Assembly: GCF_000337495.1 (NCBI RefSeq)
Contig: NZ_AOIS01000054.1
Span: 46,142-89,719, forward strand
Reading direction: 5' to 3'
Length of the DNA: 43,578 nucleotides
Origin: Haloterrigena salina JCM 13891
Lineage (GTDB): Archaea; Halobacteriota; Halobacteria; Halobacteriales; Natrialbaceae
The position numbers and the translations under genes were made by a program. The notes under the pieces were generated by a model. It saw nothing but the letters and a program-made list of their open reading frames with translations. It made no database searches and was not told the origin of the DNA. Below, piece by piece: positions 1-43,578 of the stretch; the stretch's first letter is position 1, and every line of letters starts with the position of its first letter.

Positions 1-275
1 GGGTCGTCACCGTCTCGCTCCCCGAAGGCTCGCTGACGACGGCGGGCGTCGACCACTTCGAGGTCGTTCCCCGCGAGGACGGCAACTTCAGCGCCGCGCG
101 GTACGTCCTCGAAGACGGCACGACCCGGACGGCGACCATCGACGAGCCGATCGTCTGGCTCGAGCCGACGGAGAACAAACCGATCGAACTCGGTGGCGCA
201 GGGGAGCGAGAGCTCGTGTTGACGCTGGAAACGGACGCGAACGACGAGCCAGTCGTCGTCGCGCGGCGGGCGTGA
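1..275 (+). CDS. Hypothetical protein, C-terminal part (start lies outside the window)
   Basis: An open frame runs from the window edge to a TGA at 273-275 and encodes about 90 residues of a soluble, acidic, beta-rich looking tail (VVTVSLPEGSLTTAG near its beginning). No catalytic motif is visible. It lies directly upstream of, and in the same direction as, a type IV pilus-like ATPase. In haloarchaea such ATPase/membrane-protein pairs are commonly preceded by a small conserved protein of unknown function, and this may be that protein, but the assignment rests on context only. Its stop codon overlaps a GTG of the following frame. Confidence 0.6.
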   Translation, partial: VVTVSLPEGSLTTAGVDHFEVVPREDGNFSAARYVLEDGTTRTATIDEPIVWLEPTENKPIELGGAGERELVLTLETDANDEPVVVARRA

Positions 276-276
276 G

Positions 277-282
277 TTTATA
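277..282 (+). promoter_or_regulatory. TATA box for a leaderless pilus ATPase transcript
   Basis: TTTATA is centred about 28 bases ahead of the ATG at 308. This is the spacing expected when transcription starts at the first codon, and it argues for ATG 308 over the upstream GTG at 272. Confidence 0.55.
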
Positions 283-307
283 CCGGAACGCGCGGCCAGT
301 GGCCCCC

Positions 308-2254
308 ATGACGGGAAACGGAACCACAGGCGGCCTTCGATCGGTTCTCGGCGGATTCGGCGTCGACCGCGTGTTCGATGGCCTCGATCGATTCGGCGAC
401 TCGGAGCCGCCGGACGCGTGTTCGTGTCGCGTCGCCATGGCGGACGAGACCCTCGTCCTCGACGCCGGCGACTGCGACGGTGACCTCGCGACCGCGCCCG
501 CGTGTCGCCGAACGGTCGTCGACGCGCTGACCGACCGCGACGCCCGCCGGATCGTCGTTCGGACGAACGGCCTCGAGTACCAGTACCGCGGCCGCGGCGT
601 CGACCTGCTCGCCGCGGCGGGGCGGTTCGTCGACCGACTGGGGGATCGAGACGAAGCATTGCTTGCGACCGCACGGCGGGATCCGCTCGCGATCGCCGAC
701 GAATTCGGACCGCGAACCGGCGTCGATACCGACATCGTTCGCGAATCGGCGCTCGTCGACGTCGCACGAGGGATCGAGAACTACGATGCAGTGCTGTCCC
801 CGACGGTCGGACTCACGATCGGCCACTACCGGATCGATCCGACGATCCCGGACGACACGCGGTTGCGGGACGGTCGGTCGCTCGAGACGGGCAGCGACGT
901 GCGGATCTACGACCGACCCGGCGGCGTCACGGCGTACGCGCTCGACGTCGTCGATCTGATCCTTTCGGCGACCGAACGGTCGCGTCTCCTCGAGGGCTAC
1001 GAGGCCGTCGCTGAGGGGGCGGTCAGCGGCGAACGCGCGGCCCCGCGGGCGATCGAACACGTCACCGACGGACCGGCCGATTCGCTGGAGATGGACATTC
1101 TCACGAAGCATACGAGCGGATACGGAATTCTCGAGGACCTGTTCGCCGATCCCCGGCTCTCGGACGTCTACGTGACGTCGCCTGTGGACCGAAACCCGCT
1201 CCGCGTCATCGTCGACGGCGAGTCGATGGCGACGAACGTCTATCTGACGTCCGAGGGCGCACGCGCGCTCGCGTCCCGGGTGCGGCGGACGAGCGGTCGC
1301 GCGTTCTCGCGGGCGAATCCGACGGTCGACGCGACGGCGGTCCTCGAGAACGGCACCGGCGTCCGCGTCGCCGGCGTCACCGATCCGGTCGCCGACGGCG
1401 TCGCCTTCGCGTTTCGAGAGCGGACGGACGATCGGTTCACGCTCCCCGAACTCGTCGCGAACGGAACGGTGCCGGCGGAAGCGGCGGCGTTCCTCTCGGT
1501 CGCCGTCGAACGAAACGCCGCCGGCTTGATCGCCGGCACCCGCGGCGCGGGAAAGACGACGCTGCTCGGGACGCTGTTGTACGAACTGCACCCCGAGACG
1601 CGAACGGTCCTGCTCGAGGACACGCCCGAGCTCCCGGTCGCTGCGCTCCAGTCGGTCGGTCGAAACGTGCAGGCGCTGCGCACTGGCAGCGAGGACGGAC
1701 CGGAGATCACCCCCACGGAGGCGCTGAGAACCGCGCTTCGCCTCGGCGACGGCGCGCTCGTGGTCGGCGAGATCAGAGGCGAGGAGGCCCGCGTGCTCTA
1801 CGAGGCGATGCGGGTCGGCGCCAACGCCAACGCGGTCCTCGGAACGATCCACGGCGACGGCGCCGGTGAGGTCTACGAACGCGTCGTCTCCGACCTCGGC
1901 GTCGCGCCCTCCTCGTTCGGTGCGACGGATCTGATCGTCACCGTTCAGTCCCGGCACACGTCCGAGGGCCGACGACGGCGGCTCGCCCGCATCGAAGAGG
2001 TCATCAGCGACGGCGACGATCACTGGTTCGAACCGCTGTACGAACTCGAGGACGGAGCCACCGCACCAACTGGCCGGATCGATCGCGGCGAGAGCCGACT
2101 CGTCGATCGGCTCGCCGGGCCGGACGAAACCTACGCCGACGTTCGCCGTTCGCTCGAGACGCGGACGAACCAACTGGCGGCGCTCGCGGCGGACGGGCGG
2201 ACGAGCCCGCAAGAAGTCGCCACGGCCTGCGCCGAGCGGCAGTACGAGCGGTGA
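308..2254 (+). CDS. Type II/IV secretion-type ATPase (PilB/GspE/TadA-like)
   Basis: This cytoplasmic hexameric-type ATPase would power assembly of a type IV pilus-like structure together with the membrane protein encoded next. Of its 648 residues, the C-terminal half has the secretion ATPase signature: Walker A GTRGAGKTT at about residues 410-418 (Lys416), then an acidic Walker B region and the typical GEIRGEEA plus TIHGDG motifs. The N-terminal part has four cysteines (38, 40, 56, 66) that could bind a metal. ATG 308 is chosen because a TATA box lies 28 bases upstream; a GTG at 272, overlapping the previous stop, would add 12 residues. The downstream gene begins 8 bases after the stop. Which pilus it builds cannot be told, because no pilin gene is in the window. 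Confidence 0.9.
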   Translation: MTGNGTTGGLRSVLGGFGVDRVFDGLDRFGDSEPPDACSCRVAMADETLVLDAGDCDGDLATAPACRRTVVDALTDRDARRIVVRTNGLEYQYRGRGVDLLAAAGRFVDRLGDRDEALLATARRDPLAIADEFGPRTGVDTDIVRESALVDVARGIENYDAVLSPTVGLTIGHYRIDPTIPDDTRLRDGRSLETGSDVRIYDRPGGVTAYALDVVDLILSATERSRLLEGYEAVAEGAVSGERAAPRAIEHVTDGPADSLEMDILTKHTSGYGILEDLFADPRLSDVYVTSPVDRNPLRVIVDGESMATNVYLTSEGARALASRVRRTSGRAFSRANPTVDATAVLENGTGVRVAGVTDPVADGVAFAFRERTDDRFTLPELVANGTVPAEAAAFLSVAVERNAAGLIAGTRGAGKTTLLGTLLYELHPETRTVLLEDTPELPVAALQSVGRNVQALRTGSEDGPEITPTEALRTALRLGDGALVVGEIRGEEARVLYEAMRVGANANAVLGTIHGDGAGEVYERVVSDLGVAPSSFGATDLIVTVQSRHTSEGRRRRLARIEEVISDGDDHWFEPLYELEDGATAPTGRIDRGESRLVDRLAGPDETYADVRRSLETRTNQLAALAADGRTSPQEVATACAERQYER

Positions 2255-2261
2255 TCGATCG

Positions 2262-4076
2262 ATGGCCCGCTCATCCGACTCCGCTACCGTGTCCGGCACC
2301 GCCGCAACCGAAATCGGTGGCGGCACCGAGGGTACGGACGAACGCTCCGATACCGCGTCCGCCGACTGGCGCGTGGCGCTCGTTCGCTCGCTCGCCGCGC
2401 TCTATCCCGCCGCCGTCGAGCCGTCCAACGACCTCGAGGAAGCGCTCTCGTTCGTTGACTCGCCCCACGACGCCGAGACGGTCGTTCGGGCGGGATACGG
2501 GGCCGGACTGCTCGCGGCGATGCCGCCGCTTCTCCTAGTGGCACTCGGTGCACCGCTCTCGTTCGTGCTGTTTTTCGTTCTCGTGACGCCAGTCGCGACG
2601 ACCTCCGCCGTACGTTCGTTCCCGCGACTGCAGGCCGCGTTCCGGCGGACGGAAGCGCTCGGCGAGACGCCGAATCTCATCGGCCGCGCCGTCCTCCGCA
2701 TGCAGATCCAGCCGTCGCTCGAGAGCGCCGTCCGGTTCGCAGCCGACACCGGAACCGGTCCGCTCGCCGACGACCTCGCGGCGCACATCGACCGCTCGAT
2801 CGGGACGCCGGAGACGGGGCTGCTCTCGTTTACCGAGGCGTGGGCCGACCGGTTCCCGGCGCTTCGGCGCTCGGCGCACCTGCTCGCGGCGGCCCAGGAC
2901 GCGCCGGCGGGCGAACGCGAGCGGACGCTCGATCGCTCGCTCGCGGCGGTCCTCGACGGAACACGCAGCCAGATGGCGGAATTTACGGCCTCGATCCGGA
3001 CGCTGACGACCGGGCTGTTCGCGTTCGGGATCATGCTCCCGCTCGCGCTGATCGCGCTCGTCCCGACCGTCCCGATGGTCGGTGTCTCGATCAACATCTG
3101 GGTCCTAATCCTTCTCTACAACGTCGCGTTGCCGGCCTGTCTGGTCGTCGCGGGGCTGTACCTGCTCGTCCGCCGGCCGGTCGCGTTTCCGCCGCCGACG
3201 ATCGGGCGCGACCATCCCGACGTTCCCGATCGGCTGTGGCTCCGGGCGCTGTGGGGCGTCCTCGCCGGGATCGGCGTCTACGCGATCGTGGACGCGGTCG
3301 GCCCCGCGCACCTCGCGTCGATCGTCGCCGGCGGCTTCGCGGTCGGCGTCGCGCTGCTGGCCGTCTACGGTCCGATCCTCGCGGTCCGTCACTACGTTCG
3401 CGACGTCGAGGATCACCTCACCGACGCCCTCTACATCGTCGGCCGGCAGGTCTCCGACGGCGAGTCCGTCGAGTCGGCCGTCGAACTCGCGGCAACCCGC
3501 GTCCCGGGGGAAACCGGCTCCGTCTTCGAACGCGCCGCCGGACTGCAGCGACGCCTCCGGATCGGCGTCGAATCTGCGTTTCTTGGCCCCCACGGCGCGC
3601 TCGAGGACGTTCCCAGTCCCCGCGCTCGAGGCACGGCCGCGCTGTTGGCGATCGCGTCGAAGGAGGGCAAGCCCGCCGGGCGCGCGATCGTCTCGATGGC
3701 CGATCACTTAGAGGACCTCTCGGAGGTCGAAGCCGAGACGAAACGGGACCTCGCGGAGGTGACGGGGACGCTCGACGCCACGGCCGCGTACTTCGCGCCG
3801 ATGGTCGCCGGCGTCACCGTCGGGATGGCCGCGATGATGGCGAGCCAGAACGTGTTCACCTCGAGCGAGGTCGACGCGGCCGCGTTCCCCGCCGAACCCC
3901 TCGCGATCGTGATCGGGATCTACCTGATCATGCTGTGTTTCATCCTGCTGCCGCTCTCGATCGCCCTGCGACACGGCGTCGATCGGGCGCTGATCGGCTA
4001 CCACGTCGGCCGCGCGCTGACGACGTCGATGGTGCTGTACGCGGTGACCGTCGGGTGTATCGATTTCTTCCTCTGA
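2262..4076 (+). CDS. Type II secretion system F / TadC-like membrane protein
   Basis: This is the inner-membrane platform partner (PilC/GspF/FlaJ type) of the preceding ATPase. The 604-residue protein has several hydrophobic segments: a pair near residues 85-115, segments near 245-305, 325-370 and 510-560, and a final one near 585-600. Two cytoplasmic helical regions contain the duplicated GspF-like pattern (around 130-230 and 385-500). The N-terminal 40 residues are polar and low in complexity. The gene starts 8 bases after the ATPase stop, so the two are almost certainly co-transcribed and act as a pair. The operon appears to end here, because an AT-richer island follows at once. Family membership is confident; the substrate is not identifiable. 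Confidence 0.88.
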   Translation: MARSSDSATVSGTAATEIGGGTEGTDERSDTASADWRVALVRSLAALYPAAVEPSNDLEEALSFVDSPHDAETVVRAGYGAGLLAAMPPLLLVALGAPLSFVLFFVLVTPVATTSAVRSFPRLQAAFRRTEALGETPNLIGRAVLRMQIQPSLESAVRFAADTGTGPLADDLAAHIDRSIGTPETGLLSFTEAWADRFPALRRSAHLLAAAQDAPAGERERTLDRSLAAVLDGTRSQMAEFTASIRTLTTGLFAFGIMLPLALIALVPTVPMVGVSINIWVLILLYNVALPACLVVAGLYLLVRRPVAFPPPTIGRDHPDVPDRLWLRALWGVLAGIGVYAIVDAVGPAHLASIVAGGFAVGVALLAVYGPILAVRHYVRDVEDHLTDALYIVGRQVSDGESVESAVELAATRVPGETGSVFERAAGLQRRLRIGVESAFLGPHGALEDVPSPRARGTAALLAIASKEGKPAGRAIVSMADHLEDLSEVEAETKRDLAEVTGTLDATAAYFAPMVAGVTVGMAAMMASQNVFTSSEVDAAAFPAEPLAIVIGIYLIMLCFILLPLSIALRHGVDRALIGYHVGRALTTSMVLYAVTVGCIDFFL

Positions 4077-4127
4077 TTTAGCGTGCCGCAATACAGCGGC
4101 GTCACGAATGGTAGGCAAAGTAGCTAT

Positions 4128-4193
4128 CAGCGGAAGTGGTGGGGTTAGGGGTTTATAAAAGATAGTAAACAGCGGAAGCAGCGGAACCAAAGG
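4128..4193 (+). repeat. ORB-like repeats upstream of orc1/cdc6
   Basis: Two plus-strand copies of the origin repeat lie just before the initiator gene. At 4128-4151, CAGCGGAAGTGGTGGGG is followed by a G-run. At 4168-4193 a degenerate copy holds a doubled AGCGGAA core. An A/T run (TTTATAAAA, 4152-4160) lies between them. They could serve the origin, autoregulation of the gene, or both. Confidence 0.6.
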
Positions 4194-4223
4194 TTAAGTG
4201 GGATGGCTGAAATTTAGTTGCCA

Positions 4224-5411
4224 ATGACTGACTTTGGATTTAAACCGACCGGACGCATCTTTGATGAGCGAGAAGCGTTACTCGAGGAGTGGACGCCGAA
4301 GAACCTCGTCGGTCGGGATGAAGAACTCTCACAATACCACGCTGCACTCCAGCCAGTAATCGAAGGTGAAACACCCTCTAACATTTTCCTCTACGGAAAA
4401 AGTGGCGTCGGCAAAACTGCAGCGACTCGGTTCCTTCTCCGACTTCTCGAACGGGACGCAGAAGATGTTGACGGCCTCGATTTACACACCGTTGAAGTCA
4501 ACTGTGACGGCCTCAACTCTAGTTACCAAACTGGTGTTGCGCTCGTAAACGAACTCCGTGCTCCAGCGAATCAAATCTCCAATACTGGCTATCCGCAAGC
4601 GTCGGTCTACCAATTTCTATTCGACGAACTCGAGAAACTCGGTGGCACTGTTCTCATCGTCCTCGACGAAGTGGACCATATTCAAGATGATAGTCTACTG
4701 TACAAACTCCCACGTGCCCGCTCGAACGGCGACGTTACGAACTCACGGATCGGTGTCATTGGCATTTCGAACGATTTGAATTTTCGCAACCGACTGAGTT
4801 CGAAGGTCCGCTCCAGTCTCTGTGAAAAAGAGGTCTCGTTTAGCGCATACGATGCGAACGAACTCCAAGAAGTACTTCGTCAACGCAAAGAAGTCGCCTT
4901 CAAAGATGGTGTACTTGAGGAAGGGGTCATCGAAATGTGTGCTGCCTATGGTGCGAAAGACTCCGGAGACGCTCGGAAAGCATTGGATCTACTGCTCGAA
5001 AGCGGAGACATCGCTCGCGAAAGCAACGATGAGTTTGTTACGGAGGCCCACGTCCGCAATGCGAGGAAACGCCTCCAGACCGATCAAGTGATCGAGGGAA
5101 TCAGTAACTACTCGAGACACGGTCAACTGGTCCTCTGGGCACTTACAATTCTGGAAGAAGAGGGGGAAACACCAGCACGAACGCGGGATATCCGGGAATC
5201 ATACGAAAAACTCTGCAGTCGTGATGGAAGCGATCCTATTTCTAATAGGGCAGTCCGCGAATATCTAGCAGAATTAGAAACGCTCGGACTTATCTCATCG
5301 ACGCAGATCAATCGCGGAATAAGTGGCGGAAAATTCAAAGAGCACAAACTAGCTCAGTCGGTTTCGAGTGTGAAAAGTGGATTAGAAGAGTCTCTCGAGT
5401 CGACGCCCTGA
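4224..5411 (+). CDS. Orc1/Cdc6 family replication initiator
   Basis: This AAA+ ATPase would bind origin repeats and load the replicative helicase. The 395-residue product has Walker A GKSGVGKT (58-65), Walker B LIVLDEVD (144-151), sensor 1 IGVIGISND (176-184) and a C-terminal winged-helix region (about 300-395), the usual archaeal Orc1 layout and length. ATG 4224 is preferred; a TTG two codons upstream is also open. The gene is flanked on both sides by copies of one ORB-like repeat, so it probably serves this origin. Its codon use is much AT-richer (roughly half GC) than the pilus and helicase genes on either side, a sign of separate descent or transfer. Haloarchaea carry many orc paralogues, so a paralogue number cannot be given. 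Confidence 0.93.
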   Translation: MTDFGFKPTGRIFDEREALLEEWTPKNLVGRDEELSQYHAALQPVIEGETPSNIFLYGKSGVGKTAATRFLLRLLERDAEDVDGLDLHTVEVNCDGLNSSYQTGVALVNELRAPANQISNTGYPQASVYQFLFDELEKLGGTVLIVLDEVDHIQDDSLLYKLPRARSNGDVTNSRIGVIGISNDLNFRNRLSSKVRSSLCEKEVSFSAYDANELQEVLRQRKEVAFKDGVLEEGVIEMCAAYGAKDSGDARKALDLLLESGDIARESNDEFVTEAHVRNARKRLQTDQVIEGISNYSRHGQLVLWALTILEEEGETPARTRDIRESYEKLCSRDGSDPISNRAVREYLAELETLGLISSTQINRGISGGKFKEHKLAQSVSSVKSGLEESLESTP

Positions 5412-5415
5412 CACA

Positions 5416-5474
5416 CCCACCCCACTGGTTCCGCTGTTAGGCTAACGCACCCACCCCATCGGTTCCGCTGTTAG
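5416..5474 (-). repeat. Pair of ORB-like repeats, left flank of the unwinding region
   Basis: Two minus-strand copies, 5416-5441 and 5450-5474, read CTAACAGCGGAACC followed by a GGGGTGGGT run. The second is one base shorter in the spacer. They begin a few bases after the orc1 stop codon and point away from the AT-rich stretch. Confidence 0.78.
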
Positions 5475-5510
5475 ACTCGAACAGGTGAACTCACTCACGG
5501 CCTAGCTCTC

Positions 5511-5590
5511 ATAACGGCTATTAAAATCAGTACTAATAAGTAATATAGGAGAAAATTAATCCATAGTACGTTCATCACAGAACAAAAATA
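5511..5590. other. Probable duplex unwinding element of the origin
   Basis: This roughly 80-base stretch is mostly A and T, in strong contrast to its surroundings. It sits between an inverted pair of ORB-like repeats (minus strand at 5416-5474, plus strand at 5628-5700). That is the known layout of haloarchaeal origins. No ORF crosses it convincingly. Confidence 0.65.
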
Positions 5591-5610
5591 CCCTCCCCAT
5601 AGGGAGGGTA
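5589..5610. repeat. Perfect inverted repeat at the edge of the unwinding region
   Basis: TACCCTCCC (5589-5597) and GGGAGGGTA (5602-5610) form a 9-bp perfect stem with a 4-base loop. It lies between the AT-rich stretch and the right-hand ORB-like copies. It could be an origin structural element or a protein site; no T-run follows, so a terminator is less likely. Confidence 0.6.
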
Positions 5611-5627
5611 GTGTAGTCGTTCATTCG

Positions 5628-5700
5628 CTAACAGCGGAACCAGTGGGGTGGGTGGGTCCACAGAAGACACTTTCATTGGAAACAGCGGAACTGGTGGGTA
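5628..5700 (+). repeat. Pair of ORB-like repeats, right flank of the unwinding region
   Basis: CTAACAGCGGAACCAGTGGG continues as a G-rich run at 5628-5653, and AACAGCGGAACTGGTGGGTA lies at 5681-5700. Both are on the plus strand, so they mirror the left pair across the AT-rich stretch. Confidence 0.78.
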
Positions 5701-6069
5701 AGAGGTTTCGACCAAATGGAATGCATATCGTAGTACAACTTCTGAACTCTGCCAGGTTCCATTTTGGCTCATTACGAGGAATTCTCTACCCGATATATTA
5801 GTTACATCTCACTCATTCCTTGATGCCTAGAACAGATACCTCAGCGATATTTGAATAGATAGCATCAGTAGATCATCGTTGTATAGATGTCTAGTCATAA
5901 CTCAACAGAGTTCCCGTAATCAATCTTCACTCGGTACGAGGGGTGTGGGTGACCGCAAATTCGCTCGGTGCCTGGGTGTCTCGGACACGGTCCCCAGTGG
6001 TCTGAAGAATGTACAGCCCCGACCTCGCTATTCGACAATTGCAGTAGTAGATAGACACCCGTCCGTGCG

Positions 6070-6138
6070 CTAACAGCGGAACTGGTGGGGTGGGAGCACC
6101 CCCGAAATACGCGACAGCGGAAGCAACGGAACTGGTGG
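6070..6138 (+). repeat. Distal ORB-like repeats
   Basis: A near-perfect copy, CTAACAGCGGAACTGGTGGG with further Gs, occupies 6070-6094. A degenerate copy with a doubled core is at 6113-6138 and resembles the doubled copy at 4168-4193. They lie about 400 bases beyond the central origin. Confidence 0.7.
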
Positions 6139-6223
6139 TATCGAGCGATCAGGTGCGGAATCGCAATTGGAAAGATAGGTACTCGAGACCAGTCCCCCCG
6201 TATTCGACTGTTCTCGAGAGTGA

Positions 6224-6351
6224 GACACCCCCGCTTCATCTGCTCTGCTACGATAACACAGCACATGCTTCGTCAGACTCGAGAGGAACGGCAGACACAC
6301 CACTGTTTCATGTGTTCTCACAAGCGGACACACCACCGCTTCATCTGTTCT
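6224..6351 (-). repeat. Three diverged repeats related to the ORB-like element
   Basis: Three copies of a roughly 25-base element (6224-6246, 6294-6318, 6327-6351) read on the minus strand approximately AACAGATGAAGCGGTGGTGT. Aligned with AACAGCGGAAC-GGTGGGGTG they share the AACAG start and the GGTGG core. They face the plus-strand copies at 6070-6138, making a second inverted arrangement just before the helicase gene. Confidence 0.55.
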
Positions 6352-6427
6352 TTAGCATAGATCACTTACCGTCCATCCAATCACGTCGAACGAAATCGGT
6401 TTACCCGCACCGCCGTTACGACCGTCA

Positions 6428-8407
6428 GTGACCGACGAACGTGCTTCGGAAGCGACTGGTGGCGAGAGCCAGCGACCCGAGGATCCAGCGGCCGACGGGG
6501 ACAACGATCCCACCGGAGACGAGCAGTTCACGCTCGCGGACTTCCACGACGCATCGCAGGAGGCTGGTCGACCCGTGCTCACCGCCGCGGCACTCTCCCG
6601 CGCGCTCGAACTTCCCCAGGAACGGGCCCGCAACGCGCTCGAGACCCTCGCGGACCGGAACGAGGTCGAACGACTCTCCGTCGAGACGGATCCCGTCGTC
6701 TGGTATCCCAGCGAACTCGAGGATCTGACCGACCGGGAGCGCGTCGTCGTCTTTCCGAAGCGCCGCGAGATCATCGTCGACCGGCCGGACCAGTTCACTC
6801 GCGCACAGCTCGCCCAGTTCGCCCACCTCGCGGACGGGAACGGCGACCAGGGGTATCGCTACGTCGTCAGGCCCGAGGACATCTGGCAGGCGCCCCACGA
6901 CTCCTGGGAGAACCTGGCCCGGACGATGCGCCAGGCCCTCGGACAGCGCTCGGAGGGACTCGAGGAGTGGGTCCGCAGCCAGTGGGATCGGGCCCACCAG
7001 TTCCGGCTGGCGACCCACGAGGACGGCTACACCGTTCTCGAAGCGAAGAGCCCCGAAGTGATGGGGAACGTCGCCCGCCAGAAGCTCGACGAGGAACACG
7101 TCCACGCGCCGATTTCGGATACCGAGGACTGGGTCCGGGAGGGCTCGGAAGCCGCGATCAAGCGGATCCTCTACGAGGCGGGCTACCCGGTACAGGATCA
7201 CCGCGAACTCGAGTCCGGCGAGGAACTTCCCATCGATCTCGGGGTTCGACTGCGGGACTACCAGCGGACCTGGGTCGATCGGTTCGCGGAGGCCGGCGAG
7301 GGCGTCTTCGTCGGCCCGCCGGGCAGCGGGAAAACGGTCGCCGCGATGGGGGCGATGGCCCACGTCGAGGGCGAAACCCTGATTCTGGTACCGAGTCGCG
7401 ATCTGGCCCGACAGTGGGCCGACACGATCCTCGAGTACACGTCGCTCGAACCGGAGCAGATCGGCCAGTACCACGGGGGGCGCAAGGAGGTCCGCCCGGT
7501 GACGATCGCGACCTACCAGATCGCGGGGATGGATCGGCACCGCTCGCTGTTCGACGACCGCGAGTGGGGGCTGGTGATCTTCGACGAGTGCCAGCACGTC
7601 CCGTCGGACGTCTACCGCCGGAGTACCCATCTGCAGTCCAAACACCGGCTCGGCCTCTCTGCGAGCCCGATCCGGGAGGACGACCGTCAGCAGGAGATCT
7701 TCACCCTCGTGGGCCCGCCGATCGGCACCGACTGGGAGGCGCTGTTCGAGGCCGGCTTCGTCGCCGAACCGGAACTCGAGATCCGCTACGTTCCGTGGGG
7801 CGACGACGAGCAGGGGAACGCCTACGCCTCCGCGGACGGCCAGGAGAAGTACCGGATCGCCGCGAAGAACCGCGGGAAGGTCGACGAAGTGCGATACCTG
7901 CTGTCGGCCCACCCCGACTCGAAGGCGCTGGTGTTCGTCGACTACCTAGAACAGGGGAAAGAGCTCTCGAGCGCGCTGGACGTCCCCTTCCTCAGCGGCG
8001 AGACGCCCCACCACGAGCGCCGGCGGTTGCTCGACGAGTTCCGCCGGAACGAGCGGGACCTCCTCATCGTTTCGCGGGTCGGCGACGAGGGGATCGACCT
8101 CCCGACGGCCGACCTGGCGATCGTCGCCTCGGGGCTCGGCGGCTCGAGGCGGCAGGGAACCCAGCGGGCCGGGCGGACGATGCGCCCCGCCGGCGGCGCG
8201 CTCGTCTACGTGCTCGCGACGCGAGGGACCCGCGAGGAGGACTTCGCCCGCAAACAGCTCCAGCACCTCGGTCGCAAGGGGATGACGATCCGCGAGCAGA
8301 ACGTCGAACGCGGCGAGGGCTCCGAAGCCGACGATGTCGACGAAACCGATGACACCGGCACGAACGACGAGGCTGACGGGGTCGACGGGAGCGTCGCCGA
8401 CGAGTAG
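6428..8407 (+). CDS. Superfamily 2 DNA helicase, XPB/Rad25-like
   Basis: The 659-residue product has the SF2 helicase motifs: RLRDYQ just before motif I, Walker A GPPGSGKT near residues 296-303, motif II DECQH near 386-390, motif III-like GLSASPIRED, and motif VI QRAGRTMRP near 579. The DECQ box and the RED-like sequence after motif III resemble XPB-type helicases of repair or transcription. Before the motor are an acidic leader (1-40), a probable winged helix (about 35-105) and an alpha/beta region of unknown role. The C-terminus is an acidic tail. The start is a GTG right after the origin repeats. It is GC-rich like the rest of the chromosome. It converges on the par genes, and the two stop codons are adjacent. 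A link to the origin is possible but unproven. Confidence 0.88.
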   Translation: MTDERASEATGGESQRPEDPAADGDNDPTGDEQFTLADFHDASQEAGRPVLTAAALSRALELPQERARNALETLADRNEVERLSVETDPVVWYPSELEDLTDRERVVVFPKRREIIVDRPDQFTRAQLAQFAHLADGNGDQGYRYVVRPEDIWQAPHDSWENLARTMRQALGQRSEGLEEWVRSQWDRAHQFRLATHEDGYTVLEAKSPEVMGNVARQKLDEEHVHAPISDTEDWVREGSEAAIKRILYEAGYPVQDHRELESGEELPIDLGVRLRDYQRTWVDRFAEAGEGVFVGPPGSGKTVAAMGAMAHVEGETLILVPSRDLARQWADTILEYTSLEPEQIGQYHGGRKEVRPVTIATYQIAGMDRHRSLFDDREWGLVIFDECQHVPSDVYRRSTHLQSKHRLGLSASPIREDDRQQEIFTLVGPPIGTDWEALFEAGFVAEPELEIRYVPWGDDEQGNAYASADGQEKYRIAAKNRGKVDEVRYLLSAHPDSKALVFVDYLEQGKELSSALDVPFLSGETPHHERRRLLDEFRRNERDLLIVSRVGDEGIDLPTADLAIVASGLGGSRRQGTQRAGRTMRPAGGALVYVLATRGTREEDFARKQLQHLGRKGMTIREQNVERGEGSEADDVDETDDTGTNDEADGVDGSVADE

Positions 8408-8413
8408 CTACTC
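8402..8413. repeat. Palindrome containing both convergent stop codons
   Basis: GAGTAGCTACTC is a perfect 12-bp palindrome. The helicase TAG is at 8405-8407 and the minus-strand TAG of the next gene at 8408-8410, so the two genes meet with no gap. It may be chance or a minimal bidirectional terminator. Confidence 0.45.
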
Positions 8414-8878
8414 CTCTCGAGCCTCGAGGACCTCGTCGATCACGCCCTCGGTGTCCCCGGCCGCGAGCCGAAAGACGGCGTCGTAGAACTCGCGACCGGT
8501 CAGATCGCGAACGTCGTGGTCCGTCCGCAGCTGTGCATCTACTAACGCGCGCGCGTCGTCCAGATCGGCGAGCGTCTCCGGACGGACGTACACCGTCTTC
8601 TTCTCGGTCGCGTCGAACGGGAACGCCGTCGGATCGTTATCGCCGGTATCGTCCTCACCATCGGCATCGGATTCCGCCGTCTCGGCGCTCGAGTCCGACT
8701 CGGACCCGCTCGAGTCGCCGCCGGTCTCGGAGTCGGATACGGACGGATCGTCTTCGACCGTCGGCGAATCGGTCTTCTTGCTCGAGGACTCGTCGGCCGC
8801 CGATTCGGCGTCCGACCCCTCGCCGGGGTCGTCCTCGACGGCATCGCTCAGTCCGGCGAAGCGGTTGTCATCGGGCAT
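8408..8878 (-). CDS. Acidic ParA-partner protein with RHH-like C-terminus
   Basis: The 156-residue product has three parts: a short N-terminal motif MPDDNRFAGL, a long Ser/Asp/Glu-rich linker (about 11-85) that should be unstructured, and a compact C-terminal region (about 90-150). The C-terminal region begins with a strand-like KTVYVRPET followed by two helices, the pattern of a ribbon-helix-helix DNA-binding fold. ATG 8878 is chosen because GGAGG at 8887-8891 sits 8 bases upstream; a GTG at 8885-8887 overlaps that site. The ParA stop (8868-8870) lies inside this gene, so the two are translationally coupled. Known ParA/RHH partition systems have partners with flexible N-termini that stimulate the ATPase; assigning this role is inference. 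Confidence 0.65.
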   Translation of the reverse strand: MPDDNRFAGLSDAVEDDPGEGSDAESAADESSSKKTDSPTVEDDPSVSDSETGGDSSGSESDSSAETAESDADGEDDTGDNDPTAFPFDATEKKTVYVRPETLADLDDARALVDAQLRTDHDVRDLTGREFYDAVFRLAAGDTEGVIDEVLEAREE

Positions 8879-9704
8879 CGTCGACACCTCCGCGCTCGAC
8901 GATGGCGGCGAGTTCGTCCAACCGGTCGAGCATGTCGTTGTCGGGGTCGTACTCGGCGAGCGGGACGCCCTCGCGCCAGGCCCGGCGGAAGGCGATCCGC
9001 TCGCGCAGGCCGGGGCCGGGCGAGTCCGGATCGTCGAAGTGCTCCGAGCGGGCGAACTGGGGGAGGAACTCGCCGAACTGGGACTCCTCTAAGTCGGTGA
9101 TGATGCGCTTTTCCTCGTTGTCGCCGGCCAGCGAGTTGGGGACGATCGCCATGATGTCGAGATCGATCTCCTTGCGGATCGGCCCGATCTGCTGGGTGTA
9201 CATCCGCTCGAAGCCGCTGACGCTGGGCTCGCTCATCCGCAGCGGGACGATGACGTTCTGGGTGGAGATGAGCGAGGCGTCGGCCAGCGGCCCGAGGTTC
9301 GGCGGCGAGTCGACGACGACGTAGTCGTAGGTCTCGCCGAGCACCGGATCGACGATCTCGTTTCGGATCCAGAGTTCGCCGAAGGTCGCGCTGCGGATGC
9401 TGTTCTCGACGCTGTCTAGATCCTCGTGGGCCGGTAGGACGTCGAACGCGCCAGCCGAGCGGATCACGTCGCCGAGCGTCGTCTCGGTACTGTCCTCTAA
9501 GACGTCCCCGATGTGAACGTCGCTCGTGTAGGCGTCGCTCAGGCCGACGCCTTCGGTGGCGTTGCCCTGCTGGTCTAAGTCCACGAGCAGGACGTCGTTG
9601 TCGCGGTTGGCGAGTCGTTCGGCGAGGTTGATCGCGAGGGTCGTCTTGCCGACGCCGCCCTTCTGCAGGGCGACGCTGACGGCGCGTGGGGTTTCAGTCG
9701 TCAT
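8868..9704 (-). CDS. parA: ParA/Soj/MinD-type ATPase (partition ATPase)
   Basis: The 278-residue cytoplasmic ATPase has the deviant Walker A KGGVGKTT at residues 15-22 (signature Lys15 and catalytic Lys20), the switch I sequence LVDLDQQGNATEG and Walker B DYVVVDSPPNLG. It has no N-terminal HTH, so it is of the short ParA type that usually relies on a partner for DNA recognition. ATG 9704 gives the standard start (MTTETPRAVSVALQ); the frame stays open upstream but runs into the repeat array. It is the first gene of a two-gene operon with the acidic partner and overlaps it by 11 bases. Array A of the 9-bp repeats begins 44 bases upstream, which suggests autoregulation, as in known par operons. 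Confidence 0.9.
   Translation of the reverse strand: MTTETPRAVSVALQKGGVGKTTLAINLAERLANRDNDVLLVDLDQQGNATEGVGLSDAYTSDVHIGDVLEDSTETTLGDVIRSAGAFDVLPAHEDLDSVENSIRSATFGELWIRNEIVDPVLGETYDYVVVDSPPNLGPLADASLISTQNVIVPLRMSEPSVSGFERMYTQQIGPIRKEIDLDIMAIVPNSLAGDNEEKRIITDLEESQFGEFLPQFARSEHFDDPDSPGPGLRERIAFRRAWREGVPLAEYDPDNDMLDRLDELAAIVERGGVDDAR
8887..8891 (-). promoter_or_regulatory. Shine-Dalgarno site inside parA for its partner
   Basis: On the minus strand GGAGG lies 8 bases before ATG 8878, within the last codons of the ParA gene. It decides the start of the partner gene and indicates coupled translation of the two proteins. Confidence 0.6.
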
Positions 9705-9747
9705 GCGTGGGAAGGTCCGTCGCCGCGGCCGATCTCGAGCGGGAGCG

Positions 9748-9819
9748 GTGCGAACGGTTCGAACGTTGGAAACCGCTTCCACCGTGTACACTGTGTAGAA
9801 TGTGCAAACCGTCTTGAAT
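9748..9819. repeat. 9-bp array A (8 units), proximal to parA
   Basis: Eight units are in phase, including GTGCGAACG, GTTCGAACG, GTGTACACT, GTGTAGAAT and GTGCAAACC. The middle units match the consensus best. The array starts 44 bases before the ParA ATG. Confidence 0.7.
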
Positions 9820-9901
9820 CCGCGGGCGGTCGGCCCCGATCGGTTCGAAGCGGGATTCCGCGGACGGCGTTCCGCGGTCGCTGCGGACACGGTCGTCCAC
9901 G

Positions 9902-9982
9902 GTCCGAACGTCGGAAGCAGTCTAAACGGTTCGGGCCTCGAGCACGGTTCAAACGGTGTCCACAGTTTAGACTGTGTCGGTC
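9902..9982. repeat. 9-bp array B (9 units)
   Basis: Nine units are in phase. GTCTAAACG, GTTCAAACG and GTTTAGACT are strong; GTTCGGGCC and TCGAGCACG are degenerate but keep the register. Confidence 0.65.
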
Positions 9983-10008
9983 GAGCGGGATCTGGTCGGT
10001 AGCCGTCC

Positions 10009-10062
10009 GCGCGAACGTCGCTCGAGGTGGAAACCGTCTACACAGTGGAGACATTGGATCAG
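10009..10062. repeat. 9-bp array C (6 units)
   Basis: Six units are in phase: GCGCGAACG, a weak unit, GTGGAAACC, GTCTACACA, GTGGAGACA and the weaker TTGGATCAG. Confidence 0.62.
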
Positions 10063-10135
10063 TCACGGTCGTGATCGACGCGATCGGACGCGACGAGTAA
10101 CACGCCTATCATTCGGGTAAGATAACTTAACAGTA

Positions 10136-10180
10136 GTGGAAACAGTCTACACATTCTATACTGTGTGAACGGTGTGCCGT
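10136..10180. repeat. 9-bp array D (5 units)
   Basis: The units are GTGGAAACA, GTCTACACA, TTCTATACT, GTGTGAACG and GTGTGCCGT. The first two nearly repeat those of array C. Confidence 0.65.
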
Positions 10181-10189
10181 CCCATATGA

Positions 10190-10216
10190 CTCGACACAGT
10201 GTAGACGGTGTAGTTC
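10190..10216. repeat. 9-bp array E (3 units)
   Basis: The units are CTCGACACA, GTGTAGACG and GTGTAGTTC. The first 17 bases are identical to the start of array H. Confidence 0.62.
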
Positions 10217-10273
10217 TCAGCCGGTCTTCAATCAGGATACCAGATTTACAATCGGTTATTGGTATTTTAAGAG

Positions 10274-10363
10274 GTTTACACAGTTTAGACATTGTAGAAA
10301 GTGTAGAGCGTGTGCAAATCTCAAGCGGTGCACACAGCCTACGAATTGTACACGGTACTCGTA
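10274..10363. repeat. 9-bp array F (10 units, the longest)
   Basis: GTTTACACA, GTTTAGACA, TTGTAGAAA, GTGTAGAGC and GTGTGCAAA are followed by a weak unit, then GTGCACACA, GCCTACGAA, TTGTACACG and a last weak unit. The register does not slip over 90 bases. Confidence 0.72.
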
Positions 10364-10425
10364 CGGCGAGGAACCGAACTGAAACGCCGAGGCGACCGAC
10401 TCCTGTCAGTCGAACTCGAGGGCGA

Positions 10426-10470
10426 CACTCCACTGTTTAGAATGTTCACACAGTTTGAACTGTCTAATAT
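10426..10470. repeat. 9-bp array G (5 units)
   Basis: The units are CACTCCACT, GTTTAGAAT, GTTCACACA, GTTTGAACT and GTCTAATAT. Confidence 0.65.
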
Positions 10471-10565
10471 TCCAGGCGGTATACGAAACCGACAGCTCGA
10501 GCAGATACAGTTGTACAGGACGTCAGGTTGGTAGTATGAAAATCGATTCATTCGTACGGAAGATA

Positions 10566-10610
10566 CTCGACACAGTGTAGACAGTTCACACATTGTACAC
10601 CGCCTCGACT
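10566..10610. repeat. 9-bp array H (5 units), proximal to the HerA-like gene
   Basis: The units are CTCGACACA, GTGTAGACA, GTTCACACA, TTGTACACC and GCCTCGACT. The array ends about 125 bases before the GTG start of the ATPase gene. Confidence 0.68.
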
Positions 10611-10626
10611 GTGAGAGGAAACAGCG

Positions 10627-10645
10627 ACCGGTCCGGAGGACCGGT
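10627..10645. repeat. Perfect inverted repeat upstream of the HerA-like gene
   Basis: ACCGGTCC and GGACCGGT are separated by GGA. It lies between array H and the ATPase gene and is unrelated in sequence to the 9-bp units. It could be an operator for that gene; a hairpin terminator is also possible. Confidence 0.5.
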
Positions 10646-10700
10646 GGAATCACCGGACGAGGCCAATATTCAAGGTGCCGTATTGGGAGTGTACCCATAT

Positions 10701-10739
10701 ATGACTACGTCGCGCGCGCTCGAGGTGAGTGGTCGGTGA
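10701..10739 (+). CDS. Possible 12-codon leader peptide overlapping the HerA-like start
   Basis: ATG 10701 opens a 12-codon frame (MTTSRALEVSGR) whose TGA at 10737-10739 overlaps the GTG start at 10736. A GAGGTG Shine-Dalgarno for the main gene lies inside it (10723-10728). The arrangement would couple translation of the leader to the main gene. It is short enough to be chance. Confidence 0.3.
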   Translation: MTTSRALEVSGR

Positions 10740-12583
10740 GCGACCAGCGCCAGATTCTGGTCGGCGAAACCGACGACGGGTCGGAGCTGCGGCTCCCGGT
10801 CGTCGAACTGCTGACCGGTCGCGGGTTCGTCACCGGCAAGTCGGGATCCGGGAAGTCGAACACCGCGTCGGTCATCGCCGAGGAGTTACTCGAGGCCGGC
10901 TTCCCCCTCCTGATCGTCGACACCGACGGCGAGTACTACGGGCTCAAAGAGGAGTACGAGATGCTCCACGCCGGCGCCGACGAGGAGTGCGACATCCAGA
11001 TCGGCCCGGAGCACGCCGAACAGATGGCGAGCCTCGCACTCGAGGAGAACGTCCCGATCATTCTCGACGTCTCGGGGTACCTCGACGAGGACGTGGCCGA
11101 CGAACTGCTGCGCAAGATCGCTCGCCAACTGTTCGTCAAGGAGAAGAAGATGAAGAAGCCCTTCCTCCTCGTGGTCGAGGAGGTCCACGAGTACATCCCG
11201 GAGGGTGGCGGCGTCGGCGAGACGGGGAACCTGCTGATCAAGATCAGCAAGCGCGGCCGCAAACACGGGCTGGGCATTCTGGGGATCAGCCAGCGGCCCG
11301 CCGACGTCAAGAAGGACTTCATCACGCAGGCCAACTGGCTCGTCTGGCACCGGCTGACCTGGGACAACGACACCAAGGTCGTCGGGCGGATCATCGACAC
11401 CGAGTACTCGGAACTCGTCTCCGAACTGAACGACGGGCAGGCGTTCGTCCAGACCGACTGGACCGAGGTCGACGTCCGGAAGGTCCAGTTCCGCCGCAAG
11501 CGGACCTTCGACGCGGGCGCGACCCCCGGACTCGACGACTTCGAGCGACCCGAACTGAAGTCGGTCTCCGACGCGCTGGTCGGTGACCTCGAGAACATCT
11601 CCGAGCGCAAGGAGCGCGAGCAGGACCGGATCAACGAACTCGAGAACGAACTCGAGAAGAAGGAAAAGCGGATCGAGACCCTGGAGGACGAACTCGAGTC
11701 GGCGCGGGACGTCTCGTCGGCGGCCAAGCAGATGGCCGACGCGCTGACCGGGAAGGAGACGGTCCAGGCCCAACTCGGCGGCGGCAGCGACGAGGAACTG
11801 CGTCGCCTCCACGACGAGATCGTCGACCTCGAGGACGAGCGCGACGAGCTTCGAGCGGAACTCGAGGAGCGAGACGAGCGCATCGAGACGCTGGAGACGA
11901 CCCTCGAGTCGCGAACGGAGACCGTCGAGCGACTCCGCGAGGAAAACGAGCGGCTTCTGGATCGCGTTCGCGAACTCGAGGAGACCGAGTCCGAGCCCGA
12001 GACGACCACGACGGAGTCGGACGACGAGATCGTCCACGCCGGCGGCGACGCCATCGAGTTCGGGTTCACGTCGATCCGCGAAGAACTCGAGAAGCGGGAC
12101 GAGGCGACGAGCGACGGCGACCGCGACAGGACCACGCGAGACGACACCGAGCGGACGGGGTTCGAACGGAACGCGGTCGAACGGAACAAGGCCGAATCGA
12201 ATGCGGCCGAACGGAACAAGACCGAACCGAACGCGGCCGAACCAAACGAGGCCGAGCGAGACGAACGGGCGACAACTGCGAGCGAAGGCCCGTCGTTCGA
12301 AGCCCTGTTCGAGGGCGATTGGATCGACGAGCGACTCGAGACGGCGGCCGGGCAGTCCCAGTGTACGGCGGCGACCGGACGACGCGCGCTGGCCGTCCTG
12401 GCCCGAGACGGACCGCTCGAGACGGCGGTCCTCGCCGAACGGGTCGATCGATCGACGGTCGCCGTTCAGAGTCTCCTCTCGGAACTGCGGACCGAGGGCG
12501 TCCTCGATCGGCCCACCGAACGGACCTACACGCTCAGTGACGACGTCCGCGGGGAGCTGACCGCCGCGGCGCGGGTCGACTAA
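10736..12583 (+). CDS. HerA/DUF87-type ATPase with coiled coil and winged helix
   Basis: The 615-residue protein belongs to the FtsK/HerA motor superfamily. Walker A GKSGSGKSN is at 34-42, Walker B LLVVEEVHEY at 144-153, and GISQRPADV with WHRLTWDNDTK follows as in HerA-type motors. After the roughly 270-residue motor come a long charged coiled coil (about 285-440), an acidic linker with tandem pentapeptides (about 475-510) and a C-terminal winged helix (about 545-610). The start is GTG 10736, with GAGGTG 8 bases upstream. Proteins of this class pump or remodel double-stranded DNA. The gene diverges from parA across the repeat region, so a role in segregation or in clearing DNA at the origin is plausible but inferred. 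No nurA or mre11 gene is adjacent, unlike classical herA. Confidence 0.85.
   Translation: MSDQRQILVGETDDGSELRLPVVELLTGRGFVTGKSGSGKSNTASVIAEELLEAGFPLLIVDTDGEYYGLKEEYEMLHAGADEECDIQIGPEHAEQMASLALEENVPIILDVSGYLDEDVADELLRKIARQLFVKEKKMKKPFLLVVEEVHEYIPEGGGVGETGNLLIKISKRGRKHGLGILGISQRPADVKKDFITQANWLVWHRLTWDNDTKVVGRIIDTEYSELVSELNDGQAFVQTDWTEVDVRKVQFRRKRTFDAGATPGLDDFERPELKSVSDALVGDLENISERKEREQDRINELENELEKKEKRIETLEDELESARDVSSAAKQMADALTGKETVQAQLGGGSDEELRRLHDEIVDLEDERDELRAELEERDERIETLETTLESRTETVERLREENERLLDRVRELEETESEPETTTTESDDEIVHAGGDAIEFGFTSIREELEKRDEATSDGDRDRTTRDDTERTGFERNAVERNKAESNAAERNKTEPNAAEPNEAERDERATTASEGPSFEALFEGDWIDERLETAAGQSQCTAATGRRALAVLARDGPLETAVLAERVDRSTVAVQSLLSELRTEGVLDRPTERTYTLSDDVRGELTAAARVD
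12163..12259 (+). repeat. Tandem 15-bp repeats within the HerA-like gene
   Basis: About six 15-bp units encode pentapeptides such as NAVER, NKAES, NAAER, NKTEP and NAAEP in the linker before the winged helix. Such tandem coding repeats can vary in number between strains. Confidence 0.7.
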
Positions 12584-12593
12584 CGTTCGCGAC

Positions 12594-13703
12594 TCACCAT
12601 CGAAGCCGGTCGGCGACGGCCTCGATCGCAGCCGGGTCGACTCCCTGATGGACCGGCAGGGCGACGGTCTCTCGAGCCAGTCGCCGCGCGACCGCGTAGG
12701 CCGGATCGTCGCGGACGGTCGCGGCGAGTCGCGGCCACGTATGCGCGGCGACCCCGCACCGCTCGAGCGCCGCGACGAGTCGCTGCGGCGAGTCCGTCCG
12801 GAGAGGGAAGACCTGCGGACAGATCCCCTCTGGAAGGGTTTCGTGGTAGATTTCGACGCCGGACCGGGAATCGAAGCAGCGTCGCCACGCGAGGTAGTTG
12901 GTCCGGCGGGCGCGCCGGATTGCCGTCGGATCGGCGGCGTCGACGACGGCCGCCGAGACCCTCGACATCGGCGTCTTGCCGGCCTCGTACCGCGCCTTCG
13001 GATCCGGGACCGACGCCGATCGCTCGGCGATCAGCCGCTCGACCGTCCGGCGGACCGTCGCGTTCGCTTCGAGGAGGTCGCCGGCGACCGACTCGAGGAC
13101 GTGCCGGCAGTCGTCGACCCCGAGCTCGTCGCGGACGCCGGCGAACGACGACGGCTCGAGTCGAGCGGCGACGGACTCGTCGTTACAGTAGAGGACGGCG
13201 CCGTCCGGAATCGGCAACAGCTTTCGGAGGCTCGTGATACCGAGGTGGCCTCGGGTGCCGAGTAACGTGCCGTTATCGACGCTGATCGGTGCGTGCGCGT
13301 TGTCGTCGACGTGGTAGCAGTCGCGGTCGTCGAGCAGCGACGCGACCGCTTCGAGCCCGGACTGGGGAAACCCGAAGTAGTCGACCGTCACGACCGCGGC
13401 CGTCTCGTCGTCGAGTCGCTCGACGAGGTCGGCGCGGTTCGGGGCGAGCGTCTCCCGAACGCGGTAGTACCGGGGCTCGAGCGCGAGATCGCGAAACGGT
13501 TCGACGACCGCGTCCGGCAGGTACGCGGGAACGAGGACGTTCTCGCCGGGAGAGACGAGTCCGGCGAGCCCATCGTAGAGCGCTGCCTTTCCGGAGCCGT
13601 AGAACGCGAAATCAGTAGTGTAACGCTCGATGACCGGTCCGATTCCCGTCGCCCGCCGGCCGGCCGGCGTTCGGGCGAGCAGCGACGGCTGCTCACTGAT
13701 CAT
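12594..13703 (-). CDS. DegT/DnrJ/EryC1/StrS-like PLP aminotransferase
   Basis: This 369-residue fold-type I PLP enzyme would act on a sugar or sugar-nucleotide intermediate in the cytoplasm. Visible features are the GSGKAALYDGL segment (36-46), the substrate/PLP region HVDDNAHA (131-138) and a lysine in SLRKLLPIPDGA (Lys161) at the position of the Schiff-base lysine of the family. The N- and C-terminal parts are divergent, so the reaction cannot be specified. TATATAT (13727-13733) lies about 28 bases before ATG 13703, indicating a leaderless transcript. The gene converges on the HerA-like gene with a 10-base gap and diverges from the phosphodiesterase gene. It marks the start of the polysaccharide region. 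Confidence 0.75.
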   Translation of the reverse strand: MISEQPSLLARTPAGRRATGIGPVIERYTTDFAFYGSGKAALYDGLAGLVSPGENVLVPAYLPDAVVEPFRDLALEPRYYRVRETLAPNRADLVERLDDETAAVVTVDYFGFPQSGLEAVASLLDDRDCYHVDDNAHAPISVDNGTLLGTRGHLGITSLRKLLPIPDGAVLYCNDESVAARLEPSSFAGVRDELGVDDCRHVLESVAGDLLEANATVRRTVERLIAERSASVPDPKARYEAGKTPMSRVSAAVVDAADPTAIRRARRTNYLAWRRCFDSRSGVEIYHETLPEGICPQVFPLRTDSPQRLVAALERCGVAAHTWPRLAATVRDDPAYAVARRLARETVALPVHQGVDPAAIEAVADRLRW

Positions 13704-13726
13704 GGTGGTATCCCATCGAAGGACGG

Positions 13727-13733
13727 TATATAT
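13727..13733 (-). promoter_or_regulatory. TATA box of the aminotransferase gene
   Basis: TATATAT is centred about 27 bases before ATG 13703 on the minus strand, consistent with a leaderless transcript. Confidence 0.5.
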
Positions 13734-13890
13734 CGCGGTGACCCTCTCGACCGAAATGCTGGGATTGACGAGATCGTGGGTATCGAAACCATATCACAAA
13801 GTCTGGGCAATAGATAATTACTCGAGGACACCATCGGAAATACCCGTCGTTGCCGTGAGCAGTCTAAACATACGGGAACAAAACAATCGG

Positions 13891-13900
13891 ATAACAAAAC
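13891..13900 (+). promoter_or_regulatory. ATAACAAAAC promoter element, phosphodiesterase/FemAB operon
   Basis: ATAACAAAAC starts 33 bases before ATG 13924, the place of a TATA box for a nearly leaderless transcript. The same ten bases recur ahead of other polysaccharide genes. Confidence 0.6.
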
Positions 13901-13923
13901 AGGGGAGAGTCCCTCCCGTGTCT

Positions 13924-15546
13924 ATGGGAGCTTCGGCAACCGAAACTGAACTCGAGCTGCTCGTGGTCGGGCTCGACGGCTGCTGTCGATCGGTGCTCGA
14001 ACCGCTGTTCGAGGCGGACGAGATTCCGACGATCGAGCGGCTGATCGAGACCGGGACGAGCGGCCCATTGGAGTCACAGATCCCGCCGTGGACGGCGAGC
14101 GCCTGGCCGTCGGTCTACACGGGAAAGAATCCGGGGAAACACGGCGTCTACGACTTCCTCTCGTTCGACGGCTACGACTGGGACGTGGTGAACGCGACCC
14201 ACGTCCGGGAGCGGCCGGTCTGGGAGTTACTCGACGAGTACGGCCTCTCGAGCGTCGTCGTCAACGTCCCCGTCACGCATCCGCCGCGGGAATTCGACGG
14301 CGCGCTGATTCCGGGCCTGACCGCGCCGGAGAATCCCCCCTGCCATCCGGAAGGGATCCTCGAGGACGTGAAGCTGGCCAGCGACGGCTACCACGTCTAT
14401 CCGCAGGGGACCGACGCGCCGGACCAGTCGATCGAGAGCTACGAGCGGACGATCGAGGATCGCGGCTCTGCGTTTCGCTACCTCGCTCGACGGATCGAGC
14501 CCGAGTTCGGGTTCCTCCAGTTCCAGGCGACCGACACCGTCTTCCACGAGCGGCCGGGCGACAAGGCGGCCATCGAGGCCGTCTACCGTGCGGTCGATCG
14601 GCAGCTTCGAGAGACGCTCGCGGAAACCGACCCGGAAAACGTCTTGCTCGTCAGCGATCACGGGATCGGCAAAGTGACCGGCCACGAGTTCCGCGTCAAC
14701 GAGTTCCTGCGCGAGCAGGGGTACGTCGCGGTCGAGAGCGGCGGCGGCATGCCGAACTGGTCGACGACGTGGGAGAACGAGTTGCTCGAGGGCGAGACGG
14801 CCGGCGACGGAGAGACGAGCGCGCTCGAGCGCGCGATGAACGCCGCCGCGAAGGTCGGGATTACGACCCAGCGAGTCGCCGCGGCGCTCGATACGGTCGG
14901 ACTCAAGGAGCCGATCGGCAAGCGAGTTCCAAACGGCATGATTCAGGCGGCGAGCGAGCGGGTCGACTTCCCCGAATCGACGGCGTACGTCCGCTCGAAG
15001 AGCGAACTCGGCGTGCGGATCAACCTCGAGGGCCGCGAACCGAACGGGAAGGTACCCGAATCCGACTACGAAGCGGTCAGATCCGAGCTGATCGACCGGC
15101 TCTCGGCCGTTCGAACGCCCGACGGCGAGCCGATGTTCGAGGCCGTCGAGCCGCGGGAGACGTACTTCGAGGGGCCGTACGTGGACGAGGCGCCGGACAT
15201 TCTGACGGTCCCCGCCGACTTCGACAACGCGATCGTCGCCGACGTCGGCACCGAGCAGTTCGGCGAGCCGATGGAGCCGTGGAACCACAAGCGAACCGGC
15301 ATTGTCGCCGCCGCGGGGAGCGACGTCGACGAGTCGGTCTCGCTCGGGGGAGCGACGATCTTCGACGTCGCGCCGACGATCTGTGCGCTGTTCGACGTCC
15401 CGATCGACGCCGAGATGGACGGCGCGGCGCTGCCGGTCGTCGACGCCGGAGAGGAGACGACGTACCCGGAGTACGAACCAGATCCGATCCGCGCGACCGA
15501 CGATGGGGCCGTCGAAGACCATCTCTCGGACCTGGGGTATCTCTGA
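13924..15546 (+). CDS. Alkaline phosphatase superfamily phosphodiesterase/phosphotransferase (first of two)
   Basis: The 540-residue enzyme belongs to the type I phosphodiesterase/nucleotide pyrophosphatase branch. Metal-binding Asp18 in VVGLDG, the nucleophile region PPWTASAWPSVYTG (Thr57 likely), KHGVYDF, and a late SDHGIG near residue 245 that supplies metal ligands match the family. No signal peptide or membrane segment is seen, so it appears to act in the cytoplasm. ATG 13924 is chosen because a shared promoter element lies 33 bases upstream; the open frame extends further upstream through it. The next gene starts 2 bases after the stop. A paralogue lies at 34503-36095. Relatives are frequent in archaeal surface-glycan loci; the substrate is unknown. 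Confidence 0.85.
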   Translation: MGASATETELELLVVGLDGCCRSVLEPLFEADEIPTIERLIETGTSGPLESQIPPWTASAWPSVYTGKNPGKHGVYDFLSFDGYDWDVVNATHVRERPVWELLDEYGLSSVVVNVPVTHPPREFDGALIPGLTAPENPPCHPEGILEDVKLASDGYHVYPQGTDAPDQSIESYERTIEDRGSAFRYLARRIEPEFGFLQFQATDTVFHERPGDKAAIEAVYRAVDRQLRETLAETDPENVLLVSDHGIGKVTGHEFRVNEFLREQGYVAVESGGGMPNWSTTWENELLEGETAGDGETSALERAMNAAAKVGITTQRVAAALDTVGLKEPIGKRVPNGMIQAASERVDFPESTAYVRSKSELGVRINLEGREPNGKVPESDYEAVRSELIDRLSAVRTPDGEPMFEAVEPRETYFEGPYVDEAPDILTVPADFDNAIVADVGTEQFGEPMEPWNHKRTGIVAAAGSDVDESVSLGGATIFDVAPTICALFDVPIDAEMDGAALPVVDAGEETTYPEYEPDPIRATDDGAVEDHLSDLGYL

Positions 15547-15548
15547 CG

Positions 15549-16559
15549 ATGAGTATCGAAGTCACCACGCTCGATCCGCAGACCGACGCCGACGGGTGGA
15601 ATCGATACGTCGAGCGCTCGGACGGGACGAACCCGTTCTACCGAGCCGAAGCGCTCCGCCTGCAGGCGACGGACACCGGGACGACGCCGCACCTGCTCGC
15701 CGGGTTCAAGGGCCAGGAGCCGATCGGGCTCTTCCCCGTCTTCGAGTACGGGAAGGGACCGGTCACCGGCGCGTTCTCGCCGGCGCCGTTCTCGTGGTCC
15801 TGTTACCTCGGGCCGGCGCTGCTGAACGTCGACAAACTCAAACAGCGCAAGGCCGACCGCCGAACGCGGCGGTTCCTCGAGGGCTGTCTCGCCTACATCG
15901 ATCAGGAGCTCTCGCCGCTGTACGCCAAGTTCGTCACCGCCGAGTTCGACGACGTGCGGACGTTCACCTGGAACGAGTACACCGTCGAACCGGGCTACAC
16001 CTACGTCGTCGACCTCGAGGGGAGCGAGGACGACCTGTTGAAGCGGTTCAGCAGCGACGCGCGGAGCAACGTCCGCAACGCCGACCCGGACGCCTACGTC
16101 GTCGAAGAGGGCGACGGGGACGATGTCGAGCGCATCGTCGAGCAGGTCGCGGCCCGCTACGAGAGCCAGGGCAAGCCGTTCCAGCTGAGCACGGAATTCG
16201 CCCGTTCGATGCACGAGCAACTGCCCGACGGCGCGATCCGGCCGTACGTCTGTCGGGTCGACGGGACGTTCGTCGGCGGAATCCTCGTGGTCGAATCCGA
16301 GCGGACCCGCTACCGGTGGCAGGGCGGGGTCAAACCCGATACCGACGTCGACGTCCCGATCAACGACCTGCTCGACTGGCACGTCATGCGCGACGGCCTT
16401 CGCGACGGGCTCGAGCGGTACGACCTCGTCGGCGCCGGCGTCCCGAGCATCAACCGATACAAGGCGAAGTTCAACCCCCGTCTCGAGACGCACTACGAGA
16501 TCACGTCGGGTTCGTTCGGGATCGATCTGGTGGTCGACCGCTACCAAAAACACAGCTGA
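15549..16559 (+). CDS. FemAB-like / GNAT-fold transferase
   Basis: The 336-residue protein resembles FemAB-type acyl or aminoacyl transferases, with two GNAT-like halves. The N-terminal half has NPFYRAEALRLQA. The C-terminal half has RFSSDARSNVRNA, YRWQGGVKP and the SINRYKAKFNP ending, patterns seen in FemAB-like proteins of exopolysaccharide clusters. Archaea lack lipid II, so the acceptor would be another cell-envelope molecule such as a glycan carrying an amino sugar. It starts 2 bases after the phosphodiesterase gene, so the two are co-expressed. Family-level assignment is good; the reaction is inferred. Confidence 0.75.
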   Translation: MSIEVTTLDPQTDADGWNRYVERSDGTNPFYRAEALRLQATDTGTTPHLLAGFKGQEPIGLFPVFEYGKGPVTGAFSPAPFSWSCYLGPALLNVDKLKQRKADRRTRRFLEGCLAYIDQELSPLYAKFVTAEFDDVRTFTWNEYTVEPGYTYVVDLEGSEDDLLKRFSSDARSNVRNADPDAYVVEEGDGDDVERIVEQVAARYESQGKPFQLSTEFARSMHEQLPDGAIRPYVCRVDGTFVGGILVVESERTRYRWQGGVKPDTDVDVPINDLLDWHVMRDGLRDGLERYDLVGAGVPSINRYKAKFNPRLETHYEITSGSFGIDLVVDRYQKHS

Positions 16560-16592
16560 GCCCGCGGGTGGAAACCGGCGGCGCTCGGACGG

Positions 16593-16859
16593 TCAATCGG
16601 CGAGCTGATACTTCGACTGCCGGGCGTCCTCGAGGTGGACGCGGCTGGTGACCAGGCCCGCGTCCTCGAGTTTGCCGAGCGCGTACCGGACGGTTCGAGC
16701 GCAGAGCCGGGACTCGGCGGCGATCTCTTCCTGAGTCATCGACCCCTCGTACTCGAGGACCTTGTAGACGAGTTTCGAACTGGGCGGCAGTTCGGTCAGC
16801 GACTCGGTCGGATCCGGGTCGTCGGTGTCGACCTCGGAGTCGGGTTCGGTCGCGCTCAT
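16593..16859 (-). CDS. Small winged-helix transcriptional regulator
   Basis: The 88-residue protein has an acidic N-terminus (1-25) and a winged helix (about 26-86). MTQEEIAAESRLCARTVRYALGKL forms the helix-turn-helix and the following VTSRVHLEDARQSKYQLA the wing. This is the MarR/TrmB-like type common in haloarchaea. It has no sensor domain, so it probably acts as a DNA-binding dimer. It converges on the FemAB-like gene with a 33-base gap. It is a candidate regulator of the polysaccharide genes, by position only. Confidence 0.78.
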   Translation of the reverse strand: MSATEPDSEVDTDDPDPTESLTELPPSSKLVYKVLEYEGSMTQEEIAAESRLCARTVRYALGKLEDAGLVTSRVHLEDARQSKYQLAD

Positions 16860-17359
16860 CGCTGGCCCCGAGCGGTCGACTCGCGTCGCGTTGTGCGGGC
16901 GATACCCGGACCGAACGGCGGATCGGCCGACGGTCGGTCCGCGACTGCGGCGGTCCGGTCGGACCGGCGGCCGGAAAGCGGACGAACTGTCTCCATTCGT
17001 ACCCGGATCAAAACGGGCGGTTCGTATATACGATATCGACAGTTCAGAAATCTAGGGAGCGGCTAACCCGGATATCGAACGGATAATGTGGAGCGAACGA
17101 TCGACGACGCGCCGGCTCGACTCGGCGGCCGTCGGAGCGGAACGGCGAGGAGCGGTGGCTGTCGACTTCGACGCGGACCGTGGACGGCGGACGGTCGCCG
17201 GCCGGGACGACCGCCCGGTCGACGCTCGCGGCCTCGTCGCGGCCCGGTGAGAGCGGGAACCGGCGGCGACGTCGGGACCGACAGCCGGCGATCCGACTGC
17301 TCGCGGAGACGGTCGATCGCTCGAGAACGGACGCGGTACCTGACGAACGACGAACGAAA
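16860..17359. other. Intergenic region, no confident gene
   Basis: A palindromic GTATATAC lies near 17023-17032. A 54-codon frame (17086-17250) is basic and arginine-rich, unlike haloarchaeal proteins, and is not supported. Nothing else is recognised. Confidence 0.4.
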
Positions 17360-17569
17360 TCAGCGGGCTTCCTTCGGGATGAAATCCGACGTTTTCATTT
17401 CGCGGTACGTCGCACAGTCGGGACAGGCGTGAACGACGTCGCGGTTATCCCCGAAGACGCGGGCGAACTGACGCGTCACCTGGTTCCCACAGTTGACACA
17501 GCGAGGGGCGGTCGTTTCCTGGCCGGACGTCATCGGCGTCCACTTCGCGTCGGTTGGTTCCGTCGACAT
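17360..17569 (-). CDS. Small zinc-ribbon protein, DUF7563-like
   Basis: The 69-residue protein has two CxxC pairs, CVNCGNQV and CPDC, spaced about 25 residues apart, a typical zinc ribbon. The N-terminal 18 residues look disordered. It matches a group of very small zinc-finger proteins abundant in haloarchaea, of unknown function, possibly nucleic-acid binding. ATG 17569 is preferred; a later ATG (17533) would give a protein closer to the usual short length of the family. A TATA-like GTCTATAGTAA is on the minus strand at 17598-17608. Confidence 0.7.
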   Translation of the reverse strand: MSTEPTDAKWTPMTSGQETTAPRCVNCGNQVTRQFARVFGDNRDVVHACPDCATYREMKTSDFIPKEAR

Positions 17570-17575
17570 CAACAA

Positions 17576-17960
17576 CTCGTAGCGACAGAACGGTATTTAC
17601 TATAGACTGCATAATCCCGCCGCTCGGCCGATCGCACGGATATCAGTCGAGAAAATCAGTCTCGCGAGACTGTTCGACAAACAGCAGTGTTACCCTCTCT
17701 CACGGTAGAAATTCAATATTTCTTTGGATTAACGGACTGTTTTACCCGGCGTGAGCGTCGGTTCGGCGACCGATCCCGGAGACGCGTTGCGCGAACGATC
17801 GCAGTCGTCCCCGAGCGGAAGTCGGCCGAGGACGAATTCATCGACTGCAATCGGGCGACAGCGGGCCTCGACGGGCCGGAATACGACGGAAACGACCGGA
17901 AAACGCCCGACGGCAGTAGTAGCTGTATAATTATCCGGCGAATCCGGGAAGGGACCGTCA
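17576..17960. other. Intergenic region with divergent promoters
   Basis: It holds the minus-strand element GTCTATAGTAA (17598-17608) for the zinc-ribbon gene and TATAATTA (17926-17933) about 32 bases before the GlmU-like ATG. An AT-rich stretch lies at about 17700-17745. No gene is seen. Confidence 0.5.
17598..17608 (-). promoter_or_regulatory. Candidate promoter element of the zinc-ribbon gene
   Basis: GTCTATAGTAA on the minus strand is centred about 34 bases before ATG 17569. Confidence 0.45.
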
Positions 17961-19142
17961 ATGCAAGCCGTTGTTCTTGCGGCGGGTGAGGGAACGCGAA
18001 TCAGACCGCTCTCCGCGACGTTACCGAAGCCGATGTTGCCGGTCGCCGACCGGCCGCTGGCCGCCCACACCGTCGACGCGGCCATCGACGCGGGGGCGGA
18101 CGAGATCGTCCTCGTCGTCGGCTACGAGGCCGAGACCGTTCGCGACTACTTCGGTGACGAATACCGCGGGGTCCCGGTCTCGTACGCGGTCCAGACCGAA
18201 CAGGCCGGGACGGCCCACGCCGTCGCCGCCGCTAAAGACCACATCGACGGACCATTCGCCGTCCTGAACGGCGACAACCTCTACGATCCGGCGGCGATCG
18301 ACCGACTGTTCGCGAACTGTCCGGCCGTCGGCGCCGTCGAAGTGGCCGAGCCGCGGAATTACGGCGTCCTCAGCACCGAAGACGGGGTCGTCGACGACAT
18401 CACCGAGAAACCGTCGGAGCCGCCGACGAACCTCGCCAACGCCGGCGCCTACGCCTTCCCCGAACGCGCCCGCGAGTGGCTCGAGGTCCCCGAAAGCGAG
18501 CGCGGCGAACACGAGATCACCGACGTGCTCGCGAGAGTGCTCGATCGGTTCGCGGTGACGCCGATCGCCCTCGACCAGTGGCTCGACGTCGGCCGCCCCT
18601 GGGAACTCCTCGCGGCCAACGAGTGGAAGCTCGCCGATCTCGACCGGCGGACCGACGGCCGGGTCAGCGACGACGCCCACCTCGAGGGCGACGTGGTCGT
18701 CGAGGAGGGGGCGACGGTGAAACCGGGAACCGTCATCGAGGGACCGGTCCTGATCCGCTCGGGTGCGACCGTCGGGCCGAACGCCTACGTCCAGGGCGCC
18801 ACGCTGATCGGCGAGGGCGCGGAGGTCGGCAACGCCGTCGAGATCGAGAACAGCGTTCTCTCACGCGACACCTCGGTCAGCCACCTCTCGTACGTCGGCG
18901 ACAGCGTCCTCGGGCGCGACGTCAACTTCGGCGCCGGGACGACGGTCGCGAACCGACGCCACGACGGGGCGATCGTCGAACTCACCGTCAAGGGCGAGCG
19001 CGTCCCGACGGGGCGATGCGAGTTCGGCGTCGTCGCCGGCGACGGCGCCAAGACCGGTATCAACTCGAGTCTGACTCCCGGGCTGAAACTCGCCGCGGGA
19101 GCGACGACGCGGCCCGGCGAGGTCGTCGAACGCGACGGATAG
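17961..19142 (+). CDS. GlmU-like bifunctional sugar-1-phosphate nucleotidylyl/acetyltransferase
   Basis: The 393-residue cytoplasmic enzyme has an N-terminal nucleotidyltransferase domain (1-230) with the signature AAGEGTRIRPLSATLPKPMLPV and a metal-binding GDN. The C-terminal left-handed beta-helix (about 235-385) is made of hexapeptide repeats (GATVGPNAYVQGATLIG). It ends with the archaeal GlmU-type region KTGINSSLTPG. It probably makes UDP-GlcNAc (or another NDP-sugar) from the sugar phosphate; GlmS at 19591-21405 supplies the pathway entry. The start is the ATG after TATAATTA. Specificity (UTP versus dTTP, GlcN versus Glc) cannot be fixed by reading alone. Confidence 0.85.
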   Translation: MQAVVLAAGEGTRIRPLSATLPKPMLPVADRPLAAHTVDAAIDAGADEIVLVVGYEAETVRDYFGDEYRGVPVSYAVQTEQAGTAHAVAAAKDHIDGPFAVLNGDNLYDPAAIDRLFANCPAVGAVEVAEPRNYGVLSTEDGVVDDITEKPSEPPTNLANAGAYAFPERAREWLEVPESERGEHEITDVLARVLDRFAVTPIALDQWLDVGRPWELLAANEWKLADLDRRTDGRVSDDAHLEGDVVVEEGATVKPGTVIEGPVLIRSGATVGPNAYVQGATLIGEGAEVGNAVEIENSVLSRDTSVSHLSYVGDSVLGRDVNFGAGTTVANRRHDGAIVELTVKGERVPTGRCEFGVVAGDGAKTGINSSLTPGLKLAAGATTRPGEVVERDG

Positions 19143-19590
19143 CGCGACGCGAACCGCCGGTCCATCGCATCGATCCGGTCGACGGCGTCTGAACGGCGGG
19201 ACGGGCACCGGAACCATCGGTAGCAAGTGGGGGCTTTATACCACGGCGAATAGCTAGATCGGGTGGAGGGAGTCGATCAGACCCGATACGATCGCGGCAG
19301 TCCCCTCCAGCGCGGTTCCGACGGTTCGAGTGCGGGTCGCGGGCTGGAGCCCGACGACGCCGCTCGGAGCCGGAACTATGGGGGTGGTTTCGGTTCCCGC
19401 GGCCTCGTCGACTCGTACTCGGTACTCACGCGTTCGATCCGCGAGCAGCGGGTACGACGCGGCCCGGTCAGTTTTCGATTTTCGGTTTTCGCGTATTCGG
19501 ACGCGACGGTCAGCTACTCGAGTTCGAGTCCGGTCGGACGGAGACGGTCGGGAACAGAGAAAACGAACGGCGGTCGGCCTCGACCGCGGG
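19143..19590. other. Intergenic region with an orphan TATA box
   Basis: CTTTATA (TTTATA at 19235-19240) lies 25 bases before a GTG (19263) that opens a 113-codon frame. The encoded protein is basic and Ser/Arg-rich and would run into the glmS 3' end antisense, so a protein is unlikely. A non-coding or antisense transcript is possible. Confidence 0.35.
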
Positions 19591-21405
19591 TTATTCGACG
19601 GTGACGCTCTTCGCCAGGTTACGGGGCTTGTCGATCGGTCGGTCGAGGAGGTCGGCCGCGTAGTAGGAGACGAGTTGCAACTGAACGTTCGCGAGCAGTC
19701 CCGCGAGGTCGGCGTCGGTCTCCGGAATCTCGAGGTGGGCGTCCGCGACGTCGACGGCCCGGTGGTCTTCGGGGCAGACGGCGACCACGGGCGCGCCGCG
19801 GGTCTGCGCTTCCTCGGCGTTTTTCAGCGTCTTCTCGTCCTCCTGACCGGTGAAGATCGCGAAGACCGGCGTATCGGGCGTCACCAGCGCCAGCGGCCCG
19901 TGTTTGAGCTCGCCCGAGGCGAACCCCTCGGCGTGCTCGTAGGTGATCTCCTTGAACTTCAGCGCGCCCTCGAGGGCCACCGGGAAGCCGAGTCCGCGGC
20001 CGATGAAGAAGTACGACCGGCTATTGTGGTAGCGCTCGGCGATCGCCTCGGCGTCGGTCTCCGCGAGCAGGTCGTCGAGCGCGTCGGGCATCGCGGCCAG
20101 TTCAGGCAACAGGGTATCGAGGTCGGCCGGCGGGTCGCCGTGGCGATCGGCGGCGATGCGCTGGCCCAGCAGCGTCAGCATGACGGCCTGGGAGGAGAAC
20201 GTCTTCGTCGCGGCGACGCCGATCTCGGGGCCGGCCCGGATGAACAGCGCCTCGTCGGCCTCGCGAGCGGCGGTCGAGCCGACGACGTTCGTGACCGTGA
20301 CGGTCATCGCCCCCTCGGCCTCGGCGCGGCGCAAGGCGTTCAGCGTGTCCGCCGTCTCGCCGCTCTGGGTGACCGCGACTACGAGCGTGTCGTCGTCGAC
20401 CGGCGGCGCCGAGACGCTGTACTCGTTGGCCAGCAGGGCGGTCGACTCGACGCCGGCCTGTTTCAGCGCGAGCGAGCCGTACAGCGCAGCGTGGTAGGAG
20501 GTTCCACAGGCGATGAACTGGACGCTATCGATATCCGCGAACGTTCCGGGATCGAAGTCCGCGAGCGCGATCCGGCCGTTCTGGGTGTCGATCCGTCCCT
20601 CCAGGGCCTGACTCAGGGCGGTCGGCTGCTCGTGGATCTCCTTCAGCATGAAGTGGTCGTACTCGCCCTTCCCGGCCTGCTCGGGATCCCATTCGACCGT
20701 CTCGGGTTCGCGAACGACCGGGTTTCCGTCGAGGTCCGTGAACTCGACGCCGTCGTCGTCGACGATGACGACGTCGCCGTCCTCGAGGTAGACGACGCTA
20801 TCGGTGTACTCGAGGAAAGCGGGAACGTCGCTGGCGAGGAAGTACTCGCCGTCCTCCATGCCGACGACCAGCGGCGATCCCTGTCGAGCGGCGTAGAGGA
20901 CGTGTTCGCCGGAGAGCATCGCCGTGACGGCGTAGCTTCCCTCGAGTTCGTCGATGGCGCGGCGGAAGGCCGCCTCGTTGTCCATCCCCTCGTCGAGATA
21001 GAACTGGATGAGATGGGGGATGACCTCGGTGTCGGTATCGCTGGTGAACTCGTGGCCGTAGTCGGCCAGTTCGGACTTGAGCTCGGCGTAGTTCTCGATG
21101 ATGCCGTTGTGGACGACGGCGACGTCTTTCGTCTCGTCGGTGTGCGGGTGGGCGTTCTCGTCGGTCGGCGGGCCGTGGGTACTCCAGCGCGTGTGCCCGA
21201 TCCCGACCGAGCCCTCCAGCGGCGTGTCGTCGATCGACTCGCGCAGCTCGTCGACCTTGCCGGAGCGCTTTTCGACGTTGATTCCCGATCCGTTCTGGAC
21301 GGCGATGCCGGCCGAATCGTAGCCGCGGTACTCGAGGTTCTCGAGGCCGGTCAACAGCGATTCGAAGGCGTTTCCGTCGCCGACGCGGCCGATGATTCCA
21401 CACAT
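19591..21405 (-). CDS. glmS: Glutamine--fructose-6-phosphate aminotransferase (isomerizing)
   Basis: GlmS converts fructose-6-phosphate and glutamine to glucosamine-6-phosphate, the first step to UDP-GlcNAc. The 604-residue protein has the class II glutaminase domain (1-220) with Cys2 as nucleophile (MCGIIGRVGD), EYRGYDSAGIA, GHTRWSTHG and HNGIIENY. Two SIS domains follow (about 285-420 and 455-590) with CGTSYHAAL and SQSGETADT-type phosphosugar motifs (here TQSGETADT). The C-terminus ends in the family pattern (DKPRNLAKSVTVE). The length is standard. It converges on the GlmU-like gene. Its nearest TATA-like element on the minus strand is about 200 bases upstream, leaving a long leader. Confidence 0.96.
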   Translation of the reverse strand: MCGIIGRVGDGNAFESLLTGLENLEYRGYDSAGIAVQNGSGINVEKRSGKVDELRESIDDTPLEGSVGIGHTRWSTHGPPTDENAHPHTDETKDVAVVHNGIIENYAELKSELADYGHEFTSDTDTEVIPHLIQFYLDEGMDNEAAFRRAIDELEGSYAVTAMLSGEHVLYAARQGSPLVVGMEDGEYFLASDVPAFLEYTDSVVYLEDGDVVIVDDDGVEFTDLDGNPVVREPETVEWDPEQAGKGEYDHFMLKEIHEQPTALSQALEGRIDTQNGRIALADFDPGTFADIDSVQFIACGTSYHAALYGSLALKQAGVESTALLANEYSVSAPPVDDDTLVVAVTQSGETADTLNALRRAEAEGAMTVTVTNVVGSTAAREADEALFIRAGPEIGVAATKTFSSQAVMLTLLGQRIAADRHGDPPADLDTLLPELAAMPDALDDLLAETDAEAIAERYHNSRSYFFIGRGLGFPVALEGALKFKEITYEHAEGFASGELKHGPLALVTPDTPVFAIFTGQEDEKTLKNAEEAQTRGAPVVAVCPEDHRAVDVADAHLEIPETDADLAGLLANVQLQLVSYYAADLLDRPIDKPRNLAKSVTVE

Positions 21406-22270
21406 CGACGGTCACCCCCCGTACGGTCGTCCGGGAGCGCGGCCCCCCCGGAGCGCCACAGCAGTTATCGAACGGGACGTCGCAGTTGCGGAGACGGGAG
21501 ATCGAACGGCCGCTCGCGATAGCGCCATCGATCGGTGCGCTTCCGGGGCGACTGTTCGAGACGGCGGGCGGTACACGGACATATTGCAACCCTTCCCAGC
21601 AGCACTCATTACTATAGACGGACTACTGGAGGCGGTAGTTGACGGGTAACAGTCGATCTCGGCTCTCCCTCCCCGATATACGAATTCGGGACACTCATCG
21701 ATTCGACCACGTTTCGAACATATCCGTGCAATTCGAGCAGAAAAACCGGCGATAATTCGTCCGAAGCCGGGTTCTATAACCAGTATGTCAACCAAACAAC
21801 AAACAGTTACTGCGTACGGAACCGCAACCGAACGGGCGGACCGAGACCGACGAAAACAGCACGGAACGCGCCGACGATAGCGGCTTCGGATCTCAGGCTC
21901 GCGGAGACTCGCGAGAGAGCGCGATCGAGTCCCTACTGATAGCGGGGGTCGTAAAGGAAACACTATCAAGAATGAATCGATCGACCGGGACCTCCGGTTC
22001 CCGGTGTAGCCGGTCCGTTCTCCCCATCGGCACCCATCACGCGACGAGATCCCGCGGACTCCGCAGCGCGCAACCCGAGGCCGGAACCGACCGGCGAACA
22101 CACCGGGGTTCCGGTCGAAACCACCGGCGGGCGCGGCGGCGGCGGCGGTCCGGAAACGCGGTCGGGCGACCCGGGCGGCGCCGTCACGTCGGCGACCCGA
22201 AATGTGGGGATTCGCCGCGGGGACGCATCGAATCGGCACACCTTTGGTAGTCGCTGGTGAAGTGCGTGTT
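21406..22270. other. Long intergenic region upstream of glmS, no confident gene
   Basis: On the minus strand GTCTATAGTAA (21609-21619) lies about 205 bases before glmS. An ATG at 21582 opens a 56-codon basic frame ending 6 bases before glmS (21412-21582), which could be a leader. On the plus strand a 31-codon frame (21785-21880, MSTKQQTVTAYGTATE) is visible. A GGC-rich simple tract lies around 22130-22150. None is convincing as a gene. Confidence 0.35.
21609..21619 (-). promoter_or_regulatory. Candidate promoter element for glmS
   Basis: On the minus strand GTCTATAGTAA is identical over 11 bases to the element at 17598-17608 upstream of the zinc-ribbon gene. Confidence 0.4.
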
Positions 22271-22462
22271 ATGGGTTTTGGTAGCTACGACGAATCCGAG
22301 CAACAGCAGCAGACGGCGGACGACGAGGACGATGTCGAAGCCGTCAACGTCCACGAAAACGATCACGACGGACAGCTGTCGTTCGAGTCCGACGCCTCGA
22401 CCGACGAGCTCGTTTCGCAGCTCGGCTCGATGAAAGACGACGAGGACGAGACCGAGGAATAA
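22271..22462 (+). CDS. Small acidic haloarchaeal protein, DUF5786-like
   Basis: The 63-residue, very acidic protein begins MGFGSYDESEQQQQ, has a central VNVHENDHDG, and ends in a short helix DELVSQLGSMK. This pattern belongs to a conserved haloarchaeal small protein family with no assigned function. No cysteine, membrane segment or signal is present. ATG 22271 is used rather than upstream in-frame ATGs, because the family begins at MGFGSY. Confidence 0.75.
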   Translation: MGFGSYDESEQQQQTADDEDDVEAVNVHENDHDGQLSFESDASTDELVSQLGSMKDDEDETEE

Positions 22463-22626
22463 GACTCGAGGATCGGCGGGGCGCGACGACGAACGGGGCC
22501 GGGTCGGCGAGCGGACCCGATTCGAAGCCGAATTTTCTCATTTCGTGCGCGCGTATCGCGACCGATCGGCAGGACACTAAGAATAGAACACGTAGCTGCC
22601 GGCTCAGTACAAGACGGAGCGACGGC

Positions 22627-23325
22627 TCAGCAGAGTTTCGACGCACAGAGTTCGCCGATCGCACGTCGGAGCCGCTGGGAGACCGCGGACTTCGAGACGC
22701 CGAGCCGGTCGGCTAGTTCGTCCTGGGAGATGCCGCGGGGAACGTCGAAGTAGCCCTCCTCGTGGGCGACGGCCAGCAGTTCCTCCTGTTTTTCCGTCAG
22801 GGCGACGACACAGTCGTCCTCGTCGTCGGAGAGTCGCAGGTGGTCGACCGTAACCGAGATATCGCGGTCGCGGCAGTGGTCGTTGAACGAGACGAGATCG
22901 TCCCGGCTCGGGAACTGGAGCTGGACGCGCCAGCCGTCTCGGGAACTCGAGAGGTCAAGCAGTCGGCCGCCGACTTCGGCCGTCGCCGCGATGAACGTCA
23001 CCGCTCGGTCGGTGAGTTCGACCCGGTAGACGCGCCGGTCGGGGTAGCGGTCCGCGAGCACCGGATCGGTGACCGTCGGATCCAGCTCGAGCGCCGACTC
23101 GAAGTCCTCGAACGAGTCGCCGGAGACGCTACAGAAGACGAGCGTCCGACCCGCGCCGACGGTGGTCCAGTACTCGGGCTCGACGGTGACGTCGGTCGCC
23201 CGACGGAGGGTCGGTCGCAGGAACAGCGACGAGTGGTCGAGGCGAAGTTGGGTGACGATGCCGCCGTCGGCCTGCGACCGAATTCCCGTGCGGTCGTCCT
23301 CGTACTCGGTGACGTCGATGCTCAC
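22627..23325 (-). CDS. Bat-type transcriptional regulator (bacterio-opsin activator HTH-10)
   Basis: The 232-residue protein has an N-terminal alpha/beta regulatory region (about 1-165) and a C-terminal HTH-10 domain (about 170-230). The HTH-10 domain begins LTEKQEELLAVAHEEGYFDVPRG and continues ISQDELADRLGVSKSAVSQRLRRA. The start is GTG 23325, because AGGAGG lies 9 bases upstream; an ATG at 23412 would add 29 residues. It lacks PAS and GAF domains, so its input is not obvious. A much larger relative lies just upstream on the same strand, separated by about 160 bases plus the extended N-terminus. Regulation of nearby polysaccharide genes is possible but not shown. Confidence 0.85.
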   Translation of the reverse strand: MSIDVTEYEDDRTGIRSQADGGIVTQLRLDHSSLFLRPTLRRATDVTVEPEYWTTVGAGRTLVFCSVSGDSFEDFESALELDPTVTDPVLADRYPDRRVYRVELTDRAVTFIAATAEVGGRLLDLSSSRDGWRVQLQFPSRDDLVSFNDHCRDRDISVTVDHLRLSDDEDDCVVALTEKQEELLAVAHEEGYFDVPRGISQDELADRLGVSKSAVSQRLRRAIGELCASKLC

Positions 23326-23334
23326 AGATTGATC

Positions 23335-23340
23335 CCTCCT
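23335..23340 (-). promoter_or_regulatory. Shine-Dalgarno site that decides the Bat-type regulator start
   Basis: AGGAGG on the minus strand is 9 bases before GTG 23325, an unusually strong ribosome site for this window. Confidence 0.55.
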
Positions 23341-23573
23341 GCCGGATACCGGCTGTAATTCCTCGTTACCGCGAACTCGCTCATCGACTACTGAATTCGG
23401 CCGCGAGTACATGGTGGTAGACGCTATACACGGAACCGGTGCCGGTGAGACCCCCTATATCTATTCACGCGTCGTCGTTCCTGAACGTCGGTCGGCGGAA
23501 GAAATAGTGCCTTACACACCGATTCGCCGATTTAAGCCGCAGTAAGCCGCTAATACCCACACGGGTTTTGATA

Positions 23574-26500
23574 CTATTCCTCGGCGGCGTCGGGTCGCTC
23601 GTCGAACAGCAACGCGAAGACCTTCCGCTGGGCCAGCCGCAGGTGGCGGCTGAACGTCGGCTGGGAGACGCCGAGCGAATCGGCAATCTCCTCGCCGGTG
23701 CTCTCGCGGGGCCACTCGAAGAAGCCGCCGTAGTAGGCGGTCTCGAGGGTCCGGAGCTGTCGCTCCGAGAGCCGCGTGCGGAGTTCGGCGTCGAACGCGC
23801 GGGCGGGCTGGACCGACCGGTCGCGTTCCCGGCGAGCGACCAGGTTCGCCCCCGGCTGGCGGCGCTCGATCAGGCGGACGAACGACCGGACGTCGACCGT
23901 GCTCGAGAGGTCGACGACGAGTCGTGTGCGATCGTCGACCGGGACGACGGAGCGCAACACGCCGCCGTGCTCGGCGAGGGTCGTCGCGAGCGTCGAGGTC
24001 GTGAGGACGAGTTCGAGCAGCGACGCGTCCGGCCGCTCGCCGACGATCCGTCCGGATTCGACGCCCGACACCGGTTCGACGGCCGCTCGGAGCGCGTCCT
24101 CGGTGACGTCGGTCGCGGTACAGAACACCGTCGAACCGGACGACGATCGCGGAACGACGGCCTCGACGTCGAGTCGGCGATCGAGTCGGTGGCCGACGGC
24201 CGACAGGGGCTCGTCGGCCCCCTGCAGGACGATCTCGAGTTCGGTGACGCGCTCGGAGAGCAGCGCCCGTTTGCGCTCGACGGCGGCGATCGCGTGGCTG
24301 GTGACCGTCGCGAGGTGGGTACAGACCGCCCGCGCGGCGTCGTCGAACGCCGCCGGCTGCTCAGCGTAGACGGTGAGGGTGCCGTAACAGAAGTCGTCGA
24401 TCGCCAGCGGAACGCTCAGCGCGGATCGGAACTCGCGTTCGGCGGTCAGACGGTCCCACGCCTCGGTCGCGTCGGCGGCGTCGACGTCCGCAGCGGCGGT
24501 CGGCTCGAGCGCCGTCGCCGCTCTCGCGGTCGGATGCGTCGATCCGCCGTTGCCGTCCATCGGGACCGACAGCGACTCGATCGCGTCGCCGCTCCGCCCG
24601 GCCCAGGCATCGGGCGTGATGCGGTCGGAGCCGGCCGAGACGTCGCCGATCCAGGCCAAGTCGATCGTGCCGGGGGCCTCCTCGAACGAGAGGGAAACGA
24701 GCGCCTCGCAGAGCGAGGACTCGATCTCGCGGCGCGTCTCGCCGGCGAGCAGCGTCCGCTCGATCTCGCGGAGCCGGCGACAGCGGTCGACGACGGACTC
24801 GAGGCGCTCGAGCTTCGTCCGACACGACTGCGCCGACGCCGCGCCCTCGAGGCCCTCGAGGGCCGTCGCGGCCGCGTCGACGACGATCTCGAGCGGGAAT
24901 CGGTCGCGCTCCCCGAAGGCCATCGGCTCGGTGCTCGTCGCGAGCACCACGCCGCGGTCGCCGACCGGGACGGCGACGACCCGTTCGGCTCTGATTCCGG
25001 CACTTGCGAGCACGGACTCGAGTTCCGAGCGATCGAAGGCGACGGCCGTTCCCGTTCCTCGTCCCGCCTCGTCGGTATCGGTCTCCGCTTCGGCCTCGGC
25101 GAGGCGCTCGAGCAGCTCGGTCTCGTCGGGATCGATCGGCGGCAGGTCGACCGAACCGGCGGCCGACGCCGTTTCGACCGCCGCCGGCCTGAGACGGTCG
25201 TCCTCCCGGAGGTACCACGCGGCGAGGTCGGCGCCCGCACAGGTCAGCGCCGCGTCGACGGTCGCCCGCCGAACGGTGGCCGGCGAGTCGGCGGCCCGGA
25301 TCGTCGCGACCGTCTCCCCGACGGTCGACAGCGCGGCCGCCGCCGAACGGCGCCTGTCGCGGACGACACAGAGGACCCGGTCGTCCGAGAGCGGCGCCAC
25401 GAAGACGTCGACCGCCCGTCCGTCGAGGGCGAGCGTCCCCGAGAGCGGCTCCATCCACCTGGCGACCGTCGCCGACGCCCGTTCGCGAACCGCCGCGGCG
25501 AGGTCGTCGTCGAAGAGCGCGTCCAGTTCCCGGCCGACCAGCGGCTCCGCGTCGGCGGACTCGAAGAGGCCGGCGCTGGCGAAGCGGATCGTCGACCCCT
25601 CGAGCACGACGAGTCCGTCCTCGACGGCGTCGACGACCGACTCGAGGAGGTCGAGCCGCTCGCGATCGACGGGAGAGGCCGCGGCGTCCGCCTCGCGCGC
25701 GTACACAGTGACACCGTCCGCGCCGGGATGGACGGACACCGACATCCGGGTCTCGAGGGACGGATACGGGGTCTCGAAGGTGACGACCCGCTCCGTCGCG
25801 GCCGCCTCCTGGAGCCGTTCGGCGAACCGGCCGCGAACGGCGTCGTCGAGGAGGTCCCAGACGACGGTTCCGGGCTCGACCGATCCGTCGGCGTCGAACA
25901 GCCGATCGGTGGCCGCGTTGGCGTAGCGGAGCTCCCAGGCCGGTCCGAGGGAGAACACCGGCTCGTCGAACCGGTCGAGCGCCCGTCGAGCGGGACCGTC
26001 CGGGTCGCGGGCCAGCGCGGCCTCGAGCGTGCACACGAGCCCGTCGACGGCGCGGTCGCCGAGCCGGTTGGTACAGCGCAGGTCGTAGACGCGCCAGGTC
26101 CCGTCGGCGTGACCGAGCCGGACGGTCTCGCGTTCGGTCGCCCCGAACGCGGCCGCCGCCGCGGTCTCGAGGAGGTCGGTCGCCGACTCGCGGTCCTCGG
26201 GGTGGACGAGTCGCGCCAGCGGCGTCCGCTCGAGTTCGGTCGGCGCGTACCCCAGCCGCGGTTCGACCGCCGGACTGACGCGCTCGAGGTCGCCGTCCGC
26301 ATCGACCACCCAGACGAGCGCGTCGGAGCGATCGAGCAGCGACCCGTCGCGACGGTTCGGGGCGGTCTCGAGACGATAGCGATCGGCCAGGTTCCTGACC
26401 CGCGTCGCGACGAGCGACGGCGGATCGTCGGCTTCGACGACGTCGGTCGCGCCTGCCTCGAGGGCCGCTTCGGCGGCCGTCCCGTCGACGACGGCGACGA

Positions 26501-26756
26501 CGGGCACCTCGTCGTTCCGGTCGCGGACGGCCGCGAGCGGCGACGGATCGGCCCCCGCCTCGAACGGACAGACGACGCAGTGGATCTCGAGTTGCGCGAG
26601 CCGCTCGAGGGCGGTCGCGAGCGTCCGCTCCCTGACGATCGAGATCGACTCGAGCTGCGAGGAGAGGGCGTCCGTCGCGTCGTCGATCCGCCGCGCGTCG
26701 CCGACGACGAGCACCCGGAGGACGTCGCCGGCGACGGTCGCGGTCCCGTCGCTCAT
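23574..26756 (-). CDS. Multidomain Bat-like sensor-regulator (pseudo-receiver, PAS, GAF, HTH-10)
   Basis: The 1060-residue protein has a receiver-like domain (1-120), about three PAS-type domains (about 148-265, 270-375, 385-490), GAF-like domains (about 495-800), a bacterio-opsin-activator region (about 810-980) and a C-terminal HTH-10 (about 995-1050, LSERQLRTLETAYYGGFFEW and SQPTFSRHLRLAQ). The receiver-like domain reads EIHCVVCPFEAG where relatives have a phosphorylatable Asp (usually VVSD), so it is probably not phosphorylated. The protein appears soluble, and no kinase domain is present. Signals are likely small molecules, light or redox sensed by the PAS/GAF domains, with direct output to transcription. 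GGAGG lies about 10 bases before the ATG. Confidence 0.88.
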   Translation of the reverse strand: MSDGTATVAGDVLRVLVVGDARRIDDATDALSSQLESISIVRERTLATALERLAQLEIHCVVCPFEAGADPSPLAAVRDRNDEVPVVAVVDGTAAEAALEAGATDVVEADDPPSLVATRVRNLADRYRLETAPNRRDGSLLDRSDALVWVVDADGDLERVSPAVEPRLGYAPTELERTPLARLVHPEDRESATDLLETAAAAAFGATERETVRLGHADGTWRVYDLRCTNRLGDRAVDGLVCTLEAALARDPDGPARRALDRFDEPVFSLGPAWELRYANAATDRLFDADGSVEPGTVVWDLLDDAVRGRFAERLQEAAATERVVTFETPYPSLETRMSVSVHPGADGVTVYAREADAAASPVDRERLDLLESVVDAVEDGLVVLEGSTIRFASAGLFESADAEPLVGRELDALFDDDLAAAVRERASATVARWMEPLSGTLALDGRAVDVFVAPLSDDRVLCVVRDRRRSAAAALSTVGETVATIRAADSPATVRRATVDAALTCAGADLAAWYLREDDRLRPAAVETASAAGSVDLPPIDPDETELLERLAEAEAETDTDEAGRGTGTAVAFDRSELESVLASAGIRAERVVAVPVGDRGVVLATSTEPMAFGERDRFPLEIVVDAAATALEGLEGAASAQSCRTKLERLESVVDRCRRLREIERTLLAGETRREIESSLCEALVSLSFEEAPGTIDLAWIGDVSAGSDRITPDAWAGRSGDAIESLSVPMDGNGGSTHPTARAATALEPTAAADVDAADATEAWDRLTAEREFRSALSVPLAIDDFCYGTLTVYAEQPAAFDDAARAVCTHLATVTSHAIAAVERKRALLSERVTELEIVLQGADEPLSAVGHRLDRRLDVEAVVPRSSSGSTVFCTATDVTEDALRAAVEPVSGVESGRIVGERPDASLLELVLTTSTLATTLAEHGGVLRSVVPVDDRTRLVVDLSSTVDVRSFVRLIERRQPGANLVARRERDRSVQPARAFDAELRTRLSERQLRTLETAYYGGFFEWPRESTGEEIADSLGVSQPTFSRHLRLAQRKVFALLFDERPDAAEE

Positions 26757-26988
26757 CGTCCGATCGCCTCCGCTGGCGAACGCCGGGGACGCGGCTGCGC
26801 AAAACCGACCCGGAGCGGCCGGCGGTCCGGTCGATCGGCCGCCGAGCGCCCGCGACTCGTCGGAAACCGTACGGCCACGATAGCGCGGGATTCTGGATCG
26901 CGGTGGTTAATTATCGATTCCGTACCCGGAGTGTAATCCGTCATTAGCGGCGGATCGCCGCCCAGCCCTCGCGAACGAGGCGCTACGA

Positions 26989-27405
26989 CTACTCTCGAAC
27001 GGTGACGACCGGAACCGTCGCGTTCCGGACGACCTCCTCGGCGACGCTGCCGGTGACCAGGTGATCGAGTCCCGAGCGGCCGTGGGTCCCCATGACGATC
27101 AGATCGATCGCGTTCGTCTCGGCGACGTCGACGATCTCCTCCTGGGGGACGCCGTGACGGACGACGGTGGACGTATCGACCCCGCGCGACTCGGCGGTCC
27201 GTTCGGCCTCCTCGACGGCCTCGTTGGCCTCCGCCTGGTGGTCCGTTCGCATCTCGTCCTGTTTATCCGTCGCCTGGGGGCCGTCTTCGGACACCGAGAG
27301 GAGGTGGAGCTTGGCTCCGAGTTGGTCGGCGAGTTCGATCGCGTGTTCGGTCGCTCGACGAGCGGCGTCGCTCCCGTCGGTCGCGAGCAGAATGTTCTGA
27401 TACAT
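26989..27405 (-). CDS. Universal stress protein (UspA family)
   Basis: The 138-residue single Usp domain starts MYQNILLATDGSDAARRA and ends with the nucleotide-binding pattern GTHGRSGLDHLVTGSVAEEV, so it belongs to the ATP-binding type. The length is standard. It is transcribed away from the DUF354 gene region and lies upstream of the Bat-like regulator on the same strand, with about 230 bases between. Stress-linked roles are general for the family; no specific partner is visible here. Confidence 0.93.
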   Translation of the reverse strand: MYQNILLATDGSDAARRATEHAIELADQLGAKLHLLSVSEDGPQATDKQDEMRTDHQAEANEAVEEAERTAESRGVDTSTVVRHGVPQEEIVDVAETNAIDLIVMGTHGRSGLDHLVTGSVAEEVVRNATVPVVTVRE

Positions 27406-27479
27406 CGTGTGGCTGAACAGTCAACGGACGGGCGGTTACATATCGCACTTGCCGTTGCCGGCCGAGCGTTCCGACCGTC

Positions 27480-28589
27480 TCAGAGCTGCGGCTGCTCGCG
27501 CCGTTTGGGCTGTAATGCGCCGCGGGTCGGCGAACTGAGCCGGTCGATAGCGCCGCGGGACAGGGCGACCTCGACGAGCAGATCGGAGAGGTTCACCAGC
27601 TCGGCGACGTACTCCTGACGTCGGCGCTCCCAGCGTTCGCCGACGCCGTCGTCCGCGAGGATCTCGAGCGAGCGGTCGCGAACCGCGGCGTAGTCGTCGA
27701 ACTGCTCGGCGAGACCGGCGCGCTCGAGTTCCTGGAACTCGCCGTACTCGTGGTCGTCGGTGCCCCGGTAGCGGAACGCGGGCGTGCCAAGGAGCGCGGC
27801 CTCGTTGACCATCGTCCCCGTGTCCGCGACCAGCAGATCGGCCTCGGCCATCGCGTCGTGGATCATGGCGGGGTGGAGGTCGTACGGCCGCGCGGGAAGC
27901 TCGCTGAGGTCCATCTCGTCACCCTCGTCGGAGACGAAGACGGTCGCGTGCTCGCTCAGGCGCTCGATCAGATCGCGGCGCTGCTCGGGGCGGAACCCCT
28001 CGAGGTCGGTGTCGTGGAGGGCGTCGAGGGCGTTGAACCGGACGAGGACGTACGGCTCGTCCGGGTCGACGCCGAGGAACTCGCGGACGTTCGCGTCCGG
28101 CTCGAACACGTCGGGGTGGAGGTACGAACACTCGATGAACCCCTGAAAGGTGTAGTGGTCGTCGCCGAGATCGCGCCGCGTGACGGCGGGCGAGAGGATA
28201 CAGTCGGCGAAGGGCCGGGAGACGGTGTGGTTGAAATCGCCCGGCTCGTCGTCGAGGACGAGGACGACCGGCGTGCGGGTCAACGTTCCCGCGTACGCGG
28301 CGTAGGGGCCGCGGCCGAAGACGACGTCCGGATCGAACCGCAGCGCCTCGCGACCGATCGTGTAGAACTGGCCGCCGAGCTCGCGGGCGAATCTGGCCGT
28401 CGAGTAGCCGTCGGTCTCGTGCTCGCCGTACACCCGATATGGCATGCCGAAGAACTCGAGTAAGTCCGTCGTACAGGCGTACTCCCGAGTCAACACGAGC
28501 ACGTCGTGTCCCGCGTCCGCGAGGCGGTCGACGGCGTGTCGGTACAGATGAACGTGTGCGGGCGTATTGGCAAAGACGAGGATCCGCAT
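27480..28589 (-). CDS. DUF354 family glycosyltransferase-like protein
   Basis: The 369-residue cytoplasmic protein has the GT-B-like architecture of DUF354 proteins, related to UDP-GlcNAc 2-epimerases and glycosyltransferases. It begins MRILVFANTPAHVHLYRHAVD, has DVVFGRGPYAAYAG in the N-terminal half, and DLLVADTGTMVNEAALLGTPAF in the C-terminal nucleotide-sugar-binding half. Members are frequent in archaeal surface-polysaccharide loci. The start is the ATG, with a variant ATTACAAAAC promoter element 34 bases upstream. It diverges from the GT4 gene. The reaction is not established for the family. Confidence 0.8.
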   Translation of the reverse strand: MRILVFANTPAHVHLYRHAVDRLADAGHDVLVLTREYACTTDLLEFFGMPYRVYGEHETDGYSTARFARELGGQFYTIGREALRFDPDVVFGRGPYAAYAGTLTRTPVVLVLDDEPGDFNHTVSRPFADCILSPAVTRRDLGDDHYTFQGFIECSYLHPDVFEPDANVREFLGVDPDEPYVLVRFNALDALHDTDLEGFRPEQRRDLIERLSEHATVFVSDEGDEMDLSELPARPYDLHPAMIHDAMAEADLLVADTGTMVNEAALLGTPAFRYRGTDDHEYGEFQELERAGLAEQFDDYAAVRDRSLEILADDGVGERWERRRQEYVAELVNLSDLLVEVALSRGAIDRLSSPTRGALQPKRREQPQL

Positions 28590-28613
28590 CGATAGAGCGT
28601 AGCCCGGAGCGAC

Positions 28614-28623
28614 GTTTTGTAAT
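28614..28623 (-). promoter_or_regulatory. Variant promoter element ATTACAAAAC (DUF354 gene)
   Basis: It differs by one base from ATAACAAAAC and starts 34 bases before ATG 28589. Confidence 0.5.
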
Positions 28624-28982
28624 AGGACGGCTACGTCGATCGGGCCGGCGAGAGCGACGATCGCCGCCGTCGCGAGCCTCGGCGCGCGCTTTTCTCGGCG
28701 AAACGCGGCTCGCGGAGTGTTGGATACGGGGAAGGGGTGTGACGAGCGCGCGAAATCAGCGGTCGACTACCGATTCGGCGTCGATCCGGCTCCGTCCAAC
28801 GGACGGGTTCTGGCGGGGTGAACGGACGATTCTGAGCCGCGACAGCGCCGTGGAAAATATATAAGAGTAGGTGAAGATAACCCGAGCGCTAGCGATCGTT
28901 TCGTCGTCGAGGACGGAATTCTCAGTCCGATTACCGGAGGTAGACGGCGATTGATCGGACCCGCGACGGGGCTGACCGCTCT

Positions 28983-28992
28983 ATAACAAAAC
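28983..28992 (+). promoter_or_regulatory. ATAACAAAAC promoter element (GT4 gene)
   Basis: It is identical in ten bases to the element at 13891 and starts 43 bases before ATG 29026, leaving a short leader with a GGGGAG ribosome-site candidate. Confidence 0.55.
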
Positions 28993-29025
28993 GCCGCCGG
29001 TCGGTAGACTCGGGGAGAGTCGGCA

Positions 29026-29997
29026 ATGGACGTCCTCACCCTCACGGCGAACGCCGACGCACCGTTTATGAACCAGCAGATGGCGGCGCTCGAGGAGCGC
29101 GGCGTCTCCTTTACGACGCTGCCGGTCGCCGGGGAGGTCGCCGCCGACGTCGATCGCAGTCCGGTCGACTACCTCCGGACCGTCCCCGACGTGATCCGCG
29201 AGGCGGGCAACGGCTACGACCTGATCCACGCCCACTACGGGCTGACGGCGCCGATGGCCCTCGCCCAGCTGCGGACGCCGGTGGTGCTGTCACTGTGGGG
29301 ATCGGACGTTCACGGCCCGGTCAAACCGGTCAGCAGTGTCTGCGCGCCGCTTTGCGACGAGGTCGTCGTCATGTCCAGAGAGATGCGCGAGGAACTCGGC
29401 CGCGACTGTCGGATCATCCCCGACGGCGTCGATCTGGACCGGTTTCAGCCGGAACCCCGAGAACGGGCCCGCGAGAAGGTCGGATGGGACGACGTCGGCG
29501 ACGCCTATCAGGTGCTGTTCCCCTACCCGCCCGAGCGCGGCGTCAAGAACTACCCGCGGGCGAAGCGGATCGTCAAGGCGGCCGACGACCTGCTCGAGCG
29601 ACCGGTCGAACTCCGGACCGTCTACGGCGTCGACCACGGCGCGGTCCCCGACTACATGAACGCCGCCGACGCGCTCCTGTTGACCTCCGACAGCGAGGGG
29701 TCGCCGAACTCGGTCAAGGAGGCGCTGGCCTGCGACCTGCCCGTGGTCGCCCTCGACGTCGGCGACGTCCGGGAACGACTGGCCGGCGTCGATCCCTCCA
29801 GCGTCGCGACCGACGACGCCGAACTGGTCGAGGGGCTGGTGGACGTCCTGGGACGCGAGGAGCGCTCGAACGGCCGCGAGGCCGCCCGCGAGGTGAGCAT
29901 CGAGCGGACCGCCGATCGGATGCTCGACGTCTACGAGACGGTCGCCGGCGAGCCGGTGACGACCCGGCCCGCTCGAGAAGCGCCGGAACTCGAGTGA
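29026..29997 (+). CDS. Glycosyltransferase family 4 (GT-B fold)
   Basis: The 323-residue cytoplasmic or membrane-associated enzyme would transfer a sugar from a nucleotide donor. The N-terminal half has MNQQMAALEERGVSF and DLIHAHYGLTAPMALAQL, SLWGSDVHGP and IIPDGVDLDRFQPEP. The C-terminal half has DSEGSPNSVKEALACDLPVV, the EX7E-type donor site of GT4. It is somewhat shorter than typical GT4 enzymes (350-400) but complete. It stands alone between divergent and convergent neighbours. Its promoter element is shared with other genes of this region. Donor and acceptor are unknown. Confidence 0.87.
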   Translation: MDVLTLTANADAPFMNQQMAALEERGVSFTTLPVAGEVAADVDRSPVDYLRTVPDVIREAGNGYDLIHAHYGLTAPMALAQLRTPVVLSLWGSDVHGPVKPVSSVCAPLCDEVVVMSREMREELGRDCRIIPDGVDLDRFQPEPRERAREKVGWDDVGDAYQVLFPYPPERGVKNYPRAKRIVKAADDLLERPVELRTVYGVDHGAVPDYMNAADALLLTSDSEGSPNSVKEALACDLPVVALDVGDVRERLAGVDPSSVATDDAELVEGLVDVLGREERSNGREAAREVSIERTADRMLDVYETVAGEPVTTRPAREAPELE

Positions 29998-30111
29998 ATC
30001 GCCGCTCCGAGGACGTACAACGGACTCGAAATTCTGGCAAAAGACGCGAACGAAAACCTTCCGCCGCCGCTGTCACTCGCCGATAGCTGCCGGCTTCTCC
30101 GTTCGGCGCGC

Positions 30112-31086
30112 CTACGCTTCCGTCCGGTACCACTCGAGGGTCTCCGGCAGGTGGTCCTCGATCGGCCGGTACTCGTAGCCCAGTTCGGCCTGGGCCTTCC
30201 GCGAGGTGTAGAAGAGCCGCTCGGTCGCCAGCCGGGCCATCTGGCGGTCGAACGGGAACACGCGCACGTCGGCGACGGCGCTGGCCGCCTCGGCGACCGG
30301 GCCGGCGGCGTGGATCGCCGTCGCGGGCACCTGGATCCGGGCCGGAGAGCCGTCGGCCGCGTTGGCGATCCGCGAGACCGCCTGCCGGTAAGTGAGATTC
30401 TCGCCCCCGAGGATGTAGTGGTCGCCGCTGGCGCCCCGCTCGGCGGCCAGCAGCAGGCCGTCGACGACGTCCGAGACACCGACGATGCTCAGGCCGCCGG
30501 GGAGGTAGGCGGGCATCGTCGGCTCGAGGCCCATCGAGAGCAACTGGACGGTGAACTCCTCGTCGCCGGGGCCGAAGATCGACGTCGGGTGAACGGTGAC
30601 GGCGTCGCCGCCGTCGGCCGCGTAGTCGTCGACCAGCCGCTCGGCCACCGCCTTCGACTCCTGGTAGGCGCCGATCGGTTCGGTGACGTCGCTCTCGTCG
30701 GCGAACGCCGCGTCGCCGTCGGGTCGGCGCGTCCCGGACGTGCTCGTGAAGACGAGTCGCCCGCAGTCGGCGTCCCGGCAGGCCGCGAGGACGTTCTCGG
30801 TGCCGTCGGCGTTGACCCGATAGACGGTCTCGGGGCCGGCGGTCCAGAGCCCGATTCCGGCCAGGTGGAAGACGACGTCGACGCCGTCGACGAGTTCGTG
30901 CAGCGTCGGAACGTCGAAGAGGTCACCGACGTACCAGTCGATATCGGCGTCTGCGAGGTCGCCCCGGTCCGACGAGGGGCGGCTCAGGCCGCGGACGTCC
31001 CAGCCGTCCGCGAGCAGCCGCTCGCAGAGGTGGGTGCCGAGAAAGCCAGTCGCACCGGTGACGGCGGCGGTCTTGCCGCCCGTCAT
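30112..31086 (-). CDS. Extended SDR: NAD-dependent epimerase/dehydratase
   Basis: The 324-residue enzyme has a Rossmann motif GATGFLGTH (11-19), the FHLAGIG segment, Ser in TSTSGTRRP and the YQESK catalytic Tyr-Lys pair, followed by HPTSIFGPGD. This is the extended short-chain dehydrogenase pattern acting on nucleotide sugars or similar substrates. It is the last gene of a three-gene operon; its ATG overlaps the preceding DUF362 stop by four bases (ATGA). The exact reaction (epimerase, dehydratase or reductase) cannot be read off. Confidence 0.85.
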   Translation of the reverse strand: MTGGKTAAVTGATGFLGTHLCERLLADGWDVRGLSRPSSDRGDLADADIDWYVGDLFDVPTLHELVDGVDVVFHLAGIGLWTAGPETVYRVNADGTENVLAACRDADCGRLVFTSTSGTRRPDGDAAFADESDVTEPIGAYQESKAVAERLVDDYAADGGDAVTVHPTSIFGPGDEEFTVQLLSMGLEPTMPAYLPGGLSIVGVSDVVDGLLLAAERGASGDHYILGGENLTYRQAVSRIANAADGSPARIQVPATAIHAAGPVAEAASAVADVRVFPFDRQMARLATERLFYTSRKAQAELGYEYRPIEDHLPETLEWYRTEA

Positions 31087-32024
31087 CGCTGCTCGAGCTG
31101 TGGCGGAACGGCGTCGCCGGCCACTGCGGCGTACAGTCGGTAAGCGGTCGTGACGGCGGGGTGGGTATCGTCCCGCGGCGGCAGTCCGCCCTCGGGCAAG
31201 CGGCGTCTGAGCGCCGCGAGGTCGACCTCGGCGTCGGGATCGTCCGCGGCGCTCTCGAGGGAGATCGACGGCTCGTCGTCGCCGTGTATCTGCCGAAGCA
31301 CGGGGTCTTCCTCGATCGATCGCTCGAGCAGCGACGAGCCGATTGCGTCCACCTGCGCCGTCGGCCCCGCGAACAGCGCGTCGGCCGCGACGGGGTCGCC
31401 GCTGTAGACGGTCGTCGCGTCCAGTACAGAGAGGGCCGGCTCGATAGCCTGCGTCGCCGCGACGGCGGTGGGGTCGGCGTCGGCGACGCTGCTCACGAGC
31501 CGACCGAGCGCGCGGCTGCCACCGGCGACGGGGCCGGCTTCGGTCGGCCGCAGCGTGGGCACGACGACGACGGTGCTCTCGACGAGCCGGTCGGGGACCG
31601 ACACCGACACCTGCTCGTCGCCGACGGCGACGACCGTGTTGCGCCGGCCGCCGTCCGCGAGGTCGACGAGGTCGACGTCGAACCGTTCGGCGACGGCCGG
31701 ATAGTCCAGGTAGGCGGCGGTTCGATCGAACGCGATCCGCTCGTCGCTCGCGCCCGCGATGGCAACGTCGGCGTCGGTCCAGGTCCCGAGCCGTCCGGCG
31801 ATCGAGCCGACGACCGCGGGGTCGGTGACCATCCCCGAGGACGGGTGGAACGGGTAGTGGACGTCGGGAACGAGCGTGATCCGATCGCCCGCCGTCAGCG
31901 AGCTGACGTAGGGCTCGAGGACCGTGCGGACCGGCGACTCGAGGGTCCCCAGCCGGCGGTCGACATCGGGCGTCCAGCCGCCGCGTCGATCGGGATCGTC
32001 GACGCCGGTCACGTGGACGCTCAC
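31083..32024 (-). CDS. DUF362-like protein
   Basis: The 313-residue protein resembles DUF362: a stretch TLVPDVHYPFHPSSGMVTDP near residues 50-70, a middle region with VVVVPTLRPTEAGPVAGGSRALG, and YSGDPVAADA. No cysteine cluster is present, so it lacks the ferredoxin part found in some relatives. It starts at GTG 32024 overlapping the upstream stop (GTGA) and ends overlapping the SDR gene, so all three proteins are co-translated. Function in the family is unknown; its partners suggest glycan or cofactor-related chemistry. Confidence 0.7.
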   Translation of the reverse strand: MSVHVTGVDDPDRRGGWTPDVDRRLGTLESPVRTVLEPYVSSLTAGDRITLVPDVHYPFHPSSGMVTDPAVVGSIAGRLGTWTDADVAIAGASDERIAFDRTAAYLDYPAVAERFDVDLVDLADGGRRNTVVAVGDEQVSVSVPDRLVESTVVVVPTLRPTEAGPVAGGSRALGRLVSSVADADPTAVAATQAIEPALSVLDATTVYSGDPVAADALFAGPTAQVDAIGSSLLERSIEEDPVLRQIHGDDEPSISLESAADDPDAEVDLAALRRRLPEGGLPPRDDTHPAVTTAYRLYAAVAGDAVPPQLEQR

Positions 32025-33124
32025 GGCATCACCTCCGGCGTCTCGATATCTGAGTCGTCGCTCTCGGCTGCCAGTTCGTAGGCGGCCTCGGCGAGTTCCA
32101 GCGTCCGCCGGCCGTCGGCGCCGTCGACCGGCGGCCGCTCGTCGTTACGGACGGCCTCGCAGAAGTCTTCCAGCGCGTCGTAGTGGGCCTGCAGGTAGAA
32201 GGCGGGGCCGAAGACGTCGGGCTCGTCGCCGGTGAACCGGCTCGCGACGTTCGAGAGCGCGGACTTGGCCGCGCCCGCGTAGAAGTTGTCCCGGAGGTGG
32301 TCCCGGTTGCTGACCGTCCCCGTCACGCCCTCGAGGCGCAGCCGGGTGTTGACCTCGGGGAGTTGCTCCCACTGGTAGGTACCGCAGTGGAGCGTGATCG
32401 TCGTCTCCGTCTCCGGGGCCCGGAGGAGGACGGTGGCGGCGTCCTCGGCGGGAATGTCGAGGGTTCGACCCATCGTCGCGTCTCGGACCTCGAGGTCGCC
32501 GAACAGCCACTCGAGGAGGTCGAAACAGTGGACGCCGAGTTCGACCAGCGAGCCGCCGCCGGCGGCGTCGGGATCCATCGGCCACTCCGGCGGCGCCTCG
32601 TCGGCCGGCGGCTTCCCCAGCGGGTGGTCGTTGAGCCGCGTGATCGAGGCGTAGGGCACGTGGCCGACGCTGCCTTCGTCGTACTCGTCTTTCACGCCGA
32701 CCATGTCGGGCTGGTAGCGCAGCGTGTGGTCGACGCCGACGGCGATCCCCGCCTCCCGGGCCGTCTCGAGCATCCGGTCGGCCTCCTCGGTCGACCGCGC
32801 CAGCGGTTTCTCGACGAAGACGTCGACGCCCTCCTCGGCGGCGCGTTCGACCGCGTCGGCGTGGAGAAACGGCGGGAGCGCGACGATCGCCGCGTCGAGG
32901 TCCTCGTGTTCCAGCAGCGTCGTGTAGTCGTCGTACGTCCGCGCTACGCCGGCGCTATCGGCCCGGTCGCGGTTTTCCGGGACCGCGTCGGCCGCCGCGA
33001 CGACCTCCACGCCGGGCATCGAAAGCGCCGACTTCAGGTGAACCATGCCGATGTTCCCGACGCCGAGCACGCCGAGTTCGAACGCGCTCGAGTCGGTCCA
33101 TCGACGCAGAACTGTCGGTGGCAT
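32021..33124 (-). CDS. Gfo/Idh/MocA family oxidoreductase
   Basis: The 367-residue NAD(P)-dependent enzyme has a Rossmann motif GVLGVGNIGMVH (18-29), the ALPPFLHADAVERA region and the EKPLARSTEEAD motif with its conserved Lys, followed by VDHTLRYQP and the C-terminal alpha/beta domain. Members oxidise or reduce sugar hydroxyls, often on nucleotide sugars. It is the first gene of the operon with DUF362 and SDR genes. ATG 33124 has the shared promoter element 35 bases upstream. The substrate is unknown; a nucleotide sugar is likely from context. Confidence 0.9.
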   Translation of the reverse strand: MPPTVLRRWTDSSAFELGVLGVGNIGMVHLKSALSMPGVEVVAAADAVPENRDRADSAGVARTYDDYTTLLEHEDLDAAIVALPPFLHADAVERAAEEGVDVFVEKPLARSTEEADRMLETAREAGIAVGVDHTLRYQPDMVGVKDEYDEGSVGHVPYASITRLNDHPLGKPPADEAPPEWPMDPDAAGGGSLVELGVHCFDLLEWLFGDLEVRDATMGRTLDIPAEDAATVLLRAPETETTITLHCGTYQWEQLPEVNTRLRLEGVTGTVSNRDHLRDNFYAGAAKSALSNVASRFTGDEPDVFGPAFYLQAHYDALEDFCEAVRNDERPPVDGADGRRTLELAEAAYELAAESDDSDIETPEVMP

Positions 33125-33149
33125 CTGCCCGAAAACGGGCCGGGAGCGG

Positions 33150-33159
33150 GCTTTGTTAT
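33150..33159 (-). promoter_or_regulatory. ATAACAAAGC promoter element (oxidoreductase operon)
   Basis: On the minus strand ATAACAAAGC starts 35 bases before ATG 33124 and matches the element at 34437 in all ten bases. Confidence 0.6.
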
Positions 33160-33247
33160 CGTCGGCATACCTACGGTCCGAAGCCGGTAGTAGTCCCCTT
33201 CTCGCGACGCCCTCGCGGCGGTACCGCGACGGATCGATCGGTGTCGG

Positions 33248-34219
33248 TCAGTTCGAACTCACCGTCGCCTGGCCGTCGACGCCGCCGGTGGCACCGTCGA
33301 TTCCGGCCTCGCGCGATCGCTGGATCCGGCGTGCGACATCGCCCATCGTTTCGACGGTGAGCTTGGTCTCCGAACGGCGGCGCTCGAGGTACGAGAGGAT
33401 CGACCGCATCCGCTGGTCGTCCCGCTCGCTCGTGAGGTTGTTCGGGTGAAGCCACATGTGGAAGACGCCGTCCGATCGGACCGCCTCGTCGATCCCGCGG
33501 CGGGCCAGTTCGAGCATGGGGTCCGTCCAGATCGACTCCGCGACGGTCCGAGCCGGTCCCTCGAAGCCGAAGAGGAACAGCGAGGCCGGCACGTTGACCA
33601 GCCCGTGCTCGTCGATTCGGGGGGTGGTCACCAGCGACTGATCGCGGACCGTCGAGTCGAAGACGCCGCGGACGCCGTCCCGGGTCGGCGACCGACCGCG
33701 GTACGCCGAGACGCCGTACTCGGCCAGCACGTCCCGGTGACCCACGTCGTTGCGCGGGTAGACGAACGAATCGATCGACTCGCCCCACTCGGCCGAGATT
33801 TCGGTGGCTCGATCGAGCTCCGCGGCGGCGAGTTCCCGGTCCGTCTTCGGATCCCCGAAGAGGACGTGCGAGAAGGTGTGACTGGCGAGTTCGTGGTCGG
33901 CGTCGGCCTCGAGAACGCCCTCGACGAGGTCGGGGCCGAACCGGAGGTCCTCCCGGTCGGCCCACGCGCCGCGTTCGCGGTCGAACCAGCCTGGCGGCGC
34001 GGGATGGTCCGCGTGGACGCCGTCGCAGGACTCGAGCATGAGGTGACCGACGACGGCCCACGTCGCCGGAACGTCGAACTCGTCTAGCAACTCGAGCATC
34101 ACCGACCAGCCGCGGCGGCCGGACTCGACGCGGTCGGCCGGCGGCTCCGGGAGATCGTGAAAGCCCCAGCCAAGTTCGGCGTCGAGGGAGACGACGACGC
34201 TACCCACGGCACCCACCAC
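33248..34219 (-). CDS. Polysaccharide deacetylase family protein
   Basis: The 323-residue protein has the NodB-type features SLDAELGWGF (metal Asp near residue 13), WAVVGHLML, an ASHTFSH metal motif, and the late segment FHMWLHPNNL. It would remove acetyl groups from amino sugars of a glycan or a precursor. No signal peptide is visible, so it would act on cytoplasmic or lipid-linked intermediates. The start is uncertain among GTG codons at 34219, 34216 and 34207. It is divergent from the second phosphodiesterase gene, and both have the shared promoter element. Confidence 0.82.
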   Translation of the reverse strand: MVGAVGSVVVSLDAELGWGFHDLPEPPADRVESGRRGWSVMLELLDEFDVPATWAVVGHLMLESCDGVHADHPAPPGWFDRERGAWADREDLRFGPDLVEGVLEADADHELASHTFSHVLFGDPKTDRELAAAELDRATEISAEWGESIDSFVYPRNDVGHRDVLAEYGVSAYRGRSPTRDGVRGVFDSTVRDQSLVTTPRIDEHGLVNVPASLFLFGFEGPARTVAESIWTDPMLELARRGIDEAVRSDGVFHMWLHPNNLTSERDDQRMRSILSYLERRRSETKLTVETMGDVARRIQRSREAGIDGATGGVDGQATVSSN

Positions 34220-34267
34220 CAGCGGCCACTTGGATGCGTCTCATATACGATTCCTGATGAACGAACC

Positions 34268-34277
34268 GTTTTGTTAT
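34268..34277 (-). promoter_or_regulatory. ATAACAAAAC element (deacetylase gene)
   Basis: On the minus strand the ten bases start 58 bases before GTG 34219 (70 before GTG 34207), implying a leader of about 30 bases. Confidence 0.5.
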
Positions 34278-34436
34278 GGATCACCTGTACGGGCGACGGG
34301 GGGACATAACGGTGCGTGTATGGTGCAAGTACACAAGCAACATATGAGAAACTGGCGCCGAACGCAACGCGGGGAATTCGACAGCGAACCGACCGTATCA
34401 GCCGAGTATCAGGCCGAATACTGGTGAAATCTCCCC

Positions 34437-34446
34437 ATAACAAAGC
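34437..34446 (+). promoter_or_regulatory. ATAACAAAGC element (second phosphodiesterase gene)
   Basis: It starts 66 bases before ATG 34503. The 283-base gap 34220-34502 holds this and the divergent element; no gene is seen there. Confidence 0.5.
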
Positions 34447-34502
34447 ACTGATCCCGTCATTCCCAGGACAGCAGGCGTCTTCGACGTCACACCTATCCAA
34501 TC

Positions 34503-36095
34503 ATGAGCAGGTCTTCCCCGACAGCCGAGCGCGCATTCGTGCTCGGGTTCGACGGCGTACCGTGGAGACTGATCGACCAATGGAGCGAGGAGGGCGAGCT
34601 CCCGAACTTCGCTCGGATGCGCGAGGAGGGCGCCGCCGGAACCCTCGAGAGCACCCAGCCCGCGACGACGCCGCTGGCGTGGCCGTCGATCGCGACCGGC
34701 GTCTGGCCGGACAAACACGGCGTCTACGGCTTTCAGAATCTCTCGTCGGACTACACCCACGAGATGTACACCAGCCACGACATCGAGCAGCCGACTCTCT
34801 GGGAGCAGGTCGCGCCGGCCCACGTCGGCAACGTCCCGATGACGTATCCGGCCCAGGAGATCGACGGCACGATGGTCACCGGGATGATGACGCCCTCGAC
34901 CGAGAAGCAGTACGCGCACCCGCCCGACCTCCAGGACGAGATCGAGGCGCGGATCCCCGACTACGACATCAGCCTCGACTACCCCGACTACGCCGACCGG
35001 CTCGACGAGTTCGAGGTGGCCGTCGACGAGATGCTCGAGAAGCGCCGCGAGCTGATGAACCTCCAGATGGCGGAGGCCGGCGACGACTGGCGGCTGTTCT
35101 TCTTCGTCTTCACCGCGCCCGACCGCTTCCAGCACCTCATCTGGGACATGGACCGGCTGCTGGCCCACTACAAGAAACTCGACGCGGTCCTCGGCGAAGT
35201 GATGGAGTACACCGACGAGCACGACGCCGACCTCTACGTCGTCTCCGACCACGGGTTCGGGCCGATCGAGGAACTGGTCTACGTTAACACCATCTTGGAG
35301 CAGGACGGTTACCTCTTCGAACAGGAGGACGAAGGGACCCGCGGCGCGCTCGCGAGCCTGGGGATCTCTCGAGACCGCATCACCGACGCGCTCAACCGGG
35401 TCGGGATCTCCGAGGAGAAGATCGTCTCGACGCTGCCGCGGTCGCTCGTCGACACGGTCGCCGAGCAGATCCCGGGCGATCACGCCCTCTACGACGTCGA
35501 CTACGACCGGACCGTCGCGTTCGTCCACGGCGCGGGCTGTCTGTACGTCAACGACACCGAGCGCTTCGAGAAGGGCGTCGTCGATCCGACCCAGATCCCC
35601 GCGCTGAAGACCGAACTGACCGACCTGCTCGAGTCCGCCACCGACGACGACGGCCAGCAGATGCTGCGAGCGCTCGACGGCGACGAACTGTTCCCGACCG
35701 ACGACGAGGCGCCCGACCTGATCGTCATCGGGAAGGGCACCTACGAGGCGCGCAACGCGCTCACCGACTCGGTGACCGGCGACACCGGCACCTACGACGC
35801 CAGTCACCGCAAGGAAGGGATCGTCCTCTGTCGCGGCCCCTCGATCGACGCCGGCGCGGAGCTGCGGGGCGCTCGCGTCGTCGACATCGCGCCGACCCTG
35901 CTCCACGGCATCGGCGAGCCCGTCCCGAAAAACGCCGACGGCCGCGTCCTCTTCGACGCCTTCGACGAGGACGCGATCCCCGCGTCGACGAAAGTCGAGC
36001 GGACCGGCGTTTCGAAGGAGGATCGCGACGGCGACGTCGACGACGACTTCGACGACGTCGAGGACCGGCTGAAGGGGCTCGGCTATATGGAGTGA
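34503..36095 (+). CDS. Alkaline phosphatase superfamily phosphodiesterase/phosphotransferase (second of two)
   Basis: The 530-residue paralogue of the protein at 13924-15546 keeps the same active-site plan: FVLGFDGVPW (Asp17), PATTPLAWPSIATG (Thr55 or Thr56 as nucleophile), DKHGVYGF and a late SDHGFG near residue 249. No export signal is seen. It probably handles a phosphoglycan, nucleotide-sugar or polyprenyl-phosphate related substrate; this is inference. It stands as a single gene with the shared promoter element upstream and a 272-base gap (36096-36367, nothing recognised) downstream. Confidence 0.85.
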   Translation: MSRSSPTAERAFVLGFDGVPWRLIDQWSEEGELPNFARMREEGAAGTLESTQPATTPLAWPSIATGVWPDKHGVYGFQNLSSDYTHEMYTSHDIEQPTLWEQVAPAHVGNVPMTYPAQEIDGTMVTGMMTPSTEKQYAHPPDLQDEIEARIPDYDISLDYPDYADRLDEFEVAVDEMLEKRRELMNLQMAEAGDDWRLFFFVFTAPDRFQHLIWDMDRLLAHYKKLDAVLGEVMEYTDEHDADLYVVSDHGFGPIEELVYVNTILEQDGYLFEQEDEGTRGALASLGISRDRITDALNRVGISEEKIVSTLPRSLVDTVAEQIPGDHALYDVDYDRTVAFVHGAGCLYVNDTERFEKGVVDPTQIPALKTELTDLLESATDDDGQQMLRALDGDELFPTDDEAPDLIVIGKGTYEARNALTDSVTGDTGTYDASHRKEGIVLCRGPSIDAGAELRGARVVDIAPTLLHGIGEPVPKNADGRVLFDAFDEDAIPASTKVERTGVSKEDRDGDVDDDFDDVEDRLKGLGYME

Positions 36096-36367
36096 GCGGT
36101 CTCGACTCGAGACAGCGCCGCGATCGAATCGGCGTCGGAACCGGACGCCCGCTCGCGGCATCGTGACCGATGAAATGCGCCACGTTTTGATCGGAGCCTT
36201 CGACACACTGTCGGGTAAGCGAACACAGTCTCGTGACTGACACCGGTCAACGCTCGTTACCGACGGCCTGTAGCGTATTCAGGCTCAATCCCTTTTGGTC
36301 CGTCTCTTGAAATAGCAGTATCGAGCGCGTCGGGACGGCGACCGTCACTGGCGCGTCGGTTCCGTCT

Positions 36368-37576
36368 ATGAAAGATCTGACATCGAAGCCTTCGACGTCG
36401 TCGTGTCGGGTTCGCCCCTTCGAGCCGAGCGATCGGGCGCCGTTGCTGGGGCTGTACGAGCAGGTGTTCGGCCGGAAACGAAGCGTCGACTGGCTTCGCT
36501 GGAAGTTCGAGGACAACCCATACGCCGACCACGTGCCGATCGTCGTCGCCGAACGGGACGGCGATATCGTCGGCTGTCGGGCGTTTTTCGCCCAGGAACT
36601 GCGCATCGACGGGACCGAACGGATCGCGTTCCAGCCCTGCGATACGATGGTCCACCCGGACCACCGCAACGAGGGGCTGTTCAGCCGCATGAACGAGTAC
36701 GCCCTCGAGCGGTACGCCGGAACCGACGGGCCGCCGGCCTGTTGTTTCAACTTCCCGAACGAGAACTCCAAACCGGGGAACCTCAAACACGGCTGGCGGG
36801 AGATCGGGACCGTCCCGGTCTACTACCGGCCCCAGGACCCCATCGGGAGCGTCAGGGCGTTGACCGACGGCGAGGACGGCCGCGACGAGAGCGGCGGCTT
36901 CGATCGCAGCGCGCGCGGCGAGGAGTGGGTCGTTACCGACGAGTTCGGTCCGGGCGTCGACCGCGAGCCGTCCGAAGACGCCGAGACGAGCGTCGCGGAC
37001 GCGCTCGCCGACGTGGTCACCAGTTCCCAGCAGGCCGGCGACCGACTGGTCACCGACGCCGACGGCGAGTTCGACGTCGTCCGGTTCGAGACGCCGCCCC
37101 CGGACGTCCTCGAGTCGATCTACCGACGGTCGATCCCGCCGGGGATCCACACGAACCGGACCGCCGAGTTCTACCGGTGGCGGTGTTCGAATCCGGCCCA
37201 CACCTACGCGGCGTACGTCGCAGTGCGGGACGGCGAGACGCCCGTCGCTGCGCTGATCTGCTCGAACGTCGACGAACACCTGCGGATCGTCGAGACCCTG
37301 CCGCGGGAGATCGAGGCCGAGGCGACGGCGATCGACCGCCTGCTGGCGGCGGTCCTCGCGGACCGGTCTGACAACCACTACGTCACCGCCTTCGGAGAGA
37401 CGCTGCCGTCGCCGATCCAGTACCGGTTCTACCCCGACACGCGCTTCCCGCTGTCGACGCTGATTCGACCGAGCGCCCGGACGCTCCTCGCTCGGGACTT
37501 CGGCGGCGCCCGCGCGATCGAGGAGACGGCGGTGGACGACTGGACGCTCTCGCGACTCGATCTGGATACTTCCTGA
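36368..37576 (+). CDS. GNAT family N-acetyltransferase, long form
   Basis: The 402-residue protein has an N-terminal GNAT domain (about 14-160) with VRPFEPSDRAPLLGLYEQVF, CDTMVHPDHRNEGLFSRM (acetyl-CoA loop region) and CCFNFPNENSKPGNLKHGW. A second alpha/beta region (about 225-390) follows, separated by an acidic, probably flexible stretch (160-215). Such long GNAT proteins occur in exopolysaccharide loci and may acetylate amino sugars. A strong hairpin lies just downstream. It has no obvious copy of the shared promoter element. Confidence 0.8.
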   Translation: MKDLTSKPSTSSCRVRPFEPSDRAPLLGLYEQVFGRKRSVDWLRWKFEDNPYADHVPIVVAERDGDIVGCRAFFAQELRIDGTERIAFQPCDTMVHPDHRNEGLFSRMNEYALERYAGTDGPPACCFNFPNENSKPGNLKHGWREIGTVPVYYRPQDPIGSVRALTDGEDGRDESGGFDRSARGEEWVVTDEFGPGVDREPSEDAETSVADALADVVTSSQQAGDRLVTDADGEFDVVRFETPPPDVLESIYRRSIPPGIHTNRTAEFYRWRCSNPAHTYAAYVAVRDGETPVAALICSNVDEHLRIVETLPREIEAEATAIDRLLAAVLADRSDNHYVTAFGETLPSPIQYRFYPDTRFPLSTLIRPSARTLLARDFGGARAIEETAVDDWTLSRLDLDTS

Positions 37577-37606
37577 CCAGTCGCCCGTCGGCGCGGGCAG
37601 ACGCGA

Positions 37607-37641
37607 GCGAGGCTACCGAGCGCAGCGCACGGTAGCCTCGC
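37607..37641 (+). terminator. Strong hairpin after the GNAT gene
   Basis: GCGAGGCTACCG (37607-37618) and CGGTAGCCTCGC (37630-37641) form a perfect 12-bp stem with an 11-base loop, starting about 30 bases after the stop codon. No U-run follows, so termination is inferred from position. Confidence 0.5.
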
Positions 37642-37799
37642 GACCGCCCGATTCAGCGCCGTGATACGCCGTCCCGTACCGCGGTTTGCCGGCCGTTCGT
37701 ATTCGTGTGATCCCGAACGAAATCTCGGTCGTTCGGTGCCCAACCGGGTATCCGTCCGACTGTATTTCTCGAAAAGCTACCGTTCATTCGACAAGAAAG

Positions 37800-37805
37800 C
37801 TTATA
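37800..37805 (+). promoter_or_regulatory. TATA box for a leaderless small gene
   Basis: CTTATA lies about 28 bases before ATG 37830, supporting expression of the 109-residue protein from its own leaderless transcript. Confidence 0.5.
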
Positions 37806-37829
37806 CCGTGAAGGTCGGGTTATCGAAGT

Positions 37830-38159
37830 ATGGCACGTGACACTCCGGTACAGGACAAAGCTGCCAGCACAGAAGCGGAACCACTCCCGAACCTCGTGAC
37901 CATCGTCGGTCGGGGCGTCCCCTCGAGTTTCGAGATCACCGTCGACGGTGAGATCGAGATGGACGCGGCCGACCCCGTCGAGGAAGCGACGGTCGTCTCC
38001 GGGAGCGTCGCGGAAGGAACGATCGACGTCGGCGTCCAGCGGTTCCGGTTCGACGGGCAAGTGACCAACGTCCACGTCGTCGACTGGAACGGGAACGCGG
38101 TGCCCGAATCGTCGAGCGTTCCGGACGTCCACGTCGATTACGGCGTTCCCCAGCGGTAA
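37830..38159 (+). CDS. Conserved-looking haloarchaeal hypothetical protein
   Basis: The 109-residue acidic protein has no cysteine, membrane segment or signal. After a polar N-terminus (1-18) it is predicted beta-rich: NLVTIVGRGVPSSFEITVDGE, then VSGSVAEGTIDVGVQRFRFDG and NVHVVDWNG. This looks like a small beta-sandwich. The TATA box at leaderless distance and good codon use support a real gene. Function is not recognised. Confidence 0.68.
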   Translation: MARDTPVQDKAASTEAEPLPNLVTIVGRGVPSSFEITVDGEIEMDAADPVEEATVVSGSVAEGTIDVGVQRFRFDGQVTNVHVVDWNGNAVPESSSVPDVHVDYGVPQR

Positions 38160-38283
38160 TTCGCCGAACCCGGGTAGGGGTGCAGTTTCTGCAGTCGTCG
38201 ATACGATCGCCCAGCGGTCGCTACGGCGCGAGTTAGTACTCAGCGATTCGGAGCGACGGCACGCTCGAAAAACGGAGGTTCCG

Positions 38284-39591
38284 CTAGCGGCCGTGCCGAA
38301 CGCGGCGCAGGCCGGACTTCGCGGTCGCCCAGGCGGGGTAGACGGCGTTGTAGACGCTGGCCGGAGCGTTTCGGGCGCCCGCGCGAAGGAGCCGATGGGA
38401 CAGCGGCGGTTTGGACTCGGAGACGAGTTCGTCGAGGTCGACCTCGTCGAGCCACGCGAAGAAGGCCGCCTCGGCCGGCGAGGTTGGGTCCGTCTCACAC
38501 GCGCGCTCACGGATATCTTCCCACATGTACTTCTCGTCCTGACCGAGCACCCACCGCCCCTCCTCTAAGGCAGTCCGGATCTCGCGGTAGTCCTCGTCGT
38601 CGAACGGGTAGCCGTGGTCGGTCGGCTCGAGCCCCGAGAGTCGCAGGCCGACGGCCGTCCGGTAACACTTCTCGCACTCGCCGCAGTTGCCGTCCATCCG
38701 ATCGTTGCAGGTCTGCAACTGGAGGTTCGGCTCCTCCTCGCGGATGTAGTCGGCGATCGCGTCGACCCGTTCCTGGCGGGTCAGCTCGTAGCCGTCGTGG
38801 TGACACTTCGTCCCCGCCCACCGGACGTGGTCGTCGATATCGGGACGCGACCCCCACTCGAGGTCGATCCCCTCCCAGTGGGTCGCGGCGACGTAGAGGT
38901 TCTCCATGCCGCGCGCGTAGGCCATGGGGGCGCAGAGGCCGAGCAGGCCGAGCCCGTGGCCGACGGAGCTGTACCAGGCGCCGTCGACGTAGCGCTTGTA
39001 GTGGGCCAACAGCATCGGGTGGTCGAGGAAGGAGAGCATGTTCGACTCGACGAAGGCCGTCTCGAGGCCGTGCTCGTCGGTGAAGCCGGTGACGCGCTCG
39101 CGGAGCGCGTCCCACTTCTCGTCGTCGGCGGCGTCGGGCGTGATCGTCCAGCCGCGGATGCTGACCAGCGTCGGCTTCTCCTCGCGGTGGCGGACGTACG
39201 AACACGTCGAGTCGACGCCGCCGGTGAAGAGCAGGCCGCTCTCACCGCCGGCCTCGGGATCGGTGTCGATCGTCTCCTTAGCGTAGAGGGTCCCCCCCTC
39301 GAGGAAGTCGTGCATCTCGCGGAGCGACGCCTCAACGTCCTGCAGCGCCGCGGCGAAGGTGGCGTCGACCTCGTCGACGTAGACGTCCGCCCCGTTGGCC
39401 CACGCCACGGGACAGACCTGCGCGAGGACGGGGATCGCGAGCACCCCCTCCGGGACGTCCGCGATCGGGATGTCGTACTCGGTTCGGAACGATTCGGTGG
39501 TGAAGAACCGCTCGAGGTCGCCGGACGTTCGAACGTCCGCCTCGAGGGTCGTACCGTCGGCTTGAACGTGATCGATGACGATGGATGACAT
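38284..39591 (-). CDS. PP-loop ATP pyrophosphatase, QueC/asparagine-synthase-like
   Basis: The 435-residue protein has a PP-loop TGGVDST (123-129), which binds ATP and releases pyrophosphate when an acid is adenylated for amidation or thiolation. A QueC-like cysteine set (C295, C303, C306, C309 in NCGECEKCYRT) probably binds zinc. The N-terminal 110 residues form a separate beta-rich domain, and the C-terminus (about 380-435) is basic. It is longer than QueC (about 230), so it is not a plain 7-cyano-7-deazaguanine synthase. Its place among glycan genes suggests amidation of a sugar acid or related substrate (inference). Confidence 0.75.
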   Translation of the reverse strand: MSSIVIDHVQADGTTLEADVRTSGDLERFFTTESFRTEYDIPIADVPEGVLAIPVLAQVCPVAWANGADVYVDEVDATFAAALQDVEASLREMHDFLEGGTLYAKETIDTDPEAGGESGLLFTGGVDSTCSYVRHREEKPTLVSIRGWTITPDAADDEKWDALRERVTGFTDEHGLETAFVESNMLSFLDHPMLLAHYKRYVDGAWYSSVGHGLGLLGLCAPMAYARGMENLYVAATHWEGIDLEWGSRPDIDDHVRWAGTKCHHDGYELTRQERVDAIADYIREEEPNLQLQTCNDRMDGNCGECEKCYRTAVGLRLSGLEPTDHGYPFDDEDYREIRTALEEGRWVLGQDEKYMWEDIRERACETDPTSPAEAAFFAWLDEVDLDELVSESKPPLSHRLLRAGARNAPASVYNAVYPAWATAKSGLRRVRHGR

Positions 39592-40048
39592 AGCGTATCG
39601 AAGTCGGATCGGCGGCCACTGCGCGCACTGTTCGTTCGGTTCGACCGAGCACGAACGGGTACAAAAACCATCAGAACCGTTGATCGTTCGGAAATCGGGA
39701 ACGCAACACGTATCGACGGGTCGCGATCGATAGGCACTGCCTACAGCCGGACGGCCGGGGGCGGGCCGGCCGAGACGGCCGGCAATCGACGCGTACGCGC
39801 ACTCAAGGGCGGCGGCTCGGTTCGGGGACAGACTCGAACGTCGCTGGGGAGTTCACAGCCCGCCGCGAACGAATCGGATACCGGTTGCCGACCGCCGCGG
39901 AGCGACGGTAGTGAGTTAATCGCTGACGAACGCTCTCGAGGAATGGCCGGGCTGGATAGGAGCCGTATAACAAACGTCGCTATCGGTGACCCTCCGGTCA
40001 ACACATGCGTATCGACATTGGACCGGACCGTCTCCGTCTCGAGCGAGC
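39592..40048. other. Divergent intergenic region
   Basis: It holds the shared promoter element at 39967-39976 for the membrane protein. Minus-strand short frames (39741-40061) are arginine-rich shadows. Nothing else is seen. Confidence 0.45.
39967..39976 (+). promoter_or_regulatory. ATAACAAACG promoter element (membrane protein gene)
   Basis: It matches ATAACAAA and is followed by CG. It lies 82 bases before ATG 40049; a start at GTG 39986 would be upstream of the expected transcription start, so ATG is favoured. Confidence 0.5.
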
Positions 40049-41848
40049 ATGAAGCGGGCAACGTTCAACGGCCTCGTTGCCGGCGGATTCCTCGCGGTCG
40101 CGATCGGGATCCTCGTCGCGAGATCGAACCCGGCGACGAGCTATGAACCGTCGATATACGCGGCAACGCCGACGCTCACGTGGATCGGTTTCGGAATCGC
40201 CCTCGCCGTCGCCGTCAGCACGGCGCTGGTCTGTCGCGGCCGCGAGCAGGCCCTCGGAATCGCGCTCGGCGGAACGACGGTCACGGCGATCGTCAGCCTG
40301 CCGGTGATCAGGAACTATCGGTTCCTGGGGATGGGCGACGGACTCTCCCACCTCGGCTGGACGCGGGACATCGTCACGGGGCAGATGGCACCCCACGAAC
40401 TGTTCTACCCCGCCGTCCACACGATCGCGGCGACCTTCCACTACGTCGGCGGCATCCCGATCGAGCGCGGACTCCTGTTTAGCGTCGTCATCCTGTTCGT
40501 CCCCTTCCTGGTCTTCGTCCCGCTGATCGTCCGGGAGATCGACGGCGACGGGCTGGCGATCGGGATCGCGGCGATCGTCTCGTGGATGGTGTTACCGATC
40601 AACAATGTCGCGACGCACATGGGCGTGCACACGAACTCGAACGCCCTCTTCCTGGTGCCGGTCGTCGTCTTCGCGTTCGTCACGTACCTCCGGCGCCGGG
40701 CGACGATCGAGCGCCTCCCGCTGGGGCTGTCGCCGTTCAGCCTCCTGATCTACCTCACGGGGCTCGGGCTCCTGCTGGTCCACCCCCAGCACATGATCGG
40801 CGTCATCGTGTTGATCGGCTCGATCGCCGGCATCCAGTATCTCGCCCGGCGACGGTACGACGATCATCCCATACTCGATCACCCCACGATGTACGCCCAC
40901 ACGGTCGTGCTCGGCGCCATCTTCACCCTCTGGGCCGCGAGCAACGAGCGGTTCCGCGACGCGTTCGCCGGCCTCATCATCGGCGTCTTCGAGGAGGACA
41001 TCGGCGGCGGCGCCGAGGTCGGACAGCGCGAGTCCTCCCTCCAGGAGATCGGCGGCAGCATCGCCGAGCTGTTCGTCACGATGTTCCTCGAGCTGGCGAT
41101 CGTCGCGCTCGTCGTCGGCGTCTTCGTGTTGCTCGTCTGGCTCGGGCGGACCGCGCTCGATCCGGAGACGAAGTCCCAGATCAACTACCTCTCGCTCTCG
41201 CTGTTCCCGCTGACCGGGCTGTTCGTCGTCTACTTCGTCGGGACGCCGACGATGGCGTTCCGGCAGGTCGGCTTCATCGCCGTTCTGCTGACGGTGCTGG
41301 GGGGCATCGCGCTGGCCCGCGGCGTCGACGCGCTTTCGGGCGTCATCACGCGCCCGGGCGCCAGCGCCGTCGCGGCGCTCCTCCTCGGCGGCTGTCTCGT
41401 CCTCGGGCTGATGACGGTGTTCGCCTCGCCGATCATCTACAACCCCGGCCAGCACGTGACCGACGAGACGTTCAGCGGCTACGACTCCGCGCTGGACCAC
41501 TCGAGCGAGGACACGCCCCTCGTCGGGATGGGACACAACCCGTACCGGTACGATCACGGGCTCAACGGTCTCGAGGGCGACGGCACCCTCTCGGCCGGCT
41601 CCGCCTCGACCGGGACCGTCGATTCGGAGACGTTCGAAGCGGGCGACTACGGGGAGGCGTATCGCGGCATCGACTACAACTTCATCGTCACCGAGTACGA
41701 CCTCACGCGCGAACTCGAGGTCTACCAGGAGCTCCACTACAGCGACGAGTCCCTCGAGGACTTCGAGACCGACACGAGCGCCAACAAGGTGATCTCGAAC
41801 GACGAGTTCCAGATGTATACCGTCGACGGCGCGGGAGATCCCGAATAA
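40049..41848 (+). CDS. Large polytopic membrane protein, possible glycan polymerase/transferase
   Basis: The 599-residue protein has about 11-12 membrane segments, the first at residues 8-25 and the last near 435-465, and ends in a soluble domain of about 120 residues outside the membrane core (from about HVTDETFSGY). Between the early segments, HLGWTRDIVTGQM and the loop YPAVHTIAATFHYVGG carry acidic and His residues of the kind found in GT-C transferases and polymerases, but no family was recognised. It could be a Wzy-like polymerase, a GT-C transferase or a glycan export component. ATG 40049 starts right before the first hydrophobic segment. Confidence 0.62.
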   Translation: MKRATFNGLVAGGFLAVAIGILVARSNPATSYEPSIYAATPTLTWIGFGIALAVAVSTALVCRGREQALGIALGGTTVTAIVSLPVIRNYRFLGMGDGLSHLGWTRDIVTGQMAPHELFYPAVHTIAATFHYVGGIPIERGLLFSVVILFVPFLVFVPLIVREIDGDGLAIGIAAIVSWMVLPINNVATHMGVHTNSNALFLVPVVVFAFVTYLRRRATIERLPLGLSPFSLLIYLTGLGLLLVHPQHMIGVIVLIGSIAGIQYLARRRYDDHPILDHPTMYAHTVVLGAIFTLWAASNERFRDAFAGLIIGVFEEDIGGGAEVGQRESSLQEIGGSIAELFVTMFLELAIVALVVGVFVLLVWLGRTALDPETKSQINYLSLSLFPLTGLFVVYFVGTPTMAFRQVGFIAVLLTVLGGIALARGVDALSGVITRPGASAVAALLLGGCLVLGLMTVFASPIIYNPGQHVTDETFSGYDSALDHSSEDTPLVGMGHNPYRYDHGLNGLEGDGTLSAGSASTGTVDSETFEAGDYGEAYRGIDYNFIVTEYDLTRELEVYQELHYSDESLEDFETDTSANKVISNDEFQMYTVDGAGDPE

Positions 41849-42451
41849 CCGCACCGGTAGACGGCCGTTCCGCTGAACTAGTCGCGACTTCTCCCGCGCG
41901 CGTTAGTCGCATTGATGGAATTATCGGCCCGGCCGCTCCGGCTTATCGCTCGCTCGACCGCGTCCGCACACGGTTACGCGCACGGGTTCGGCCGACGGGC
42001 CGACGGCTCGAGAGAACGCCAGTTCGAACGGATTCGGATCGCGCGCGAGTGACGGCCACCGAGACAGCGGTCGGCTACTGTCTCGTCGGTTCGTCGCGCC
42101 GGTGGCCGACAAACCGTCGCGCACACCCACTGCCGGGACAGTCACTCACGCGACTGTCGCCGTGTCGACCGCCGACCGAAGCGCCTCGCTACCGACGCTC
42201 GATCGAGTGGCGTCGACCCGCGGTCGCTACCGTAAGACGAGGTGGCGTCCGGTTGTCATGAATGCGCGAATAATTGGCGAACAGTCGCGGCGGTTCGGTT
42301 TCACCATCGCGAGTACCCGGTCAGATCTCGTGTCTCGAATCAGCCGCTACAAGACCTCACGCGCGATGTAATCCCGTATTTCCGCGCTAAAACTCGGTTA
42401 CTGGTCGGTCTGTTGCCCTCCCTTCGTTCATAATTTCTTGATAGAATAGCC

Positions 42452-42493
42452 ATATATTCTGTCTTGTTCGTCAGAGTTAGAAATATATTCTGT
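42452..42493 (+). repeat. Direct repeat ATATATTCTGT upstream of the beta-helix gene
   Basis: ATATATTCTGT occurs at 42452-42462 and again at 42483-42493, 31 bases apart, or about three helical turns. It sits just upstream of the likely TATA box, the usual place for activator sites in archaea. Confidence 0.55.
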
Positions 42494-42521
42494 AAATTTA
42501 ATCCATATTCCCAAGGAAAAG

Positions 42522-42527
42522 TTTATG
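42522..42527 (+). promoter_or_regulatory. TATA-like box of the beta-helix gene
   Basis: TTTATG is about 29 bases before ATG 42554, preceded by purine-rich GGAAAAG that could be a TFB element. Confidence 0.45.
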
Positions 42528-42553
42528 AGTGCAAGACCAGGTTACGCAAGTGT

Positions 42554-43495
42554 ATGGCGCAGAACCCCCGTACGTCCGAGACGGACACCACGCCGACTAC
42601 AGGCCGTAACGACGGATTAAGCCGCCGCAGCTACGTGCGCTCGGTCGCCGCGGCCGCCGCCGCGGTGACGTCGTTCGGCGCCGCCGGCACGGCGTCCGCC
42701 CAAGGCGACTACGAGGTCATCGAAGCCAGCGGCCAGACGATCACCGTCGGCGACGGTGAGACCTGGGAGAACAAACTCCTCGACCTGACGAACGGCCAGG
42801 ACGTCGTCGTCGTCACCGAGGGAAGCGACTGGACGATCCGAAACGTCGGCGTCAAGGGCCGCAACACCTCCGGCACCGGCTCTTCGATGTTCGGCATCTC
42901 CGACGCCGGCGGCTCGAGCACCATCGAGAACGTCTACCTCGGCGACGGCTCCGACGAGCGAAACGCCAGCTCGAGCGGTCACGGGCAGACGGCCTTCTGG
43001 GCCAACCCCGAGCACTCCGGCCACATCGACATGAAGAACGTCAACATCCAGAACTTCGCGGACAACGCGGTCTACGGCTCCGCGCCGGGCAACGCCGGCG
43101 GCGGGACGATCCACATCGACCGCTGTTTCGCCGCGAACTGTTACGTCTCCCACTTCCGTCTCGCGACGGCGGGAAGCAAGGTGACGAACTCCAGCGTCCT
43201 CGTCGACGACGAGGGCTACGCCGGCCGCGGTATCTGGGCGTGGGCCCCCGGTCCGATCGAGGTCAAGAACTGCCAGATCTCGATGAACGGGCAGAACACC
43301 GCGATCGACGCCGGCGCCAACGGCAAGGGCACCGAGGTCGTCCTCCAGGACACCGACTACGACGAGCAGGCCGGCATCGCCGAACACGCCGGCTCGAACG
43401 TCCGACTCGAGGGCGACTCGGGCACCAACCCCGAGGCGTTCATGCCGAAGGGAACCCCGACCAGCGCCGAGGAAGCCGCCTCCGGTTCCAACTAA
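42554..43495 (+). CDS. Tat-exported right-handed beta-helix (pectate-lyase-like) protein
   Basis: The 313-residue product has a twin-arginine signal: Arg24-Arg25 in LSRRSYVRS, an alanine-rich hydrophobic stretch, and likely cleavage after Ala49 (GTASA). The mature part has regular repeats rich in N, G and V (TIRNVGVKGRN, IENVYLGDGS, DMKNVNIQNF), the signature of a parallel beta-helix as in pectate lyases and other glycan-binding proteins. The C-terminus is acidic and without an anchor. Such secreted proteins bind, cut or modify polysaccharides, which fits this locus; no catalytic set is certain. ATG 42554 is supported by the TATA-like box. Confidence 0.85.
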   Translation: MAQNPRTSETDTTPTTGRNDGLSRRSYVRSVAAAAAAVTSFGAAGTASAQGDYEVIEASGQTITVGDGETWENKLLDLTNGQDVVVVTEGSDWTIRNVGVKGRNTSGTGSSMFGISDAGGSSTIENVYLGDGSDERNASSSGHGQTAFWANPEHSGHIDMKNVNIQNFADNAVYGSAPGNAGGGTIHIDRCFAANCYVSHFRLATAGSKVTNSSVLVDDEGYAGRGIWAWAPGPIEVKNCQISMNGQNTAIDAGANGKGTEVVLQDTDYDEQAGIAEHAGSNVRLEGDSGTNPEAFMPKGTPTSAEEAASGSN

Positions 43496-43578
43496 CGCCC
43501 CGCTGACGCGACGGCCCCCTTCCCTCCCCGATCGCCTCCGCGATCGGTTCGCCGCCCCCCGCTGACGCCCCCTCCACC

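Follow-up and report, generated by a model that had tools for sequence, protein, structure and literature searches.

Between parA and a HerA-like gene of Haloterrigena salina JCM 13891 we find an array of short palindromes which keeps a 9-bp register within each of eight clusters. Related genes across the haloarchaea show this arrangement too, and the array is therefore very probably a handle by which plasmids are shared between daughter cells, its role in segregation being inferred. The reading that we hold with good, though not complete, confidence is that of a ParABS-type (type Ib-like) partition locus of a plasmid or secondary replicon, in which the array, coated by the partner protein encoded next to parA, serves as both centromere and operator; that the protein binds and functions in this way is an inference. 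DNA segregation in archaea outside the Sulfolobales is largely open, and a review called the archaeal picture elusive (PMC5120986).

The stretch analysed (43,578 nucleotides, hereafter the window) comes from a draft genome of 4.8 Mb, in which its contig measures 181 kb. BLAST revealed 95% identity over the entire par region to plasmid pHTS171 (171 kb) of H. salifodinae and 88% identity to NC_013747 (172 kb) of H. turkmenica, and orthologues of parA mostly reside on contigs of 130-270 kb. Judged by these relatives, the window belongs to a large plasmid or to a secondary replicon and not to the main chromosome. Its parA gene (8868-9704, minus strand) encodes a Walker-type ATPase of 278 aa with a KGGVGKT motif, which matches the ParA family and has no N-terminal DNA-binding domain (AAA_31 from residue 7, E = 5e-35). 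The gene for the partner (8408-8887, minus strand; 159 aa), the proposed binder of the array for which there are no binding data, overlaps the 3' end of parA by 20 nt. An XPB/Rad25-like helicase gene (6428-8407) is convergent with the partner gene and ends one base short of it. Beyond the array follows the HerA-like gene (10736-12583, plus strand; DUF87, E = 6e-12), whose coiled-coil part contains tandem 15-bp repeats in frame (12163-12255). The same replicon carries an orc1/cdc6 replication initiator gene (4218-5411, plus strand; TIGR02928, E = 4e-128) about 4 kb from the array, and orc1/cdc6 is also close by in the Haloferax plasmids described below. ORB-like repeats (CAGCGGAA...) surround this gene at 4121-4178 and 5408-6138. 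Those at 5408-6138 are inverted repeats of the ACAGCGGAACYRGTGGGGTGGG type (18-31 nt, 89-97% complementary, no strand assigned) and differ in sequence from the array units, so the array is not of the ORB type. The ORB-like repeats near orc1/cdc6 are a candidate for the replication origin of the plasmid.

The interval separating parA from the HerA-like gene measures 1,035 bp, of which about 860 bp (9748-10610) belong to the array. The latter was delineated with an independent segmenter using a PWM learned from 27 orthologous loci, which converged on G-T-N-Y-R-N-A-C plus one free base and equals its own reverse complement. Segmentation gave 47 units of GTNYRNAC plus one base in eight clusters, to which no strand is assigned: A (9748-9819, 8 units, score 56.5), B (9893-9973, 9 units, 42.8), C (10027-10053, 3 units, 26.0), D (10136-10180, 5 units, 34.3), E (10190-10216, 3 units, 16.3), F (10265-10354, 10 units, 59.2), G (10435-10470, 4 units, 30.3) and H (10566-10610, 5 units, 34.8). 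The phase is not common between clusters. Upstream of parA, 43 bp separate the start codon from cluster A, which probably overlaps the parA promoter, itself a prediction; cluster H lies closest to the HerA-like gene. A preliminary description, made from the sequence alone, had placed about 50 units in eight 9-bp-phased clusters at this site. Its first and last base of the array are identical to ours, and the array F which it had seen in register for 90 bases is exactly 90 bp long. Its statement that the 8-base core is self-complementary holds for the palindromic consensus, the centre of the unit being YR rather than strictly TA. Outside the clusters, the window yielded merely four short segments of 2-3 units, which scored 12-15 where the clusters scored 16-59, and the reversed window segmented at equal threshold yielded none.

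The lag-9 signal over shuffled DNA that the preliminary description had proposed as a check is present. The intergenic region (9701-10735) matches itself at lag 9 in a fraction of 0.357 compared with 0.253 in dinucleotide-preserving shuffles (z = 8.0, reached by 0 of 500), and at lag 18 the z-score is 5.2 (again 0 of 500). Coding DNA gives lag-3 signals and nine is divisible by three, which could suggest chance or an artefact of codon periodicity. For this reason we used a contrast of lags 9/18/27 against other multiples of three (6/12/15/21/24/30). It reached 6.8 at the array locus, whereas the maximum among 2,871 control windows of 900 bp was 2.9. Moreover, the mean lag spectra of the Natrialbaceae loci, of the Haloferax group and of eleven divergent loci all peak at 9, 18, 27, 36, 45 and 54. 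Together with the shuffles, this refutes an origin of the register in chance or codon structure.

Within the Natrialbaceae, parA with at least 78% identity is found in 27 of 125 genomes (this one included; 78-99% identity in the 26 others). All 27 carry the array directly upstream of parA, as the proposal of a site belonging to parA had led one to look for; in one of them (G100:C4) the record ends just upstream of parA and the array resumes at its other end. Neighbouring units in the 27 loci are spaced by 9 bp in 526 cases, by 18 bp in 131 and by 27 bp in 51, compared with two cases each of 8 bp and 10 bp. Of the 27 genomes with a parA orthologue, 22 contain a strict four-unit pattern, versus 2 of the 98 without (p = 1e-17); the backward control never shows it. 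In one of these two genomes the pattern belongs to the same locus, lying on a contig that is truncated. G008 is a genuine exception, with arrays but without a close ParA; its arrays are located on a 1.1-Mb replicon (L317, G008:C2:905000-913000; L318, 1085000-1093000). Between the window and H. turkmenica, the GT/AC positions of the units changed at 20 of 188 sites, compared with 151 of 606 in the DNA between clusters (p = 2e-5), a difference showing the units, at the level of sequence comparison, to be conserved and under selection.

Seven contigs were scanned from end to end. Besides the main array, each contains a single remote one of 4-8 units, and two contigs (G024:C2 and G026:C4) show weak additional segments; the same contigs reversed contained no arrays. 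In this genome the satellite comprises six units (L151, G000:C54:132648-132701) and lies 77 kb from the main array, outside the window. Relative to the main array, satellites sit 42-56% of the way around the contig. The intergenic DNA that holds them is conserved and, in the Haloterrigena plasmids, separates a large gene of about 700 codons from genes for membrane, CopG-like and MinD-like proteins. In G008, the equivalent location on the 1.1-Mb replicon is also occupied by an array. The position of the satellite can be plain synteny because its neighbours are conserved; the idea that it marks the replication terminus was dropped, GC skew being uninformative as well.

The arrangement extends beyond the family. 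Plasmids of Haloferax and Halostella, in which ParA and partner have diverged, possess the array with lag-9 z-scores of 6.6-10.4. Upstream of parA in Haloferax gibbonsii, H. mediterranei, H. lucentense and H. larsenii the scores are 6.7-10.4, with segments of up to 30 units; in H. gibbonsii, 270 bp keep a single register. The far-side gene in Haloferax is msrA; the HerA-like gene adjoins the array in Natrialbaceae loci but not there, and thus the array tracks parA and its partner. A set of 55 more distant ParA-partner loci, counting those of Haloferax and Halostella, was compared with the control maximum of the periodicity contrast, and 29 lie above it. The other 26, several of them on chromosome-size contigs, do not exceed it, and a weak or missing array usually, though not always, goes along with a contig of that size. 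No array was found at ParAs of 53-55% identity (L111-113). This genome encodes three further ParAs; two are without an array, and the contrast of the third (L002, 2.0) is inside the control range. Likewise, the haloviruses phiH, PhiCh1 and ChaoS9 (L339, L340, L341) have parA and an RHH-looking downstream gene, and no 9-bp array is present in the viral DNA checked.

While the lattice stays constant, the word written on it changes. A cyclic nine-state hidden Markov model without prior motif, fitted to the divergent loci, returned a palindromic 8-mer plus spacer in most of them. The words differ between ParA-partner families (e.g. TTGTACAA, ATGTACAT, AGGTACCT), and the 9-bp lattice and usually the 8-bp palindrome are kept. 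The unit reads [GT]TGTACA[AC] in Haloferax, GTCTAGAC in Halostella, TTCTACAA in L307, ATGTACAT in L308-310, AGGTACCT or AGCTACCT in L306 and L320-323 and TCGTACGA in L337. Families with a non-palindromic unit, L312 and L332 among them, are few. A constant lattice with a word that varies between partner families is expected of a co-evolving protein and site. The residue two positions before the tyrosine of the partner's candidate beta strand was compared with the outer bases of the unit: T or S goes with GT or TT, A or P with AG, and G with AT (L306, L303, L320-323, L307, L308-310, L337). There are too few independent families for a test, and the covariation of unit sequence with residues of this putative strand is no more than suggestive. 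As far as these comparisons go, the feature is not peculiar to the present locus and recurs across haloarchaea with different unit sequences. Whether it constitutes a class-wide type of archaeal centromere, with a fixed lattice of 9-bp palindromes whose word shifts with the partner so that each replicon of a multi-replicon haloarchaeal cell has its own address read by its own partner, is nearly an even question, and we lean slightly against affirming it.

The partner gene lies downstream of parA and overlaps it in all 33 loci extracted. In plasmid records its product is annotated as "hypothetical protein" only, yet the family is class-wide, with members in 175 of 391 haloarchaeal genomes. The protein begins with a conserved peptide, PDDNRFAGL (residues 5-13; 8849-8875, minus strand), in which P, N, R, F, A and G are invariant among 18 aligned members and which is a candidate for a ParA-stimulating peptide, the role towards ParA being inferred. 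This P-x-x-N-R-F-A-G element is followed by an acidic linker of variable length and by a conserved C-terminal domain with KKTVYVRPETL... and then TGREFYDAV. KKTVYVR (8582-8602, minus strand), whose Y is invariant and whose R nearly so in 27 divergent members, is a candidate for the DNA-reading beta strand, an assignment taken from the layout of RHH proteins. Of the RHH-like ParA partner put forward in the preliminary description, the layout could be sustained: N-terminal peptide, acidic linker and C-terminal domain resemble those of RHH centromere-binding proteins. Its fold found no support and is unproven. Profile searches against PDB, Pfam and PHROGs gave no match and no statistical tie to a known RHH family, the partner profiles A1 and A2 did not match SegB among PDB chains at E up to 10, and comparison with a CopG-like protein gave nothing significant. 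A single-sequence AlphaFold model was poor (pLDDT 59), lacked the expected beta strand and produced no fold match in Foldseek. Since neither these searches nor structure prediction established RHH, we regard the resemblance as a match of layout only. A ParB-like HTH/CTPase domain was not detected with Pfam and NCBIfam, and a scan of viral contigs with the partner found none.

We infer the following mode of action. A partner dimer would sit on each 8-bp palindrome, and neighbouring dimers, 9 bp apart, would touch across the 1-bp spacer, cooperatively filling a cluster as a continuous protein-DNA rod. The eight clusters may then assemble into one large partition complex. Its many N-terminal NRFAG peptides would stimulate the ATPase of ParA bound to bulk chromosomal DNA, by which plasmid copies could be moved or tethered. 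Binding at cluster A probably represses parA and partner, because this cluster sits on the probable parA promoter.

In organisation the locus resembles the type Ib systems of bacteria, here represented by delta/omega/parS of pSM19035 (PMC9499535). In anatomy alone, the locus meets the type Ib features of a ParA without N-terminal DNA-binding domain, an overlapping downstream partner and upstream tandem short boxes. Both systems combine a ParA lacking an HTH domain with a small separate centromere-binding protein (proposed in our case) and a centromere of contiguous short repeats. In pSM19035, the RHH ParB needs four or more contiguous repeats to activate ParA (PMC9499535); six of the eight clusters here have at least four units. 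The six parS sites on that one plasmid may be compared with the satellite arrays. In contrast, its repeats are 7-bp heptads in either orientation, whereas here a palindromic 8-bp core plus one base gives a period of 9 in all groups; moreover, the host is an archaeon and the partner has no detectable sequence relation to a solved RHH protein. MetJ is an RHH protein whose dimers bind tandem short palindromes, the met boxes, cooperatively, and these boxes are 8 bp long and abut without spacer. The tandem boxes and a beta-strand layout similar to KKTVYVR are shared, but MetJ is a repressor without ParA partner and the spacing here is 9 bp (526 pairs versus two at 8 bp). Archaeal precedents differ in other ways. 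SegAB of the Sulfolobales (PMC12284271) also pairs a ParA-like ATPase with a small downstream partner (SegB, a DNA-binding RHH protein), and has binding sites both upstream of the operon and at other places on the replicon. However, these are few, separate, imperfect palindromes of 13 bp with an AGA-S-TCT core and not GTNYRNAC in 9-bp phase, SegAB is chromosomal, and the present partner matches no solved structure in sequence. Plasmid pNOB8 likewise partitions with ParA, but by the three-gene AspA-ParB-ParA cassette including a ParB (PMC5120986) instead of two genes plus tandem palindromes. In Deinococcus radiodurans, the repeat arrays cisII/cisMP directly upstream of parAB work as parS on secondary replicons; unlike ours, they consist of 18-bp and 14-bp iterons in 8 to 11 copies, bound by ParB2/ParB3 and overlapping DnaA boxes (PMC7671480).

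RHH regulators often bind tandem boxes, and the array could be mainly an operator through which the partner autorepresses parA and the HerA-like gene, segregation proceeding without a dedicated centromere. The closeness of cluster A to the parA start and the intergenic position of satellites beside other genes would fit. We nevertheless consider this unlikely, for about 860 bp with 47 units, and 270 bp in a single register in H. gibbonsii, are far beyond the needs of simple repression, and the array stays while the far-side gene differs between families. That a protein other than the partner coats the array is less likely still. One might think of chromatin proteins, of the HerA-like ATPase or of the CopG-like protein whose gene lies about 1 kb from the satellite, given that the fold of the partner is unproven and that satellites lie near CopG-like, membrane-protein and MinD-like genes. 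But no HerA gene adjoins the Haloferax arrays, partner families differ in their unit word, and no such array accompanies ParAs of 53-55% identity.

There is only a slight chance that the repeats are origin iterons to which Orc1/Cdc6 or some other initiator binds, be it instead of partition or in addition to it. The nearby orc1/cdc6 gene speaks for it, as do the D. radiodurans iterons, which are origin and parS at once (PMC7671480). Against it, typical ORB-like inverted repeats of unrelated sequence flank cdc6 itself, the array is located at parA and not at cdc6 4 kb away, and the unit sequence differs between ParA-partner families. The partition locus remains our preferred reading.

The RHH-type ParABS mode as such is known. 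Undescribed in the open-access literature that we found are the lattice of palindromes every 9 bp, the partner family, which has no name, and the change of the word across the class while the lattice stays constant. In this literature, which leaves subscription papers mostly uncovered, no haloarchaeal centromere, parS or partition site turned up, in agreement with the preliminary description, whose author knew of no such array. Palindromes phased at 9 bp upstream of parA serve as a single rule that yields candidate centromeres in many haloarchaeal replicons and points to a previously unnamed protein family as the binder, in the absence of binding data; tractable Haloferax strains are suited for testing it. 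Such arrays would supply a stabilising element for haloarchaeal vectors and a model of how co-resident plasmids keep separate centromere addresses. Apart from the partition locus, the window contains, on a replicon of plasmid size, a run of genes for sugar nucleotides, glycosyltransferases and related enzymes (17961-43495), which suggests plasmid-borne synthesis of surface glycans.
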